Origin: Terribacillus halophilus
Lineage (GTDB): Bacteria > Bacillota > Bacilli > Bacillales > Amphibacillaceae
Assembly (NCBI RefSeq): GCF_900162685.1
Contig: NZ_LT727828.1
Span: 894,824 to 958,823, forward strand
Direction: 5' to 3'
DNA: 64,000 nt
Part shown: positions 1 through 64,000 of the stretch, in pieces
Layout: each line of letters opens with the position of its first letter
How positions within the stretch are numbered: the first letter of the stretch is position 1
Position numbers and translations under genes: made by a program
The notes under the pieces: generated by a model
What the model saw: only the letters and a program-made list of their open reading frames with translations
What the model was told of the DNA's origin: nothing
The model's database searches: none

Positions 1-2169
1 TTCGCTAATACATCTGAAGATGGCTTGAAGAAAACAGAGCTGATTACAGTCTTCATCATTGTAGGGCTTCTGTTAGTCGTATTCCGTTCCATTGTAACGC
101 CGTTTGTACCATTAATTACGGTCGGAATAACGTATTTGATTAGTCAGGGCATTCTGGCAATCTTAGTGGATACACTGGACTTCCCGATTTCTACCTTTAC
201 ACAGACCTTCCTAGTCGCGATATTGTTCGGTATTGGTACCGATTATTGTATCCTGCTGCTGAGCCGTTTCCGAGAAGAGCTGGCGAACGGGCATGGTAAG
301 GTCGAGGCAACTGTTACAGCTTACCGGACTGCTGGACGTACACTGCTCATTAGTGCAATAGCAGTGTTTGTAGGATTTGCGTCCATCTTCTTTGCTAAAT
401 TTGCGATCTTCCAGTCTGCTGTAGGTGTGGCAGTCGGGGTCGCTGTTCTGCTGATCGTTCTTGTAACGGTGCTGCCGCTATTTATGGTAACGCTAGGAGA
501 GAAGTTATTCTGGCCTTCGAAAAAAGCAGCTTCTCATGGAGACAATAAGCTTTGGCATTTCCTTGGTCGCCACTCAGTTGCCAGACCGGTGTTGTTCTTG
601 GCCATAACAGCTGTGATTACGGTTCCGTTTGTATTGACTTATGACGAACAAGTTTCCTTTAACTCAACAGAGGAAATTAGCAGTGATTACAAGTCAATTA
701 AAGGGCTAAATGCGATTGGTGATGCAATCGGTAAAGGCGAAGCAATGCCGATTCAAATCGTCATCAAAGATGATGAAAATCTCACTACAAGCAATACATT
801 GCCTTATCTTGATCCGTTGAGTGATGCAATCAACAAAATTGATCATGTTGAAAAAGTGCGGACAGCAACACAGCCGACAGGTGATAAAATTGACGACTTG
901 TATGTAGACGCTCAGAACGGCCAAATTGCTGACGGTATCAATGATGCTGTTACTGGAATTGGCGATGTACAAGATGGTTTGACACAGGTTCAAGATGGAT
1001 TGAACCAAATAACTGGGCAAGCAGGTAATGCTGGCGGCTCTTCAGGCGGTGGGCTTTCTCAAGCAACAGAAGGTCTGGGGCAAGTCAATACAGCATTACA
1101 GCAAGTTTCAACGCAGCTGCAGCAAACAGGTAATGTGCAGCAGGCATCTGCTCAGCTGACAGGAATCAGTCAACAACTAGGAGAAATTCAAGCTGGTCTT
1201 GAACAGGCGAATACGCAACTGCAAGGACAGCAAGAACAAGTTGGCACACTAACAGATTCCTTGCAGCAGCTGGCTGATGGTGTTGGTTCTGCAAATGAAG
1301 GTTTGACGCAAGTTTCCGACGGACTAACAACAGCTGCGGATACACTGCAAGCGATTAGTGACAGTGAGTCTGTGCGTGATACAGGGATGTATATTCCGGA
1401 AGATGCGCTAGAAGGTGATTTCCAAGAAAGCATTGATACGTATGCGTTCAATGATGGGGAAGGTGTCACCATTGATGTCGTCTTGGATGCAGATCCGTAC
1501 TCGGAGGAAGCAATCCGTACATTGGATACGATTAAAGAACGTGTAAGTGCAGAAGTGGAAGGTACACCGTATGAAAATGCAGAAATTGTTTATGTGGGCG
1601 TTACAAGTACGAACGCTGATCTAGAGGAGCTGTCCACTACGGACCTTTCTCGGACAATGGTGATTATGATGGTTGGCTTGTTCCTCATTTTAACCTTGCT
1701 ATTCCGTTCTATGATTATTCCGGCGTACATGATTGGATCCTTGCTGCTTACTTACTACACTGCAATATCCATTACAGAATTAATCTTTGTGAACGGCTTG
1801 GATTACGCAGGTGTAAGCTGGGCGGTACCATTCTTTAGCTTTGTTATTCTTATTTCTCTCGGGGTGGATTATTCAATCTTCCTGCTCGATCGTTTCACGG
1901 AAGAAGCGCGTGACGACTTGAACGGAGGTATGATTCACTCGATGAAGAAGATGGGATCGGTTATCATTACCGCATCAATCATTTTGGCAGGTACATTCGC
2001 TGCTATGATGCCATCTGGTGTATTAACACTGCTAGAAGTTGCTACTGTTATTATTATCGGTCTGCTTCTGTACGGACTGGTTATTCTGCCATTGCTTATC
2101 CCAGCTATCGCTGTCACACTTGGTGAGCTGAATTGGTGGCCGTTTAAACGGAAGCGGGATGACGAATAA
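1..2169 (+). CDS. MMPL/RND-family exporter, 5'-truncated by window edge
   Basis: The reading frame is open from base 1 (first codon TTC), so the gene starts outside the window; 722 C-terminal residues are present and an internal TTG at 25 should not be taken as a start. Two membrane bundles are visible, each with an MMPL-type motif (GTDYCILLLSRF near the start, GVDYSIFLLDRF near the end). Between them lies a long extracytoplasmic segment rich in Gln, Gly and Thr with heptad-like repeats, probably a coiled coil. The family (YdfJ-like in Bacillus) exports lipids or amphipathic compounds using the proton gradient. Substrate unknown. Repeat copy 1 directly downstream supplies a terminator. Confidence 0.85.
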   Translation, partial: FANTSEDGLKKTELITVFIIVGLLLVVFRSIVTPFVPLITVGITYLISQGILAILVDTLDFPISTFTQTFLVAILFGIGTDYCILLLSRFREELANGHGKVEATVTAYRTAGRTLLISAIAVFVGFASIFFAKFAIFQSAVGVAVGVAVLLIVLVTVLPLFMVTLGEKLFWPSKKAASHGDNKLWHFLGRHSVARPVLFLAITAVITVPFVLTYDEQVSFNSTEEISSDYKSIKGLNAIGDAIGKGEAMPIQIVIKDDENLTTSNTLPYLDPLSDAINKIDHVEKVRTATQPTGDKIDDLYVDAQNGQIADGINDAVTGIGDVQDGLTQVQDGLNQITGQAGNAGGSSGGGLSQATEGLGQVNTALQQVSTQLQQTGNVQQASAQLTGISQQLGEIQAGLEQANTQLQGQQEQVGTLTDSLQQLADGVGSANEGLTQVSDGLTTAADTLQAISDSESVRDTGMYIPEDALEGDFQESIDTYAFNDGEGVTIDVVLDADPYSEEAIRTLDTIKERVSAEVEGTPYENAEIVYVGVTSTNADLEELSTTDLSRTMVIMMVGLFLILTLLFRSMIIPAYMIGSLLLTYYTAISITELIFVNGLDYAGVSWAVPFFSFVILISLGVDYSIFLLDRFTEEARDDLNGGMIHSMKKMGSVIITASIILAGTFAAMMPSGVLTLLEVATVIIIGLLLYGLVILPLLIPAIAVTLGELNWWPFKRKRDDE

Positions 2170-2176
2170 AAGAACT

Positions 2177-2440
2177 AAGAGGCTGAGAGCAGAATGTTTT
2201 TAGCTAGTTAAAGATCCAAATGATACTGCGGTTTATAGCAGTATGGTTTGGATCTTTTTGCATTAGAAAGAAACTAAGATGAGAGCACCGCTTCGGAAAT
2301 ACACTCCGCTTTCCTGCGGGCGGCTGGTGAGCCTCCTCATGCAAAAAACGCACTGCGGGGTCTCCCCTAGCCTTCCTCCCGCGGGAGTCTCCGTGTATTT
2401 CCTGCGCTAATTTACGTTACGTGAAACCTACCCGAGCGTA
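2177..2440 (+). repeat. Dispersed repeat, copy 1 (modules A and B only)
   Basis: This is the first of four related elements (others at 34654, 41519 and 58960). It starts with an 'AAGAGGCTG' motif, then a terminator hairpin (module A), then a GC-rich hairpin (module B) containing TTTCCTGCGGGCGGCTGG and CCTCCCGCGGGAGTCTCC. The outer arms of module B are GGAAATACAC (about 2295) and GTGTATTTCC (about 2393). The third module of copies 2-4 is mostly missing here; similarity fades after about 2440. It fills most of the gap between the MMPL gene and the next gene. Confidence 0.85.
2210..2259 (+). terminator. Rho-independent terminator within repeat copy 1
   Basis: AAAGATCCAAA pairs with TTTGGATCTTT, extended by ATACTGC/GCAGTAT inside, and ends in a T-run. 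It terminates the MMPL gene. In the other repeat copies the same position holds a hairpin of different sequence but the same design. Confidence 0.85.
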
Positions 2441-2571
2441 AGAAGAAACACAGCACCTTCTCCAATAAAAAAATAATCTTCTCTGTATACTGTTGTTACT
2501 TTTCCTATTCTATTTTATGGACAAGTTTCTGTGTCTGCTAGCATATAGTAGCAGGGAATGGAGGTATGCGG

Positions 2572-2982
2572 ATGAAACGAAGCTTTGGATTGCGTCTTGT
2601 TCTAGCTGGGACGATGGTGATGGCTGGGCTGCTTTTTTTCTTCACTGATCGCTCTACTCATCCTGTTCCGTATAATGAGGTGCATAAAGACATGATTCGT
2701 CATGCATTAAAAGAAGTGAATGATACAGCGGTTGAGGAACTTGCTGTTTATGATACGTATGAAGTATTAGGTGCTGGATTTGAGCCAGAGGGCATTATCA
2801 GCCTGCGTATCCAAATAGAAGTGGAAACAGTTGATCATACGATGCTGCCTGTTTGGGAAGAAGTAAAAGAAGAGGCAGTGGATGTACTGAAAGCGCATGA
2901 TTTAGAAGATGATATCAATCGGGAGATTGAGCTGGAGATTGCATTCATGAATTCAGAAGGCGTGTTAATGCATACGCATTGA
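2572..2982 (+). CDS. Small membrane-anchored protein of unknown function
   Basis: A 136-residue protein with an N-terminal hydrophobic segment (about residues 8-25) and an acidic extracytoplasmic part. I do not recognise the family. An in-frame ATG at 2566 lies directly against GGAGGT (2560-2565); the ATG at 2572 has a normal 6-base spacing and is preferred. The gene is followed by its own terminator and appears monocistronic. Confidence 0.6.
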   Translation: MKRSFGLRLVLAGTMVMAGLLFFFTDRSTHPVPYNEVHKDMIRHALKEVNDTAVEELAVYDTYEVLGAGFEPEGIISLRIQIEVETVDHTMLPVWEEVKEEAVDVLKAHDLEDDINREIELEIAFMNSEGVLMHTH

Positions 2983-3010
2983 GCATGCGAAAAAGAGGCA
3001 TGCTTTTTTC
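2982..3010 (+). terminator. Terminator after the small membrane protein
   Basis: AGCATGC (2982-2988) pairs with GCATGCT (2998-3004), followed by six Ts. Confidence 0.8.
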
Positions 3011-3028
3011 TTTTGCTTAAAAAAGGCG

Positions 3029-3052
3029 TCTAGCGGGTATATACCTACTAGA
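3029..3052. promoter_or_regulatory. Imperfect 24-bp palindrome, candidate operator
   Basis: TCTAG and CTAGA arms flank a GGGTATATACC core; the 24 bases are self-complementary except for one C-A mismatch and one G-T pair. It sits just upstream of the 3075 gene where promoter elements are expected and has no T-run, so an operator is more likely than a terminator. The regulator is unknown. Confidence 0.4.
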
Positions 3053-3074
3053 CTGCAGGAAAGGGTGAGGCTAT

Positions 3075-3272
3075 ATGAAGCTGGCTGGCTACTTTGGATT
3101 CTTTATCCTGGCGCTTGGCTTTTTACTGCTCTTTGCCTTCACCGCCTATACAGTGTTTCTGATACTCACTGTACTATCCGGTGTTACAGGAGCATTCTTT
3201 TTATTCCGTGAGTTAAGAGCAAGAGAAAAGAAAGAACCAAGAGAACGAGATTATAATAGTGAGGAGAGCTAA
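3075..3272 (+). CDS. Small two-helix membrane protein
   Basis: A 65-residue protein with two hydrophobic segments (about residues 4-23 and 26-46) and a charged tail rich in Lys, Arg and Glu. GGGTGAGG lies upstream of the ATG. The stop is two bases from the start of the downstream hydrolase, so the two are probably co-transcribed. The family is not recognised. Confidence 0.6.
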   Translation: MKLAGYFGFFILALGFLLLFAFTAYTVFLILTVLSGVTGAFFLFRELRAREKKEPRERDYNSEES

Positions 3273-3274
3273 TC

Positions 3275-4081
3275 ATGGGTCATCACATTAAAACAAGAAC
3301 AGGACATACTATTTTCGCAGAAGACATCGGAACAGGCATACCAGTTGTATTTCTGCATGGTTGGCCGGTAAATCATAAGATGTTTGAATATCAAATGAAT
3401 GAACTGCCAAAGCAAGGATATCGCTTTATCGGAATTGACTTGCTTGGTTTCGGACAATCAGATAAACCGTGGAATACGTACACATATGATGCACAAGCGG
3501 AGGCTGTTCATGAAGTAGTCGAGCACCTCGGGTTAGACCATTTCGTCTTAGTCGGTTTTTCTATGGGCGGACCGATTGCTATCCGTTATACAAATAAATA
3601 CGGTGCTGCAAAAGTAGATAAACTTCTATTACTGTCCGCAGCAGCTCCTGTATTTACACAGCGTGATGCTTATCCGTTTGGCATGAAGAAAGAAGAAGCA
3701 GATGATATGATTGCCCAGCTGCAAACAGACCGACCTAAAACGCTGCATAATTTTGGAGAAATGTTCTTCGCCCAGGAACATTCCGAGTCATTTATGAAGT
3801 GGTTCTTCCATCTCGGTCTTGTGGCAAGCGGACACGGGACGATTCAAGCAATGGAAGCATTGCGCGATGAAGATCTACGCGACGAATTAGTGCATATTAG
3901 TGCACCGACTTATATCTTCCATGGACAGAAAGATGAAATTTGCCCATTTGATTTTGCCAATGAAATAACAGGCGGAATTGTGAACTCAACTGTTATTCCA
4001 TTTGAGCATAGTGGTCATGGACTGTTGTTCGATGAAAAAGAAAAATTCAATTCAGAGTTATTACGAGTATTGCAAGATTAA
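3275..4081 (+). CDS. Alpha/beta-fold hydrolase
   Basis: A 268-residue enzyme of the alpha/beta hydrolase fold. The nucleophile elbow GFSMGG gives Ser96, the likely acid is Asp220 (GQKDE) and the base His248 (HSGHG). HGW near residue 28 supplies the oxyanion hole. No signal peptide is seen, so it is cytoplasmic. It resembles the haloperoxidase/esterase branch, but the substrate cannot be told. GAGGAG precedes the ATG. Confidence 0.85.
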   Translation: MGHHIKTRTGHTIFAEDIGTGIPVVFLHGWPVNHKMFEYQMNELPKQGYRFIGIDLLGFGQSDKPWNTYTYDAQAEAVHEVVEHLGLDHFVLVGFSMGGPIAIRYTNKYGAAKVDKLLLLSAAAPVFTQRDAYPFGMKKEEADDMIAQLQTDRPKTLHNFGEMFFAQEHSESFMKWFFHLGLVASGHGTIQAMEALRDEDLRDELVHISAPTYIFHGQKDEICPFDFANEITGGIVNSTVIPFEHSGHGLLFDEKEKFNSELLRVLQD

Positions 4082-4090
4082 AGGAAGATA

Positions 4091-4122
4091 ATAGAGCTGA
4101 CAGGTTACGTCAGCTCTATTTG
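4091..4122 (+). terminator. Hairpin terminator after hydrolase gene
   Basis: An 11-bp perfect stem (ATAGAGCTGAC / GTCAGCTCTAT) with a 7-base loop. The T-run is short, so termination may be partial. Confidence 0.65.
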
Positions 4123-4143
4123 TAGTAGGCAGGAGGAAAAAAG

Positions 4144-5052
4144 TTGAATAGTGTATTGACTATAATCGGGATTAGCGTTGCTGTCATACTGATTGGTGTC
4201 GCTATATTTTATAATACGGGGGCGCGAAAACGGCCGATGCAAAATGCCGATCGGCACCGGGAACAGCTGAAGCTGGAGTGGGATACATTGAAAGTAAGAC
4301 CTACTGCTTTAGTGGACGAAGAACATGTTGGACATCTCAAAGATGCATTGGATCAATCATACTTGGAAAAGATCAATGACGCTTTTCGGCAGGAAAATTA
4401 TGATTGGAGCCAATCTAAAATTAACACCCAATTCCGCGGCATGTTCCGCTTCTTTTTGCTGGCATCCATTTTTCGCAGCAAAGAACTGTTTGACAAGGAC
4501 GTTCACCGTCTATGGGAAGTAATGCGTCGATTTGATGAAGAATACCAGGATTTTTGTTTTCGTTTCTTTGATGGTGAAATAACAGAGGATGCATCAGAAC
4601 GCGGAGAGCGCCATGCCGAAGAAAGAGAGCGGTTTGAAGTTAAGTATTTGATGCTTTTCCAATTAGGTGAACGCACACCTCAGATATGGGGAGAATTCTT
4701 CCAGTATGGTGATGGAAAGGACTTTGTTGAGTTTATCAGCAAGCATGACCTTGATCATATAAAACAAGAATACATGGCTGAAAATATTGCCCCGGCAGCA
4801 GAAAGAACGTTCGAAAACTTGTATCACCATATTAAATGGGGCATGGAAGCAGATGCAGAAGAACTTCGTACGCATCAAAGCGAGACAGAGGGAGCTGGAG
4901 AAGATAAAGATGTAGACGTTAGCATACTTTACTTCCTATCTATCCGCGGAGAAGCAACCGAAGAGGAAGAAGAAGAGCTGGGGAGGTTTACCGGCAAAGG
5001 GAGTGGATATCACGCCACAAATGAATCCTTCGGAAAGCTGCAGAAAATATAA
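4144..5052 (+). CDS. Membrane-anchored protein of unknown function
   Basis: A 302-residue protein starting at TTG, with AGGAGG seven bases upstream. One N-terminal transmembrane helix (about residues 4-22) is followed by a long, highly charged, mostly helical cytoplasmic region and a Glu-rich stretch near the C-terminus (about residues 272-283). I do not recognise the family and no catalytic motif is apparent. It is bracketed by terminators on both sides. Confidence 0.65.
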   Translation: MNSVLTIIGISVAVILIGVAIFYNTGARKRPMQNADRHREQLKLEWDTLKVRPTALVDEEHVGHLKDALDQSYLEKINDAFRQENYDWSQSKINTQFRGMFRFFLLASIFRSKELFDKDVHRLWEVMRRFDEEYQDFCFRFFDGEITEDASERGERHAEERERFEVKYLMLFQLGERTPQIWGEFFQYGDGKDFVEFISKHDLDHIKQEYMAENIAPAAERTFENLYHHIKWGMEADAEELRTHQSETEGAGEDKDVDVSILYFLSIRGEATEEEEEELGRFTGKGSGYHATNESFGKLQKI

Positions 5053-5065
5053 GGGTAAAAGGTTC

Positions 5066-5122
5066 AAAAAAAACGAACACATGCGAATTCAACTATAAGA
5101 ATTTGCTTGTGTTCGTTTTTTT
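5066..5122. terminator. Strong bidirectional terminator
   Basis: AAAAAACGAACACA pairs with TGTGTTCGTTTTTT, with an inner GAATTC/GAATT pairing; A-run on one side and T-run on the other. Confidence 0.85.
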
Positions 5123-5198
5123 AAAAATTTCACTGATTACTAAACAGGATAGTCTGATTATCATCTATATGTAATGTAGCGTAGAAGGTAAGATAAAA

Positions 5199-5212
5199 TG
5201 TAAGCGTTATCA
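5199..5212 (+). promoter_or_regulatory. Perfect cre site (CcpA)
   Basis: TGTAAGCGTTATCA matches the consensus TGWNANCGNTNWCA at every defined position. It lies 21 bases before the esterase start, so CcpA binding would block transcription when preferred sugars are present. Confidence 0.8.
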
Positions 5213-5232
5213 AAAAAGAGAGGGAGAGATTG

Positions 5233-7182
5233 ATGAGAAAATGTAAGGAAAAGAAATTATGGGCGCTCTTACTTAGCTTTCTAATTATTTTTACTTCGTT
5301 TTGTACCTTCCCTTTACAAACGGAGGCTGCAGTAGATTCACCTACCAAATTTGACTTTGGAACTGCTGCAAGTTCTGTGCAAGATGGGTATACGGCTGTC
5401 ACTTCTGAAATGGCATACTCAAAGACAGCTGGCTATGGCTTTGAAGATGTATCGAAAGTGAGCGCAACAGACAGAAATACGTCAGATCCTTTAAAATCAG
5501 ATTTTGTTTCCGCCACTGATACTTCTTTTAACGTAGATTTAGCGTATGGTGATTATTCTGTTACAATTCTCTCTGGTGACGAGGAAGAAGAAACAGACAT
5601 CGGAATTCAAGTAGAGGGTATTCAAAAGGTGCAAAGTTTGCATCTGGCAAGTGGTGAATATGAGGAACATGAATTTGAAATTTCACTTATAGATGGACAG
5701 CTAAACTTTAAATTCACAGAAGCAAATTCCAAAATTAACGCGATAATTATTGAGAAGATTCCAGAAAGAACGGAAGGTGCTAATCCGACTGTCTATATGG
5801 CAGGAGACTCCACAGTGCAAACGTATGATGAGTACTGGAGACCAGAAGCTGGTTGGGGTCAGATGATTCCGCAATTTTTTACTTCCGATATCGAATTTGA
5901 AAACCACGCCATTGGCGGAAGAAGCTCTAAGACTTTTATCAAGGAAGGGCGCTTAGATAACATTTTAAGGTCGATAAAACCGAATGACTACTTTCTGATT
6001 CAATTTGGACATAATGATGCCACAATCAGTGTGCCCGAACGCTATGCTTCTGTACTGGATTATAAGAATTACTTAAAATCTTATGTGTTAGGAGCCCGTC
6101 AGAGGGGTGCTATTCCTATCTTAGTCACGCCAATGGGCAGGAGAGATTTTAACGAAGAGACGGGCGAGTTCCGTGTCAGCTTCTCAGAATATGTGCAGGG
6201 TATGAAAGAAGTGGCTGATGAATTAGATGTGAAAGTTGTTGACCTAAGTGCACGCAGTGTTGCCTATTACAACAGCATTGGTCCAGAAGGAACACTTTCT
6301 GTATTCTTGTATACAGATCCTGGTGTTTATCCTGCTTTTCCAAATGGGTCAAAAGATAACACACATTTTCAGGAATACGGTGCTATTCAGCTGGCGCGTT
6401 TGGTAGCAGATGAAATAAGCAACCTGGAAATTCCATTATCGGAGCATGTAAAACAGATAGAACCTCCTAAAAAGGTTCCCTCCAAACCTTCAAAATTAAC
6501 GATAAGTAAAATTAGTAATGCAGGTGCTATGATTTCCTGGAAAACAGTAAAGAAGGCAGATATATATCGGATTTACAGCAAGCCTTCAACCAGCAATGCA
6601 TATAAATTAGTCGGCACTTCAACAGTTCCTCAGCTTTTCTTGACAGGCTTGGATGAGGAAACGAGCTACGATGTTTATGTGACAGCAGTTAATGGGAAAG
6701 GAGAATCTGCAGTATCGAAGGTGAAACAATTTACGACAAGTAAAGCGATGAAAAAATTTGATTTTGGTTTAGCCGGGAGCCCGGTAAAAGAGGGGTTCGA
6801 GGAAGTTAATCTAAGCACGATATATACAGCTGAACGCGGATACGGAATTGTTGATGCTGAAAACATGATTGGACGCGATCGCAATGCAGGGGACGATATA
6901 GTTCGCGATTGGATAGGTTATTTTGCAAAAGGTTGGGAATTCAACGTCGATGTGCCCGATGGAATATACGCGGTAAAGGTATATGTTGGAGACATGTCCG
7001 GTTCAGCCAGAACCAATTTAGTTATTGAGGGGCAAGACTATGGTCAGATTTCAGCCTCCAAGAACAATTATACTACAAGAGTTGTACCAGAGGTTCTTGT
7101 TGAGGATGGTCAACTAAACTTTGCGTTTGGAGGTACGACAGGGATAGTAAATGGGGTTGAGATTACTGCTGTACGTAACTGA
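5233..7182 (+). CDS. Secreted SGNH esterase (rhamnogalacturonan acetylesterase type) with FN3 and duplicated beta domains
   Basis: 649 residues from ATG 5233; a TTG just before it lies too close to the GGGAGAG ribosome site. A signal peptide covers about residues 1-32. The SGNH catalytic domain (about 180-405) has block I GDST (Ser193), GHND (Asn261) and a DNTH block (Asp375, His378), as in YesT/RhgT-type acetylesterases. It is followed by a fibronectin III domain (about 412-505). The segment before the catalytic domain (about 38-175) and the C-terminal segment (about 508-649) are recognisable duplicates: both start KFDFG and share a GYG...RN pattern and a DGQLNF motif. They may bind carbohydrate. 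Likely role: removing acetyl groups from pectin or a related plant polysaccharide. Confidence 0.85.
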   Translation: MRKCKEKKLWALLLSFLIIFTSFCTFPLQTEAAVDSPTKFDFGTAASSVQDGYTAVTSEMAYSKTAGYGFEDVSKVSATDRNTSDPLKSDFVSATDTSFNVDLAYGDYSVTILSGDEEEETDIGIQVEGIQKVQSLHLASGEYEEHEFEISLIDGQLNFKFTEANSKINAIIIEKIPERTEGANPTVYMAGDSTVQTYDEYWRPEAGWGQMIPQFFTSDIEFENHAIGGRSSKTFIKEGRLDNILRSIKPNDYFLIQFGHNDATISVPERYASVLDYKNYLKSYVLGARQRGAIPILVTPMGRRDFNEETGEFRVSFSEYVQGMKEVADELDVKVVDLSARSVAYYNSIGPEGTLSVFLYTDPGVYPAFPNGSKDNTHFQEYGAIQLARLVADEISNLEIPLSEHVKQIEPPKKVPSKPSKLTISKISNAGAMISWKTVKKADIYRIYSKPSTSNAYKLVGTSTVPQLFLTGLDEETSYDVYVTAVNGKGESAVSKVKQFTTSKAMKKFDFGLAGSPVKEGFEEVNLSTIYTAERGYGIVDAENMIGRDRNAGDDIVRDWIGYFAKGWEFNVDVPDGIYAVKVYVGDMSGSARTNLVIEGQDYGQISASKNNYTTRVVPEVLVEDGQLNFAFGGTTGIVNGVEITAVRN

Positions 7183-7286
7183 ATTGTGCTGTATAACTGA
7201 AGTATGTTGTAAGTAAGTAAAATAACAAAGGAAAAGAGCGTGTATTTCCATAACAACACGCATCTCTGTAAGAGCTCAATTAAGTT

Positions 7287-7320
7287 ATCGCCAATGTCAT
7301 GAGCATTGGCGATTTTTTTT
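7287..7320 (+). terminator. Terminator after esterase gene
   Basis: ATCGCCAATG pairs with CATTGGCGAT around a 7-base loop, followed by eight Ts. Confidence 0.9.
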
Positions 7321-7488
7321 GTATAAAGTTGCGTTAGGAAAGATTGGAGATTAGTTTGGTCGCGGCAACCATTTGATTAATAGAGGGTGAGCTAAAGGAA
7401 AGCCGCGTGTATCGGTGATCTTAGGCTGGCACACGTAATAAATCGTTATTTTCATCTTCTTATCTTCTGCTGCCAGTATACCAAATTG

Positions 7489-7517
7489 CTGACATTCCTT
7501 TCTGAAAAGCGTATGAT
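7489..7517 (+). promoter_or_regulatory. SigA-type promoter for HAD operon
   Basis: CTGACA (7489-7494), a 17-base spacer and TATGAT (7512-7517). The predicted transcript starts near 7524, downstream of an in-frame TTG at 7486, which supports ATG 7543 as the real start. Confidence 0.6.
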
Positions 7518-7542
7518 GGAGAAAAAGGAATGGAGCAACAGA

Positions 7543-8247
7543 ATGAAAGCAATTCTTTTTGATTTGGATGGAACTATTCATGATCGGCAGTCGACATTAC
7601 ATCGATTTCTGGAAGATCAATACAACCGATTTCAAGCGGACTTGGCTGGAGTTGATCTGCCTGCATTCAAAGAGGCATTTCTTGAACTGGATCAGCATGG
7701 GTATGTTGAAAAGCCGATTGTTTATAAGGAGCTGCTAACGCAATTCTCTTTGGATGCGAATTTAGAGCCAGTACTTACAACGGATTATTTTGAGCGGTTG
7801 GCACAGTTTGCGGTCGCTTATCCAGATGCGTTGGAGACGCTGCAGGAACTAAGTATGTCGTATACATTGGGCATCGTTACGAATGGACCAACTTTGCTGC
7901 AGCAGCAGGTCATTGAGCAGCTTGGATTGTATTGGCATTGTCAAAGCCTCCTTATTTCAGAAGCTGTTGGATTACGAAAACCAGATCCGGCTGTTTTTGA
8001 AATGGCATTGCTGGAGGTAGAAGCTCGTGCATCGGAAACCTTTTTCGTCGGAGATCATATCGAAAATGATATCATCGGGAGCAGGAACGCTGGCCTGCAG
8101 CCGGTCTTGTTTGGCGGTAAACTAGAGGGTGTGCCAAGCTTCAGCAATTGGCGTGTATTACCGGCGCTTGCTGGAAACTGGCAACCATCTGAGAAACAAA
8201 GCGAAGACAGCAATACAATATTAGACAAGGACGAAGCAAATACATAA
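7543..8247 (+). CDS. HAD-family hydrolase (phosphatase)
   Basis: 234 residues with the HAD motif I FDLDGT at the N-terminus, a TNG motif II, a RKPDP motif III and GDHIENDI as motif IV. The cap between motifs I and II is helical, as in subfamily I phosphatases. ATG 7543 is chosen because the promoter and ribosome site lie inside the upstream extension. The downstream Cof-type phosphatase follows after 12 bases and is probably co-transcribed. The substrate is unknown. Confidence 0.8.
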   Translation: MKAILFDLDGTIHDRQSTLHRFLEDQYNRFQADLAGVDLPAFKEAFLELDQHGYVEKPIVYKELLTQFSLDANLEPVLTTDYFERLAQFAVAYPDALETLQELSMSYTLGIVTNGPTLLQQQVIEQLGLYWHCQSLLISEAVGLRKPDPAVFEMALLEVEARASETFFVGDHIENDIIGSRNAGLQPVLFGGKLEGVPSFSNWRVLPALAGNWQPSEKQSEDSNTILDKDEANT

Positions 8248-8259
8248 GGAGTGGATACG

Positions 8260-9009
8260 GTGTCGGAGAATCAGAACCAATATAAAATGATCGCACTTGA
8301 TATGGACGGCACGATGCTTACCCCGCAGGATGAAATATCGGAAGCAAACAAACAAGCGATTCAGCGTGCGCAGGAAGAAGGTATACACGTTATTCTTAGC
8401 ACAGGCCGCGGTATTCGGACTTGTAAGCCTTATGCAGATGAGCTTGGTTTACAGTCGTATCTTGTAACAGTTAACGGCAGTGAAATCTGGACAGCGGATG
8501 GAGAATTGCTGGAGCGCGTCTTAATTGAGGATGACTTGATCAAAAAGATGAAGCGGCTGTCAGACAAGTATGAGACACATTTTTGGGCAGTTAGCACAGA
8601 GCATGTATTCCGCGGGAATTTCCCAGCAAATATGGAGGAATATGATTGGCTCAAGTTTGGCTTTGACACACCAGATGATAGCAAGCGTGACGCTATCGTT
8701 AAGGCGCTTTCCGATAAAGATGAACTAGAACTTTCTAACTCTAGTCTGACAAATATTGAAGTCAATGCTGTCGGTATCAACAAAGCAGAAGCAGTACAAA
8801 AGTTATGCGACCGTATTGGCATCAACATGGAGCAAGTCATCGCTATGGGCGATAGCTTGAATGATATTAAAATGATTCAAGCAGTTGGCTGCGGTGTAGC
8901 AATGGGAAATGCGCAAGATGCAGTAAAAGAAGTGGCAAACTACCAGACAGATACAAATGAAGCAGATGGGGTAGCAAAAGCGATCCATCATTTGCTAGGA
9001 TGGTCATAA
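8260..9009 (+). CDS. Cof-type HAD hydrolase
   Basis: About 250 residues of the Cof/YidA sugar-phosphatase branch: LDMDGTML (motif I), STGR (motif II) and GDSLNDIKMI (motif IV), with a large alpha/beta cap. A GTG at 8251 overlaps AAGGAG; the GTG at 8260 has an 8-base spacing and is preferred. Family members dephosphorylate sugar phosphates or flavin precursors. A short GC-rich hairpin (about 9007-9026) separates it from the next gene without a strong T-run. Confidence 0.8.
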   Translation: MSENQNQYKMIALDMDGTMLTPQDEISEANKQAIQRAQEEGIHVILSTGRGIRTCKPYADELGLQSYLVTVNGSEIWTADGELLERVLIEDDLIKKMKRLSDKYETHFWAVSTEHVFRGNFPANMEEYDWLKFGFDTPDDSKRDAIVKALSDKDELELSNSSLTNIEVNAVGINKAEAVQKLCDRIGINMEQVIAMGDSLNDIKMIQAVGCGVAMGNAQDAVKEVANYQTDTNEADGVAKAIHHLLGWS

Positions 9010-9048
9010 GCCCGGTTTTCCGGGTTTCCTACATAAGGGGGAAACAGA

Positions 9049-10659
9049 ATGAAGACAGATCATTTGTATTACCCGTATCATTCACAGCGCACCACAACTA
9101 TAGCCCGGCAAGGCATGGTTGCCACCTCGCAGCCGCTTGCTGCACAGGCAGGATTGGATATGCTGAAAAAGGGCGGCAATGCAGTTGATGCAGCTATTGC
9201 AGCAGCCGCCATGCTTACGGTTGTAGAGCCAACTTCTAATGGAATTGGCGGTGATGCATTCGCGCTTGTATGGATAAAGGACAAGCTGTATGGATTAAAT
9301 GCCAGCGGACCTGCACCAACATCTATTAGCATTGAAAAAGTAAAGCAGCTGGGACATAAAGAAATGCCGCTGCATGGTTTTATCCCGGTAACCGTTCCAG
9401 GTGCACCAGGAGGATGGGCTGCTCTCAGCAAGCGTTTCGGCAAGCTTTCCTTAGTGGACGTATTGCAGCCGGCTATCTACTATGCGGAAAATGGGTTTGC
9501 TGTAACACCAACAGTTGCCAAGCTATGGGAACGTGCATACAAGAAGTTCAGTACCACTTGTACGGATGGCATGTACAATGCTTGGTTTGACACGTTCGCC
9601 CCCAATGGTGATTATCCGAAAATCGGAGATGTATGGAAATCACCCGATCATGCAGAAACGCTGCGTCAAATTGCCCGCACAGATGCGAAGGACTTTTATA
9701 CAGGTGAACTAGCAGCTAAATTGGCGGAATTTTCTGCGGATAATGACGGATTCCTAACGGCTGATGATTTGGCTGCTTATGAACCAGAATGGGTAGAACC
9801 GATTTCGGTGAACTATCGAGGGTATGATGTATGGGAAATTCCTCCGAACGGACAAGGCCTAGTGGCGCTGTCTGCGCTGAATATTCTGAAGGGCTTTACA
9901 TTCCATGAAAAAGAATCAATTGATACATACCATAAGCAAATGGAAGCGATGAAGCTTGCGTTTGCTGATGGTCATGCTTATTTGACGGAAGAACAGCATA
10001 TGACTGTGACCGTAGAGGAACTGCTGTCTGATACATATGCTGCGCAAAGACGGGCGCAAATCGAGGAGTTCGCAAAAGAGCCGGAAGCGGGAGAGCCAAA
10101 GCAAGGTGGAACGGTTTATCTGGCCGCTGCTGATAACGAAGGCAATATGGTTTCCTTCATCCAAAGTAATTACCATGGCTTTGGTTCTGGGCTTGTTGTA
10201 CCGGGAACAGGTATTGCGCTGCAAAATCGCGGACACAACTTCAGTTTGAATCCAGCCCATCCGAACAGTCTGCAAGGCGGGAAAAAGACATTCCATACGA
10301 TTATTCCAGGCTTTTTGACGAAGGATAAGCAAGCAATTGGTCCTTTCGGCGTAATGGGTGGCTTTATGCAGCCGCAAGGACATGCTCAAGTGGTGATGAA
10401 TATGCTGGATTTTGGTCTTAATCCGCAAACTGCACTAGACGCACCGCGCTGGCAGTGGATTCAAGGCAAAACGTTTCATGTGGAAGCGGACTTTCCGAAA
10501 CATATCGCCGAAGCGCTCATACGGAAAGGACATAATATCGAGGTCAAAGCAGATCGTTCCACATTCGGTCGCGGCCAAGTCATATGGCGCGATCCCGATA
10601 CGGGTACATTATATGGAGGAACCGAAGCACGAGCAGACGGCAGTATTGCTTCGTATTAG
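9049..10659 (+). CDS. ywrD: Gamma-glutamyltransferase-like Ntn hydrolase (YwrD type)
   Basis: 536 residues of the gamma-glutamyltranspeptidase family. The predicted autocleavage point and nucleophile is Thr355 in GGTVYLAAADNEGN. Conserved family blocks are seen at GGNAVDAAIA (N-terminal) and GFGSGL. There is no obvious signal peptide, unlike secreted Ggt, which fits the YwrD branch. The two chromate-transporter genes follow directly, as in the B. subtilis ywr cluster, so this is probably one transcript. The physiological substrate is unclear. Confidence 0.8.
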   Translation: MKTDHLYYPYHSQRTTTIARQGMVATSQPLAAQAGLDMLKKGGNAVDAAIAAAAMLTVVEPTSNGIGGDAFALVWIKDKLYGLNASGPAPTSISIEKVKQLGHKEMPLHGFIPVTVPGAPGGWAALSKRFGKLSLVDVLQPAIYYAENGFAVTPTVAKLWERAYKKFSTTCTDGMYNAWFDTFAPNGDYPKIGDVWKSPDHAETLRQIARTDAKDFYTGELAAKLAEFSADNDGFLTADDLAAYEPEWVEPISVNYRGYDVWEIPPNGQGLVALSALNILKGFTFHEKESIDTYHKQMEAMKLAFADGHAYLTEEQHMTVTVEELLSDTYAAQRRAQIEEFAKEPEAGEPKQGGTVYLAAADNEGNMVSFIQSNYHGFGSGLVVPGTGIALQNRGHNFSLNPAHPNSLQGGKKTFHTIIPGFLTKDKQAIGPFGVMGGFMQPQGHAQVVMNMLDFGLNPQTALDAPRWQWIQGKTFHVEADFPKHIAEALIRKGHNIEVKADRSTFGRGQVIWRDPDTGTLYGGTEARADGSIASY

Positions 10660-10673
10660 AAAGGTTGAGCAAC

Positions 10674-11225
10674 ATGATTTACTGGAACTTATTTTTAGCA
10701 TTTTTCCGTGTCGGCATTCTTGGGTACGGAGGAGGACCAGCGTCGATTCCTCTCGTGGAAAAAGAGGTCGTCAAACAGTATAAATGGATGGATGATGAAG
10801 AATTCGGCAATACGCTAGCACTCGGCAACAGCTTACCAGGACCGATTGCAACGAAGCTGGCCGGGTATATCGGCTACAAAGTCGGCGGCTGGATTGGCAT
10901 GATTTGTGCGCTCGTGGCAACAGTTATTCCCACTGTTGTGCTCTTAATTATCTTATTTTCTTTTGTGGAGGCATTGAGCAATCAGCCGTGGATTAACGGG
11001 ATGACGACTGCCGTTATTCCGGTTGTTGGGGTGATGCTGGCAGTTATGACTATTGATTTTTTAAAGAAATCACGTAATGGACTAAAAAGCTGGCAAATTG
11101 TCGCGTTATTGCTAGCGTCCGTTGTGTTAATTGAACTGCTGCATATTCATCCAGCCTTTCTTATTCTTGCACTTCTTCTGTTTGCGCTGCTCAAACCGGA
11201 GAAACAGAAGGAGGAAGGCGCATGA
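10674..11225 (+). CDS. ywrB: Chromate transporter family protein, first half (YwrB type)
   Basis: A 183-residue short-chain CHR protein with about five membrane segments and the GYGGGPASIPLVEKEV and NSLPGPIATKLAGYIGY signatures. Short CHR proteins work as pairs to make one transporter; the partner follows with a 4-base overlap. The ATG at 10674 begins right at the conserved MIYW start; an upstream in-frame ATG at 10584 runs through the end of the previous gene and is rejected. Confidence 0.85.
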   Translation: MIYWNLFLAFFRVGILGYGGGPASIPLVEKEVVKQYKWMDDEEFGNTLALGNSLPGPIATKLAGYIGYKVGGWIGMICALVATVIPTVVLLIILFSFVEALSNQPWINGMTTAVIPVVGVMLAVMTIDFLKKSRNGLKSWQIVALLLASVVLIELLHIHPAFLILALLLFALLKPEKQKEEGA

Positions 11226-11752
11226 TTTATTGGCAGGTATTTTTGGCTTTCTTTATTCCGGGGATTATCGGATATGGCGGCGGGCCTGCTACAATTCCGC
11301 TCATCGAGAATGAAGTGGTAGACAGATATGGCTGGATGTCTACAGCAGATTACAGCCAGACATTAGCACTGGCAAATGCGCTGCCAGGACCAATAGCCAC
11401 CAAGCTCGCTGGTGTGATCGGCTACCAGCAGGCAGGCGTACTTGGGGCAGCAATTGGTTTGTTTGCCACTGTAGCGCCGTCGCTTATTTTAATGATCGGA
11501 CTGCTTAGTCTGTTAGCAAAATTCAAAGACTCTCCTCGGGTAAAAAGAATGACAGCTTATATTCGCCCAACGATTGCCGTATTGCTGGCGGGTATGGCAA
11601 TCAGTTTTTTCCACACGTCTTATGAAAGTGCGGGCTGGATTCATACTATTATCCTTGTGGCAGCAAGCTACTTACTTATGGAAAGATGGAAAGTGCATCC
11701 GGCTTTTGTTATTTTGGGAGCACTCGTATACGGTGCCGTTTTAATTGGTTAG
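11222..11752 (+). CDS. ywrA: Chromate transporter family protein, second half (YwrA type)
   Basis: A 176-residue CHR protein starting MIYWQVF, with GYGGGPATIPL and NALPGPIATKLAG motifs closely parallel to its neighbour, so the pair arose by duplication. It overlaps the preceding gene by 4 bases (ATGA), which suggests translational coupling. Expected role: efflux of chromate or a related anion, as a heterodimer. Confidence 0.85.
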   Translation: MIYWQVFLAFFIPGIIGYGGGPATIPLIENEVVDRYGWMSTADYSQTLALANALPGPIATKLAGVIGYQQAGVLGAAIGLFATVAPSLILMIGLLSLLAKFKDSPRVKRMTAYIRPTIAVLLAGMAISFFHTSYESAGWIHTIILVAASYLLMERWKVHPAFVILGALVYGAVLIG

Positions 11753-11783
11753 ATCCTGCTGAAATTTTAGCAGGATTTTTTTC
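11753..11783 (+). terminator. Terminator after the chr pair
   Basis: ATCCTGCT pairs with AGCAGGAT, followed by seven Ts; it begins right after the stop codon. Confidence 0.9.
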
Positions 11784-11913
11784 TCTAGGCAGGAGTTAGC
11801 GGTAAAAGGGCTAATGTAATTAGTAAAATGAGATGCACTGCATAATCTAGTAAAGAACAGGGTAGCTAATTAGCATGGGGAAATAGGATAAAAAAAGGAA
11901 GAAGGAGCATCTT

Positions 11914-12642
11914 ATGCGCGTTACCATATGGAACGAATGTCGTCATGAGAAGGAAAACGACACAGTGAGAAGCATCTATCCCCGAGGTATTCATGGAGCA
12001 ATTGCCGAATTTTTGGATCAAGCAGGATATACTGTACAAACTCGCACACTTGACGATCCAGAGCAAGGATTGGATCAAGAAACATTGCAGCAAACAGATG
12101 TATTGATTTGGTGGGCGCACAAAGCCCATTCAGAAGTGAATGATCATGCGGTCGAGCGTGTGAAACAGCGTGTTTTGGCAGGCATGGGATTAATCGTATT
12201 GCATTCCGGTCACTTCAGTAAGATATTCCGGAACTTAATGGGAACAACTTGTGATTTGAAATGGCGACAGGATGGGGAGAAAGAACGGATTTGGGTTGTG
12301 CAGCCGAGTCATCCAATTACACGAGGGCTGGATGAGTATTTCGAGCTTCCGGAAGAGGAGATGTACGGCGAGCATTTTGATATACCTGAACCGGATCACA
12401 CCTTATTTATCAGCTGGTTTGAAGGCGGTGAAGTATTCCGCAGCGGATGCACGTATAATCGAGGAAAAGGAAAGATATTTTATTTCCGGCCTGGTCATGA
12501 AACGTACCCGACTTACTACGATAAAAATGTGCAAACCGTTATCTGTAATGCAGTGGAATGGGCAGCGGCACCATCAGCTGTGGTCCCTAATTACGGAAAA
12601 ACAGAAGCCCTGGAGCCAATCTTACGCTTAGCAAAGAAATGA
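11914..12642 (+). CDS. ThuA-domain protein (trehalose-utilisation family)
   Basis: 242 residues of the ThuA/class I glutamine amidotransferase-like fold. The N-terminus MRVTIWNE, the LIWWAHKAH strand and the LHSGHFSK loop match the family. Members occur with sugar catabolism genes, but their chemistry is not settled. GAAGGAG lies before the ATG. It stands alone between two terminators, so its partners cannot be inferred from position. Confidence 0.75.
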
Positions 12643-12648
12643 GCGTAC

Positions 12649-12676
12649 AAAGCCGTCTGTTGAGATGACGGCTTTT
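12649..12676 (+). terminator. Terminator after ThuA-domain gene
   Basis: AAAGCCGTC pairs with GACGGCTTT, followed by a short T-run. Confidence 0.8.
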
Positions 12677-12710
12677 ACATAAACAGAGAGAAAAAAAGGA
12701 GGAGATAAGT

Positions 12711-13721
12711 ATGAAAGCTATTGGTATTTATAAGAACACATCTGTGGATGAGGCGAATTGTTTTAGCGAAGAACAGTTGGACAAGCCTGTTGCAAAAGGC
12801 GGAGACGTTTTGGTGCAAGTAAAAGCAGTGAGTGTGAACCCAGTTGATACGAAGCAGCGAAAAATGAAAGAAGATGATGGGAATTTCCGCATTCTTGGCT
12901 TCGATGCTGCTGGTATCGTTGAAGAAGTAGGCGAGGATGTACAAGGATTCAAGCCTGGCGATGAGGTCTTTTATGCTGGATCTGTTGCACGTCAAGGATC
13001 GAATAGCGAATACCAGCTCGTCGATCATCAAGTGATTGCGAAGAAACCATCCAACCTTAGCTTTTCAGATGCGGCTGCTCTTCCTTTAACGGCGCTCACT
13101 GCATGGGAAGCAATGTTTGAGAAAATGCATATCCCACTTGATATCGAAGCAAACAAAGGGAAAACGATTTTGTTGATTAATGCAGCTGGCGGTGTAGGCT
13201 CCATTGCATCACAGCTTGCAAAACTGCATGGATTGCATGTTGTCGGCACTGCTTCACGTGAAGAAACGGAAAAATGGGCCAATCAGCATGGAACAGAACA
13301 GACAATTAATCACCATAAACCGCTTCACCAGCAGCTAGAAGCATTAAGTATTGAAACTGTCGATTATGTATTTTGTATGCACCAGCTGGACAAGGCATGG
13401 GATGACATTATCGAGGTCATCAAACCAGAAGGCATTATCGCGGCGATTACAGGACCGGTGGAAGGAATCAAACTGACCGATTTGACTTCGAAAAGTTTGA
13501 CACTTGTTTGGGAGTACATGTTTACTCGTACATTGCATCAGACCGACAGTAAATATAAGCAAGGCGAGATTTTGACTAAAGTAGCGCAGCTTCTCGAAGA
13601 AGGGCGTCTGCGTACAACAAAGGCGGAAGAATTGGAAGGTCTTACAGTAGAAAACCTTCAAGAAGCGCATAAGCGGCTGGAAGAAGGCAGTATGATCGGG
13701 AAGCTGGTTATTTCTGTATAA
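12711..13721 (+). CDS. Zinc-type alcohol dehydrogenase-like / quinone oxidoreductase family protein
   Basis: 336 residues of the medium-chain dehydrogenase superfamily. The N-terminal GroES-like part contains SVNPVDTK and GFDAAGIVEEVG, and the Rossmann part AAGGVGSIASQLA binds NADPH. The catalytic and structural zinc cysteines of true alcohol dehydrogenases are absent, which places it in the quinone oxidoreductase branch. AAGGAGGAG precedes the ATG. Probably detoxifies quinones or reactive carbonyls. Confidence 0.8.
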   Translation: MKAIGIYKNTSVDEANCFSEEQLDKPVAKGGDVLVQVKAVSVNPVDTKQRKMKEDDGNFRILGFDAAGIVEEVGEDVQGFKPGDEVFYAGSVARQGSNSEYQLVDHQVIAKKPSNLSFSDAAALPLTALTAWEAMFEKMHIPLDIEANKGKTILLINAAGGVGSIASQLAKLHGLHVVGTASREETEKWANQHGTEQTINHHKPLHQQLEALSIETVDYVFCMHQLDKAWDDIIEVIKPEGIIAAITGPVEGIKLTDLTSKSLTLVWEYMFTRTLHQTDSKYKQGEILTKVAQLLEEGRLRTTKAEELEGLTVENLQEAHKRLEEGSMIGKLVISV

Positions 13722-13722
13722 A

Positions 13723-13752
13723 CAAAAGGCAGGCACATTGCCTGTCTTTTGT
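13723..13752 (+). terminator. Terminator after oxidoreductase gene
   Basis: ACAAAAGGCAGG pairs with CCTGTCTTTTGT around a short loop. Confidence 0.8.
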
Positions 13753-13814
13753 ACTTCTTTTTACTTGTACTATTGTATAATAAGTATAAGACATATAGTG
13801 GAGAGGTGAAGAAA

Positions 13815-14780
13815 ATGATACATAAGATAGCAGTCATTACTAGCGGAGGAGATTCACCAGGAATGAATGCGGCCATACGTGCTATTGTGAAAAGTGCAAA
13901 CTACCACGATATTGAAGTTTACGGTGTAGAAGGCGGATACCAAGGGTTGATTGAAGATAAACTATCCATTTTGCGCACACCAGATGTCGAGACAATCGCC
14001 AACAAAGGCGGTACGATACTAAAGACATCACGTTCTCTGGCTTTCATGGATGAACCGGGAAGAAAACAGGCAGTAGACGTGCTGCGCAATTATGGTATCG
14101 CAGATGTTATTGTTATCGGCGGGGAAGGATCCCTTCAAGGTGCACAAAAGCTGCATGAATTAGGCGTTAGAGTTGTTGGAATTCCAGGAACAATTGATAA
14201 CGATTTGGATTACACCGATTATTCCATCGGCTTTGATACAACACTTAATACTGTATTAAGTTCGATTGGCAGAATCAAAGATACGGGCTTATCGCATAAC
14301 AAAACGACCATTGTCGAAGTAATGGGCAGACATTGCGGCGATTTGGCGCTGTTTACTGCAATAGCTGGTGAAGGTGATATCATTTCCACACCAGAATATA
14401 AGTTAAGCCTCGAACAAATTTGTGAGAAACTGCAGGATAGAATAGGTAAAGGCAGGAATGATAATGTCATTGTCGTGACAGAGCGGATGTACAATTTGGA
14501 TGAACTGCAGCAGTATATCGAGGAGAATATGAATATAGAGGTACGAACAACTGTATTAGGATTTATCCAGCGCGGCGGCGAACCTTCCGCATTTGACCGG
14601 ATCCTTGCGAACAAAATGGGTGTCAAAGCTGTGCAGATGTTAATGGAAGGTGAATCTGGCTATGCCATCGGGATTAAGTCTAATCAGCTCATTCAAAAAG
14701 ATTTGAAAACGATGCTGGACGAAAAAACCGACAAGCAGCCAAGTTATGATTTACTGGAATTGCTGTTGCATACAACGTAA
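13815..14780 (+). CDS. Divergent 6-phosphofructokinase paralogue
   Basis: 321 residues, the normal length of bacterial ATP-dependent phosphofructokinase. SGGDSPGMNAAIR (ATP site), PGTIDND (catalytic Asp) and IQRGG (substrate Arg) are kept. However, the usual GGDGS is GGEGS here (Glu104 where a Mg-binding Asp is normal), and GHIQRGG is GFIQRGG. It stands alone between terminators and is not next to pyk, where the main Bacillus pfkA lies. It may be an extra isoenzyme with altered kinetics, or act on another sugar phosphate. ATG 13815 follows GAGAGGTGA; an upstream ATG at 13749 lies in the previous terminator. Confidence 0.8.
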   Translation: MIHKIAVITSGGDSPGMNAAIRAIVKSANYHDIEVYGVEGGYQGLIEDKLSILRTPDVETIANKGGTILKTSRSLAFMDEPGRKQAVDVLRNYGIADVIVIGGEGSLQGAQKLHELGVRVVGIPGTIDNDLDYTDYSIGFDTTLNTVLSSIGRIKDTGLSHNKTTIVEVMGRHCGDLALFTAIAGEGDIISTPEYKLSLEQICEKLQDRIGKGRNDNVIVVTERMYNLDELQQYIEENMNIEVRTTVLGFIQRGGEPSAFDRILANKMGVKAVQMLMEGESGYAIGIKSNQLIQKDLKTMLDEKTDKQPSYDLLELLLHTT

Positions 14781-14791
14781 TCGCTTACAAG

Positions 14792-14820
14792 ATAGGCTGC
14801 CTAAAGGCAGTCTATTTTTT
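14792..14820 (+). terminator. Terminator after phosphofructokinase gene
   Basis: ATAGGCTGCC pairs with GGCAGTCTAT (one G-T pair) around TAAA, followed by six Ts. Confidence 0.85.
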
Positions 14821-14906
14821 GTGGCCTTTTTCGTTTAATGAATTTGCTATTAAAATAGATGAAGACGGAGCATAACTAGTAAGGCTGATAACTGGGACGC
14901 TTTTAA

Positions 14907-14938
14907 TTGACATTTATACCATAGGGGGGTATGGTATA
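14907..14938 (+). promoter_or_regulatory. csoR-copA-copZ promoter with overlapping CsoR operator
   Basis: TTGACA (14907-14912) and TATGGT (14930-14935) are separated by 17 bases. The spacer and -10 lie inside an inverted repeat, ATACCATA and TATGGTAT around a G-run (14917-14938), which resembles the B. subtilis copZA CsoR box. Apo-CsoR would cover the promoter; Cu(I) releases it. Confidence 0.8.
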
Positions 14939-14964
14939 TGTATAAACGAAATGGAGGAATGACT

Positions 14965-15267
14965 GTGGATAAGTTTCTGCATGATCACCCTAGTACACCT
15001 AGAACAAAAGATGAAAAGCAAAACGTGATAAATCGTTTAAAACGAATAGAAGGACAAGTGCGCGGTATTCAGAAGATGGTGGAGGAAGACCGCTATTGTA
15101 TGGATATTTTAGTGCAGCTTAGTGCAATTCAGTCTGCACTGAAGAATGTCGGGTTCTCGGTGACAGAGCGCCATATGAATCATTGTGTTAGTGATGCCAT
15201 TTCAAAAGGTGAAGGAAAAGAAGCGATTGAAGAATTGATGAGCGTGATGAAGCAATTTTCTAAGTAG
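14965..15267 (+). CDS. csoR: Copper-sensing repressor CsoR
   Basis: 100 residues from GTG 14965, which lies seven bases after GGAGG. With this start the Cu(I) ligands fall at Cys45, His70 and Cys74, the same numbers as in B. subtilis CsoR. An in-frame ATG at 14938 lies upstream of the predicted transcription start, and the ATG at 14959 is one base from the ribosome site, so both are unlikely. The NRLKRIEGQVRGI helix is typical of the family. It controls its own operon with copA and copZ through the operator just upstream. Confidence 0.92.
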   Translation: MDKFLHDHPSTPRTKDEKQNVINRLKRIEGQVRGIQKMVEEDRYCMDILVQLSAIQSALKNVGFSVTERHMNHCVSDAISKGEGKEAIEELMSVMKQFSK

Positions 15268-15279
15268 GGAGGGAGTAAC

Positions 15280-17664
15280 GTGAGCGAAACGAATCATACA
15301 ACGCTTGGTATTACAGGCATGACGTGTGCTGCATGTTCGAATCGAGTGGAAAAAGTGCTGAATAAAATGGATGGTGTTGATGCCCAAGTCAATTTAACAA
15401 CAGAAAAAGCCACCGTTGATTATGATGCAGACAAAGCATCGATAGAGGACATAACCAAAAAAATCGAAGCGATTGGTTATGGCGTTATGACCGAAAAAGC
15501 CGAGTTCGATATCACTGGCATGACTTGTGCCGCCTGCTCCAGCCGAATTGAAAAAGTACTGAACAAGCAAGATGGCGTAAAGAATGCCTCCGTTAACTTA
15601 ACGACAGAAAGTGCCGTTATCGAATACAATACAGGCTTAATCGAACAGCAAGCATTGATTGAGAAAATCCGCAATATTGGTTATGATGCCAAGCCAAAAG
15701 CAGAAGCGGAAGAAAGCCGGTCGCAGAAAGAAAAAGAATTAAAACGGAAGAAAACAAAATTAATCATTTCAGCTGTTCTATCTGCGCCGTTATTGCTTAC
15801 AATGCTTATCCATTTGTTTGGCATCAGCTTGCCAAGTATATTGATGAATCCATGGTTTCAATTTGCGTTAGCGACGCCTGTTCAGTTTATTATCGGCTGG
15901 CAATTTTACGTGGGCGCTTATAAAAACCTGAAAAATGGCGGAGCTAACATGGATGTGCTTGTTGCACTCGGCACAAGTGCTGCTTATTTTTACAGTTTGT
16001 ATGAAGCAGGGAAAACCATTGGAAACCCTGGCTATATGCCGCATTTGTATTTTGAAACAAGCGCTATTTTAATTACGTTAATTTTATTTGGAAAGTACTT
16101 AGAGGCTAGAGCAAAAAGCCAAACAACAAATGCTTTATCCAAATTGCTGCATCTGCAAGCAAAAGAAGCACGGGTTATAAGAGATGGCAAAGAGACGATG
16201 ATTCCTGTAGAAGAAGTGGAAGCGGGAGATCATTTACTTGTAAAGCCGAGCGAAAAAATACCGGTAGACGGTATCGTTGTGAAAGGCAGAACGTCAGTAG
16301 ATGAATCGATGCTCACAGGAGAATCAATCCCGATTGAAAAAGACACCGGAGCAGGACTCATTGGTTCCACCATTAATAAAAATGGGTCCATTGAAATGGA
16401 AGCAACAAAAGTCGGAAAAGATACGGCTCTTGCATCGATTATCAAAGTGGTTGAAGAAGCACAAGGCTCGAAAGCGCCAATTCAGCGGCTCGCTGATATT
16501 ATCTCCGGTTATTTTGTGCCGATTGTGATTGGTATTGCGCTTGTGACGTTTGTGATTTGGATTGCCTTCGTCGAACGGGGTCAATTTGAACCTGCTTTAG
16601 TAGCGGCTATTGCTGTGCTTGTTATTGCTTGTCCATGTGCATTAGGCCTTGCAACGCCTACATCTATCATGGTCGGAACAGGCCTGGCGGCAGAAAGCGG
16701 CATTCTATTTAAAGGCGGAGAGCATTTAGAAAGAACGCATCAATTAGAAGCAATCGTGCTCGATAAAACAGGGACAATCACAAAAGGAAAACCAGAAGTA
16801 ACAGATTTCACTGGTGATAAAGAAGCATTGCAGTTATTAGCCAGTGCGGAAAAAGGCTCTGAACATCCATTGGCAGAAGCAATTGTCGCACATGCGACAG
16901 AAAACGACCTCGCTTTCTTGGATGTAGATGACTTTTATGCGATACCCGGGCATGGTATTGAAGCAAAAATCGCCGGAAAACAAATATTTGTTGGAAACCG
17001 AAAATTGATGCATGACCGTCACATTGACATAGAAGGCGCTGAAGAAGCGTTAGCTGGGTACGAAACAAGCGGAAAAACAGCTATGTTACTTGCTATTGAT
17101 GGGAATTATCGCGGTATCGTAGCGGTGGCAGACACGATCAAAGAATCGGCACCTGAAGCAATCAAACAATTACAAGAGCTCGGCATGGAAGTAATCATGC
17201 TGACAGGAGATAACGAAAGAACAGCGCAGGCGATTGCCAAGCAGGTTGGCATTACCCAAGTTATTGCTGGAGTGCTGCCAGAACAAAAAGCGGAAAAAGT
17301 AAAAGAAATTCAATTACAAGGCAAAAAGGTCGCCATGGTTGGAGACGGTGTCAACGACGCACCCGCACTCGTAACAGCTGACATTGGGATTGCCATCGGG
17401 ACAGGAACAGAAGTAGCCATCGAAGCAGCTGACGTCACGATACTCGGCGGTGAACTGCTGCTTCTGCCAAAAGCGATAAAAATCAGTCATAGCACGATTC
17501 GCAATATCCGTCAAAACCTTTTTTGGGCTTTCGGCTACAATACAGCGGGAATTCCAGTCGCAGCAATTGGACTGCTTGCACCTTGGATTGCCGGAGCCGC
17601 AATGGCATTGAGTTCTGTAAGTGTTGTCGCTAATGCCCTGCGATTAAAACGAGCAAATCTATAA
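15280..17664 (+). CDS. copA: Copper-exporting P1B-type ATPase CopA
   Basis: 794 residues from GTG, after GGGAGGGAG. Two N-terminal heavy-metal domains carry GMTCAAC (Cys16/19 and Cys83/86). The membrane CPC motif (Cys451-Pro-Cys453) marks Cu(I) specificity, DKTGT gives the phosphorylated Asp495, and [10 protein letters not shown] is the hinge motif. It pumps Cu(I) out of the cytoplasm, receiving it from CopZ, which is encoded 28 bases downstream. Standard length and intact. Confidence 0.95.
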
Positions 17665-17692
17665 GCCGCAACTTTAAAGGAGGTGAAATAGC

Positions 17693-17899
17693 ATGGAAAA
17701 GACACTAAACGTACAAGGCATGTCTTGTGGTCACTGCAAAGCATCCGTTGAAGGAGCATTGCAGAAACTTGATGGCGTATCAGCAGCAGATGTAAATCTA
17801 GAAGCTGGTACAGTCGTTGTATCTTATGACGAAGTAAACGTTACAATTGATACAATGGTAGAAGCTATTGAAGACCAGGGATATGATGTTACTGTTTAA
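17693..17899 (+). CDS. copZ: Copper chaperone CopZ
   Basis: A 68-residue single heavy-metal-associated domain with GMSCGHC (Cys12, Cys15) that binds Cu(I) and hands it to CopA or CsoR. AAGGAGGTG precedes the ATG. It is the last gene of the copper operon, in contrast to the copZ-copA order of B. subtilis. Confidence 0.93.
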   Translation: MEKTLNVQGMSCGHCKASVEGALQKLDGVSAADVNLEAGTVVVSYDEVNVTIDTMVEAIEDQGYDVTV

Positions 17900-17919
17900 T
17901 CATAAGTAATAGAAATCAA

Positions 17920-17969
17920 CAAAAACGAAGCGGATGAATCTGAACTAGGATTCTTCTCTTCGTTTTTTA
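17920..17969 (+). terminator. Terminator of the copper operon
   Basis: AAAAACGAAG pairs with CTTCGTTTTT, with an inner GAATC/GATTC stem, followed by Ts. Confidence 0.85.
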
Positions 17970-18079
17970 TAGGGAGGTAATACTGTAGTCGAATAGGCGG
18001 AGGCTAGGCTGATTTACATATTCCCTAGTAATTGGTTATGGTATGCTATATTTACCATAAAAGGGAAGGGTGACATTTC

Positions 18080-18775
18080 TTGAAAAGAAGAAATAAATTT
18101 TTCTTTGCTGTTTTGCTTTCATTAATTGTTAGTGTATTAGGAGCATGCTCCAATTCAAGCGAAGATAATTCATCTGCTGCAGACACAGAAAAGAAAGAGA
18201 TGAGTGAGACCGTATCTTCAAGCAACCCTGATGCGGAAAAGCATAATCAAGTAGATAGCGACAAGGAGGAAAGGACTTCTGAAAACTTGGATACAAATAA
18301 AAATACAGAAAGTGATAAAAATAGCGCGGAAGACAAATCGGATGCAAGTCACGCAGCATCAGAGGAGGAGTCACCTACTGATGCCAGCGAATCAAGCGCT
18401 GGGAATGAAGATAAGCAGATTGTGACGGATTCTAATAGTGAAAATACCTTTGATATAAAGAACTATTTAGATGCTAACTATGCGATAGAAGGTGTTCATT
18501 ATGTTACAGATACTTGGGAAAATAAAGAAACAGGTAAAGTGGAATGCATTGTTAACATCCTTCCTGATACGAAAGAATATAGTAATGAATTAAACGAAGT
18601 ATTTCATAGTAATATAGGTCTTTACGAAGATGAGAGAACAGATAAGCTGGATAAAACAGCAAATGCTATCATAAGAGACTTACCTGAAATAAATAGCAAT
18701 CTACATATTGAATCGGTTAATTGGGTCTCTTACGATGGGGAATTTCATGTCACGTTAATCCAAGATATAAAATAA
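18080..18775 (+). CDS. Lipoprotein of unknown function
   Basis: 231 residues from TTG, after GGGAAGGGTGAC. A lipoprotein signal ends in LGAC (lipidated Cys23). A low-complexity Ser/Glu/Asp/Lys linker (about 25-115) leads to a C-terminal domain of about 100 residues that I do not recognise. The region is more AT-rich than its neighbours, consistent with accessory DNA. It stands alone. Confidence 0.7.
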   Translation: MKRRNKFFFAVLLSLIVSVLGACSNSSEDNSSAADTEKKEMSETVSSSNPDAEKHNQVDSDKEERTSENLDTNKNTESDKNSAEDKSDASHAASEEESPTDASESSAGNEDKQIVTDSNSENTFDIKNYLDANYAIEGVHYVTDTWENKETGKVECIVNILPDTKEYSNELNEVFHSNIGLYEDERTDKLDKTANAIIRDLPEINSNLHIESVNWVSYDGEFHVTLIQDIK

Positions 18776-18833
18776 GGTAAAGAAGTCAGCAGCCCTTGTT
18801 TGAAAAATGGTATGAAATAATTATGTAAATGAT

Positions 18834-18878
18834 AGAAGACTTCTGAGCTAAACTATTTTTGCCTAAGTCTTCTTTTTG
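18834..18878 (+). terminator. Probable terminator after lipoprotein gene
   Basis: AGAAGACTT pairs with AAGTCTTCT, followed by Ts; the loop is long (about 22 bases). Confidence 0.6.
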
Positions 18879-19293
18879 TGTTCCCGAAAATTCTTGAATT
18901 ATAGTGAATCTCTCGCAAGGCTAATCCAACCAGCTAAGTGATGATGAATATTGATCATAACCTACAGTAATTCCGCATAAGAGCTCCTTTCCCCATCTTT
19001 TTATTTTAACTTATATAACTAAACAAGGAGGGGGATGAATAAGAATCCTTATAGCTCACTATTCAAGCGCTAGCTGCAACTAGCTCTACAAACGATTTTC
19101 TTAGGAGATGCGTTACTTTACCTATTTCAAATACACAGTTTGCTCACCCGTGCGGTAAGGGATAATTCTTTTTAAGCAGCATATGAATAGTGTTTATAAG
19201 TGGTTTTGCATTGTTAGTAATCCGGAATTAAAAGGACATACAAAATGATTGTGATTAAGTTTTCCAGGATTAGGGTACTGGAATAAAGACTTA
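18879..19293. other. Intergenic stretch with a possible gene remnant
   Basis: No intact gene is visible. AAGGAGGGGG (19025-19034) directly precedes ATG 19035, which opens a 12-codon frame ended by TAG (19071-19073). The same frame then runs for 33 more codons to TAA at 19173-19175. This could be a decayed small gene or chance. Nothing else is recognised here. Confidence 0.25.
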
Positions 19294-19307
19294 TGAAAGC
19301 GTTTACT
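19294..19307 (+). promoter_or_regulatory. Near-consensus cre site upstream of sugar ABC operon
   Basis: TGAAAGCGTTTACT matches 13 of 14 positions of the CcpA consensus; only the last base differs. It lies 21 bases before the start codon of the binding-protein gene, a position for repression. Confidence 0.65.
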
Positions 19308-19328
19308 AAATTGTGAGGAGGAGCTGTG

Positions 19329-20603
19329 ATGAAGCGAAGCTTTCTGATGGTTGCCTTACTGGCCGGTCTAGGGTTGGCAGGCTGCTCGGCTGTGACGGGC
19401 GGAGATAGTACGAGTGATGACAAAGTACAGATTACATATGCGAGGGGGACAGATACGACTGGCGCCACAGACGTATTAGTGAAAGAGTTTGAAAAGGATC
19501 ATCCAGATATTGACGTCGTTGTACGAGAAATGCCATCTGATTCGGGGCAATCACATAATCAGTATGTGACAATGTTCAGCGGCAGAAGCCCGGAAGTAGA
19601 TGTATTTGATGCCGATATTGTCTGGTCGGCGGAATTCGGTCAGGCAAACTATGTGCTGCCGCTTGATCGTCTGATTGAAAGAGATCAAATCAATATGGAC
19701 GCGTATTTCCCGGCTACAGTTGAAGCTGGCCGTTATAACGGCAGACAATACGCGATGCCTGGTTATGCAGATGCTGGACTTCTTTATTACCGAACAGACA
19801 TAACTGATCAAGTACCCAAAACATGGGATGAACTCGAGAAGCTGGCTCAGGAAAATATGGGTAAAGAAGGAGCGAAATTTGGTTACTTAATGCAGGCTGC
19901 ACAGTATGAAGGAATCGTGACAAATGCGATTGAGTATATTTATTCCTATGGCGGACAAGTGCTGGATGCGAATGGGAATGTGGTAATCAATAGTCCAGAA
20001 GCGATTGAAGGTCTGAATAAAATGATCGACATAGCAAATAGTGACTTTGTCCCGAACAACGTACTTAACTTTAAAGAGATTGACACAGAGTCTTCATTTA
20101 ATGAAGGTAATGCCGTTTACGCGAGGAACTGGCCTTACATGAATGATACAGCAAATGACGAAAAAGTATCAAAAGTAGCCGGCAACGTTGGTATTGCCAC
20201 AATCCCAGCCGGCAGCGACGGAAATGCTTCTGCTCTAGGTGGCTGGATGCGAATGATTAACCGCTATTCAGATGAAGTAGAAGCTTCTTGGACTTTTGTT
20301 AAATGGATGAGCGGAGAAAAAGGTCAAAAAATCAGCGCGCTTGAAGGCGGAAAGGCTCCGACAATTGAAGCTTTATACGAGGATAAAGAGATTACCGATG
20401 TGAGTGCAGTTCTTGCGAGCGATGACTTTTATAACTCTTTACAAAACGCCATACCCCGCCCAATCACACCTATTTACCCAGAAATATCTGACATTATGCA
20501 AATTGAAATTTCCCGTGCGCTAACTGGCGAGATTACGGCGGAGGAAGCGGTTGAACGTATGGAGACGAAAATGCAAGCTGCGTTGGAATCCGTAAACCAA
20601 TAA
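19329..20603 (+). CDS. Sugar ABC transporter substrate-binding lipoprotein
   Basis: 425 residues. The signal peptide ends in a LAGC lipobox, so the protein is tethered to the outer face of the membrane. The fold is that of family 1 extracellular solute-binding proteins (trehalose/maltose/lactose type). ATG 19329 is chosen over GTG 19326 by spacing from GAGGAGGAG. First gene of a five-gene operon with two permeases, a sugar dehydrogenase and an isomerase. The sugar is unknown. Confidence 0.88.
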   Translation: MKRSFLMVALLAGLGLAGCSAVTGGDSTSDDKVQITYARGTDTTGATDVLVKEFEKDHPDIDVVVREMPSDSGQSHNQYVTMFSGRSPEVDVFDADIVWSAEFGQANYVLPLDRLIERDQINMDAYFPATVEAGRYNGRQYAMPGYADAGLLYYRTDITDQVPKTWDELEKLAQENMGKEGAKFGYLMQAAQYEGIVTNAIEYIYSYGGQVLDANGNVVINSPEAIEGLNKMIDIANSDFVPNNVLNFKEIDTESSFNEGNAVYARNWPYMNDTANDEKVSKVAGNVGIATIPAGSDGNASALGGWMRMINRYSDEVEASWTFVKWMSGEKGQKISALEGGKAPTIEALYEDKEITDVSAVLASDDFYNSLQNAIPRPITPIYPEISDIMQIEISRALTGEITAEEAVERMETKMQAALESVNQ

Positions 20604-20616
20604 AGGAGCTGAGCGT

Positions 20617-21945
20617 ATGAAGCAACCGAAAAAGAGACGGTTCCAGCTGAATGAACGGCAGCTTGGTTATGCGATGGTCGCGCCGTCTATTATTCTTATT
20701 GCAGTTATCATCATTTGGCCTATCCTATTATCCGCCTGGAACAGCTTATTCGATTACCGACTCAATGACCCTTCCAAAGCGGAGAGAATTACCTCTTTGA
20801 GTATCAATCTCGAAACATATGCCGATAATCGCTATCTTGTTTATGACACGATGGAAGATGTCAGAGACACAATGCCACAAGCAGAAAGTACATTAGCTAA
20901 CATTACCTCCGCATTAGATGAACAGCACGAAACTTTGTTAAAAACAGATGAAGGACTTGCCGATCGCTATGAAGAAGTCAACACTATGCTGGAAAATTAT
21001 CAGCCTGTCAATGATGATGATCTCCGGCTGACAGAAATTCCGGAAGCATGGACAGATGGCTTCACTGCTACGCTGGATGAGCAAACCGCAGCAGTTCAAA
21101 CGTTGCGGGAAGATGCGCCGGAGGGTGCCATTCAGCCGTTGACAGATTTAGAGTCCCAGCTGTCAAATACGAAAAATGCCGTCTTGGAACCAAACTTTGT
21201 CGGAGTCAACAACTATACCCAGTATCTTGCTAATGGCCGAACATGGACAGCAATGTTGAACACGCTGTTGTTCACCGTCGTAACAGTTGGTGTTGAGCTT
21301 GCCGTCGGTATGCTAGTCGCCTTGCTGATAAACCGCGTGTTTATCGGACGCGGACTTGTTCGGGCTGCTGTATTAGTGCCTTGGGCAATACCGACAGCAG
21401 TTGCGGCGATGATGTGGACGTTCCTCTTTGACGGACAATCCGGCATCATGGCCCACTATATGGCGCAGCTTGGTATCATTGATGATCCGGGCGTCTTGCT
21501 TTCTACGGGAGCGGGCGGTATGTTTTCGGTCATGTTTGCTGATATCTGGAAAACAACGCCGTATATGGCACTTTTGCTGCTGGCTGGCTTGCAGACAATC
21601 CCGCGTTCGATGTATGAAGCAGCGGCGGTTGATGGAGCTAATAAGTTCCAGCAATTTTTCTCGATTACATTGCCGATGATTCGCTCGGCAATTTTGGTGG
21701 CTGTCTTATTCCGCGCATTGGACGCATTCCGTGTGTTTGACTTGATCTACGTTCTTACAGGGGGCGGACCAGCAAACTCAACGGAATCCATTAGCGTCTA
21801 CGCGTATAAGCTTTTGTTCGAACAGCAGAATTTCGGTGCCGGCTCCGCATTGAGTGTGATCGTATTCTTGAGTGTTGCTTTGCTCAGTACGATATTCATC
21901 AAGCTAATCGGTTCTGATTTGTTCAGCGGAAGGTTAAAACAATAA
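20617..21945 (+). CDS. Sugar ABC permease with large extracytoplasmic insert
   Basis: 442 residues; MalF-like permeases without an insert are about 290-310. After the first membrane helix (about residues 18-38) there are about 150 residues rich in Asp, Glu, Gln, Leu and Thr with heptad character, predicted extracytoplasmic and coiled-coil, before the remaining helices. The EAA loop (YEAAAVDGANKFQQFFSITLP) that contacts the ATPase is intact near residue 335. It pairs with the next gene product. Confidence 0.85.
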   Translation: MKQPKKRRFQLNERQLGYAMVAPSIILIAVIIIWPILLSAWNSLFDYRLNDPSKAERITSLSINLETYADNRYLVYDTMEDVRDTMPQAESTLANITSALDEQHETLLKTDEGLADRYEEVNTMLENYQPVNDDDLRLTEIPEAWTDGFTATLDEQTAAVQTLREDAPEGAIQPLTDLESQLSNTKNAVLEPNFVGVNNYTQYLANGRTWTAMLNTLLFTVVTVGVELAVGMLVALLINRVFIGRGLVRAAVLVPWAIPTAVAAMMWTFLFDGQSGIMAHYMAQLGIIDDPGVLLSTGAGGMFSVMFADIWKTTPYMALLLLAGLQTIPRSMYEAAAVDGANKFQQFFSITLPMIRSAILVAVLFRALDAFRVFDLIYVLTGGGPANSTESISVYAYKLLFEQQNFGAGSALSVIVFLSVALLSTIFIKLIGSDLFSGRLKQ

Positions 21946-21964
21946 GACAGGGGAGGAAAATAAA

Positions 21965-22786
21965 ATGGCAAAACGTGCCGGTATCGGTTTCTACATTTTC
22001 TTGATTATTTTCGTATTCTTAGTCATGTTTCCGTTCATATGGGTGTTTCTGACATCAATTAAACCACAAGGAGAAATCTTTTCTTCCTTCCAATGGTTTT
22101 CAAGTAACATGACATTCGAAAACTATGTATCTGCTTTGGAAACACGACCACTGCTGCTGTACATGCTGAATAGTTTTGTTGTAGCAACACTCACCACGAT
22201 CATCTCTATTATTGTTGCATCTTTTACAGCTTACGCGGTTACCCGGCTGCCAATAAAGTTTAAAGGATTGATCCTCGGACTCGTCCTGGCAGCGTCCATG
22301 TTTCCGCAGATCGCCGTACTTTCACCAATCTTCAACTTTGTAACGGATGCTGGTTTGCGCAACAGCTATCTTGGCTTAGTCATTCCGTATATTACGATTA
22401 GTCTGCCGCTAGCTATTTGGATATTGTCGACATTCTTTATTAAAATTCCGCTTTCGCTGGAAGAATCGGCAAAGCTGGACGGAGCAACCCCATTCCAGAC
22501 TTTCCGGAAAATCATCTTCCCGCTGGCTGCACCAGGCGTATTTACAACCGCTATTCTTGTATTTATCGCAGCGTGGAATGAATACCTATTTGCGCTGACA
22601 ATTAATACCGAAGATAGCTGGCGTACGATTCCGGTCGGTATCTCTTTCTATCAAAGTCAATTTAGTGTTCCTTGGGGAGATATTACAGCCGCTACCGTTA
22701 TTGTGACCATCCCGATCGTCGTTCTCGTCCTCTTGTTCCAGCGCCGAATTGTTGCTGGACTGACAAGCGGATCTGTTAAAGAATAA
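21965..22786 (+). CDS. Sugar ABC permease, MalG type
   Basis: 273 residues with six predicted membrane helices and the EAA loop EESAKLDGATPFQTFRKIIFP. It forms the channel with the preceding permease. No ATPase gene is in the operon; in Bacilli one shared ATPase (MsmX type) often serves several such importers, so that is the likely partner. Confidence 0.9.
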   Translation: MAKRAGIGFYIFLIIFVFLVMFPFIWVFLTSIKPQGEIFSSFQWFSSNMTFENYVSALETRPLLLYMLNSFVVATLTTIISIIVASFTAYAVTRLPIKFKGLILGLVLAASMFPQIAVLSPIFNFVTDAGLRNSYLGLVIPYITISLPLAIWILSTFFIKIPLSLEESAKLDGATPFQTFRKIIFPLAAPGVFTTAILVFIAAWNEYLFALTINTEDSWRTIPVGISFYQSQFSVPWGDITAATVIVTIPIVVLVLLFQRRIVAGLTSGSVKE

Positions 22787-22811
22787 TAGACTTGGAGGTA
22801 CTGTTTAACTT

Positions 22812-23873
22812 ATGAAAACATTACGCGTAGGAGTTGTCGGACTAGGAAGTATCGCACGCAATCGCCACTTGCCGGAATTGGAACAAAATCCGCATACTGA
22901 AATCACTGCCGTCTGTGACGTCGTGCCAAGTCGTTCAGAAGAAATTGCCAAAGAGTATCAAGCAACAGCTTATACGGAATACGAAGAATTAATTGAAGAT
23001 CCCCGTCTCGATGCTGTCATCGTTTGTGCAGCAAACCATCTGCATGCCCCTATTAGCATCGCAGCTTTGCAGGCAGGAAAGCATGTACTTTGTGAGAAGC
23101 CAATGGCAACAACGCTTGCGGAAGCTGATGACATGATTGCTGCGCAAAAGGAAAGCGGGAAGCTGCTGTTGATTGGGCATAATCAAAGCTTTGTTCCTTC
23201 CCATAAAAAAGCACGTGAGCTGATTCGAGCTGGCGAACTTGGCAAGATTTACAGCTTCCGAACAACATTCGGTCATGGCGGTCCCGAACAATGGAGTATT
23301 GATGGAAAAAACAGCTGGTTCTTTGAAAAAGAGAAAGCATACATTGGAGCACTCGGGGATTTAGGCGTGCATAAATCCCACTTAATTGAATTCCTGCTGG
23401 ATGAACCTATTCAAGAGGTGGCGGCGTTTGTCGACACGCTGGCAAAACCTTACGCCAACGTAGATGATAATGCGGTAGCTGTGCTGCGTACAAAATCGGG
23501 TATTATCGGCACACTCACTGCAAGCTGGTCGTATGTTGCAGAGGAAGATAACGCTACGATTATCTATGGCGAAAAAGGTGTAATCCGACTAGAGGACAGC
23601 CCGGATTATTCCATGGTAGTCGAGTATCAGAATGGCGATAGAAGCTACCATTCACTTGGTGCAATTCAGACAAATGACGCAGACGCACAGACAAATTCGG
23701 GCGTGGTAGACGCGTTTGCTAGCTGTGTACTTGAGAACAGTACGAATTGTCCAATTACCGCGGAAAAAGGACGCTCTGCACTAGCGGTCATCCTTGCAGC
23801 ATTGGACTCTAATAGTACGAAAAAGATTATCTCTCTGACGGACGAAGCAGTAGAAAAGGGGGAACAAGCATGA
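22812..23873 (+). CDS. Gfo/Idh/MocA-family oxidoreductase
   Basis: 353 residues. The N-terminal Rossmann motif GLGSIARNRHLP binds NAD(P), and CEKPMATTLAEAD holds the conserved EKP lysine. The C-terminal half is the usual beta-sheet domain. The family oxidises or epimerises sugars and polyols (inositol, glucose, levoglucosan and others). The last 4 bases overlap the next gene. Together they probably process the imported sugar. Confidence 0.88.
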   Translation: MKTLRVGVVGLGSIARNRHLPELEQNPHTEITAVCDVVPSRSEEIAKEYQATAYTEYEELIEDPRLDAVIVCAANHLHAPISIAALQAGKHVLCEKPMATTLAEADDMIAAQKESGKLLLIGHNQSFVPSHKKARELIRAGELGKIYSFRTTFGHGGPEQWSIDGKNSWFFEKEKAYIGALGDLGVHKSHLIEFLLDEPIQEVAAFVDTLAKPYANVDDNAVAVLRTKSGIIGTLTASWSYVAEEDNATIIYGEKGVIRLEDSPDYSMVVEYQNGDRSYHSLGAIQTNDADAQTNSGVVDAFASCVLENSTNCPITAEKGRSALAVILAALDSNSTKKIISLTDEAVEKGEQA

Positions 23874-24838
23874 AGCTAGGTGTCTTTACCGTTTTGTTTC
23901 AAGAATTGTCATTAGAAGATATGCTGACACGTGTAACACAAGCTGGATTAGATACCGTGGAAATCGGTACCGGCGGATATCCTGGCAATGCGCATTGTCC
24001 AATTGATGAGCTGCTGGAAAGTGAGGAAGCACTCCAGCAATACCAAAATACTTTTGAAAAGTACGGCGTAACAATTGGCGCGTTCAGCTGTCATGCTAAT
24101 CCCATCTCTCCAGACAAAGCGTTTGCGGAGGAATCGGATTGGCTTTTGCGCAAAACGATTAAGCTTGCCGCAAAAATGGATGTTCCTGTTGTAAACTGTT
24201 TCTCAGGTGTAGCTGGTTCAGAGGAAAGTGCCACAAAGCCAAACTGGCCAGTAACAGCGTGGCCGACTGAATATGGCGATATCTTAAACTGGCAGTGGGA
24301 GCAAAAGCTTGTTCCTTATTGGAAGGAACTCGGTACCTTTGCCGAAGAACATCAAGTGAAGATTGCCTTAGAATTACATGGCGGATTCCTCGTGCACACA
24401 CCATACACCATGCTCAAGCTGCGCGAACGCACAAGTGAAGCAATCGGAGCCAATTTTGATCCAAGTCATATGTGGTGGCAAGGCATTGACCCAACCGCTG
24501 CCATTAAAATTCTCGGCAAAGCCGGCGCCATTCATCACTTCCATGCCAAAGACACATTCATTGATCCCGATAATGTAAACATGTACGGTCTAACCGATAT
24601 GCAGCCATACAGCAGCATCAAAACACGCGCATGGAACTTCCGCACCGTCGGACTCGGCCACAGCATAGAAGAGTGGAATAACATGATCAGCGCACTCCGC
24701 ACCTACGACTACGATTATGTCGTAAGCATCGAGCATGAAGATTCCCTCATGTCTATTGAAGAAGGCTTCCAGCGAGCTGTAGATAATTTGAAGAATGTAG
24801 TGATTACAGAGCCTGCTACTACGATGTGGTGGTCGTGA
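23870..24838 (+). CDS. Sugar phosphate isomerase/epimerase-like TIM barrel (AP endonuclease 2 family fold)
   Basis: 322 residues of the xylose-isomerase-like TIM-barrel family. Metal-site candidates are visible at ELHGG, NFDPSHM, HFHAKD and SIEHED. GGGGGAACA precedes the ATG, which overlaps the dehydrogenase stop. Members act as isomerases, epimerases or 3-keto-sugar enzymes alongside Gfo/Idh/MocA partners. Last gene of the operon. Confidence 0.85.
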   Translation: MKLGVFTVLFQELSLEDMLTRVTQAGLDTVEIGTGGYPGNAHCPIDELLESEEALQQYQNTFEKYGVTIGAFSCHANPISPDKAFAEESDWLLRKTIKLAAKMDVPVVNCFSGVAGSEESATKPNWPVTAWPTEYGDILNWQWEQKLVPYWKELGTFAEEHQVKIALELHGGFLVHTPYTMLKLRERTSEAIGANFDPSHMWWQGIDPTAAIKILGKAGAIHHFHAKDTFIDPDNVNMYGLTDMQPYSSIKTRAWNFRTVGLGHSIEEWNNMISALRTYDYDYVVSIEHEDSLMSIEEGFQRAVDNLKNVVITEPATTMWWS

Positions 24839-24839
24839 T

Positions 24840-24876
24840 AAAACAGCACTTGCCGTAATGGCAAGTGCTGTTTTTG
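24840..24876 (+). terminator. Terminator of the sugar ABC operon
   Basis: AAAACAGCACTTGCC pairs with GGCAAGTGCTGTTTT around GTAAT, followed by a T-run. Confidence 0.93.
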
Positions 24877-24968
24877 TGATGACAAACTGATTTAAGTTAA
24901 GCAGACGGACTTCTTTGTGAAATATTACTAGTAATTATGGTAATATTTTCAATGGAGGGAGAAGTAAA

Positions 24969-25802
24969 ATGAAAAATGAAAAAATGATTTTTGTATTGAT
25001 GTCTGCTATAGCTATGCTTATATCGGCTGCTTGTGGTTCGACAGGTGAACAGACCACATCAGATAGTGGGGAAGCTGAAATAAACAATGTTTCTGTAAAA
25101 GATAAATCAAATGATTTAACAGATACAAGTTCAGCAAATGATGAAGCGGGTACAAACGAGACTGAAAAGAAAACTTCAACTTCAGCTGAAGACAACGTTC
25201 AAATCTCTAGCGGAGATGAAGCTGTAGCATTCTTGAAGGAAAAAATGGCAGAGGGAAAAGATGAAGATATATCTTTTGGTACAGATGGAAAGCTTTTGAC
25301 CGATCAGAAAGGTTCGTATTATGTAATACAACTAGTTGATGTATCTATACGAGTTTCTGATAAAACTGGTAACCTAGGGTACTATAAAGTTTATCAAAAC
25401 GGGACTTATGAAGATTGGCAGGCTTCCGCTGCTACAGAAAATAATGATGCTTCAGGGAAAGACGAATACATAGAAGAACTGAACGCAATGGAAGAAGCAG
25501 ATAAGAATGCAGAGACTAAATCAACAACAAAAGATATGATTGATCAAGAAAATGAAAAATATAAAAGATGGGATAACAAACTGAATGAGATATACGGTGT
25601 ACTTAATGAACAATTGTCCGCAACCGAAATGAGTGAGTTAAAAGAAAAACAACGAACTTGGATCAAAGAACGCGACAAAGAAGCAAAAGAGGCTTCTCTA
25701 AAATATGAAGGCGGTACGATGGAGGCACTAGAATTAGTGGCGACGAAAACAACTATAACCAAAGAGAGATGCTGTGAGCTAGTTGAAAGGTATATGAAAT
25801 GA
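24969..25802 (+). CDS. Lipoprotein with LprI-like (DUF1311) domain
   Basis: 277 residues. The signal peptide ends in SAAC (lipidated Cys). A Thr/Glu/Ser-rich linker and a small beta domain (about 75-150) are followed by a C-terminal DUF1311/LprI-like helical domain (about 180-277) with KEKQRTWIKERDKEA and the YEGGTMEAL motif. LprI of Mycobacterium inhibits lysozyme; other homologues are uncharacterised. Base composition is clearly AT-richer than the flanking operons. Confidence 0.75.
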   Translation: MKNEKMIFVLMSAIAMLISAACGSTGEQTTSDSGEAEINNVSVKDKSNDLTDTSSANDEAGTNETEKKTSTSAEDNVQISSGDEAVAFLKEKMAEGKDEDISFGTDGKLLTDQKGSYYVIQLVDVSIRVSDKTGNLGYYKVYQNGTYEDWQASAATENNDASGKDEYIEELNAMEEADKNAETKSTTKDMIDQENEKYKRWDNKLNEIYGVLNEQLSATEMSELKEKQRTWIKERDKEAKEASLKYEGGTMEALELVATKTTITKERCCELVERYMK

Positions 25803-25845
25803 CAGTTCATTGAATTTCTAATCATTTCTGAAAGGAATAGTTATA

Positions 25846-26274
25846 ATGAAGAAAATTCCTCTTATATTAATTGCTTTAGCAATAACTTCTTTAAGTGCTT
25901 GTAATAATACTTGGGTGCTAGAGAAAGATAGATTAGGTGAAGCTCCAGATATAGAGCATTATATAGATAAGCTTCAAAGTGATTATCCAGATTTTAAAGG
26001 GTATAAGGTTTTCACAATATCAGAAGGATCCAAGATGGTAGTTGTTTCAACTGGTTCAAGTGAACAGGTTCTCAGTTTTTCGGAATCGGAGATATCTAAT
26101 GATAAAACAACAATATCAGTAGAAGAGAAAACCGAAAAAGTGAAAGAAGAAAATGCTTATATAATGATTGGCATTGACGAAATTAAAGGAGAACTTTCTG
26201 TAGTTAACGAGAGCAAAGAAGAGTACAAAGAATTTATTGAAGAGAAAGGGTGTGTTTTAAGGATTGAGAAGTAA
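25846..26274 (+). CDS. Short lipoprotein of unknown function
   Basis: 142 residues with a lipoprotein signal ending LSAC (Cys19). The mature part is charged and has no recognisable motif. GAAAGGAATAG precedes the ATG. It follows the LprI-like lipoprotein by 43 bases and may be in the same transcript; both are AT-rich. Confidence 0.65.
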   Translation: MKKIPLILIALAITSLSACNNTWVLEKDRLGEAPDIEHYIDKLQSDYPDFKGYKVFTISEGSKMVVVSTGSSEQVLSFSESEISNDKTTISVEEKTEKVKEENAYIMIGIDEIKGELSVVNESKEEYKEFIEEKGCVLRIEK

Positions 26275-26372
26275 TCTATATACGAAGATGCTTAGCAATA
26301 GAAAGGACAAACGCACCTATCTATGAGAGGAAATTATACCATATGCATACTCTTTGGTTTGGAGGAGATTTT

Positions 26373-26549
26373 TTGAAGTTAGTAGCCAAACATAGTTATA
26401 GACTTATATTGATTTTACTGGCTATATCAGCCGTTACAGGTTTTGCATCAGATAATACAGCTCTAAAAGACATAATATCTGTATCCGTTTTTGTGCTAGT
26501 AGCAATGATTGCTTTAGTCAGCAGGAAAATAGATAAAGAAGAAAGGTAA
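26373..26549 (+). CDS. Small two-helix membrane protein
   Basis: 58 residues from TTG 26373, six bases after GGAGGA. An in-frame ATG at 26343 has a poor ribosome site and is less likely. Two hydrophobic helices and a charged C-terminus (RKIDKEER) are visible. The family is not recognised. An imperfect inverted repeat without T-run lies just downstream (26552-26620). Confidence 0.5.
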   Translation: MKLVAKHSYRLILILLAISAVTGFASDNTALKDIISVSVFVLVAMIALVSRKIDKEER

Positions 26550-26782
26550 GGGTGGCAGTGCGACAGACTGCAACGGAACTTTAAACTGCTGCGCTTTTTC
26601 TGTACGTACCACTGTGCCACTTTGTTCAATCCTTTTAAGTTTAATCCACATCAAACTACTGCATCTCCACCATCAATGAAAAAACTCCGTAAACAATCTT
26701 CCCAAACCCCTTCATGAAATTTTGTTTTAGTAATATACTCTAACTATGAATCTAAATTTTAAAAAGAAAGCGGGTGATCTAT

Positions 26783-27643
26783 ATGAAGGGCGGTTTAACA
26801 CTGCTTCGAGAAAATCTACAGCAAATTAAACCTTCTGAAAAGCATGCAGCCAATTACATACTTGCGCACCCTGCTGAAGTGGTCCAGCTTACAGTGAAAG
26901 AGCTGGCAGATAGGAGTGGGTCAAGTGAAGCGGCGGTTATCCGTCTGTGCAAATCGATTGGTGTGACAGGATACAGAAATCTGAAGCTGAAGATTGTTGG
27001 TGATTTGCAAAATGTAAGCGCTGACATAGGTGCATTTCATGAAATCAAGCCGAATGATACGGTTGCACATTTGATGGAGGCGATTGCAGAGAAGCATACA
27101 CAGTCTATCAGAAAGACACTGCTGGTTAATGATGCAGCGGCAATGGAAACTGCAGTATCAGCAATCGCTCATGCTCGTAAAATTGATTTTTATGGTGTAG
27201 GCGCTTCTTATTTAGTGGCAGAAGATGGAGAACAGAAATTTGGCCGGATTGGCAAGTGGTGTACGGCATATAGTGACGCGCATCAGCAGCTGGCTTCTGC
27301 TGCAAATTTAACAGCAGATGATGTAGCCTTTGCGATTAGTTATTCCGGGGAAACGGAACAGCTGCTTCCTGTTCTGCAGCAGGCGAAGAAATCAGGTGCT
27401 ACAACAATTGCAATGACGAAAGTAGGACAAAATCGGCTCCAGGAGCTAGCTAATATCAAGCTGTTTACTGTTGCAAGAGAAGCTCAAATACGCAGTGCAG
27501 CTACAAGCTCGCGAATTGTGCAAATGTACGTAATGGATATTATGTATACTGCTGTAGCTGGAAGAAATTACAATCATACTATCGAAGCGCTCGAAAGATC
27601 ACGTCAGGCAATACAGCAAACATTCCAAACAGAGCAAAAGTGA
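26783..27643 (+). CDS. murR: MurR/RpiR-family regulator of MurNAc catabolism
   Basis: 286 residues from ATG 26783; GGGTGA lies five bases upstream, and an in-frame GTG at 26774 overlaps it. The N-terminal RpiR helix-turn-helix (about 1-77, with GSSEAAVIRLCKSIG) is followed by a SIS domain (about 120-255) that binds sugar phosphate, probably MurNAc-6-phosphate. First gene of the murR-murQ-murP-mupG cluster, which it most likely represses. Confidence 0.85.
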   Translation: MKGGLTLLRENLQQIKPSEKHAANYILAHPAEVVQLTVKELADRSGSSEAAVIRLCKSIGVTGYRNLKLKIVGDLQNVSADIGAFHEIKPNDTVAHLMEAIAEKHTQSIRKTLLVNDAAAMETAVSAIAHARKIDFYGVGASYLVAEDGEQKFGRIGKWCTAYSDAHQQLASAANLTADDVAFAISYSGETEQLLPVLQQAKKSGATTIAMTKVGQNRLQELANIKLFTVAREAQIRSAATSSRIVQMYVMDIMYTAVAGRNYNHTIEALERSRQAIQQTFQTEQK

Positions 27644-27652
27644 GGGAAGAAA

Positions 27653-28543
27653 ATGCTAGAAAAATTGATGACTGAAAAACGTAATCCAAGCACGATGCAG
27701 CTGGATCAGATTTCTGTAAAAGAAGTGCTGCAGCTTATGAACAAAGAAGATCAAACTGTCCCGCTAGCGGTAGAAGCAGCTTTGCCAGAAATCACAGCAG
27801 CAGTGGAACAAGTGATCGCCACCTTCCAAGCAGGCGGCAGACTGATTTACACAGGTGCGGGAACGAGCGGCCGACTTGGAATTTTGGATGCAGTTGAATG
27901 TCCGCCAACCTTCAGCACACCGGATCATATGGTGCAAGGTTTGCTGGCAGGCGGAATGTCGGCCTTTCGGAAAGCTAAAGAAGGAGCAGAGGATAATCCG
28001 AGTCTTGGAGCACGGGAGCTGGAGGAAATAGAATTATGTGCCAAAGATACGGTCATTGGCATTGCGGCAAGCGGCAGGACGCCTTATGTAATCGGCGCAC
28101 TTGATTACGCAGCAGCTGTGGGTGCTGCTACAGTCAGCATAGCTTGTAACCGGAACGCGGCTGTATCAAAGCATGCTCGTATTGCAATTGAAGTAGAAAC
28201 TGGTCCTGAGGTGCTGGCTGGATCGACACGATTAAAAGCTGGGACAGCACAAAAGCTGGTGCTGAATATGATTTCTACTGCCAGTATGGTTGGCATTGGG
28301 AAGGTATATGAAAATTTGATGGTGGATGTAAAACCAACCAACGATAAGCTGCAGGAGCGTTCCAAGCGTATTATTATGGAAGCGACAGGTGCTTCTTACA
28401 GTCTTGCAGAAGATGCGTTTAACAAAGCAGATGGTCATGTGAAGACAGCTATTGTCATGCTGCTGCTTGATCTGCAAAAGGAGGATGCCGCAGAGAAGCT
28501 GCAAGAAGCAGGAGGGTTTGTTCGATCAGCGATAAAAGCGTAA
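27653..28543 (+). CDS. murQ: N-acetylmuramic acid 6-phosphate etherase MurQ
   Basis: 296 residues with a SIS domain. It removes D-lactate from MurNAc-6-phosphate to give GlcNAc-6-phosphate. The signature GAGTSGRLGILDAVECPPTF and the second acid in KEGAEDN correspond to the catalytic glutamates of E. coli MurQ. It follows murR by 9 bases. The product feeds NagA and NagB, which are encoded at 36.8-38.7 kb. Confidence 0.93.
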   Translation: MLEKLMTEKRNPSTMQLDQISVKEVLQLMNKEDQTVPLAVEAALPEITAAVEQVIATFQAGGRLIYTGAGTSGRLGILDAVECPPTFSTPDHMVQGLLAGGMSAFRKAKEGAEDNPSLGARELEEIELCAKDTVIGIAASGRTPYVIGALDYAAAVGAATVSIACNRNAAVSKHARIAIEVETGPEVLAGSTRLKAGTAQKLVLNMISTASMVGIGKVYENLMVDVKPTNDKLQERSKRIIMEATGASYSLAEDAFNKADGHVKTAIVMLLLDLQKEDAAEKLQEAGGFVRSAIKA

Positions 28544-28558
28544 AGAGGAGGAATCAGG

Positions 28559-29935
28559 ATGGCGAAGATGAATCAATTGGCGGAGCAAATCCTTCGCGAG
28601 GTTGGCGGTTCGGAGAATGTCGTTTCTTTAACGCACTGTATGACGCGAGTTCGCATGCGAGTGAAAAATGATGCATCGGTTAACTTTGATGCATTAAAAC
28701 AGATTGATGGCGTCATGGGTGTTGTCGTAGATGATACGCTTCAAATAGTTGTTGGTCCCGGAACAGTTAATAAAGTGACAGATGAGATTAGCCGTATGAC
28801 CGGACTTGGTGTTGGAGAAGAAGCTGCTGAAATAGATAATCTGACATTTGAGGAAAAGGCGCAAATCAAACGGGAAAAGATGAAAGAAAAGAATAAAACA
28901 CCGCTTAAATTCCTGCTGCGGCGTATCGGGAATATCTTTATTCCGCTTATTCCTGGGCTGATTGCTTCCGGTATCATAAATGGTGGGGTGAGCTTTGCGG
29001 TCAACGCTGGTGCTGATCCGACACTTGCTATTGTACAGATTCTTCAGCTGATTGGCGGCAGTTTATTCAGCTTTCTCGCAATCCTGGTCGGATGGAATAC
29101 AGCGAAGGAGTTTGGCGGTTCGCCAGTGCTTGGTGCCATTGCCGGGATGATTCTCTTCAACCCTGCGCTCGCAAATATTACCCTTTTCGGAGAGGCACTT
29201 GTACCAGGTCGAGGCGGGCTATTTGGTGTCATATTCGCTGCTTGGCTGATGACTTTTATCGAAAAACGCGTGCGCAAGTTTATGCCAAATAGTATTGATA
29301 TTATTTTTACACCTATTTTAACTGTACTGTTCGTCGGAGTAGCTTCTTTGATTGTGATTATGCCGGTTGCTGGTGTGCTGTCCGATGGTATCACTTCCGG
29401 AATTAATGCTGTCCTGGATGTAGGCGGCGTTGTCGCTGGTGCTTTGCTGGCTGGGTTCTTCCTGCCGCTCGTTATGGTCGGATTGCATCATGGTTTGACT
29501 CCGATTCATGTAGAGCTGATCCAGACATTTACGTTTACAGCATTACTTCCTATATTGGCGATGGCTGGCGGCGGCCAGGTCGGTGCATCGATTGCCATCT
29601 TCGTTAAAACGCGCAACAAACGTCTGCGAAACATTATCAAAGGAGCGCTGCCTGCTGGTTTTCTTGGGATTGGAGAACCGCTTCTTTACGGTGTCACCTT
29701 GCCACTTGGCCGTCCGTTCGTAACAGCTTGTTTAGGAGCTGCTGCTGGCGGTGCCGTACAAGCATTGTTTGCAACTGGTGCAAAAGCCATTGGCGTATCA
29801 GGACTCTCGTTAATCCCGCTTATTGCAGAAGAGAAATACTTGCAATATATTATCGGTATCGTTGTCGCGTATATTGCTGGATTTCTTTTCACTTATTTCT
29901 TCGGTTTCAAAGAAGAGATGGCGAAAGATATTTAA
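28559..29935 (+). CDS. murP: PTS EIIBC, N-acetylmuramic acid type (MurP)
   Basis: 458 residues. An N-terminal IIB domain has the phosphorylated Cys27 (LTHCMTRVR). The IIC membrane domain (about 110-450) has GLHHGLTPIH and the GIGEPLLYG motif. No IIA domain is attached, so a glucose-type IIA from elsewhere must donate phosphate. The neighbours murQ and mupG make MurNAc or MurNAc-GlcNAc the likely substrate, imported as the 6-phosphate. Confidence 0.88.
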   Translation: MAKMNQLAEQILREVGGSENVVSLTHCMTRVRMRVKNDASVNFDALKQIDGVMGVVVDDTLQIVVGPGTVNKVTDEISRMTGLGVGEEAAEIDNLTFEEKAQIKREKMKEKNKTPLKFLLRRIGNIFIPLIPGLIASGIINGGVSFAVNAGADPTLAIVQILQLIGGSLFSFLAILVGWNTAKEFGGSPVLGAIAGMILFNPALANITLFGEALVPGRGGLFGVIFAAWLMTFIEKRVRKFMPNSIDIIFTPILTVLFVGVASLIVIMPVAGVLSDGITSGINAVLDVGGVVAGALLAGFFLPLVMVGLHHGLTPIHVELIQTFTFTALLPILAMAGGGQVGASIAIFVKTRNKRLRNIIKGALPAGFLGIGEPLLYGVTLPLGRPFVTACLGAAAGGAVQALFATGAKAIGVSGLSLIPLIAEEKYLQYIIGIVVAYIAGFLFTYFFGFKEEMAKDI

Positions 29936-29937
29936 GA

Positions 29938-29965
29938 AGAAGGGCGTCAGCTGGCGCCCTTTCTA
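29938..29965 (+). terminator. Weak intercistronic hairpin between murP and mupG
   Basis: An 8-bp stem (AGGGCGTC / GGCGCCCT with G-T pairs) around AGCT, followed by only three Ts. Probably an attenuator or mRNA stabiliser rather than a full stop. Confidence 0.5.
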
Positions 29966-29980
29966 CATAGGAGGAAGACC

Positions 29981-31027
29981 ATGTTAGGGATAGCTGTCTA
30001 CTTAAATGATTCAGTTGAGGAAGAAAACATTAAAAAGTACGATGCTGCAGGGTTCCGGAGCCTGTTCACTTCCTTGCACATTCCGGAAGAAGACGCATCT
30101 GTGTATCGAACGAAATTGCAGTTCATCGGATCAATCGCTTCGTCATTAGGTATGGAGTTTATTGCTGATATCTCCACTGCCAGCATGGAGAAGCTCGGTT
30201 TGGATTGGCAATCTGCTGAAACAGTCTTGGACTGGGGTTTGACGGGTTTGCGAATTGATTATGGGATCGAAGAAGAGGTGATTGTCCGGTTATCGCAGTG
30301 GATGACAATTGCACTGAACGCAAGTACGTTGACGGAAGCACAATTAGTTCGATTGATAGAGAAAGGTTTATCTACAGCACATACAGAGGTGTGGCATAAC
30401 TTTTATCCTCGACCAGAAACGGGATTGGCTCTTGGTGACTTTTTAGATAAGAACCGTATGTTTCAGGCGCACGGACTAAAGGTGCAAGCTTTCATTCCAG
30501 GCGATCGTGACCGGCGCGGTCCGCTGTATCAAGGTCTGACGACACTAGAGCAGCACCGCACCTATGGTACGTTTGCTGCTTATACGGAATTGAAAGCATA
30601 TGGAGTAGATAAAATTTTGATTGGTGATCCGAATGTCTCGGGGGAGGTGCTAGAGCAACTGGCTAATAGGACCCTCACACTTCGCGCCCAAGCTCTCGGC
30701 GCTAGAAGTGATGCGTATCAACTGCTCGCTGAAGGGACACACAATCGCCCTGATAATGCGCGTGATGTTATTCGTTCTGAAGAATCTCGTATGAGTGGGA
30801 TGTTCAAGAATGTAAAGATAGAGCCATCCAATTGCATTGAGCGGAGTAAGGGTGCTGTTACAATCGACAATGATTTGTATTTGCGCTACAAAGGTGAGAT
30901 CCAAATCGCCAGACGCACGTTGCCGCAGGATAATAAAGTCAATGTAATCGGTCAAGTAGTCGCTGAGGATTTACCGCTTTTGTACTATATAAAAGGCGGC
31001 ACACATTTTCGGATTTTGTGGGTATGA
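29981..31027 (+). CDS. mupG: 6-phospho-N-acetylmuramidase MupG-like (DUF871)
   Basis: 348 residues of the DUF871 family: an N-terminal TIM barrel (about 1-235) and a small C-terminal beta domain. MupG of Staphylococcus aureus cleaves MurNAc-6P-GlcNAc into MurNAc-6P and GlcNAc. Placement after murP and murQ fits this: MurP imports the disaccharide, MupG splits it, MurQ handles the MurNAc-6P. AGGAGG precedes the ATG. Confidence 0.85.
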   Translation: MLGIAVYLNDSVEEENIKKYDAAGFRSLFTSLHIPEEDASVYRTKLQFIGSIASSLGMEFIADISTASMEKLGLDWQSAETVLDWGLTGLRIDYGIEEEVIVRLSQWMTIALNASTLTEAQLVRLIEKGLSTAHTEVWHNFYPRPETGLALGDFLDKNRMFQAHGLKVQAFIPGDRDRRGPLYQGLTTLEQHRTYGTFAAYTELKAYGVDKILIGDPNVSGEVLEQLANRTLTLRAQALGARSDAYQLLAEGTHNRPDNARDVIRSEESRMSGMFKNVKIEPSNCIERSKGAVTIDNDLYLRYKGEIQIARRTLPQDNKVNVIGQVVAEDLPLLYYIKGGTHFRILWV

Positions 31028-31061
31028 AAAAAGCAAGCTGATTAGGCTCAGCTTGCTTTTT
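31028..31061. terminator. Bidirectional terminator shared by mupG and gltP
   Basis: A 14-bp perfect stem, AAAAAGCAAGCTGA / TCAGCTTGCTTTTT, with a 6-base loop. It starts directly after the mupG stop, and the last codons of the converging gltP, including its TGA, lie inside one arm. Confidence 0.93.
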
Positions 31062-32304
31062 CTAGTGCTTTTTCATTTAATTTGAATTTGCCTTCCCATT
31101 TGGAGATAACAATAACAGCTAAAGAGTTACCGATAACGTTTACTGCAGTGCGTCCCATATCGAGAATACGGTCAATACCAGCAATAAAGGCAAGGCCCTC
31201 TGCCGGAAGTCCAACTGCGCTCAGTGTTGCAAGCAAAACAACGAAGCTTGCGCCGGGCACAGCGGCAATTCCTTTTGACGTAACAATTAGGACACCAAGC
31301 ACAAGCAGCTGATCCCAAATTGACATATCAATTCCATACATTTGTGCAATAAAGAGTGTTGCTAAAGCCTGGTAAAGCGTGGAGCCGTCCAGGTTAAATG
31401 TATAGCCAGTCGGTACAACAAAGGATGTGATGGCTTTCGGAGCACCGAGGCGTTCCATTTTCTCCATAATCTTCGGAAGAACCGTTTCAGAGCTAGCCGT
31501 AGAATATGCTAATAATAATTCATCTTTCAGCATACGAAGTACTTTGAAAAGATTCACTCCACAAATTTTAGCGATGATGGAGAATACGACAATTACAAAG
31601 AAAATCATGCTGCCATACGTGACAATTGCCAACTTACCAAGCGGAATTAAAGATTCAACGCCAAACTTTGCAACAGTTACACCGATGAGGCCGAATACAC
31701 CAATTGGCGCTAACTTCATTACAAGGTTTGTTACCCAGAACATTGCTTCACTAACGCCTTGGAAGAAGGAAAGTACAGGCTTTCCTCGCTCTCCAATCGC
31801 GGCTACCCCAACACCGAATAAAACAGAGAAGAATACGATTGCGAGCATATCACCTTCTCCAATAGACTGAAACACATTTGTCGGGATGATTTCTAAGAAT
31901 GTATCTACAACAGAATGATCTTCCTGAGATTCTGCTGTTTCTTCATATTGTGAAATATTTGTCGTCTCTAAGGCAGAACGGTCAATGCCGGCACCTGGCT
32001 GAAAGACGTTACCGAAAGCTAGTCCAACAATTAAAGCGATCGTTGTAACGATTTCAAAATAAAGAATCGTTTTAAAACCTAGTTTACCAACTTGCTTGAT
32101 GTCACCGACACCAGCAACTCCTACAATGATTGAAGAAATAACGATCGGTACAACGATCATCTTAATTGCTCGCAGGAATAAGTCTCCGAAAGGCTGTAAT
32201 ACATTAACGGCAGTGTCACTGCCATAGAATATTGCACCAACAATAATACCTAGCACTAGTCCGATTAAAATCTGGTATGCTAGTCCAATTTTAAAACGCT
32301 TCAT
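31048..32304 (-). CDS. gltP: Dicarboxylate/glutamate:cation symporter (GltP/GltT type)
   Basis: 418 residues of the DAACS family. The N-terminal start MKRFKIGLAYQ is taken because GGAGG lies seven bases before it; the longer frame to 32340 lacks a ribosome site. Conserved family motifs include the serine-rich STASSETVLP hairpin (HP1), PTGYTFNLDGST (helix 7), the AAVPGASFV hairpin (HP2) and DRILDMGRTAVNVIGN (helix 8). It imports glutamate, aspartate or C4-dicarboxylates with H+ or Na+. Confidence 0.9.
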   Translation of the reverse strand: MKRFKIGLAYQILIGLVLGIIVGAIFYGSDTAVNVLQPFGDLFLRAIKMIVVPIVISSIIVGVAGVGDIKQVGKLGFKTILYFEIVTTIALIVGLAFGNVFQPGAGIDRSALETTNISQYEETAESQEDHSVVDTFLEIIPTNVFQSIGEGDMLAIVFFSVLFGVGVAAIGERGKPVLSFFQGVSEAMFWVTNLVMKLAPIGVFGLIGVTVAKFGVESLIPLGKLAIVTYGSMIFFVIVVFSIIAKICGVNLFKVLRMLKDELLLAYSTASSETVLPKIMEKMERLGAPKAITSFVVPTGYTFNLDGSTLYQALATLFIAQMYGIDMSIWDQLLVLGVLIVTSKGIAAVPGASFVVLLATLSAVGLPAEGLAFIAGIDRILDMGRTAVNVIGNSLAVIVISKWEGKFKLNEKALEKAS

Positions 32305-32338
32305 GTTGTGTCCTCCGTGATGTAAGTATAAGAGTGCC

Positions 32339-32375
32339 AATAGTAATGATAATTACTATTTTGACTTTTTGTCAA
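32339..32375 (-). promoter_or_regulatory. gltP promoter with palindromic operator over the -10
   Basis: On the minus strand TTGACA (32370-32375) and TATCAT (32346-32351) are 18 bases apart. The -10 lies inside a perfect palindrome with 9-bp arms, AATAGTAAT and ATTACTATT, around GATA (32339-32360). A repressor bound there would block transcription. The regulator is unknown. Confidence 0.6.
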
Positions 32376-32393
32376 TTTTGAAAGCTGACAGAA

Positions 32394-32420
32394 AGGGAAG
32401 GCACACATTGTGCCTTCCCT
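32394..32420 (-). terminator. Terminator downstream of the Nramp-like gene
   Basis: A 12-bp perfect stem, AGGGAAGGCACA / TGTGCCTTCCCT, with a 3-base loop. The T-run on the minus strand is short (CCCTTTC). Confidence 0.75.
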
Positions 32421-32427
32421 CGACATA

Positions 32428-33705
32428 TTAGAACATATTGATCAACTCGTTGATCATTAAACCGCAGAACAATGCGACGCTAATGCCTAATATGCCGTTT
32501 GTAACCCAACCGTTTCGATAATCTAGTTCCACCCGCTTCGAGTTAAGGAGCCACATAAGTGTGATGGCTAAGAATGGCATCAAGAATGCGCCAAGTGCCC
32601 CTTGAAGCAGTACGAGACCGACTGGTTTATCGAAGAATAGCAGCAGCATTGGCGGGAATGTAAGCCAGAAAAGATAGAAACGATAAGCGGGATCTTTTTC
32701 AGAGATTGGCTGATTCTCAGACTGTCCCTTTTTCCGGATTGTACGAATGAAATCTGCAAACAGATACGGTACGCCATTCCATACGCCAAGCAAAGAGGAG
32801 AAGGCGGCACACCAAGCACCGAGCATAAACATCCAGGATACCACTCCATTAAAAGATTCTCCGAGCATTCCTGACAGGATGATTAAGCCTTCTTCACCTT
32901 CGATTTTGATACTAGAGCTGTGCAGGAACTCTGCACCGATTACCATAAGCGACAGGGTGAAGATGGCGGTTACCATGTAAGCAACGCTATTATCAACGCG
33001 CATCATGGAAATCCAAGCTTTCCCTTTCCATTTCTTTTCTTGCAGCCAATAGCCATAAGAAGCCATCGTAATTGTACCGCCGACGCCTCCAATCAATCCC
33101 ATAACAAGCAAGAGACTACCAGCATCCATTCTTGGAATTACAATTCCTTGGATGATGTTGCCGATATCGGGAAGCAGGATGACAGCTGTCCCGACTACTG
33201 TAATAAACATAATACCGATAAAAACGAGCATTAATCGTTCAAAGAGCAGGTATTTTCCAGTCCAGATTAATGCGAACGCAGCCAAAAGATGTACGATTGC
33301 CCACGCCCAAAGCGGCATAATCGGGAACATGGAGCGCATCATCAGCGCACTTGTGGAACCTGCTGCTGCTCCGTAAAGCACACCCCAGATGATGCTGTAG
33401 ACGCCAAAATAACTTGTTGCCCATTTACCAAGTGAGTGCCAGCCCTGCAGCATGGTCTTGCCGGTAGCAAGATGCCATCTGCCAACACCCTCGGTGAGGA
33501 AAAATTTGAATATAGAACCTAATATAATTGCCCAGCCGAGCATCATGCCGAAGCCTGAACCAGCTACAAGCGCGGCGATAAGATCACCAGTTCCGACACC
33601 CGTGGCTGCCGTGACGAAGCCCGGCCCGACGTTGCGGAGTTTTTGTCCGAAGGTTTTCGGAGGAATAGGACCAGTTTGTGCTAACTGTTTCGATTCGCTT
33701 TCCAT
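32428..33705 (-). CDS. Nramp-related transporter lacking canonical metal-site motifs
   Basis: 425 residues with about 11 membrane helices and overall Nramp (SLC11) similarity. In helix 1 the metal-binding DPGN motif is replaced by GTGD (within GVGTGDL), and in helix 6 the Met-Pro-His motif is missing (GGTITMASYGYW). Mn/Fe transport is therefore doubtful; Nramp-related Mg transporters and other substrate-shifted homologues are known. GAGGGGG precedes the ATG. It is divergent from a FadR-type regulator with which it shares the upstream region, which may mean an organic ligand or substrate. Confidence 0.75.
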   Translation of the reverse strand: MESESKQLAQTGPIPPKTFGQKLRNVGPGFVTAATGVGTGDLIAALVAGSGFGMMLGWAIILGSIFKFFLTEGVGRWHLATGKTMLQGWHSLGKWATSYFGVYSIIWGVLYGAAAGSTSALMMRSMFPIMPLWAWAIVHLLAAFALIWTGKYLLFERLMLVFIGIMFITVVGTAVILLPDIGNIIQGIVIPRMDAGSLLLVMGLIGGVGGTITMASYGYWLQEKKWKGKAWISMMRVDNSVAYMVTAIFTLSLMVIGAEFLHSSSIKIEGEEGLIILSGMLGESFNGVVSWMFMLGAWCAAFSSLLGVWNGVPYLFADFIRTIRKKGQSENQPISEKDPAYRFYLFWLTFPPMLLLFFDKPVGLVLLQGALGAFLMPFLAITLMWLLNSKRVELDYRNGWVTNGILGISVALFCGLMINELINMF

Positions 33706-33728
33706 ACGCGTACCCCCTCGCTATTGTG

Positions 33729-33758
33729 ATTGTAAACGGTATAAATGATAGTTTGCAA
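33729..33758 (-). promoter_or_regulatory. SigA-type promoter of the Nramp-like gene
   Basis: On the minus strand TTGCAA (33753-33758) and TACAAT (33729-33734) are separated by 18 bases. Confidence 0.5.
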
Positions 33759-33764
33759 GATAAA

Positions 33765-33777
33765 TTTGTAAGGCAAA
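33765..33777. promoter_or_regulatory. Degenerate second GntR operator-like site
   Basis: TTTGTAAGGCAAA agrees with the perfect palindrome at 33901 in 11 of 13 positions. It lies just upstream of the -35 of the Nramp-like gene. Confidence 0.4.
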
Positions 33778-33900
33778 AAAATCTTGATGTATGAAAAAGG
33801 CATGATAAAATAGAAAATGAGTAGAAAAAATAGCGATATATCAACGGTTTAGTAATGAAAAGATATAGTAGATAGTAATTAATAAATCCCGCAAAAAATA

Positions 33901-33913
33901 TTTGTCAGACAAA
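33901..33913. promoter_or_regulatory. FadR/GntR-type operator
   Basis: TTTGTCAGACAAA is a perfect palindrome that contains the FadR-subfamily half-site pattern TNGTNNNACNA. It lies just before the ribosome site of the regulator gene, consistent with autoregulation. Confidence 0.65.
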
Positions 33914-33934
33914 AAGGAGATAAAGAACGTAATT

Positions 33935-34624
33935 ATGAAGAAGGAGAAAATGGCGCATCGAATTGCAGCCGAAATCTTGGAACAAATTGTAGAAGGGGAA
34001 ATTGAACCCGGTCAAAAACTTCCAACTGAAAAGAAGCTATGTGAAAAATATGGTGTGAGTCGTGCTTCCATTCGAGAAGCGTTAAGCGAATTAAAAGCAC
34101 AAGGGGCCGTCTCTTCGAAGCAAGGCGGCGGAACATATGTAGAGCAGGCATTTCACGGTGAATATTTTCATCAAGTGATGGTAGATGAATCGGATTTAGC
34201 TAGTTTTCGGTACTTATTCGAGATGCGTAAAATTCTCGAACCAGAAGCAGCTATGCTGGCAGCAGAACGACGTACAGAAAAGGAACTTGCTGAGATGCGT
34301 GCAGCGTTGGAGCTGATGCAGGATGCGGATAGTACAGAAATGCATAAAGGGCGGGATGCGGACTTTGCTTTTCATCTAGCTGTGATGAAGGCGACACACA
34401 ATCCGGTCATGGTCCAAACTTTTGCTAATTTGGATACAGTCTATAAGCGAGCACTGGCTTTGTCATTTGAAGATAAAGAAGATCTACTGCGCAATAAACA
34501 GGTGATTTACATGGAGCACAAAGAGATCTATGAAGCAATTAATACTGGAGAAGCAGAGCTGGCACGTCTGCAATGTTTGATTCATTTGCGGAATGTAGAG
34601 AAGAAATTAAATCCTGGTAACTGA
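33935..34624 (+). CDS. GntR-family regulator, FadR subfamily (FCD domain)
   Basis: 229 residues. A winged helix (about 5-70, with PTEKKLCEKYGVSRASIREAL) is followed by an all-helical FCD domain (about 85-215). The FCD metal-site residues are present in DADFAFH, MEHKEIYEAI and LIHLRN. FCD regulators sense organic acids or other small ligands. The start is uncertain: TTG 33902 lies inside the operator; ATG 33935 is used here, and ATG 33950 has a nearer AAGGAG. Likely controls itself and the divergent transporter. Confidence 0.8.
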   Translation: MKKEKMAHRIAAEILEQIVEGEIEPGQKLPTEKKLCEKYGVSRASIREALSELKAQGAVSSKQGGGTYVEQAFHGEYFHQVMVDESDLASFRYLFEMRKILEPEAAMLAAERRTEKELAEMRAALELMQDADSTEMHKGRDADFAFHLAVMKATHNPVMVQTFANLDTVYKRALALSFEDKEDLLRNKQVIYMEHKEIYEAINTGEAELARLQCLIHLRNVEKKLNPGN

Positions 34625-34653
34625 ATCGCAAGGGAGCAAGAACTAAACGAAAT

Positions 34654-35075
34654 GAAGAGGCTGGGACATAATTGTTTAAGTTATATAAAAATCCAAACAA
34701 TATTGCATTGTTTGGATTTTTTCATTGGAAACGAAGATGAGAGCATCGCTTCGGAAAAACACTCCGCTTTCCTGCGGGCGGCTGGTGAGCCTCCTCATGC
34801 AAAAAACGCACGCGATGTCTCTCCTAGCCTTCCTCCCGCGGGAGGCTCCGTGTTTTTCCTACGCTGATTTTTGTATCGGAACCTTCACCCGTGCAGGCAG
34901 GATACGTAGACTCCTCGAAAAAGATAGCGATTTTCTTGTCGGTGTCTACTCAAAAGCCCTTCTTATCCGACGATAACAGCTAAAGTTGGAAAGCGGCAGC
35001 CGTTTGTGAGCTGCATTAAAAAGTATGAATCTGGTCATCGTTCGCTTTTAGGTTGAATTAATCTTGTTTTGTTCC
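34654..35075 (+). repeat. Dispersed repeat, copy 2 (modules A, B, C)
   Basis: Starts GAAGAGGCTGGGAC. Module A is a terminator hairpin (34687-34722, AATCCAAACAAT / ATTGTTTGGATT plus Ts) that ends the gntR transcript. Module B is the GC-rich hairpin; its outer arms are GGAAAAACAC and GTGTTTTTCC, changed on both sides relative to copy 1, so pairing is preserved. Module C contains CTCCTCGAAAAAGATAGCG and a 3' end with GTTCGCTTTTAGG. It fills the space between the converging gntR and sortase genes. Short frames inside it (34652-34976) are not genes. Confidence 0.88.
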
Positions 35076-35080
35076 AGTCT

Positions 35081-35677
35081 CTACTCTGTTTCTACAGGTA
35101 CTGCGGTCCAGACAAATCGCTCTGGTGCATCACCTACGTATGAAAATGGATAGCAAGTTGTTACCGTCAACACTTCATCAGGAGCTGTTGGCACAATAAC
35201 GGTCAAATCGTCTTTATCGACAATCTTTGTGTTTTCGACTTTATATGTAAAAGAACCATATGGCATTTCAACGACGAATGTATCGCCTACTTTCACTTCG
35301 CCCATATTGCGGAATACCGTGTCACGGTGACCGGATAAAACAATCTGATCATTTTGAAGCGGATAAGCAGTTCCTTTATAATGACCGACTCCCTTCGCCA
35401 GGTCGTTGGCATCTGTTCCTTCCACAATTGGTAATTCCGCATCAATCTTAGGGACATGCAGGACACCGGCAACATCGCCTTGGCCAGGTTCAAAACTGCG
35501 TGCTTCCTCTTTCTCTTCCTCGGGAGTGCGCTTTTCTGCCGCGTGTGCTTCATGAAGCATTGATTTAGCAGCTGACAAGGAATCTTTTTGTGCTTGGGAG
35601 GTCGAATACCATTCAAAGCCTCCATATCCGACTAATAGCAGTCCAGCAATGACTAGTATGACAGCGAATTGTTTCAT
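35081..35677 (-). CDS. Class D sortase
   Basis: 198 residues. An N-terminal membrane helix (about residues 3-22) and a charged linker lead to the sortase beta-barrel. The catalytic triad is visible as His in LSGHRDT, Cys in TTCYPF and Arg in APERFVW. TCYPF is typical of class D enzymes such as B. subtilis YhcS, which anchor surface proteins to the wall. No substrate gene with a sorting motif lies in the window. ATG 35677 follows AAAGGAG. Confidence 0.88.
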   Translation of the reverse strand: MKQFAVILVIAGLLLVGYGGFEWYSTSQAQKDSLSAAKSMLHEAHAAEKRTPEEEKEEARSFEPGQGDVAGVLHVPKIDAELPIVEGTDANDLAKGVGHYKGTAYPLQNDQIVLSGHRDTVFRNMGEVKVGDTFVVEMPYGSFTYKVENTKIVDKDDLTVIVPTAPDEVLTVTTCYPFSYVGDAPERFVWTAVPVETE

Positions 35678-35859
35678 AGGTTCTCCTTTAGTGTACAAGC
35701 ATTATTGGCTAGCTTTTCTAGTTACATTATATATAAATAATTTCCAGCGGAAAAGCTGTTTCATGTAAATGTTTAGTAAACCAACGCATAGGATACACTG
35801 CCCTTATGCGATTCGTTATGCTATAATCAAATCTTATCCAGAAAAAGGGAGGGGAAAGA

Positions 35860-36363
35860 ATGAGCATGAAAAAATGGGCTTATGGGTTGCTGCCGCTGGC
35901 ATGCATCATCATTATATTCCTATTTTCCGCCACTCCCTATCAGGAGCAGGATATTAAACCGATGCTTGCTTCCCATATTGATCTGAGTCCGCTCGTGCCT
36001 TATTTGTCACCCATTCAGTTTACCTATCATGGTAACGAAGTTAGTGTGGAGGCAGTAGGCATTTATTCCTTTGTAGAGTTCTTCATCCGAAAAGGAGCTC
36101 ACTTTACCGTTTATTTCTTTCTTGCCATTTTGGCATGTATGGCACTATATAAAGGGTTTGGCTTTAAGTACCGTGTATCGCTGCAGCTAGCGCTAGTGGT
36201 TTCCATTGTGTATGCGTGTTTTGATGAGTTTCACCAAAGCATAACACCTGGCCGGACACCTTATGTCGGTGATGTTGTGATTGATACAATCGGTGCGGGT
36301 GCAGGTCTTCTTGTCATCATTATCGGGAGGAACTTGTACCATCTCTACTGGAAGCGCTCCTGA
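35860..36363 (+). CDS. VanZ-family membrane protein
   Basis: 167 residues with four predicted membrane helices and the VanZ signature DEFHQSITPGRTPYVGDVVID, plus RKGAHFTVYFFLA. VanZ proteins in some species raise teicoplanin resistance; most homologues are uncharacterised. GGAGGGGAAAG precedes the ATG. A single gene. Confidence 0.82.
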   Translation: MSMKKWAYGLLPLACIIIIFLFSATPYQEQDIKPMLASHIDLSPLVPYLSPIQFTYHGNEVSVEAVGIYSFVEFFIRKGAHFTVYFFLAILACMALYKGFGFKYRVSLQLALVVSIVYACFDEFHQSITPGRTPYVGDVVIDTIGAGAGLLVIIIGRNLYHLYWKRS

Positions 36364-36413
36364 TTGCGTCAATGTGCTTATTTTTTACAAATTTGGACAT
36401 GTTCTTGCATAAA

Positions 36414-36425
36414 ATGTGGTATAGT
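36414..36425 (+). promoter_or_regulatory. Extended -10 promoter for the 46-residue gene
   Basis: TGGTATAGT matches the extended -10 form TGnTATAAT in eight of the nine positions; it lies about 70 bases upstream of the GTG start. No convincing -35 is seen. Confidence 0.4.
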
Positions 36426-36494
36426 CACTAGGTGTAACGCGATACAGTTTGCGTACATATCGTATAGTATCGATTTACCAAACGAGGTGACATA

Positions 36495-36635
36495 GTGAAA
36501 GAGCAGGAAATCTACAAGAACATCCTTGTAAAATTAATCTCTCAAACGGAGAATAAACAGATCAATGACACAAGTGACATGATGACAAAGCTAATCCAAG
36601 AATTACAATCATATCGAACAGCAAGCCATAATTAA
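36495..36635 (+). CDS. 46-residue protein of unknown function
   Basis: A short gene with GAGGTGA five bases before a GTG start and its own terminator directly after the stop. The product (starting MKEQEIYKNILVKLISQ and ending YRTASHN) is polar and predicted helical. I do not recognise the family. The complete set of promoter, ribosome site and terminator argues for a real gene despite the short length. Confidence 0.6.
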   Translation: MKEQEIYKNILVKLISQTENKQINDTSDMMTKLIQELQSYRTASHN

Positions 36636-36673
36636 AAGAGCAGCGAACCGACAATCGGCGCTGCTCTTTTTTG
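36634..36673 (+). terminator. Terminator after the 46-residue gene
   Basis: AAAAGAGCAGCG pairs with CGCTGCTCTTTT, with an inner CCGA/TCGG, followed by six Ts. Confidence 0.9.
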
Positions 36674-36691
36674 TTTATCCCTCAAAGTTTA

Positions 36692-36705
36692 CGAATGCGT
36701 TTTCA
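36692..36705 (+). promoter_or_regulatory. Weak cre-like site upstream of nagA
   Basis: CGAATGCGTTTTCA fits 8 of the 10 defined positions of the CcpA consensus, with the central CG and the final CA kept. Confidence 0.3.
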
Positions 36706-36773
36706 AACTTATTTCTTTCTCCTTCGCAATATGCTAGGCTGTAGGTGATAATAAGGAAAGAAGGGAAACAGGA

Positions 36774-37931
36774 ATGGGTGACATATTGCTTCGGAATATC
36801 CGTATTTGCACGCCTGATAGCATGATTGACGGTTATATTGGTATGGCAAATGGGGTAATAGTAGAGATGGGTGAAAATAATCCTACTATAGAATATGCGC
36901 AAGAAGTGGATGGAGGGCACCGCTTGGCATTACCAGGCTTTATTGATGGACATATTCATGGAGCGGCAGGTGCCGATACAATGGATGCCACGCAGGAAAG
37001 CTTGCACAAAATAGCAGCATGGCTGCCGAATGAAGGTACAACGACTTTCTTAGCTACGACAATAACCCAAAGTCAGTCAGCTATCGAATCCGCGCTGGAA
37101 CAGGTGCGCTTGTTTGAGAACAAGCAAGGTGAGGCTGAATTGATTGGTGTGCACTTAGAAGGTCCATTTGTGAACGAAAAAAAAGCGGGAGCACAGCCGC
37201 TAAAGCATATTCAGAAACCTGACAGGGCGCTGTTTTCTAAATGGCAGGAAACAGCTGGAGGTAAGGTCAAGGTTGTTACATTAGCGCCGGAATGTGACGA
37301 CAACTATCAGCTGACAGAAATGCTGGCTTCAGAAAATGTCATTGCCACGGCAGGACACACAGATAGTACTTTTGAAGAAATAAAAGAAGCTTCTGCCCAT
37401 GGAGTTAGCCAGCTGACGCATTTGTGTAATCAAATGAATGGTATTCATCATCGTGATATTGGAGCGGTAGGAGCAGGGTTTCTGCTTTCTTCGCTAACTT
37501 GTGAGCTAATCGCTGACGGCATTCACGTTGCACCAGAGATGCTTCGTTTGATTTTCCAAAATGTCGGTGCAGAGAGATTACTGCTTATTACGGATTCCCT
37601 ACGCGGAAAAGGCTTGGAAGACGGCATGTATGATCTAGGCGGACAAGCTGTAACCGTTACAGAGGGCAAAGCACTCTTGCCAGATGGGACGCTGGCTGGC
37701 AGTATGCTGCAGATGAAAGACGCCATTCGCAATATGGCTGACTTTGCAGGAGCGTCGGTTGCGGATATTGTAAAAATGACAGCTGAAAATCCGGCAAAGC
37801 AATTTGGCATTTATGATCGAAAAGGTTCTCTTGAGATAGGGAAAGATGCAGATATTGTCCTGCTGGATGACGAGCTGACATTACAGACAACCTATTGCAG
37901 AGGAAAATTGGCTTATCAGAAGGAGAAATGA
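36774..37931 (+). CDS. nagA: N-acetylglucosamine-6-phosphate deacetylase NagA
   Basis: 385 residues of the amidohydrolase family. The metal-site motif GHIHG, HLEGPFVN, AGHTDST, THLCNQMN and ITDSLRG are in the expected order. It converts GlcNAc-6P to glucosamine-6P plus acetate. The ATG follows GAAACAGGA, a weak ribosome site. It is followed by nagB. It can receive GlcNAc-6P made by MurQ (27.7 kb) as well as free GlcNAc routes. No nagR regulator gene is adjacent. Confidence 0.93.
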   Translation: MGDILLRNIRICTPDSMIDGYIGMANGVIVEMGENNPTIEYAQEVDGGHRLALPGFIDGHIHGAAGADTMDATQESLHKIAAWLPNEGTTTFLATTITQSQSAIESALEQVRLFENKQGEAELIGVHLEGPFVNEKKAGAQPLKHIQKPDRALFSKWQETAGGKVKVVTLAPECDDNYQLTEMLASENVIATAGHTDSTFEEIKEASAHGVSQLTHLCNQMNGIHHRDIGAVGAGFLLSSLTCELIADGIHVAPEMLRLIFQNVGAERLLLITDSLRGKGLEDGMYDLGGQAVTVTEGKALLPDGTLAGSMLQMKDAIRNMADFAGASVADIVKMTAENPAKQFGIYDRKGSLEIGKDADIVLLDDELTLQTTYCRGKLAYQKEK

Positions 37932-37933
37932 CA

Positions 37934-38689
37934 ATGCTTACAATGGAGAAAGCACAAGATTATAAAGATTTAAGCCAAATGGCTGCTGAGAAGATTATTA
38001 CGAAACTTTCCCATAAGCCCGAAGCGGTTCTGGGGCTTGCCACTGGTTCAACCCCGGTCGGCTTGTACGAAGCTTTGGTTGCGGCCTACAAAGAAAAACG
38101 GTTTTCTTTGGCAAAAGCAACGACGTTTAATTTGGATGAGTACGTTGGGATTCATCCGAGTGATGAGAATAGTTATGCCTGCTATATGGGCAAGCATTTG
38201 TTTAGTCATGTTGATTTACCAGAGGCTGCAGCGCACCTACCAAATGGCGAAACAGCGGATTTAGATGCAGCTTGCGCCCAATATGAGAAGCAGATCGCTT
38301 CTGCTGGCGGAATAGATTTGCAGGTGATTGGCATTGGACTGAACGGGCATATCGGTTTTAACGAACCATATACACCGTTCGATCAGCGGACTCATGTCGT
38401 CGAATTAGACAAAACCACAAGGGAAGCAAATGCCCGGTTCTTTCCCAACTTGGATGCTGTGCCGACACATGCCATTACGATGGGAATTCAAAACATTATG
38501 GAAAGCAAAGAATTGCTGCTGCTTGTATCTGGTGAACAAAAAGCTGCGGTGTTGGAACGACTTGTGTATGGGGATGTAACGGAAGCATTCCCGGCCTCGA
38601 TTATTAAGGAGCACCCGAATGTGACGATAATAGCGGATCAAGGAGCTTTGAGCGGGCTTAAAGCTGCTGACTATCAAGCTGGGAACTAA
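37934..38689 (+). CDS. nagB: Glucosamine-6-phosphate deaminase NagB
   Basis: 251 residues. It converts glucosamine-6P to fructose-6P and ammonia. LGLATGSTPVGLY (phosphate loop), FNLDEYVG and GIGLNGHIGFNEP are conserved motifs. ATG 37934 has an 8-base spacing to AGGAG; ATG 37928 overlaps the nagA stop but is only two bases from that site. It completes the path from amino sugars to glycolysis. Confidence 0.94.
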   Translation: MLTMEKAQDYKDLSQMAAEKIITKLSHKPEAVLGLATGSTPVGLYEALVAAYKEKRFSLAKATTFNLDEYVGIHPSDENSYACYMGKHLFSHVDLPEAAAHLPNGETADLDAACAQYEKQIASAGGIDLQVIGIGLNGHIGFNEPYTPFDQRTHVVELDKTTREANARFFPNLDAVPTHAITMGIQNIMESKELLLLVSGEQKAAVLERLVYGDVTEAFPASIIKEHPNVTIIADQGALSGLKAADYQAGN

Positions 38690-38717
38690 TTAATTTCCCG
38701 GGGAATAAATTTTGTCG

Positions 38718-38762
38718 AAAAAAGATGTGCAGACGTCCGATGACGTTTACACATCTTTTTCT
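38718..38762. terminator. Bidirectional terminator between nagB and yvyE
   Basis: AAAAAGATGTG pairs with CACATCTTTTT, with an inner GACGTC/GACGT. The converging yvyE stop lies within it. Confidence 0.85.
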
Positions 38763-39379
38763 ACATATTCTTGTCCGCCGAATTTGATTTCAGCTTGAGC
38801 ATTGGTCAAATCAGTTATATATGCTTCAAATTCCTGCTCTTGTCCTGATTCCATCGCAGCATGCAGGATAACGCGGTCAGCATAATCAATGTTTTGCAAT
38901 GTGTAAGCAGACTGCCGCAAATCATTCTCAACTTTCCCAAGTAATGTGTAATCGATATGAATTTCGGCTAGCTGCATAAGCTGTCTTTCTACTACACCGA
39001 TTGTATCAATTGATTGAGATGCAGAACCCGAATAAGCACGGATAAGGCCGCCAGCTCCAAGTTTGATGCCGCCGAAATATCTTGTTACCACAACTGCAGT
39101 ATCCTTCAGCCCTTTTTTCTTCAGCACTTCCAAAATCGGTACGCCAGCTGTACCGCTCGGTTCACCGTCGTCACTCGCCTTTTGAATCAAATCATGCTCG
39201 CCAATCATGTAAGCAGAGCAATTGTGGGTAGCATCTTTATGTTCCTTTTTTATCTTTTGTACAAAAGCGATAGCTTCTTCTTCCGTCTCGACACGCTTTA
39301 CATGACCAATAAAACGGGATTTTTGGATGACAATTTCGTGTGCGCCTTCCGTTTTTACGGTAAAATAAGTAGTAAGCAT
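38747..39379 (-). CDS. yvyE: YigZ/IMPACT-family protein YvyE
   Basis: 210 residues. An N-terminal UPF0029/IMPACT domain contains DATHNCSAYMIG, DDGEPSGTAGVP and TRYFGGIKLGAGGLIRAY, followed by a small DUF1949 domain. The start MLTTYFTVK matches B. subtilis YvyE; GGAGGT lies upstream. The position divergent from degS is the same as in B. subtilis. The biochemical role is uncertain; homologues are linked to translation control. Confidence 0.9.
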   Translation of the reverse strand: MLTTYFTVKTEGAHEIVIQKSRFIGHVKRVETEEEAIAFVQKIKKEHKDATHNCSAYMIGEHDLIQKASDDGEPSGTAGVPILEVLKKKGLKDTAVVVTRYFGGIKLGAGGLIRAYSGSASQSIDTIGVVERQLMQLAEIHIDYTLLGKVENDLRQSAYTLQNIDYADRVILHAAMESGQEQEFEAYITDLTNAQAEIKFGGQEYVEKDV

Positions 39380-39516
39380 CTTGCGTTTTACCTCCTTGAG
39401 CACTCATTATATAAAGATAGCAGAAAATGTGTCGAATTACACAGAAAAGTATGCCGTACACCCCCAAAAGCAGTTAGGTAATTCGAATGATATAGCATAA
39501 TAGATTGGTGGAGAAA

Positions 39517-40662
39517 ATGAAAATGGCAAAAAAAATCGAAGACAAAGCGCTCGATTCCATCATCAATGAAATGGTGGAAGCTGTCGAGAATAGCAAGGAT
39601 GAGATTTTTTACATAGGAGAAGAATCGCGCATGGAATATGAACAGCTTCTTGCTGATCTGCAGCTCACGAAGGAAAAAGTGGCTGACATGATTAAAGAAG
39701 GTGATCAGCTTGAACAGAAGGTCCGCTATTCCAAGATGCGTCTGTCTGATGTGAGCCGCGATTTCGACCGCTATTCAGAAGAAGAAATTCGAGAAGTGTA
39801 CGAGCAGACGCATAAGCTGCAAAGTGAACTTCGTATGTCTCGTGAGAAGGAAAAAATTCTTCGTGAGCGGCGTGATGAAACGCAGCGGCGACTGCAAAGC
39901 CTGGAGCTGAAGATGAAGCGCGCAGAGGGACTTGTAGGCAAAATCAGCGTTGTTCTTAACTATTTGAACGATGATTTCAAACAAGTTTCCCAGCTGATTC
40001 ATGATGCAAAGGAAAAACAGGAATTTGGATTGAAAATTATTGAAGCACAAGAGGAAGAACGGCGCCGCCTCTCCAGAGAAATGCATGATGGTCCTGCACA
40101 GATGCTAGCCAATATCTTGCTTCGATCGGAGCTTGTTGATCGGACATTCCGCGAAAGGAGCACGGAAGAGGCACTGCTGGAAATCCAGAATATGCGCAAA
40201 ATGGTCCGCAGCTCTCTGTATGAGGTTCGCCGTATCATTTATGATCTTCGTCCGATGGCGCTTGATGATCTTGGACTTTTGCCTACCATCAAAAAATATT
40301 TGAACAATATTGAGGAATTTAATAATATTCACATTGAGTTTACCGCTCTGAAAGCAGAAAAGCGCTTGAATCCGAAGTACGAGGTAGCGCTGTTCCGTTT
40401 GACACAGGAAGCGGTCCAAAATGCTGTTAAGCATGCGGAACCAACAACAATCAAAGTTCGTTTAGAAGTAATGCAGGAACTCGTCGTCATCAGTATCATT
40501 GATGATGGGAGAGGCTTTGATATTACCCAGAAGAAAGAGAATTCATTCGGTATAATTGGAATGCGGGAGCGAGTCGAAATGCTCGATGGATCTATCAATT
40601 TTTATTCGGAAATCGGGAAAGGCACGCGCGTTTTAATCAAAGTCCCGCTCACAGACGGATAA
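39517..40662 (+). CDS. degS: Sensor histidine kinase DegS
   Basis: 381 residues, soluble, with no membrane helix. A long N-terminal coiled-coil sensory region (about 20-180) is followed by the HisKA_3 phosphoacceptor helix (SREMHDGPAQMLA, His190, His189 in B. subtilis) and the ATPase domain (EAVQNAVKHAE, DDGRGFD, FGIIGMRERV). It phosphorylates DegU to steer motility, competence and exoenzyme production. The start is between ATG 39517 and 39523; GGTGGAG lies upstream. Confidence 0.94.
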   Translation: MKMAKKIEDKALDSIINEMVEAVENSKDEIFYIGEESRMEYEQLLADLQLTKEKVADMIKEGDQLEQKVRYSKMRLSDVSRDFDRYSEEEIREVYEQTHKLQSELRMSREKEKILRERRDETQRRLQSLELKMKRAEGLVGKISVVLNYLNDDFKQVSQLIHDAKEKQEFGLKIIEAQEEERRRLSREMHDGPAQMLANILLRSELVDRTFRERSTEEALLEIQNMRKMVRSSLYEVRRIIYDLRPMALDDLGLLPTIKKYLNNIEEFNNIHIEFTALKAEKRLNPKYEVALFRLTQEAVQNAVKHAEPTTIKVRLEVMQELVVISIIDDGRGFDITQKKENSFGIIGMRERVEMLDGSINFYSEIGKGTRVLIKVPLTDG

Positions 40663-40832
40663 AAAGTGGCAGGAGACAGGTAATTATGCTTATAATTAAA
40701 AGCATGCCACTAACGTCATCCGATATGTAAGACTGGTTAACGGACTTATTTAAAACGATTAATACTTTTAAACAATTTAACATGCAGTTAAAAAAGAAAA
40801 AAAGACATGAACTTGTAGGAGGAGCGAACCAC

Positions 40833-41513
40833 ATGAGTACTGGGATATTATTGATTGATGACCACAAGCTATTTCGAGAGGGAGTAAAGCGCATTCTCGA
40901 ATTTGAACCAGCTTTCCAGGTTGTCGCAGAGGGGGATGACGGTTCAGAAGCACTTGAACTCGTCGAAAAATACAATCCGGATGTCGTCCTAATGGACATC
41001 AACATGCCTACTACGAACGGTGTACAAGCAACAGCTGATCTAATCAAGCACCGTCCGGATATTAATGTTATTATCCTTTCCATCCACGATGACGAAAACT
41101 ATGTCACACATGCGTTGAAAACAGGAGCACAAGGTTACTTGCTGAAAGAAATGGATGCAGATTCTTTAATTGATGCGATTAAAGTCGTAAGTGAAGGTGG
41201 TTCCTACTTGCACCCGAAAGTGACACATAATCTTGTGAAGGAATACCGTCGCTTAGCAGAGGAAAACAACTCGTCCATCTCCAGTAGAATTGGCGAGCAT
41301 CGCCGTCCGCTGCACTTACTGACACGCCGGGAATGTGAAGTGCTGCAGCTGCTTGCAGACGGCAAGAGCAACCGCGGCGTAGCGGAAGCTTTATACATTA
41401 GTGAGAAAACAGTCAAGAACCATGTGAGTAATATCCTGCAAAAGATGAACGTAAACGACCGCACGCAGGCAGTTGTAACGGCAATCCGCAACGGCTGGGT
41501 CGAAGTTTTGTAA
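40833..41513 (+). CDS. degU: Response regulator DegU
   Basis: 226 residues. The receiver domain has the acidic pocket (IDDH) and phosphorylated Asp55 (VVLMDINMP); the C-terminal LuxR-type helix-turn-helix is at about 155-220 ([31 protein letters not shown]). AGGAGG precedes the ATG. The 170-base gap after degS may hold a separate promoter, but none is clear. Repeat copy 3 directly after the stop provides the terminator. Confidence 0.95.
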
Positions 41514-41518
41514 AAAGT

Positions 41519-41953
41519 GAAGAGGCTTGGACATAACTGTTTAAGCTATTTGAAAATCCAAACAACTGCTGTTATTTGCAGTATTGTTTGGATTTTTTTG
41601 ATTGGAGAGAGAGAGCATTGCTTCGGTAATACACTCCGCTTTCCTGCGGGCGGCTGGTGAGCCTCCTCATGCAAAAAAACGCACTGCGGGGTCTCGCCTA
41701 GCCTTCCTCCCGCGGGAGTCTCCGTGTATTTCCTACGCTGATTGTGTTATGAGGCACCTTCAATAGTAAAGGGAGAATACGTAGGCTCCTCGAAAAAGAT
41801 AGCGATTTTCTTGTCGGTGTTTTACTTCAAAAGCTATTCTTTTCCAATGGTAACAGCAAGAGTTAGAGAGGCAGCATCCCTCGGAGGACTGCATTAAAAT
41901 AGTAGGGATGTATGAATTGTTCGCGTAAAGGATGACTTAATCTAGTTGTGTCC
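41519..41953 (+). repeat. Dispersed repeat, copy 3 (modules A, B, C)
   Basis: Starts GAAGAGGCTTGGAC six bases after degU. Module A (41553-41599) is a terminator: AATCCAAACAA pairs with TTGTTTGGATT, with an inner CTGC/GCAG, then seven Ts. Module B is the GC-rich hairpin with outer arms GGTAATACAC / GTGTATTTCC (one mismatch). Module C has CTCCTCGAAAAAGATAGCG and ends near GTTCGCGTAAAGG. The remaining 180 bases to degV (41954-42130) hold nothing I recognise. Confidence 0.88.
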
Positions 41954-42130
41954 TAGGCTTTTTTCTGTTTTCTACAACAGAAATAAATTTGAAACCACGT
42001 AATCCTGAAGAAAAACGCAAAAAATACACACCTTGCAGAGAATGAATTGTCCAGTAGAAGGATGCAAAAAGGACACGCATAGGGTAAGATAAACAGAAAG
42101 AGTGAAAAAATGTAAGGGAGACCGATAAGT

Positions 42131-42973
42131 ATGAAAATTGCTGTAATGACAGATAGTACAGCATATCTTACGCCAGAACAGCGAGAAGCTTTTGATATAC
42201 ATATGATTCCATTGCAGGTCGTCTTTGACGATGCAACGTATGAGGAAGAAGTCGATATTAGCACTGCGGAATTTTATGAGAAAATCAAGCAGCAGAAAAG
42301 CTTGCCGAAAACGTCGCAGCCTGTTGTGGGGAAAGTGATTGAGAAGCTGGAAGAACTGAGCAAAACATACGATGCTGTAATTAGCATTCACCTTTCCAGC
42401 GGCATAAGCGGTACGTACCAATCGATGGTGGCGGCTGATGATATGGTCGAAGGAATTGATGTGTATGCTTATGATTCCGAATTGAGCTGTATGCCGCAAG
42501 CCTATTATGCAATGGAAGCGGCTCAAATGGTAAACACAGGCGCATCCGTCGAAGCAATCCTGGAACGGCTGGATGAAATGAAACAAACGATGATTGCTTA
42601 CTTTATGGTAGATGATTTATCCAACTTACAGCGCGGAGGCCGTCTGAATGGTGCTCAAGCACTTATCGGCAGCTTGCTTCAAGTGAAGCCAGTGCTTCAT
42701 TTTGAAGATAAAGTCATTGTCCCATTTGAGAAGATTCGGACCAAGAAAAAAGCACTTAGCCGAATCAAGTCTTTATTCGCTGAACAAGCAGCAGGTGGAG
42801 ATAAAATGAGAGCTTGCTTTATTCATGCCAATCGCCCCGAAGAAGCGGAAGCACTTCGAGCGGAGATGCAAGCAGAATATCCAAATTCAGAAATTGATGT
42901 ATCTTATTTTGGTCCAGTCATCGGTACCCATCTTGGAGAAGGTGCCATCGGACTGACGTGGTATAAAGTGTAA
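42131..42973 (+). CDS. degV: DegV-family fatty-acid-binding protein
   Basis: 280 residues of the DegV family. The N-terminal MKIAVMTDSTAYL, the SSGISGTYQSM motif and QRGGRLNGAQALIG are characteristic. DegV proteins (FakB) bind fatty acids for phosphorylation by FakA. The position after degSU matches yviA/degV of B. subtilis. AGGGAGACC precedes the ATG. Confidence 0.9.
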   Translation: MKIAVMTDSTAYLTPEQREAFDIHMIPLQVVFDDATYEEEVDISTAEFYEKIKQQKSLPKTSQPVVGKVIEKLEELSKTYDAVISIHLSSGISGTYQSMVAADDMVEGIDVYAYDSELSCMPQAYYAMEAAQMVNTGASVEAILERLDEMKQTMIAYFMVDDLSNLQRGGRLNGAQALIGSLLQVKPVLHFEDKVIVPFEKIRTKKKALSRIKSLFAEQAAGGDKMRACFIHANRPEEAEALRAEMQAEYPNSEIDVSYFGPVIGTHLGEGAIGLTWYKV

Positions 42974-43003
42974 AAGGGGAGAGTTTATCTTCCCTTTTTT
43001 TAA
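42973..43003 (+). terminator. Terminator between degV and comFA
   Basis: AAAAGGGGAGA pairs with TCTTCCCTTTT (one G-T pair), followed by Ts. Confidence 0.75.
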
Positions 43004-43021
43004 TAGGAAAGGAGCAGTTAT

Positions 43022-44416
43022 ATGGAAATTGATCCAAAACGCTATGGTGGCAAGCAGCTATTGCGTCGTGAAATCCCTCTCTCATCTTCCCTCTTTGAAC
43101 AGGCGCTGCAGCAGCATTGCTTCAAGAAAATCCCCGGTATCCGCAAAGAAAAAGGACATGCATACTGCAATCGCTGTAATGCTAGTGACGCTCATCTGCA
43201 AAGTATTGCCTGTCAAAAATGTGACCAAACCCATCTTTATTGCCGAAACTGTATTCAAATGGGCAGAGTCAGTGCCTGTGAGCAGCTTTATGAATGGACG
43301 GGACCTGAACCGGCGTGGCCCGTTCATACTACTCCTTGTGCTTGGAACGGGGAACTTACTGTGCATCAGCAAGTTGCAGCCAATGCGATTGACCGGGCCA
43401 TACAGCTGAATGATAGGTTATTAATCCATGCAGTTTGCGGTGCAGGGAAAACGGAGATGCTTTTTCAAGGTATTACAAGTGCCCTCCAGAAAGGCAAACG
43501 CGTCTGCCTGGCAACACCGCGAGCCGATGTTGTGCGGGAATTGCTCCCGCGTTTTCGTGAGGCTTTCCCCAGTGTCGCGATGCAGGCTTTATATGGCGGC
43601 AGCCCGGATAAGACAGGAGACGGTCAGCTTATTCTAGCTACGACCCACCAGCTGCTCCGTTTTTACCAAGCCTTTGATGTCCTTATCATTGATGAAATCG
43701 ACGCTTTTCCTTACCATGCTGATTCCATGCTTCATTTTGCCTCTGATAAAGCAAAGAAAACAGCGTGTGCCTCTATTTTCCTCACTGCAACACCACGAAA
43801 AAAAGAAAAACAAGCCATCAAAGCCAACACGCTGCCTCATGTGTTTGTTCCGCTACGCTTCCACGGCCAGCCGCTACCTGTGCCATCTTCTAAAATTTGC
43901 TTTGGGTTAAACAAGAAACTGAAGAAGGGAAACTTGCCGAAAGGACTACTAACGTGGCTGCAAAAACGTACAAATCCCACACGCCAGGTGCTTCTGTTTT
44001 TGCCGACGGTTGCACTTGCTGATTCGCTGCAGAAAGATGCTATCTCAGCACTATACCCCTTTGCTAAAAAAATCCAGTCAAAAAATCCTGCAGAAACGCT
44101 TATCAGGACGGTACATGCTGCCGATAAAGAAAGGGAGGAGAAGGTTCAGGCCTTCCGGAATCGTGAAATTGCTATCATCTTAACGACTACTATCCTGGAG
44201 CGCGGCGTCACATTCCCGTCTGTTGATGTGGCCGTTTTAGATGCCGCACATGACGTGTTCGATGAAGCTGCACTTGTGCAAATTGCCGGTCGCGCTGGCC
44301 GCAGTCCTGCTGATCCGACGGGGGAAGTAGTCTTTTTTCATGAAGGAAGAAGCAGAGCGATGGATCAAGCAGTTAAGGCAATTCAGGACATGAACCATCG
44401 AGCGAGTAAATTATGA
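43022..44416 (+). CDS. comFA: Late competence helicase ComFA
   Basis: 464 residues. An N-terminal zinc-binding cluster (CNRC, CQKC, CRNC within about 40-85) precedes a DEAD-type helicase core with Walker A AVCGAGKTEM, DEID box and motif VI QIAGRAGRS. ComFA drives uptake of transforming DNA through the membrane. It overlaps comFC by 4 bases; the comFB gene found between them in B. subtilis is absent. Confidence 0.93.
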   Translation: MEIDPKRYGGKQLLRREIPLSSSLFEQALQQHCFKKIPGIRKEKGHAYCNRCNASDAHLQSIACQKCDQTHLYCRNCIQMGRVSACEQLYEWTGPEPAWPVHTTPCAWNGELTVHQQVAANAIDRAIQLNDRLLIHAVCGAGKTEMLFQGITSALQKGKRVCLATPRADVVRELLPRFREAFPSVAMQALYGGSPDKTGDGQLILATTHQLLRFYQAFDVLIIDEIDAFPYHADSMLHFASDKAKKTACASIFLTATPRKKEKQAIKANTLPHVFVPLRFHGQPLPVPSSKICFGLNKKLKKGNLPKGLLTWLQKRTNPTRQVLLFLPTVALADSLQKDAISALYPFAKKIQSKNPAETLIRTVHAADKEREEKVQAFRNREIAIILTTTILERGVTFPSVDVAVLDAAHDVFDEAALVQIAGRAGRSPADPTGEVVFFHEGRSRAMDQAVKAIQDMNHRASKL

Positions 44417-45090
44417 ACAGTTGTATGTACTGCGGCGAACTGAAAAATGCTAAACCGATGTGGGCAACATTTTTTTGGCCGGAACGCATCACGTCTTTAT
44501 GTGCAACCTGCGCAAGTTCTTTTCACCTATTAACGGAGCAAGGCTGCCCAACTTGTATGAAACAAGCTGAGTCAGATACATGCAGTGATTGTTTACAATG
44601 GGAAACTTCAGATTACCAAGCTGTATTGGACAGGAATGTATCGCTGTATGGCTATGATCATTTTATGCGTGACTATGTTGCGCAATGGAAATACCGCGGT
44701 GATTATGCACTTGGAAAAGTATTTGAACACACTTTCCAGCAGCTTTTTCAGCAGCATTTCAGCAATCAGCCGTATGTGGCTGTGCCGATTCCGTTGAGCG
44801 ACGAGCGCATGCAAGAGAGGGGATTCAATCAGGCCGCCGAGCTGGCAGATTTTACGGGAGCCACTGCAATAGATGCATTGGCAAGAAAGCATGGGGAAAA
44901 ACAATCTAAACGCAGGAAGTGGGACAGGATGAAGGCAAACAACCCATTTTATCTGTCAGGAGAAGTACCTCGATATGCGGTGCTAATCGACGATATTTAT
45001 ACGACAGGTACCACATTGAGGCATGCAGCGCAGGTTCTCAAGGAAAATGGAGCGCGAAAAATAGCTGCCTGTACCTTAATCAGGGGGTAA
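44413..45090 (+). CDS. comFC: Late competence protein ComFC (phosphoribosyltransferase-like)
   Basis: 225 residues. N-terminal CxxC pairs (CMYCGE, CATC, CPTC, CSDC) form zinc ribbons. The phosphoribosyltransferase motif VLIDDIYTTGTTL lies near residue 195. It works with ComFA in transformation. Start ATG overlaps the comFA stop, so they are translationally coupled. Confidence 0.92.
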   Translation: MNSCMYCGELKNAKPMWATFFWPERITSLCATCASSFHLLTEQGCPTCMKQAESDTCSDCLQWETSDYQAVLDRNVSLYGYDHFMRDYVAQWKYRGDYALGKVFEHTFQQLFQQHFSNQPYVAVPIPLSDERMQERGFNQAAELADFTGATAIDALARKHGEKQSKRRKWDRMKANNPFYLSGEVPRYAVLIDDIYTTGTTLRHAAQVLKENGARKIAACTLIRG

Positions 45091-45138
45091 CTTTCCCATA
45101 TGCCAAATGTCGCGGAAACCGCGGCTTTAGTACCTTTA

Positions 45139-45148
45139 CGTGCTATAA
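45139..45148 (+). promoter_or_regulatory. Extended -10 promoter for yvyF
   Basis: GTGCTATAAT contains the extended form TGnTATAAT; no good -35 is needed for this type. It lies 60 bases before the yvyF start. A small hairpin (AGGACAC / GTGTTCCT, about 45160-45178) follows in the leader. Confidence 0.5.
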
Positions 45149-45207
45149 TTATACGAAACAGGACACTTTCTGGTGTTCCTATTATACTAGGAGGAGGGCG
45201 TTAGCTT

Positions 45208-45615
45208 ATGTTAGAACTAGCAAATTGTGTCCGCTGTGGAAGCGTTTTTGCAAGAGATTATCGGGATATTTGTCCGAACTGTCATCGAGAGGAAGAACGT
45301 TCCTTCCAGATGGTGCATCAATACTTGCGAAAACGAGAGAATCGCCAAGCGACGATTCAGCAAATTACGGAAGTAACGACAGTTCCAGAATCGTTGATTA
45401 TTAAATTTGTTCGTGAAAAGAGACTGCAGCCGAGTCAATTCCCGATGCTGTCTTATTCTTGCCGCAACTGCAGCAACCAGATTACCGAAGGCGAAATGTG
45501 TGCAGATTGCAAAGACGACATGCGCAAAGAGCTGAATGTAGCGCTTGAATTAGACCAAAAACGGGAAACAGCCAAAGCGAATGAACAGCGCGTATATTAT
45601 AATGGAAACCGATAA
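45208..45615 (+). CDS. yvyF: Flagellar operon protein YvyF
   Basis: 135 residues of the TIGR03826 family found only before flgM in Bacilli. Zinc-binding pairs are seen at both ends (CVRCG, CPNC; CRNC, CADC). The middle section has helix-turn-helix character (ATIQQITEVTTVPESLIIKFVRE). AGGAGGAGG precedes the ATG. The function is not established. Confidence 0.88.
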   Translation: MLELANCVRCGSVFARDYRDICPNCHREEERSFQMVHQYLRKRENRQATIQQITEVTTVPESLIIKFVREKRLQPSQFPMLSYSCRNCSNQITEGEMCADCKDDMRKELNVALELDQKRETAKANEQRVYYNGNR

Positions 45616-45630
45616 GTGAAATAAATCAGT

Positions 45631-45666
45631 TAAATTGCTTAACATTTCCTCGATATGAACCGATAC
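45631..45666 (+). promoter_or_regulatory. SigD promoter(s) of flgM
   Basis: Two overlapping candidates: TAAA (45631-45634) with 14 bases to CTCGATAT (45649-45656), and TAAC (45640-45643) with 15 bases to ACCGATAC (45659-45666). The SigD consensus is TAAA-N15-GCCGATAT. flgM has a SigD promoter in B. subtilis as well. Confidence 0.7.
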
Positions 45667-45708
45667 TATCTGTAAGAGTGTTAAGAAGTTGGAAAGGGGT
45701 GCTGATCT

Positions 45709-45966
45709 TTGAAAATACAAGGTCCGAACCAATCCGGTTTCAATCCGTACACAAAACAGCTCAAACAGCAGGCCGATTTGCAAAAAGCAAGTCAGCGTCA
45801 GGATAAACTGGAGATTTCCTCGGAAGCAAAACGGCTTCAGGAAGGCGACAAAATTCAGGCAAGCCGCCAGAGCTATGTGGAACAGATAAAAGCCGCAGTA
45901 CAAAACGGCGATTACAAAGTCGATGCAGAGAAGACCGCCAAGAAAATGATGGATTTTTGGTCATAA
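45709..45966 (+). CDS. flgM: Anti-SigD factor FlgM
   Basis: 85 residues starting at TTG, with AAAGGGGTG upstream. It is mostly disordered in the N-terminal half, with conserved C-terminal helices (SYVEQIKAAVQNGDYKVDAEKTAKKMMDF). It binds SigD until the hook-basal body is complete and is then removed. Driven by its own SigD promoter, giving feedback. Confidence 0.92.
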   Translation: MKIQGPNQSGFNPYTKQLKQQADLQKASQRQDKLEISSEAKRLQEGDKIQASRQSYVEQIKAAVQNGDYKVDAEKTAKKMMDFWS

Positions 45967-45984
45967 GACCAAGGAGGAGCAACC

Positions 45985-46476
45985 ATGGCTTTACAAGTTT
46001 TACTAGAAACGATTAGCAAATTGCATACCTTGCACCGCAGTCTGCTGGAAATCAGCCGCTTGAAGACAAAGCATTTGAAAGCGAATGATATGGACAGCTT
46101 GCAAAAGCAGCTGCTGGCAGAAAAGAAGCATGTCCAGGCAACAGCGCAGATAGAACAGCTGCGCATCAAGCAAACTGAGATGTGGGCTGCTACTGCCGGT
46201 ATTCCGGTGCCTGCTACGGTGACAGAATTATTGCAAACGATAACCGATGAATCAGCTGCAAAACAATTGGAAGCTGAACTAATCGGACTGACCGAAGCCG
46301 TAACAGAGCTCAAGACGCAGGAAGCGCTCAATCAGCAGCTGCTCGAGCAGTCGATGCAATTTGTGCAAATTTCTCTGGATATGCTTGCTCCCTCCATCTC
46401 ATCATTGAATTACGGTACACCAAATCAACACGAGCAGCGACCGCAGAATCGCTCATTATTCGACTCCAAAGCATAA
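45985..46476 (+). CDS. flgN: Flagellar chaperone FlgN
   Basis: 163 residues, almost entirely helical coiled coil, at the position of yvyG/flgN between flgM and flgK. FlgN keeps FlgK and FlgL soluble and passes them to the export gate. AAGGAGGAG precedes the ATG. Sequence is poorly conserved in this family, so the call leans on context. Confidence 0.85.
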   Translation: MALQVLLETISKLHTLHRSLLEISRLKTKHLKANDMDSLQKQLLAEKKHVQATAQIEQLRIKQTEMWAATAGIPVPATVTELLQTITDESAAKQLEAELIGLTEAVTELKTQEALNQQLLEQSMQFVQISLDMLAPSISSLNYGTPNQHEQRPQNRSLFDSKA

Positions 46477-46516
46477 CACAGATACGGAAAAGCTATCGGT
46501 AAAAGGGGAAAAATAG

Positions 46517-48034
46517 ATGGGATCTACATTCCAAGGATTAGAAATTGCCCGTTCTGCGCTATTTGCGCAGCAAACGGCACTATATACGACAAGCAATAAC
46601 ATAGCCAATGCTAATACGGATGGTTACACAAGACAGCGTGTTAATTTTGAACAGATTTCACCTTACCCCGCTGCGGGACGTAATCGTCCGCAAGTCGTTG
46701 GCCAGCAAGGCACAGGTGTTGAAGCGAGTTCAATTGAAAGAATTAGAAATACATATTTGGATTCCCAGTACCGTTCCCAAACAGGTACAGCATCTTATTG
46801 GAGTACAAAGGCCGACGCACTAAGCCGCATGGAAGGTGTTATCAACGAACCTTCTGATACAGGACTTTCAGCTGTCATGGATGATTTCTGGAGTTCCCTT
46901 CAGGATCTTTCCGCTACGCCAGAAGAATCTGGAGCTCGCTCTGTCGCTTTGCAGAAGGGACAAGCTGTTGCAGAATCGTTCAATTATATCTCCAACAGTC
47001 TTAGTAACGTTCGAACTGATTTGAAGGATCAGATGGATAATGTGTCTGTAAAGAGTATCAATTCTTACATGAACCAGATTAATGAACTGAACAAGCAAAT
47101 TGCCGATATGGAACCGCACGGCATGGTATCGAATGATTTATATGATAAACGCGATGTGTTGATTGATGAGCTGTCTTCCATGATCAACATTAAGGTGGAT
47201 TATGAGAAATCAGGGGGCTTAGCACCTCAAGCGGCGCAGGGAATTGCTAGGATTACATTGGTTGATGAGCAAGGTGCCGCACAAGCAGTTTTGGTTGATC
47301 CAGAAACGAAAACTTTCCAGGAACTCTCCGTGCAATATGGGGAAGACGAAAACGGTATGCAAGCAGTAGAGAGCGTAACATTTGGCGATACAAAAATTGC
47401 TGTAGAAGACTTTACATCCAAGGGTGAGCTTAAAGGGCTGATCGATTCTTATGGCTACTTGGAAGATAGTTCTGTTAAAGGAACGTATCCAGAGATGATG
47501 CAAAATCTTGATAAAATGGCATTTAGTTTCGCTAGTGCGCTGAATGAAGTGCAGCAAGCAGGCTATACAAAAGCTGGCGAGCTATCTGGTATTGATTTCT
47601 TCGATGCTGGTAACGAGGTCTACGGAGCAGCAGCGAATATCAGTCTTTCTGATGCTATCGATGGCAACCCTGATCTTATCGCAGCGAGCGCGGACGGAAC
47701 TTCTGGGAACGGTGAAAATGCGAAGAAACTCTCAGAAGCAATGCGCACGCCGATGGATGGGTTAGGTAATACTTCTGTCAGCAGTTTCTATGAAGGTATG
47801 ATTGGAACACTAGGTGTTAAAGCACAGGAAGCAAACAGACAAGCAGCCAACTCTATTTCTTTAGTAGACCAAGCTGACATGCAGCGTCAATCTGTCTCCA
47901 GTGTGTCCTTGGATGAAGAAATGACAAACATGATCAAGTTCCAGCACGCATACAACGCTGCAGCCCGCAGCATGACTGCTGTCGACGAGATGCTTGATAC
48001 CATCATCAACAACATGGGATTAGTAGGGAGGTAA
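46517..48034 (+). CDS. flgK: Flagellar hook-associated protein 1, FlgK
   Basis: 505 residues. The N-terminal GLEIARSALFAQQTALYTTS followed by NNIANANTDGYTRQR is the rod/hook family signature, and the C-terminal helix ends NMIKFQHAYNAAARSMTAVDEMLDTII. It forms the hook-filament junction with FlgL. GGGGAAAAATAG precedes the ATG; flgL follows after 7 bases. Confidence 0.95.
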   Translation: MGSTFQGLEIARSALFAQQTALYTTSNNIANANTDGYTRQRVNFEQISPYPAAGRNRPQVVGQQGTGVEASSIERIRNTYLDSQYRSQTGTASYWSTKADALSRMEGVINEPSDTGLSAVMDDFWSSLQDLSATPEESGARSVALQKGQAVAESFNYISNSLSNVRTDLKDQMDNVSVKSINSYMNQINELNKQIADMEPHGMVSNDLYDKRDVLIDELSSMINIKVDYEKSGGLAPQAAQGIARITLVDEQGAAQAVLVDPETKTFQELSVQYGEDENGMQAVESVTFGDTKIAVEDFTSKGELKGLIDSYGYLEDSSVKGTYPEMMQNLDKMAFSFASALNEVQQAGYTKAGELSGIDFFDAGNEVYGAAANISLSDAIDGNPDLIAASADGTSGNGENAKKLSEAMRTPMDGLGNTSVSSFYEGMIGTLGVKAQEANRQAANSISLVDQADMQRQSVSSVSLDEEMTNMIKFQHAYNAAARSMTAVDEMLDTIINNMGLVGR

Positions 48035-48041
48035 GTAATAC

Positions 48042-48926
48042 ATGCGCATAACACAAAGTATGATGTCTAACAGAATGCTTAGTAATTTAAGCAACAGCTA
48101 TAGTGACTTGAATAAGTACTCTGAACAGTTGTCTTCAGGTAAGAAGATTACAAAACCTTCCGACGATCCGGTTGTTGCCACAAAAGGTATGAGCTATCGT
48201 ACCGAGGTTCGTGACGTGGAGCAGTATAAGCGAAATCTATCCGAAGCCCAGACTTGGATTGATAACTCGGATTCTGCCTTGGGAAATGCAACAAGTGCGC
48301 TTCAGCGTATTCGGGAATTAGCCGTTCAAGCAAGCAACGGTACGTATGAAGAAGGACAACGAGGAAATATTGCGCAAGAGGTTGATCAGCTGAAAGAACA
48401 GCTAGCTTCTATTGCGAATACGCAAGTAAATGAGAAATATATCTTTAATGGATCTGCTACGGATACAGCACCTGTGACTATTAATGATGATGGCAGTGCT
48501 GTAGTGGATTTTAATACCAATGCAATTAGCCTTACTTTATCCAAAGGCGTGGAAGTAAAAATGAACGCTGACGGAGAAGCGGCGTTTGGGGAGAAGCTGT
48601 TCAATGACTTGGAAAACTTCTCGGCTGCGCTACGATCGGACGGTTCGGATGAAGATTTAGATCAGTACATAGGTACTCTTGATGAGAATATCAATAACCT
48701 TGTGAATGAACGTGCTGATTTGGGGGCTCGTATGAATCGAATGGATTTAGTGGAATCACGCTTGGCTGATCAAGAGCTTTCTGCAACGAAATTAATGTCT
48801 GATAACGAAGATGTTGAGATGGAAGAAGTCATCATGAATCTTACATCTCAAGAAGCAGTACATCGAGCTGCCATGTCAGCAGGTGCACGTATCATTCAGC
48901 CAACTTTAATGGATTTCTTACGATAA
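48042..48926 (+). CDS. flgL: Flagellar hook-associated protein 3, FlgL
   Basis: 294 residues with flagellin-like helices at both ends (MRITQSMMSNRMLSNLS; LSSGKKITKPSDDP) and the C-terminal pattern EAVHRAAMSAGARIIQPTLMDFL. It joins FlgK to the filament. GGGAGGTAAG precedes the ATG. Confidence 0.95.
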   Translation: MRITQSMMSNRMLSNLSNSYSDLNKYSEQLSSGKKITKPSDDPVVATKGMSYRTEVRDVEQYKRNLSEAQTWIDNSDSALGNATSALQRIRELAVQASNGTYEEGQRGNIAQEVDQLKEQLASIANTQVNEKYIFNGSATDTAPVTINDDGSAVVDFNTNAISLTLSKGVEVKMNADGEAAFGEKLFNDLENFSAALRSDGSDEDLDQYIGTLDENINNLVNERADLGARMNRMDLVESRLADQELSATKLMSDNEDVEMEEVIMNLTSQEAVHRAAMSAGARIIQPTLMDFLR

Positions 48927-48932
48927 ATAGAT

Positions 48933-48961
48933 AAAGCTCTGCCAGCTGGCGGAGCTTTTTG
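48933..48961 (+). terminator. Hairpin terminator between flgL and yviE
   Basis: AAAGCTCTGCC pairs with GGCGGAGCTTT (one G-T) around AGCT, followed by Ts. Internal to the operon, so it may only reduce downstream transcription. Confidence 0.75.
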
Positions 48962-48981
48962 TATAGAGGGGAACGATATAT

Positions 48982-49575
48982 ATGCAAATACCACAGGTGC
49001 GGTTACAATCCCAGCAAGCTAAAATATGTCTTCGAACAAATAATGCAAAAGTGGAAATGCAGCAGCCAAAAGCAGAACAATCTATTCACCAGTCGCAAGC
49101 TAAGATCACAATGCATACGACACCATCAAAACTGACGATAGATCAGACGCAAGCATGGAAAGATATGGACTTAAAATCTGTTTTTAAGCGAACAGAGGAT
49201 TTCGCTAATTTGGGTGGAAAATCACTTTTAGAGGGTATTGCTCGACGTGTCCAGGAAGGTAAAGAAATGATGGAGATAGAAAAAGGGGGAGACCCCATTG
49301 TATCGCAAGCGAAACGAATGGATGAACGAAAGATGAAAGAATTCGGGCTTGGATGGATACCATCCCACTTTTCAGTCAAGATTGATTATCAGCCATCTGA
49401 AGTGGATATTAATGTGGAAATTCATCGTCCTGAAATACAGAATAAACCGCATCAACCACAATACAACTATCAGAGCGGTCAAGTTGATACAGGTATCGCA
49501 CAATATCAATCGCTCCAGGTGGATTTTGAAGACTTGGAATTCTTTGGAGTCAATGGATTCGAGATGAATATATAA
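48982..49575 (+). CDS. yviE: Flagellar-locus protein YviE (DUF6470)
   Basis: 197 residues beginning with short repeats of the form xQxxQAKI (QQAKICL, QPKAEQS, QSQAKITM), followed by a helical part containing GIARRVQEGKEMMEI. It is regularly found between flgL and fliW in Bacilli. The function is unknown. GAGGGGAACG precedes the ATG. Confidence 0.85.
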   Translation: MQIPQVRLQSQQAKICLRTNNAKVEMQQPKAEQSIHQSQAKITMHTTPSKLTIDQTQAWKDMDLKSVFKRTEDFANLGGKSLLEGIARRVQEGKEMMEIEKGGDPIVSQAKRMDERKMKEFGLGWIPSHFSVKIDYQPSEVDINVEIHRPEIQNKPHQPQYNYQSGQVDTGIAQYQSLQVDFEDLEFFGVNGFEMNI

Positions 49576-49586
49576 GGAGTTTTATA

Positions 49587-50024
49587 ATGAATATTGAAAC
49601 AAAATATTTTGGCAATATGAAAGTAGACGAAGAGAAAATTATCCAATTTGAAAAAGGGTTACCGGGATTTCGGGAAGAGAAAGCATTTGTATTGATTGAT
49701 TTTCCAGATAATCCAGTGTTTCAAATTCTCCAAAGTACGAATACATCACATGTAGCTTTTGTTGTGGCTAATCCCTATCATTTTTATCAAGACTTTGCTT
49801 TTGAGATAGACAACCAATCCAAGGATAACTTATCTATTACAAAGAAGGAACAAGTGATGGTGTTATCAATATTGACACTACGAGATCCGTTTGTGGGTAG
49901 CACGATAAATTTACAAGCGCCGCTTATTATCAATGTCGATTCACTAAGAGGCCAACAACTTATCTTGACTGAGGGAGACGCTTTCCGTGCGCCTTTGCAA
50001 TCCGAGAAAGCGAGGGTGAAATAA
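49587..50024 (+). CDS. fliW: Flagellar assembly factor FliW
   Basis: 145 residues with the family start [29 protein letters not shown]. FliW binds either flagellin or CsrA. When flagellin is secreted, FliW is freed and inactivates CsrA, allowing more flagellin translation. The stop overlaps the csrA start by one base. Confidence 0.95.
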
Positions 50025-50242
50025 TGTTAGTTCTTACAAGAAAGGTTGGCGAGTCAGTTAAAATTGGTGATGAAATTGAATTAAAGATTCTTAGTATAGA
50101 TGGTGAACAAATCAAATTGGGAATTGATGCTCCAAGGGAGATTGCCATCCATAGAAAAGAAATCTATCTAGCAATTGAGCAGGAAAACAGTGCCGCAGCT
50201 GAGACTTCTATTGACTTGCTAAATTTATTAAAAAATAAATGA
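50024..50242 (+). CDS. csrA: Carbon storage / flagellin translation regulator CsrA
   Basis: 72 residues, [23 protein letters not shown] onward, full length. CsrA dimers bind GGA-containing hairpins and block ribosome binding. The target in this locus is the hag leader (50331-50344 and the ribosome site). Overlaps fliW, which encodes its antagonist. Confidence 0.96.
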
Positions 50243-50253
50243 GTAAAAAAGCT

Positions 50254-50279
50254 TAACATTTTATAAAACCCTCCGATAT
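50254..50279 (+). promoter_or_regulatory. SigD promoter of hag
   Basis: TAAC (50254-50257), 14 bases, then TCCGATAT (50272-50279), seven of eight matches to the SigD -10 consensus GCCGATAT. The predicted leader is about 90 bases long. Confidence 0.8.
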
Positions 50280-50330
50280 AAGTAATACAGCAAGGGAAGC
50301 ACGGGCGGCCGACCGATGCAAACCATGAAA

Positions 50331-50344
50331 CCACAAGGATGTGG
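50331..50344 (+). promoter_or_regulatory. CsrA-binding hairpin in hag leader
   Basis: CCACAAGGATGTGG folds into a perfect 5-bp stem (CCACA/TGTGG) with AGGA in the loop. CCACAAGGATGT matches 10 of 12 positions of the CsrA SELEX consensus RUACARGGAUGU. The second site would be the AAGGAGG ribosome site about 20 bases downstream, as in B. subtilis hag. Confidence 0.8.
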
Positions 50345-50374
50345 GCTGTACTATACTCAAGGAGGAATTTTAAA

Positions 50375-51196
50375 ATGAGAATTAACCATAACATTTCTGC
50401 ACTTAACACGTACAACAAACTAAGCTCTAACAACTCTGCTACACAGGGCGCACTAGAAAAGCTTTCTTCTGGCCTTCGCATCAATCGCGCTGGTGACGAT
50501 GCTGCAGGTTTGGCAATTTCTGAAAAAATGCGTGGTCAAATCCGTGGCCTAGACATGGCTGCGAAAAACGCACAAGATGGCGTTTCTTTAATCCAAACTG
50601 CTGAAGGTGCATTGAACGAAACTCACTCTATCCTACAGCGTATGCGTGAACTTGCTGTTCAGTCTTCTAACGACACAAACACAGCATCAGAAGACCGCGT
50701 TGCTCTACAAGATGAGTTCAACGAATTGTCAAAAGAAATCGATCGTATTTCTACAGATACAGAGTTCAACAACAAAAAACTTCTTAATGGTTCTACAACA
50801 GAAGTTACATTCCAAATTGGCGCTAACAGTGGTCAGCTTCTAACAGTTGCACTAGAATCAATGAATTCTGCAGCTCTTGGAGTAGAAAGCTTAGATATTA
50901 GCTCTGCTTCTGCATCTGAAATCTCTGATGTCATTTCTACAATTGATGATGCAATCAACGATGTTTCTAGCTTCCGTTCTAACCTTGGTGCAAACCAAAA
51001 CCGTCTAGAGCATACAATTAACAACTTGAACACATCTTCTGAGAACTTGACTGCTGCAGAATCTCGTGTGAGAGACGTTGACATGGCGAAAGAAATGATG
51101 GAGTTCACTAAGAACAACATCCTTTCTCAAGCTGCTCAGTCTATGCTTGCACAAGCTAACCAACAGCCACAAGGCGTTCTTCAGTTGCTACAGTAA
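50375..51196 (+). CDS. hag: Flagellin Hag
   Basis: 273 residues: D0/D1 helices only, with a short central variable region. N-terminal MRINHNISALNTYNKL and C-terminal QSMLAQANQQPQGVLQLLQ are typical. Codon use is strongly biased (for example CGT, CTA/CTT, GGT), as expected for a highly expressed gene. GGAGGAATTTTAAA precedes the ATG. Under SigD and CsrA/FliW control; FliS is its chaperone. Confidence 0.97.
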   Translation: MRINHNISALNTYNKLSSNNSATQGALEKLSSGLRINRAGDDAAGLAISEKMRGQIRGLDMAAKNAQDGVSLIQTAEGALNETHSILQRMRELAVQSSNDTNTASEDRVALQDEFNELSKEIDRISTDTEFNNKKLLNGSTTEVTFQIGANSGQLLTVALESMNSAALGVESLDISSASASEISDVISTIDDAINDVSSFRSNLGANQNRLEHTINNLNTSSENLTAAESRVRDVDMAKEMMEFTKNNILSQAAQSMLAQANQQPQGVLQLLQ

Positions 51197-51202
51197 TCTT
51201 AC

Positions 51203-51229
51203 TATAAAGGAGCATTTTGCTCCTTTATA
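51203..51229 (+). terminator. First hag terminator
   Basis: TATAAAGGAGCA pairs with TGCTCCTTTATA around TTT. There is no T-run directly after it, so it may stabilise the mRNA rather than terminate. Confidence 0.7.
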
Positions 51230-51266
51230 AAAATATCGTATCAATTTATTTGATACGATATTTTTA
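51229..51266 (+). terminator. Second hag terminator
   Basis: AAATATCGTATCAA pairs with TTGATACGATATTT around a 5-base loop, ending in a T-run. It starts where the first hairpin ends. Confidence 0.85.
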
Positions 51267-51286
51267 TTTCATATAGGGGGATTAAC

Positions 51287-53152
51287 ATGAAGCCTTTCAT
51301 TTCGCTTTGCATGATTACAAAGGATGAAGAAACAGTTTTAAATAGATGTCTAGACTCTGTTAAAGGGTTAGTAGATGAAATTATTATTGCAGATACAGGT
51401 TCTTCTGACCGTACAAAAGAAATTGCAGCAGCATATACGGAACATGTATACGACTTTGAATGGGTGAACGACTTTTCTGCTGCTCGTAACTTCGCACAAT
51501 CCAAAGCTTCAGGAAAATGGATTATTTATCTGGATGCTGATGAATATGTAGATGAAGAGAATTTAAAGGATGTCCTAACGAAACTTAAAAATATAGATGA
51601 TGATAAAGCAAATGCCTTCCTGGTAACGCAAGTGAACTTCTTAGGTGAATTTGGAGAAGGTGTTACAAACACTTCTACAATACGTATCTATAAAAATCTC
51701 CCTACTATTAGCTTCTACCGTAAAGTCCATGAACAGCTGAAAATGGAAAATGGTAAATTGAAAGTAAATTCGCTGAACCTATCTATTTACCACTCTGGTT
51801 ATTTAGCTAGAACGATGAAAGAGAAAGATAAAAATTCACGTAATATGCCTTTGATTAATACAGAATTAAAAGGGCAAGCATCCGGATTCGATTATTTTAA
51901 CTTAGGAAATGAAATGCTTTCACAGCAAAAAATAGCGAAAGCTGCTGAATTGTATAAAAAAGCATTCCAAACGAAAGACTCTATTCACTATCTATGGGTG
52001 CCACTTGCAGTAGAAAGGCTGATCCATTGTTTAGGATTTCTTAAAAGGTATAAAGAGGCTTTAAAGATTGTGGATGAAGCAATTCAGTTGTGGTCAGGTG
52101 CAATTGACTTTCGTGTACAGAAAGCTTTGATTTTTTATTCACAAGGCAGATACGAGGAAACAAAACAAGAATTGGCATACCTAGACTGGGGAAAACAGTG
52201 GAAGGTAGTTAACAACGTAAACTACCTAGAATACGTGCCTTATCACACCTTAGGAAAGATATATGAGGAAGAAAAAGACTTAGCTAATGCTGTACAAAAC
52301 TACAGTAAAGCACTTAACTTCAATAAAAATGATGTTGATACAATAAAACGTCTATTTGGATTATTGGTAAACCATCACACAGAGGAAGAGGTCGCTGACT
52401 TTATTGAAAAAAATAATTTAATGATTAGCTCGACTTCACAAAGAGTTTATATTAAAGCGCTTTTGGATATGGGAGCTGCTTCACTGGTTGAATTGCTCAT
52501 GCAACGAAAGAAAATAATGAAGACTAGTGGTTTAGAATTAAAGCTGCTGTTAAACAAAGGTGACTTTGAGTCAATTAAATCTCTCATAGAGGATTATTCC
52601 ACTCTACATATATTTGGAGATAGTTATTTCGATTTGTACGACCTTGTCATTATTTCATTGGAATTGGACGACAAAACGTTTTTGGATAGAGTGAAAGCTT
52701 CCCTGGGTCGGAAGGATTATCGGATATTAGAAGCTCTTATGACATTATCCAAATTGGATGAATATGCCGCAGTTGTCGAACTTTTGCTGTCTAGGTTGAT
52801 TAAATTACAATTATTTGATTCCTTCGAAAGGATCATTAGCGCCATTGAATCGTACAAGTGTAATCATATCATTGCACGTGTCTTGTATGAGCATGGGCAT
52901 AAAGAGTTAAGTGCTGAATTTTATGCAAGTTCAGATGCAAGCAAATTTAATGAACAAGACTATGTCAATGTAATGGAGCTTGCTGTTGATAGTAACAATG
53001 TGGAGCAGGCCTTGATATTCGGATTCAAAGCGATTAAAAATGAGGTTGCTAATTTCAAAGTGTACCAAATGACTTTGGAATGTTTGCAGCTTAACGGAGA
53101 TAAAAAAGATATCGCTTCTTTCCGTAAAATAATGAACAAACAATATCCGTAA
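51287..53152 (+). CDS. Glycosyltransferase family 2 with TPR-like C-terminal region (probable flagellin glycosyltransferase)
   Basis: 621 residues. The N-terminal GT-A domain (about 1-200) has SLCMITKDEE, IIADTGSSDRT and the metal-binding YLDADEY. The rest is helical with tetratricopeptide-like repeats (for example YFNLGNEMLSQQKIAKAAELYKKA, YHTLGKIYEEEKDLANAVQNYSKAL). Similar GT-TPR enzymes modify proteins, such as SunS. Its place directly after hag suggests flagellin as acceptor, which is an inference. AT-richer than the flagellar genes. Confidence 0.82.
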   Translation: MKPFISLCMITKDEETVLNRCLDSVKGLVDEIIIADTGSSDRTKEIAAAYTEHVYDFEWVNDFSAARNFAQSKASGKWIIYLDADEYVDEENLKDVLTKLKNIDDDKANAFLVTQVNFLGEFGEGVTNTSTIRIYKNLPTISFYRKVHEQLKMENGKLKVNSLNLSIYHSGYLARTMKEKDKNSRNMPLINTELKGQASGFDYFNLGNEMLSQQKIAKAAELYKKAFQTKDSIHYLWVPLAVERLIHCLGFLKRYKEALKIVDEAIQLWSGAIDFRVQKALIFYSQGRYEETKQELAYLDWGKQWKVVNNVNYLEYVPYHTLGKIYEEEKDLANAVQNYSKALNFNKNDVDTIKRLFGLLVNHHTEEEVADFIEKNNLMISSTSQRVYIKALLDMGAASLVELLMQRKKIMKTSGLELKLLLNKGDFESIKSLIEDYSTLHIFGDSYFDLYDLVIISLELDDKTFLDRVKASLGRKDYRILEALMTLSKLDEYAAVVELLLSRLIKLQLFDSFERIISAIESYKCNHIIARVLYEHGHKELSAEFYASSDASKFNEQDYVNVMELAVDSNNVEQALIFGFKAIKNEVANFKVYQMTLECLQLNGDKKDIASFRKIMNKQYP

Positions 53153-53200
53153 AACTCTCTTATGCAAGGAGACAAACAAAAAGCAGAGGCGAAATAAATA

Positions 53201-54241
53201 ATGGATTATAAAGTAACAGTAATTGTACCGATGTACAATGTGGAGACTTATATAAACGAAACAATCGATTCGGTAACCTCTCAAACAATATTTGATGAGA
53301 TAGAATTATTGATTGTAGATGACTGCTCAACAGACATGTCTTTGCAGCTAGCTGAGCAACAGAGAAAAGTATATCCATCACATATTAAGCTGATTCGACA
53401 GCCAGTCAACAGTGGTGTTTCGGCTTGCAGGAATACTGGCTTGAGTAATGCAAATGGAGAATATATCTTCTTTCTTGATTCAGATGATGTGCTTCCGCAT
53501 GATGCGCTGGAAAATCTGTATCAAGCTGCAGTAAGGGTGGGAGCTGATTTAGTCACCGCGCCCTTTAACAAACTGACAGAGGGAGAACTCGAAGAAGCTG
53601 GCCTAACAAGAGTTTTTCCTGAGCTAAGCATGGAAGGGCACATAGACATTCTCAAGGATCCTTCTATTCTGTACAGTATCTTTTGCTGGGGGAAGCTATA
53701 TAAAAAGTCTATGGCAGAAAATATTTCTTTCCCGGAGGATATTAGCTTTGGTGAAGATCAAACTTTTACAATAACAGCTATGTTATGGGCGAAAAGGATA
53801 TATAACATCTCAGAAATCACTTATCATTATAGGAATCGCAGAGATTCAATAACGAAAACAGCGTCCACTTCTAAAGCGCTGAAAAGCTCCATTCGTGTTT
53901 GGGGAATAGTGGAGGATCGTATTAATTCCTTTTCTTTGACACAAAAAGAGATGCTGAAGCTTTTCTACTTTGAATCTTGTTTGTTGCGTGATATTTGGGG
54001 TCCTTTCCGTCAAGCTCTGACACTAACTAATATACCGGAAAGACATCTGACTTTAAACTTGCTAAATGACTGGATTACAGAGCTACCGAATGAATATATT
54101 CGCAAAACGATAAACAGTTTCAACTCGCTTTTGGAGGAAGTTAAACAATTCTTTCCGAGTATGGATACAACATCTCAGCAGATGTTAATATTCATTTTTA
54201 AGACAGTGAAAAGTAAAACTAGTGAACAAGTAATAAACTAA
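53201..54241 (+). CDS. Glycosyltransferase family 2
   Basis: 346 residues. GT-A fold with VTVIVPMYNVETYI, IVDDCSTD and FFLDSDD, and the acceptor-side motif SFGEDQTFT. There is no membrane helix. It follows the GT-TPR gene and could extend the glycan begun by it, or act in cell-wall polymer synthesis. The ribosome site is weak (AGAGGCG). The terminator after it ends the pair. Confidence 0.82.
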   Translation: MDYKVTVIVPMYNVETYINETIDSVTSQTIFDEIELLIVDDCSTDMSLQLAEQQRKVYPSHIKLIRQPVNSGVSACRNTGLSNANGEYIFFLDSDDVLPHDALENLYQAAVRVGADLVTAPFNKLTEGELEEAGLTRVFPELSMEGHIDILKDPSILYSIFCWGKLYKKSMAENISFPEDISFGEDQTFTITAMLWAKRIYNISEITYHYRNRRDSITKTASTSKALKSSIRVWGIVEDRINSFSLTQKEMLKLFYFESCLLRDIWGPFRQALTLTNIPERHLTLNLLNDWITELPNEYIRKTINSFNSLLEEVKQFFPSMDTTSQQMLIFIFKTVKSKTSEQVIN

Positions 54242-54269
54242 TTAAATTATACGCATATTCTTTTATTTT

Positions 54270-54296
54270 GGCTGTCGCTACGGGCGACAGCTTTTA
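54270..54296 (+). terminator. Terminator after the glycosyltransferase pair
   Basis: GCTGTCGC pairs with GCGACAGC around TACGG, followed by TTTTATT. Confidence 0.88.
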
Positions 54297-54496
54297 TTCT
54301 TCATAGGTACAAAATCATAAGCTTTCTTGTCGTTCTATCTAGATTGGAGCATGTTATCACAAAAAAAATTCTAGTTCTTAACGTAAGAATAACTCGACCA
54401 TAAAACTCCTTTATCCGTCCCAAAAGATAGGTAGAGAACATAAGACTAATTGATAAGGTCTTTTAATAAAACAGATTCTTACTTTTAAGAGAAAAT
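54297..54496. other. Intergenic stretch without recognised genes
   Basis: AT-rich sequence between the glycosyltransferase terminator and the SigB-type promoter. I see no coding frame, repeat or hairpin worth naming. Confidence 0.5.
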
Positions 54497-54523
54497 GGTT
54501 TTAAACATGATACTAATGGGTAT
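54497..54523 (+). promoter_or_regulatory. SigB-type promoter of rsbR paralogue
   Basis: GGTTTTAA (54497-54504), a 13-base spacer and GGGTAT (54518-54523) fit the general-stress sigma factor consensus. It lies 37 bases upstream of the chosen start codon. Confidence 0.75.
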
Positions 54524-54560
54524 AGACAGGAGTCAAATCTGCCTCGGGAGGAACAGGACT

Positions 54561-55406
54561 ATGCATATGAACAAGGACTTGTATGTGTTTTTAGAGAAAA
54601 AGGCGAAGGAGCTTAATGAGAAATGGTATGAACAGCTGGATAAAACAAGCAGCTCTGGTGTATATGCTGCGACGGACCCAGAAACCGTAGATCACCTCAA
54701 ACAACAAAACTACGAATTTCACCTTCATTTTTTCCGCATCTTTATTGAAGACAAGGAGACGTTTGAAAAGAGTTTCCAAGAGTGGATTTTGGATACTGCA
54801 CGGGATGAGAACCATCTAAATACTCCTATTCATGAGATTATCCGAGAATTTATGATTACGCGTGGACAGCATTTGGATCTAATTCGAGAATTTTATAACT
54901 TACATAAAGATACAATTGAACATCATATATTTGAAATGTGGAATCGCATTATCATCAAAGCATTTGATGATGTTATTTTGAAATTTACGGAGGAAACGCA
55001 CTATTATTCCAACCAAAAACTGCAAGCACAGCAGGAAATGATTAATGAGCTTAGCTCGCCAGTCATTTTATTAAATGATACAACCGCACTATTGCCGTTA
55101 GTTGGCGATATTGATACAAATCGTGCAAAGCTTATATTAGAAAATTCACTTCGTGAATGCACGGAAATGGATGTCGACTTGTTATTTATAGATCTGTCTG
55201 GTGTCATTATCATTGATACCATGGTAGCGCAACAGATTTTCTATTTAGTCGATGCGCTTAAATTGGTGGGAGTGGAAACCGTTATTTCGGGCATGCGTCC
55301 AGAGATAGCCCAGACAGCGGTTCAACTTGGCGTAAGTTTTAATGCCAAAACAACAGCAACGTTAACACAAGCAATCCGCACAAGCAACCAGATCTCTATT
55401 AATTGA
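54561..55406 (+). CDS. RsbR-type stressosome protein
   Basis: 281 residues from ATG 54561, after GGAGGAACAGG; a longer frame from 54495 contains the promoter and is rejected. An N-terminal globin-like helical domain (about 1-150) is followed by a STAS domain (about 160-275) with DLSGVIIIDTMVAQQI and GMRPEIAQTAV, which carry the two phospho-threonine positions of RsbR proteins. It would join the RsbR/RsbS stressosome controlled by RsbT. No rsbS or rsbT lies nearby. Confidence 0.87.
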   Translation: MHMNKDLYVFLEKKAKELNEKWYEQLDKTSSSGVYAATDPETVDHLKQQNYEFHLHFFRIFIEDKETFEKSFQEWILDTARDENHLNTPIHEIIREFMITRGQHLDLIREFYNLHKDTIEHHIFEMWNRIIIKAFDDVILKFTEETHYYSNQKLQAQQEMINELSSPVILLNDTTALLPLVGDIDTNRAKLILENSLRECTEMDVDLLFIDLSGVIIIDTMVAQQIFYLVDALKLVGVETVISGMRPEIAQTAVQLGVSFNAKTTATLTQAIRTSNQISIN

Positions 55407-55469
55407 TTTGAAAATAATGCTATTTCTTGTTCCATCCTTTTCTCCTAGTGACTACTTGTAAAAGAACTG

Positions 55470-56118
55470 ATGAAAGTAGAAAAAACAGCAGTAATTACTG
55501 GTTCAGCACAAGGTATTGGTAAAGCAATTGCAATGCATCTTGGCAAAGATAGTTTTAACATTGTCATCAGTGATTTTCTAGAAGACAAAGCATCTAAAAC
55601 AGCGCAAGAATTGAAGGATAACGGTACCGAAACAACAAGTATCCCAGCAAACGTAATCAAGCGCGATTTTCTCCGCTTTCAGCAGTGAAGGAAGAGAGTT
55701 TGGATAAAATCTTCAGCATCAATATGAACGAACAGTCTTTAATATGCAAGCTGCTGCTGAGCAAATGAAATAAACATGGCGGCGGAAAAATCATTAATGT
55801 CAGCACTATCGGGCATAAAGGGGTTAGCTTGCTCGGGCTGTATTCGGCAACGAAATTTGCAGTACGCGGGTTAACTCAGGTTGCAGAACAATGGCACAGG
55901 ATAAAATCACAGTTATCGCGTATTTCCCGGGTGTTGCGGCACGAGCATGTGGGAACGAATAGACGGAAAATATGGTCGTTTATATGGGGCGTGAACAAGA
56001 AGAAGCATTCGATAAATGCATTGGTAATATAGTGCTGGGCAGCAGTCAAGACCCAGAAGATGTAGCAAAATTTGTTTCTTATCTATCATCTGAAGACTCT
56101 AATTATATGACAGGATAA
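55470..56118 (+). pseudogene. Degraded short-chain dehydrogenase (acetoin/diacetyl reductase type)
   Basis: The first 62 codons from ATG 55470 are intact SDR sequence with AVITGSAQGIGKAIA (cofactor loop). After about 55660 the frame breaks. Fragments of one acetoin-reductase-type protein then follow in order in different frames: LDKIFSIN, MQAAAEQMK, GGGKIINVSTIGHKG, LLGLYSATKFAVRGLTQ, QDPEDVAKFVSYL and SEDSNYMTG. Several stops, frameshifts and a deletion including the NNAG region are present. The gene is dead. Confidence 0.88.
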
Positions 56119-56158
56119 GAATGGCAGGATAGTCTATAGCTAATTATATATTGAGAGA

Positions 56159-56188
56159 GCGAGTACAGGTTACTGTGCTCGTTTTTTG
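56159..56188 (+). terminator. Terminator after SDR pseudogene
   Basis: GCGAGTACAG pairs with CTGTGCTCG (one T-G pair) around GTTA, followed by six Ts. It has outlived the gene it served. Confidence 0.85.
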
Positions 56189-56209
56189 TGTTTTTTTATT
56201 CCCCATGCC

Positions 56210-56236
56210 TACACATATTAGTGATATTGCCGATAT
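56210..56236 (+). promoter_or_regulatory. SigD promoter of flaG-fliD-fliS-fliT
   Basis: TACA (56210-56213), 15 bases, then GCCGATAT (56229-56236), a perfect match to the SigD -10 consensus. Confidence 0.8.
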
Positions 56237-56270
56237 AAAAAGAAACACATGTGCAAGGAGTTGGCATTTG

Positions 56271-56621
56271 ATGATAGAAAAATTGTCTTCCAATTCACAA
56301 CATGTCATACACCCGCCGGACGAAAAAAGTCCCGCAGCAGAAATCTTACTTCAACAAAATGCTGTTCCACAAAAAAGTAACCAGTATACCGATTTCAATA
56401 AATCGGAGATAGAAAAGAAAGTTGAAACGATGAATCAGGTTCTTGAATCTGCCCATACCAATCTGAAGTTTGAGCTTCACGAAGAATTGGAACGTTATTA
56501 TGTGGCAGTGGTAGATTCTGAAACACAAGAAGTTATAAAAGAGATCCCACCAAAGAAGTTATTGGATGCTTATGCAAAAATGGCAGAATTCATGGGACTT
56601 CTCGTAGATGAGAGAATATAA
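56271..56621 (+). CDS. flaG: Flagellar protein FlaG
   Basis: 116 residues. A disordered N-terminal third precedes the conserved FlaG block: VLESAHTNLKFELHEELERYYVAVVD, then EVIKEIPPKKLLD and MAEFMGLLVDERI. ATG 56271 follows AAGGAG by 10 bases; the TTG just before it is equally possible. The upstream extension to 56151 contains the SigD promoter and is rejected. FlaG affects filament length. First gene of the fliD operon. Confidence 0.9.
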   Translation: MIEKLSSNSQHVIHPPDEKSPAAEILLQQNAVPQKSNQYTDFNKSEIEKKVETMNQVLESAHTNLKFELHEELERYYVAVVDSETQEVIKEIPPKKLLDAYAKMAEFMGLLVDERI

Positions 56622-56636
56622 GGAGCTGGTGATCAA

Positions 56637-58184
56637 ATGGTAGATAGCGTATCTTCAAGTAGCAATTCCATGCGAGTAGGAGGGCTTGCATCCGGAATTG
56701 ATACAGACTCCATTGTGGAGAAATTGATGAATGCCGAACGGCAGAAATTATACAAAATGCAACAAGACCAAACGAAATTAACTTGGAAACAGGATGCTTT
56801 ACGCGAAGTGAATACATCGCTGAAAAGTTTCGACACTGCAGCATTTGAAATGAGAAAAACTACTGCTTACAATGTTAAATCTACTGCCTCAACAAGTTCT
56901 GCAGTTACTGCAACTGCATCTTCCACTGCATCTAATGGATCTTATTCCATTCAGGTGGAACATCTTGCAAAGGCAGCAATCAATATAAGTAGCGGAGCTG
57001 TAGCTGCTGAGAGGACCTTTGACCCAGATGCGCCTATTGGCGAACAAGACTTTGTTGTTGATGGTGGGACCGCGAGAGTGGTAGCAGATGATTTGAAATT
57101 TTCCTTCACAACATATGATGAGGACGGAACGGCTGTTCCTCATCAGTTTAACGACTTTAAGACTACTGACAGTTTGAACAGCATACTTCAAAAGATTACT
57201 GACTCTGATGCTGGAGTGCGAGCTTTTTATGATAAGCAGTCTGATCAGGTTGTGCTGGAAAAGAAAGATACCGGAAAATTTAACAAAGATGGTAAAGAAA
57301 TTGAATTTAGTACCGATAACAACAAGTTTTTCACTGCATTCTTAAAGCTTGATCAAGTGAATGAAAAAGGAGCTCAAGATGCTACGTTCACTTACAATGG
57401 ACAACTAACCCTTACTTCCCATAAGAATAGCTATGAGGTGAGCGGCGTAAGCTTCCAGTTCGCCCAAGAAACGACACAGGCTGTTCAAGTATCTGTCAAT
57501 AATGATGTGGACGCTGCTTTTAATAAAATTAAAGACTTTATCGATTCTTACAATGAAATTGTAGAAAATGTTAACACAAAGCTTAGCGAAAAAGTGTATC
57601 GCGATTATACACCGTTAACGGATGAACAGAAAAAAGAAATGTCTGAAGATGAAATTAAGCTTTGGGAAGAAAAAGCTAAAAGTGGTTTACTAAAAGGAGA
57701 GACGGCACTTCAGTCAGGTATGTATTCCCTTCGCTCCGCTTGGTATAACAAAGTTGACAATGAAGGGAAATATTCGCATCTGGCGGAGCTTGGAATAACG
57801 ACTTCCGATAACTATCTTGATGATGGGAAACTTGTTATTGACGAGGATAAGTTAAAGGCGGCATTGCGTGAAAGCCCCCGTGATGTATACAAGCTTTTTT
57901 CCAATAACGCAGAGGGAGAAGGGCGTGGAATTATCAACCGCATTGAAGATACATTGCAAGTGACGATGGATAACATAACCCATCGTGCAGGTAAGGCAGA
58001 TCAAACAAACCAGCAGTTTACACTAGGAAGACGTCTGGTTGAAATTCAAACGCGTATTGATGACTTCCAAGATTACCTAACCCAAACTGAAGATCGTTAT
58101 TGGCGCCAATTCTCGGCAATGGAACAAGCCATCAGCAAAATGAATTCACAATCCTCTTATATGATGTCCAACTTCGGAGGATAG
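56637..58184 (+). CDS. fliD: Flagellar filament cap FliD
   Basis: 515 residues. N-terminal MRVGGLASGIDTDSIVEKLMNAERQKL and the C-terminal helix (GRRLVEIQTRIDDFQDYLTQTEDRYWRQFSAMEQAI) are typical of FliD. The middle region is the variable beta domain. It caps the filament and promotes flagellin folding. AAGGAGCTGG precedes the ATG. Confidence 0.95.
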   Translation: MVDSVSSSSNSMRVGGLASGIDTDSIVEKLMNAERQKLYKMQQDQTKLTWKQDALREVNTSLKSFDTAAFEMRKTTAYNVKSTASTSSAVTATASSTASNGSYSIQVEHLAKAAINISSGAVAAERTFDPDAPIGEQDFVVDGGTARVVADDLKFSFTTYDEDGTAVPHQFNDFKTTDSLNSILQKITDSDAGVRAFYDKQSDQVVLEKKDTGKFNKDGKEIEFSTDNNKFFTAFLKLDQVNEKGAQDATFTYNGQLTLTSHKNSYEVSGVSFQFAQETTQAVQVSVNNDVDAAFNKIKDFIDSYNEIVENVNTKLSEKVYRDYTPLTDEQKKEMSEDEIKLWEEKAKSGLLKGETALQSGMYSLRSAWYNKVDNEGKYSHLAELGITTSDNYLDDGKLVIDEDKLKAALRESPRDVYKLFSNNAEGEGRGIINRIEDTLQVTMDNITHRAGKADQTNQQFTLGRRLVEIQTRIDDFQDYLTQTEDRYWRQFSAMEQAISKMNSQSSYMMSNFGG

Positions 58185-58207
58185 AGCGAAAAAGGAGTAA
58201 TATAAAA

Positions 58208-58606
58208 ATGTCCGTACAAAATTATCAAGCGTACCAGCAGAATTCCGTTCAGACTGCCTCCCCGGGGGAGCTGACACTTATGCTCTATAACGGCTGCATT
58301 AAATTCATCAAGTTCGCGCAGCAGGCATTCGAGAAGCAGGATATTGCGGCTAAGAACAAGAATATCCAGAAAGCGCAGAATATCGTGCGTGAGCTGATGA
58401 TTACGCTTGATCCAGAAGTGCCGATTACAGATGAAATCATGCCTTTGTATGATTTTATAAACCAGCAGCTGATCCAAGCAAACACAAAGAATGATCAAGA
58501 AGCACTAAACACAGCGATGGAACTCTTAATTGACTTCCGTGACACGTGGAAAGAAGTCGTAAAACAAACACGTCAGCAGCAATTTGGAAACGGAGCCAGT
58601 GTCTGA
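58208..58606 (+). CDS. fliS: Flagellin chaperone FliS
   Basis: 132 residues starting MSVQNYQAYQQNSVQTASPGELTLMLYNG, the family signature. It binds the C-terminus of flagellin to prevent early polymerisation. AAAAAGGAG lies upstream of ATG 58208; an in-frame extension to 58100 lies within fliD. Overlaps fliT by one base. Confidence 0.95.
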   Translation: MSVQNYQAYQQNSVQTASPGELTLMLYNGCIKFIKFAQQAFEKQDIAAKNKNIQKAQNIVRELMITLDPEVPITDEIMPLYDFINQQLIQANTKNDQEALNTAMELLIDFRDTWKEVVKQTRQQQFGNGASV

Positions 58607-58959
58607 TGAACCGTGTGCAAGCATTGTATGATACGACACTTGAACTCGATACGCTCGTTTCGCAGCAGGTAACAGCGGAAAATCGGGAAGATGTCGTGCA
58701 ATCCTTAACAGAGTTGATGGAAACACGCTCCCAACAGATGGAGGAGCTGCAGCCGCCCTTCTCTCCAGAGGAGGAGAAACTAGGTAGAGCGTTGCTACCT
58801 CTGAATGAGCGAATCAGCTCCAATGTGCAGCAAATTTTCGACCAGCTGAAAGTGGACATGCGGATCATCAAGAAACAGAAACAATCAGGCAAGAAGTATA
58901 TCAATCCGTACGCGAGCATGCAGACGCTTGACGGCAGATTTCTAGATAAACGCAAATAA
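58606..58959 (+). CDS. fliT: Flagellar protein FliT
   Basis: 117 residues, all helical, starting MNRVQALYDTTLELD at the TGATG junction with fliS. Small FliT proteins bind FliD and other export substrates in this position of the operon. The family is poorly conserved, so context carries weight. Confidence 0.85.
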   Translation: MNRVQALYDTTLELDTLVSQQVTAENREDVVQSLTELMETRSQQMEELQPPFSPEEEKLGRALLPLNERISSNVQQIFDQLKVDMRIIKKQKQSGKKYINPYASMQTLDGRFLDKRK

Positions 58960-59320
58960 AACGAGATTAATTCAGAATAAAAGCGAACGTATAATACATC
59001 ATACTTTTACTTAATTTCTCTGACGGCTGCTGCCTCTCCAACTCTGCTGTTACTGTTGGCTAAGAATAGCTTTTAAAGTAAGACACGAACAAGAAAATTG
59101 CTTTTTATGTTCGAGGAGTCTTCCTATTGCGCATACACTTAGGGAACACACAAATCAGTGTAGGAAATACACTCCTGCAGGAAAGCGGAGTGTATTTCCG
59201 AAGCGGTGCTCTCATCTTAGTTTCCAATCCAAAAAATCCAAACAATTCCGTTGTTAATTGCAGTATTGTTTGGATTTTTATATAGCTTAAACTGTTATGC
59301 CCAGCCTCGTTTTCTTCATG
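58960..59320 (-). repeat. Dispersed repeat, copy 4 (inverted, module B shortened)
   Basis: Read on the minus strand this copy starts GAGGCTGGGC (near 59310), with a module A hairpin at about 59231-59278 (AATCCAAACAAT/ATTGTTTGGATT), which also works as a terminator on the plus strand for fliT. Module B has lost its GC-rich tip: GGAAATACACTCC and GGAGTGTATTTCC now form a simple 13-bp stem with an 11-base loop (59164-59200). Module C follows and ends with the GTTCGCTTTTA motif near 58983. Confidence 0.85.
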
Positions 59321-59386
59321 TCAATTTTTCTTGTCCAACTTGTGACGTTTTTCGACTATATTTCTTATTTTTCTGATTACTTTCAT

Positions 59387-59413
59387 GGTTTATGAAGGAA
59401 TTGTAAAGGGAAT
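59387..59413 (+). promoter_or_regulatory. SigB-type promoter of hpf
   Basis: GGTTTA (59387-59392), a 15-base spacer and GGGAAT (59408-59413). B. subtilis hpf (yvyD) is likewise SigB-controlled. Confidence 0.65.
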
Positions 59414-59454
59414 GTAGAAAGTATCCTCATAAGGATGAAAGGAGGACACTTGTT

Positions 59455-60042
59455 ATGAAGTACAATATTCGTGGCGAGAATGTCGAGGCAACACAGGCAA
59501 TCAAAGACTACATCGAGAAAAAGGTTGGCAAACTGGAGAGATATTTTGATTCTCCGGTAAATTCTGAGGTTCACGTGAACTTGAGTGTGCACAACAATGA
59601 GTCGAAGATTGAAGTGACAATTCCGATGAAGAACTTGCTCTTACGGGCTGAGGATAATCATGTTGATCTGTATGCTGCGATTGATTTGGTTGTAACGAAG
59701 CTTGAGCGGCAAATCAGAAAGCATAAGACGAGAGTGAACCGCCGATCCCGTCAGAATGGTTCTGCACCAAAGCATGCATTCGCTGAGATGGAAAACGAAG
59801 GTGCTGCGACTGCAACAAATGCAGTGGTGACGACGGAGCCGGATGATGAAGCAGATTATAGCTCATTCGAAATTGTACGGAACAAGCGTTTTGACTTGAA
59901 ACCAATGGATTCAGAAGAAGCAATCTTACAGATGGATATGCTTGGGCATAGCTTCTTCGTCTATACAAACTCGGCGACGAACGATACAAATGTCGTCTAT
60001 AAACGAAAAGATGGCAGATATGGGCTGATTGAGCCTAATTAA
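59455..60042 (+). CDS. hpf: Ribosome hibernation-promoting factor, long form
   Basis: 195 residues: N-terminal HPF/RaiA domain (MKYNIRGENVEATQAIKDYIEKKVGKLERYF), a linker rich in Ala, Thr and Glu, and a C-terminal dimerisation domain (FEIVRNKRFDLKPMDSEEAILQMDMLGHSFFVY). The long form makes inactive 100S ribosome dimers in stress or stationary phase. AAAGGAGGAC precedes the ATG. Confidence 0.95.
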   Translation: MKYNIRGENVEATQAIKDYIEKKVGKLERYFDSPVNSEVHVNLSVHNNESKIEVTIPMKNLLLRAEDNHVDLYAAIDLVVTKLERQIRKHKTRVNRRSRQNGSAPKHAFAEMENEGAATATNAVVTTEPDDEADYSSFEIVRNKRFDLKPMDSEEAILQMDMLGHSFFVYTNSATNDTNVVYKRKDGRYGLIEPN

Positions 60043-60055
60043 TGAAAACATATGA

Positions 60056-60088
60056 GACGGGCAGACGCATATGCGTCTGTCTTTTTTC
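60056..60088 (+). terminator. Terminator of hpf
   Basis: GGCAGACGC pairs with GCGTCTGTC around ATAT, followed by six Ts. Confidence 0.9.
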
Positions 60089-60110
60089 ATACGAGAACAT
60101 AATTTAGCTC

Positions 60111-60123
60111 GTTTTACGAAAAC
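60111..60123. repeat. Palindrome GTTTTACGAAAAC, site 1
   Basis: 5-bp arms around a 3-base centre. The 14 bases ending at 60123 are the exact reverse complement of 60216-60229. Candidate operator pair upstream of the broken gene and secA. Confidence 0.45.
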
Positions 60124-60215
60124 AAAGAAAGAATATCTCAAAATTACTAGAAAAATGAGATGAAATCTGTCGGAAAGTGCCGAATTTGCTTGTTTTGTGA
60201 AGAAAGGCTCTCATC

Positions 60216-60228
60216 GTTTTCGTAAAAC
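60216..60228. repeat. Palindrome GTTTTCGTAAAAC, site 2
   Basis: Exact inverted copy of the site at 60110-60123, about 105 bases downstream and 66 bases before the following ribosome site. Confidence 0.45.
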
Positions 60229-60294
60229 GGCTGTTTTTCGTTTGGAGACGCAGGTGATATAAATAAGTTAGCTACAACAAAGGAGGTACTGACC

Positions 60295-60637
60295 ATCAGA
60301 AATTCAGATTATGCTGTCGACCGAGTCTCTCATCCACAACTCACACAGCATGAGCAGACGATCACACAGCTGCTTGAGATTATTGCAGCGACCAATCGAA
60401 GACTCGCGGAACTTCAATGGAAGCAGCAGCAGCTCGAGCGCTGGTGCATCGAACAAATGCAGCGTGATTTGTCCTCCAAATCACGTGTCTTCTGAGGGGC
60501 AGTCATCCTTTTCCCCGCAAGACTCCACCAGAATGCCGCAGCCTTTCCCTCTTGAGGCTGCGCATTCCAATACCGGTGGCGTTCAAGCGGAATGTAGCAA
60601 TTGCAAGGATTACAAGTATTGCGAATATCCGTCATAA
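60295..60637 (+). pseudogene. Small helical protein gene, start codon lost and frameshifted
   Basis: A strong ribosome site (AAAGGAGGT, 60279-60287) is followed after seven bases by ATC, not ATG. The frame then reads 66 codons of protein-like sequence with a long amphipathic helix (TITQLLEIIAATNRRLAELQ...) up to TGA near 60495. The neighbouring frame continues plausibly to TAA at 60637, ending AECSNCKDYKYCEYPS, just before a terminator. One gene with a G-to-C start change and an indel near 60480-60495 explains both. ATC initiation of a short protein is the alternative. The 60311 ATG frame has no ribosome site. Confidence 0.55.
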
Positions 60638-60650
60638 CTCCTTAAATGAA

Positions 60651-60687
60651 GGCGACGCCCCCGGGACTGGGTGTCGCTGATTTTTTA
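60651..60687 (+). terminator. Terminator before secA
   Basis: GCGACGCCC pairs with GGGTGTCGC (one G-T pair) around an 8-base loop, followed by six Ts. Confidence 0.88.
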
Positions 60688-60787
60688 ATTTTACAGATGG
60701 GTCGATTTCCCTTTCTTGTAAACCGCGAAACCTAGTGTTATTATTATTTTTGGACTATACTTTTTTGATTTAAAGAGGAGCGTTATT

Positions 60788-63304
60788 ATGCGTGGACTAC
60801 TGAAACGGGTGTTTGGTGACGGCACGCAAAAACAAGTCAGCCGTGCCCAGAAAACAGCCGAACAAATTGAAAGTTTAGCGGATGAATATAGAGCATATAC
60901 AGATGAACAATTAAAAGAAAAAACGACAGAATTCAAGAATCGCTACCAAAAAGGCGAAACGTTGGATGACTTGCTGCCAGAAGCATTTGCGACAGTAAGA
61001 GAAGCAGCCGAACGTGTGCTTGGCATGCGTCCGTTCCATGTGCAGCTGCTCGGTGGTATTGCCATACATAATGGAAATATCGCAGAGATGAAGACAGGGG
61101 AAGGTAAAACACTCGCCAGCTCCCTGCCAGCGTATTTGAATGCATTATCCAATGACGGCGTACACATCGTGACAGTCAATGACTATTTGGCTGGCCGTGA
61201 TGCTGAGAATAACCGTCCTTTATTCGAATTCCTTGGATTGACTGTCGGACTGAATAGTGTCGGTATGACGCGGGAACAGAAACAAGAAGCGTATGCAGCT
61301 GATATCACGTACAGCACGAACAATGAGCTAGGATTCGACTATCTTCGTGATAATATGGTGCTGTATAAAAATCAAATGGTACAGCGACCGCTTAATTTCG
61401 CTATTGTCGATGAGGTCGACTCCATCTTAATTGACGAGGCGCGTACACCGCTGATAATTTCCGGTTCAGCAGCGAAGTCAGCTAGTTTGTACACACAGGC
61501 GAATTCTTTTGTACGTGTGCTAAAGAATGAAGAAGATTATACGAACGATATAAAAACGAAATCTGTTCTGCTGACAGAAGAAGGTATCAACAAAGCAGAG
61601 AAGTTCTTTGGTATTGAAAACTTATTCGACCTGAAAAATGTTGCCATTACGCACCATATTAATCAAGCGTTGAAAGCACATGTGACCATGCACCGGGATA
61701 CGGATTATGTGGTAGAAGAAGGCGAAGTAGTGATCGTCGATAGCTTTACTGGACGTCTGATGAAAGGCCGCCGCTATAGTGATGGTCTGCACCAGTCCAT
61801 CGAGGCGAAAGAAGGATTGCAAATCCAGAATGAAAGCATGACACTCGCATCGATTACGTTCCAAAACTACTTCCGTATGTACAAAAAGCTTGCAGGTATG
61901 ACTGGTACGGCGAAGACAGAGGAAGAAGAATTCCGCAACATTTACAATATGGACGTACTTGTTATTCCAACCAATAAGGAAATTACACGTCAAGATAAAT
62001 CGGACTACATTTTCAAATCGATGGAAGGCAAATTCCGTGCAGTAGTAGAAGAAATCAAGGCGCGTCATGAAACAGGACAGCCTGTGCTTGTCGGTACTGT
62101 AGCGGTAGAAACATCTGAGCTGATAAGCAAAATGCTGACTCGTGCCCGTGTTCCGCACAACGTCTTGAATGCGAAGAACCACCACCGGGAAGCGGAAATT
62201 ATCGAAGACGCCGGTCAAAAAGGTGCGGTAACAATCGCAACGAACATGGCCGGACGTGGTACAGATATTAAGCTTGGTGATGGTGTGCTGGAACTTGGCG
62301 GTCTTGCTGTTATCGGGACAGAGCGTCACGAATCACGCCGAATCGATAACCAGCTGCGCGGACGTTCCGGACGTCAGGGTGATCCTGGTGTTACGCAGTT
62401 CTACTTATCGATGGAAGATGAGCTGATGCGCCGTTTTGGTTCAGATAATATGCGCAATATGATGGAGCGTCTTGGTATGGATGACGATACACCAATTGAG
62501 AGTAAGATGGTGTCTCGTGCGGTAGAATCCGCTCAGAAACGAGTAGAAGGAAATAACTTTGATTCTCGTAAAACGGTTCTATCTTATGATGATGTGCTTC
62601 GTGAACAACGTGAGATTATCTACAAACAGCGCTTTGAAGTAATCGATAACCAAGATCTGCATGAGATTATCGATGAAATGGTGAGAGATACAGTTCATAT
62701 GGTTGTACGTGCGCATACAGCAGAAGAGTCTGAGGAAGCTTGGGCATTAGATGCTTTAGTAGAATATGCACATGCAAACTTACTGCCGCAGGACAAGCTA
62801 ACTGTTGATGAACTGAAAAACAAAGATGAAGAAGAAATCGAAGAACTGCTCATGGAGAAAATTCATGCGCATCTGAAACAAAAAGAAGAAGAAATGACCC
62901 CAGATCAAATGCGTGAATTTGAGAAGGTTATTCTGCTCCGTACAGTTGATACGAAATGGATGGATCATATCGATCAGATGGATCAGCTGCGTCAAGGTAT
63001 TCATTTACGCGCTTACGGTCAAAATGACCCGCTTCGTGAATATCAGATGGAAGGCTACAACATGTTCGAAGAAATGGTAACATCCATTAAAGAAGAAGTA
63101 ACACGTTATGTGCTGAAAGCAGAAATACGCGATAACTTGCAGCGTGAGCAAGTTGCTAAAGGCGTTCAAGCTGTCAGCGGAGACGATACGCAAGCAGAGA
63201 AGAAAAAGAAAAAAACGCCAGCTGTGAAAGCTGATACGGTGGGGAGAAATGATCCGTGCCCATGCGGCAGCGGCAAGAAATACAAAAACTGCCACGGGCA
63301 GTGA
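60788..63304 (+). CDS. secA: Preprotein translocase ATPase SecA
   Basis: 838 residues. Walker A is in [20 protein letters not shown] and the DEAD-like box in [27 protein letters not shown] and [11 protein letters not shown] are helicase-type motifs. The C-terminal zinc finger [19 protein letters not shown] binds SecB or phospholipid. It drives protein export through SecYEG. AGAGGAG precedes the ATG. Full length. Confidence 0.97.
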
Positions 63305-63311
63305 CGCCTAC

Positions 63312-63339
63312 GAACCTGTGCAGGTTGTTGCACAGGTTC
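63312..63339. other. Perfect hairpin between secA and prfB, no T-run
   Basis: GAACCTGTGCA pairs with TGCACAGGTTC (11 bp) around GGTTGT. Without a T-run, it is more likely an mRNA-stabilising or protein-binding structure than an efficient terminator. Confidence 0.55.
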
Positions 63340-63355
63340 TGTCGCGGTCATAGCG

Positions 63356-63361
63356 TATAAT
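63356..63361 (+). promoter_or_regulatory. Possible -10 of prfB
   Basis: TATAAT lies 35 bases before the prfB start; no clear -35 is seen. Confidence 0.35.
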
Positions 63362-63395
63362 AGGATTTGTCAGAGAAACTAATGAGGTGAAGAAT

Positions 63396-64000
63396 ATGGA
63401 ATTAGCAGAAATTAGAAATGAAATTGACCGAATGGAAACACAACTAACAGACTTTAGGGGGTCTCTTTGACTTAGATCAGAAGAAAGCTCGTATTGCTGA
63501 GCTTGAAGATCTAATGTTGGATCCGACATTTTGGGATAATCAAGAGACAGCGCAAAAAGTAATCAATGAGTCGAACGGCTTGAAAGAGTCAGTCGACGGC
63601 TACGAAAAACTTGTTTCCCGTCATGAAGACTTGGAAGTTTCCCTCGAATTGGTGAAGGAAGAAGCAGATGAAGATCTTCGCGCGGAATTAGAGGAAGAAA
63701 TCGTTGCAATGCGTACATCAGTTGATGAATTCGAGTTGCTTATGCTATTGAGTGAACCATATGACAGAAACAATGCTATTTTGGAACTGCATCCAGGTGC
63801 AGGCGGCACCGAATCCCAAGACTGGGCGAGCATGTTGCTTCGTATGTATACGCGCTGGGCAGAACAGCGTGATTTCAAAGTGGAAACACTGGATTATCTT
63901 CCAGGTGAAGAAGCTGGTGTTAAAAGTGTAACGCTATTGATTAAAGGACTTAATGCATACGGTTATCTGAAAGCGGAAAAAGGCGTACATCGTCTTGTCC
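63396..64000 (+). CDS. prfB: Peptide chain release factor 2 (RF2), 3'-truncated by window edge
   Basis: The first 24 codons run from ATG 63396 to an in-frame UGA at 63468-63470. A +1 shift there continues the RF2 reading frame ([18 protein letters not shown]...) to the window end, including the conserved [20 protein letters not shown] block. The GGQ motif lies beyond the edge. RF2 ends translation at UGA and UAA and controls its own synthesis through the frameshift. GAGGTGAAG precedes the ATG. The position after secA is conserved in Bacillus. Confidence 0.96.
63456..63471 (+). other. Programmed +1 frameshift site of prfB
   Basis: AGGGGG (63456-63461) is the Shine-Dalgarno-like stimulator, followed by TCT CTT TGA C. 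The tRNA on CTT slips to TTT when UGA decoding is slow because RF2 is scarce. Standard element. Confidence 0.96.

Follow-up and report, generated by a model that had tools for sequence, protein, structure and literature searches.

An IS1182-type MITE of Terribacillus halophilus that very likely replaces terminator hairpins with its own

Introduction

The window analysed here, a stretch of 64,000 nucleotides of Terribacillus halophilus DNA (contig NZ_LT727828.1, positions 894,824 to 958,823), raises the question of what repeat stands four times at the ends of genes or operons, and how it came to stand there. A sequence-only reading of the window had described four copies made of a terminator hairpin (module A), a GC-rich hairpin (module B) and an AT-richer tail (module C), and had considered a non-autonomous mobile element, a spread terminator cassette or a family of structured RNAs. 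Using a combination of methods (BLAST searches, comparison of sites with related genomes, folding-energy calculations and pairing statistics on aligned sequences), we analysed this repeat in its own genome and in relatives.

Results

The four copies of the window

All four copies were found at the places given by the sequence-only reading, with bounds that are now set by terminal inverted repeats and differ slightly from the earlier ones. Copy 3 is an element of 439 bp between its terminal inverted repeats (41522-41960, forward strand). It comprises, all on the forward strand, the left terminal inverted repeat GAGGCTTGGACATAAC (41522-41537), one base off the IS1182 3' end; module A (41553-41600), a terminator-like hairpin with a T run on each strand; module B (41615-41744), a GC-rich structured repeat scoring 122 bits with our model R1; and the right terminal inverted repeat GTTGTGTCCTAGGCTT, a diverged form (41945-41960). 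Copy 2 (34657-35081, forward, 425 bp) has a gntR-family gene on one side and a convergent sortase gene on the other, and carries a short-loop form of the module A hairpin (34690-34722, forward) and a module B of 105 bits (34743-34870, forward).

The common A-B-C order proposed earlier holds for copies 2 and 3, and is incomplete in the two others. Copy 1 (2179-2440, forward, right boundary approximate) is truncated to the left end, module A (hairpin at 2213-2259, forward) and module B (2285-2413, forward, 126 bits), without module C and the right end; the same place in relatives also holds a decayed copy (genome G002) or a fragment matching module A (genome G003). Copy 4 (58960-59308, reverse strand) has its right terminal inverted repeat truncated beside the gene end at 58959, a module A hairpin at 59231-59278 (reverse) and a module B collapsed to 58 nt (59152-59209, reverse, 35 bits).

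As to the genes named upstream of the copies, Pfam confirmed MMPL and GntR/FCD, and assigned the third gene to response regulators with a GerE domain, which fits a putative DegU, while the fourth (58546-58959, previously called FliT) had no Pfam or NCBIfam match. No open reading frame of at least 100 amino acids lies wholly within any of the four copies; two such frames only cross an edge.

Copy number in the genome

The expectation of many further copies was borne out, with similarity extending beyond the terminator hairpin. A BLAST search of the T. halophilus genome with copy 3 returned at least 86 matching pieces (best E value 2.7e-127), a lower bound given that the best 40 of 71 first-look candidates were scored. 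From the BLAST searches we compiled at least 39 loci, fragments counted, a list that may be incomplete because these searches scored only part of the candidates. One further locus, L109, is interrupted by an IS3-family insertion. The repeat family is thus real, with about 40 loci in the genome and a full-length element size of about 430 bp.

At L109 (contig C12, 498556-500289), the IS3-family element sits in the loop of the MITE terminator hairpin A. This IS3-family copy, lying between end matches that are 1.7 kb from each other, initially looked like a candidate for the mover and turned out to be an insertion into the module A loop. As for the distribution of the family, the 1.13-2.38 Mb region of contig C13 holds one of the 29 MITE loci of that contig, where about 14 would be expected under an even spread.

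Terminal inverted repeats shared with IS1182

The ends of the element form a terminal inverted repeat, GAGGCTGGGACATAAC on the left and GTTTTGTCCCAGTCTC plus variants on the right. The commonest forms of the right end read, as reverse complement, GAG, then ACT, AGC or CTT, then GGGACAAAAC. The left 16-mer was found with at most three mismatches in 30 of the 39 loci, and the right one with at most five mismatches in 30 and at most three in 25; of 402 stretches taken from the window as controls, the copies themselves possibly among them, 3 passed the left-end test and 11 the right-end test. The left flanks of the elements are mostly A-rich and the right flanks T-rich.

These ends agree at every base with those of IS1182-family insertion sequences of the genus and the family, and mostly keep the left/right difference of the latter. 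The left end GAGGCTGGGACATAAC is identical to the 3' end of the IS1182 elements of four genomes (G005, G010, G023 and G026), the 5' ends of which read GAGGCTGGGACAAAAC or GGGGCTGGGACAAAAC, and the 3' ends, as reverse complement, GAGGCTGGGACATAAC. The right-end forms GAGACTGGGACAAAAC and GAGAGCGGGACAAAAC are identical to IS1182 5' ends in G003, most likely Terribacillus sp. DMT04, the IS1182 elements of which have GAGACT or GAGAGC where others read GAGGCT. From these matches, the left end of the MITE corresponds to the 3' end of the IS and its right end to the 5' end. At position 13, which distinguishes the two IS ends, 29 of 30 MITE left ends have a T, and 24 of the 30 right ends have an A. 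An IS1182-family element of Staphylococcus epidermidis (54% amino-acid identity) has GAGGCTGGGACATAAT at one end.

The MITE encodes no transposase, and its kinship to the IS1182 family lies in the ends only. Among 31 genomes searched for the IS1182-family transposase (NF033551), 23 had a match at E 0.001 and 13 exceeded the cut-off. The T. halophilus assembly itself gave no match to this model at E 0.001, so that the mover would be elsewhere, lost, or within an assembly gap.

We also examined the stop codon of the transposase frame in IS1182 copies (L154, L155, L157, L158, L177, L178, L179 and L260, with L156 as the exception). The frame has no stop inside the IS in seven of eight Bacillaceae copies (five genomes) and in the S. 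epidermidis copy, and the first stop of such frames occurs 7-106 bp past the right end, in the host DNA. In genome G008, nine IS1182-family transposase copies each match in two pieces, with identical scores and stops, and apparently represent a broken yet multiplied element.

Terminator hairpins at the unoccupied sites

Both flanks were found in a fetched relative for 20 of the 39 loci, all on contig C13, with syntenic stretches for the further C13 copies taken from G002 and G003; the other 19, including all ten loci on C12, were not bridged by relative sequence. Among the 20 compared loci, 14 are unoccupied in a relative (C13 positions 458617, 524448, 538040, 565360, 826980, 851908, 866603, 929473, 936333, 953783, 978794, 1058161, 1078412 and 1126754), three are occupied in the relatives read (897000, which is copy 1, 427680 and 467310) and three are unclear (458438, 478562 and 606182). 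In all 14 unoccupied sites, a terminator-like hairpin stands exactly at the place of the element and is absent from the occupied form. The gap is 20-36 bp long in at least one relative at 13 of these sites; at the remaining one, 458617, it reaches 140 bp because a second, partial copy adjoins, and the hairpin was located by eye. At 458438, a left-end fragment, no hairpin was seen at the corresponding place in G002, the sequence of which we take as a putative decayed copy. At 978794, where G002 is unoccupied, the insert present in G003 resembles copy 3 over module B and nowhere else.

The copies of the window illustrate this arrangement. At the copy 3 site, seven relatives carry a terminator hairpin and a T tract, G003 carries the element and G005 provided one flank only. 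The copy 4 site similarly has a hairpin in seven relatives. For copy 2, a hairpin was found near the same flanks in G002 and G003, and within a longer stretch in G001 and G007; four relatives have 1.2 kb of other sequence there. As seven relatives each hold a hairpin at the copy 3 and copy 4 sites, we regard the hairpin as the older state.

No target-site duplication, a check that the sequence-only reading had suggested, was seen at the sites read. Its absence fits a mechanism of the IS1272 type, since IS1272 makes none according to the available text of Wan 2017 (PMC5678879).

The replaced intervals are unusually stable. Over 18 sites (14 MITE and 4 IS), their mean folding energy is −17.6 kcal/mol versus −4.6 kcal/mol for nearby windows. 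No control window was equally stable at 14 of the 18 sites, and at the four others the controls folding as well were 1 of 180, 1 of 180, 5 of 182 and 5 of 172.

IS1182 itself behaves similarly. Of six autonomous IS1182 copies examined in G003, five were readable, four automatically and L218, which has a diverged flank, by eye, while the sixth resisted alignment. All five occupy places at which the T. halophilus genome or G002 shows a terminator hairpin. We conclude with high confidence that both the MITE and IS1182 replace hairpins exactly. The earlier claim that the repeat supplies a terminator to the gene upstream is thereby modified: the element does spread a hairpin of its own, and it replaces rather than only supplies a terminator because its insertion removed the native one.

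Module A and the gene context

The element carries its terminator hairpin, module A, near the left end. In four of five scanned copies, module A shows T runs on each of the two strands; the scanning script, which overlooks some forms, did not pick up the remaining one, copy 2, in which a 12-bp hairpin precedes a stretch of Ts. When five IS1182 elements were scanned in the same way, 8 of their 10 ends showed a hairpin with a T run on one strand or both (a weak one in one case), and two of the five elements have such a hairpin at both ends and on both strands. Module A is predicted to terminate transcription in the cell.

A simple ORF caller placed 22 of the 39 loci between convergent genes, 16 between tandem genes and one between divergent genes, with a median distance of 10.5 bp to a stop codon. 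The terminator end lies beside the upstream gene in 14 of the 16 tandem loci and opposite in two. The divergent call was copy 4, for which an antisense ORF had been picked, and it was recounted as tandem opposite. The resulting 14:3 bias (binomial p 0.013, from small numbers and a crude ORF caller) is in modest agreement with selection keeping the terminator close to the gene. The gene context also agrees with a genome-wide study of insertion sequences, the available text of which (PMC9208149) names IS1182 as one of the families found in excess between convergent genes.

Module B, a separate structured repeat

Module B is a separate GC-rich structured repeat that is not confined to this element. 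In an alignment of 33 module B sequences, 18 of the 30 base pairs have changed on both sides, and 93.1% of the cells are paired versus 81.3% in shuffles (none of 500 reaching the observed value) and 35-63% when the sequences are slid. Another 28 matches from 26 loci outside the model, some of them from the genomes used for the model and all aligned by fitting to it, show two-sided changes at 20 of 30 pairs, with 93.7% of the cells paired versus 76.1%. The model matches 43 of the 61 genomes of the order searched, in 37 of 53 genera; in several genomes the counts are minimum values, the best 57 candidates having been scored. The T. halophilus genome has 36 matches, 11 of them at only 35-57 bits, and most of these are collapsed forms, which resemble the outcome of deletions between short repeats located at the hairpin's foot. 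Relative to the genes, module B has no strand preference: at 32 loci of other genomes, the tandem cases are 8 same and 10 opposite, with 11 convergent and 3 divergent.

Module B occurs by itself in T. halophilus at 672974 and 623074. In G010, which represents a different genus of the same family, it lies in stretches read as inverted pairs and is accompanied by neither A, C nor the MITE ends; the ends of these paired elements are like CTGTGACATAAC, and an IS1182 of Lactiplantibacillus plantarum has CTGTGACATAA at both ends. In G026, an IS1182 element harbours module B in the interval that separates its end from its transposase gene. Judging from these short matches, two or more kinds of IS1182-related elements may carry module B. 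Eight stretches of G010 (L119-L124, L126 and L127) each contain a pair of inverted B modules that spans 368-523 bp, and several of them have outer words like CTGTGACATAAC.

Five module B matches of T. halophilus lie outside the compiled MITE loci: three have other arms, one has only one flank, and one looks like a loss of module B in G002. The B modules at 567899, 855862 and 889138 of C13 (L252-L254) have different arms (CGGCAGAAT) and are apparently part of another element. The word CTGGGACAAAA lies close to the module at 889138, a place where T. halophilus, G002 and G003 carry three different forms of module B.

The module B core also appears in three Priestia megaterium plasmid records. Two of the stretches are L258 and L259, and in the latter a 'hypothetical protein' is annotated across module B. 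An exact 33-base pattern of module B, too specific to reveal its spread, retrieved from named genomes five stretches, all from Terribacillus saccharophilus. Phage records gave no match to module B, Rfam 15 gave no match at gathering score across the window (five matches in copy 3 are all below it), and a literature search with module B core words returned nothing relevant and no named family.

We tentatively consider that module B could be a structured DNA cassette, hitherto undescribed and spread across the order, that works at the DNA level, for instance in recognition by a transposase or host factor, or as a cruciform. It would then be an imperfect hairpin of about 125 nt, in which the core strands are invariant and the arms change freely but stay complementary, carried by IS1182-type MITEs and IS of several genera and also found alone.

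Discussion

Alternative explanations

Could the element have been ancestral at these sites, the relatives having lost it and kept a short hairpin? G003 has the same element at three of the tested sites where G002 is unoccupied (851908, 936333 and 1058161), which indicates that part of the family predates the split of that species. However, the hairpins at the unoccupied sites differ from site to site, seven relatives each have one at the copy 3 and copy 4 sites, and an excision leaving another perfect hairpin every time is not credible, so that we hold ancestral loss to be extremely improbable. Spread of a terminator cassette between operon ends by homologous recombination or gene conversion, rather than by transposition, would explain why nearly all copies stand at gene ends and contain a terminator-like hairpin. 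It would not account for sharp inverted-repeat ends identical to those of an IS family, for unrelated flanks, or for hairpins that are exactly replaced, by the IS too, and we consider it very unlikely.

A reading of the entire repeat as an RNA family, small or cis-acting, draws on hairpins A and B and on the strong compensatory change in B. Against it, no sequence of the window reaches the gathering score of an Rfam family, nearly a third of the T. halophilus B matches (11 of 36) are the low-scoring, mostly collapsed ones, B has no strand preference, and the element is bounded by transposon ends. An RNA family is hence hardly probable for the whole element, and the structured-family proposal of the sequence-only reading survives for module B alone. 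Its two other proposals hold jointly, as the repeat is a non-autonomous mobile element that disseminates a terminator.

Proposed mechanism

We propose that the repeat is, very probably, a non-autonomous IS1182-type MITE that is moved by an IS1182 transposase and replaces terminator hairpins with its own. The transposase would recognise the ends of about 16 bp and, as target, a hairpin, by structure rather than sequence; the targets seen look like terminator hairpins 3' of genes. The element would be joined at the feet of the hairpin, which would be lost, the adjacent A-rich and T-rich stretches staying in place. Module A, with its T runs on both strands just inside the left end, would provide a new terminator for the lost one. 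Because the element brings a terminator hairpin in place of the lost one, this exchange would disturb the neighbouring genes little, and tens of copies could accumulate at operon ends. We infer that it is an IS1182 transposase that moves the MITE, and that its copies are tolerated thanks to termination by module A.

The element has the features of a MITE: no transposase gene, a short length, many copies, inverted repeats common to an autonomous element, and presence or absence between relatives, with 14 sites unoccupied among the 20 compared. Target-site duplication is missing and does not apply to this IS type, which is characterised by the replacement of an inverted-repeat target, observed here at 14 of 14 MITE sites and 5 of 5 readable IS sites (one each by eye).

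Relation to known elements

Hairpin-replacing transposition without target duplication has been described for IS1272 and TnSha1 of staphylococci, in the available text of Wan 2017 (PMC5678879) and Furi 2016 (PMC4923244), the latter reporting RNA-seq confirmation that five of seven chromosomal hairpin targets are terminators. Like these elements, as far as that text describes them, the MITE has IS1182-type ends, makes no target duplication and removes its hairpin targets, theirs being removed wholly or partly. Unlike them (an autonomous IS and a transposon), it is a gene-less element of about 430 bp, present in tens of copies and endowed with its own terminator hairpin. Neither paper, in its available text, discusses a terminator supplied by the element, and in that of Wan 2017 (PMC5678879) the word 'terminator' does not occur.

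Similarly to bacterial MITEs, as presented in the available text of a review (PMC10969869), our element is short, gene-less, multicopy and intergenic, with inverted repeats shared with an IS; it differs from bacterial MITEs in general by making no target duplication and having a structure as target. The available text of this review (PMC10969869) does not contain the names IS1182 or IS1272. It describes the SPRITE of Streptococcus pneumoniae as a small dispersed repeat resembling a rho-independent terminator, a likeness to our element by description, not by sequence. A search of open-licence papers found no MITE of IS1272 type and no exchange of one terminator for another. Hairpin replacement by IS1272 was known, and an IS1182-type MITE that exchanges terminators is, as far as these papers go, new.

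Significance

Module B stands out as a repeat family that is abundant and covaries strongly, and we found no function assigned to it. The unoccupied sites in relatives form a natural record of structure-targeted transposition beyond staphylococci. Landing on terminators and swapping in its own would give the element a nearly neutral niche, which would explain repeats at operon ends, and the terminators of such genomes can derive from transposons.
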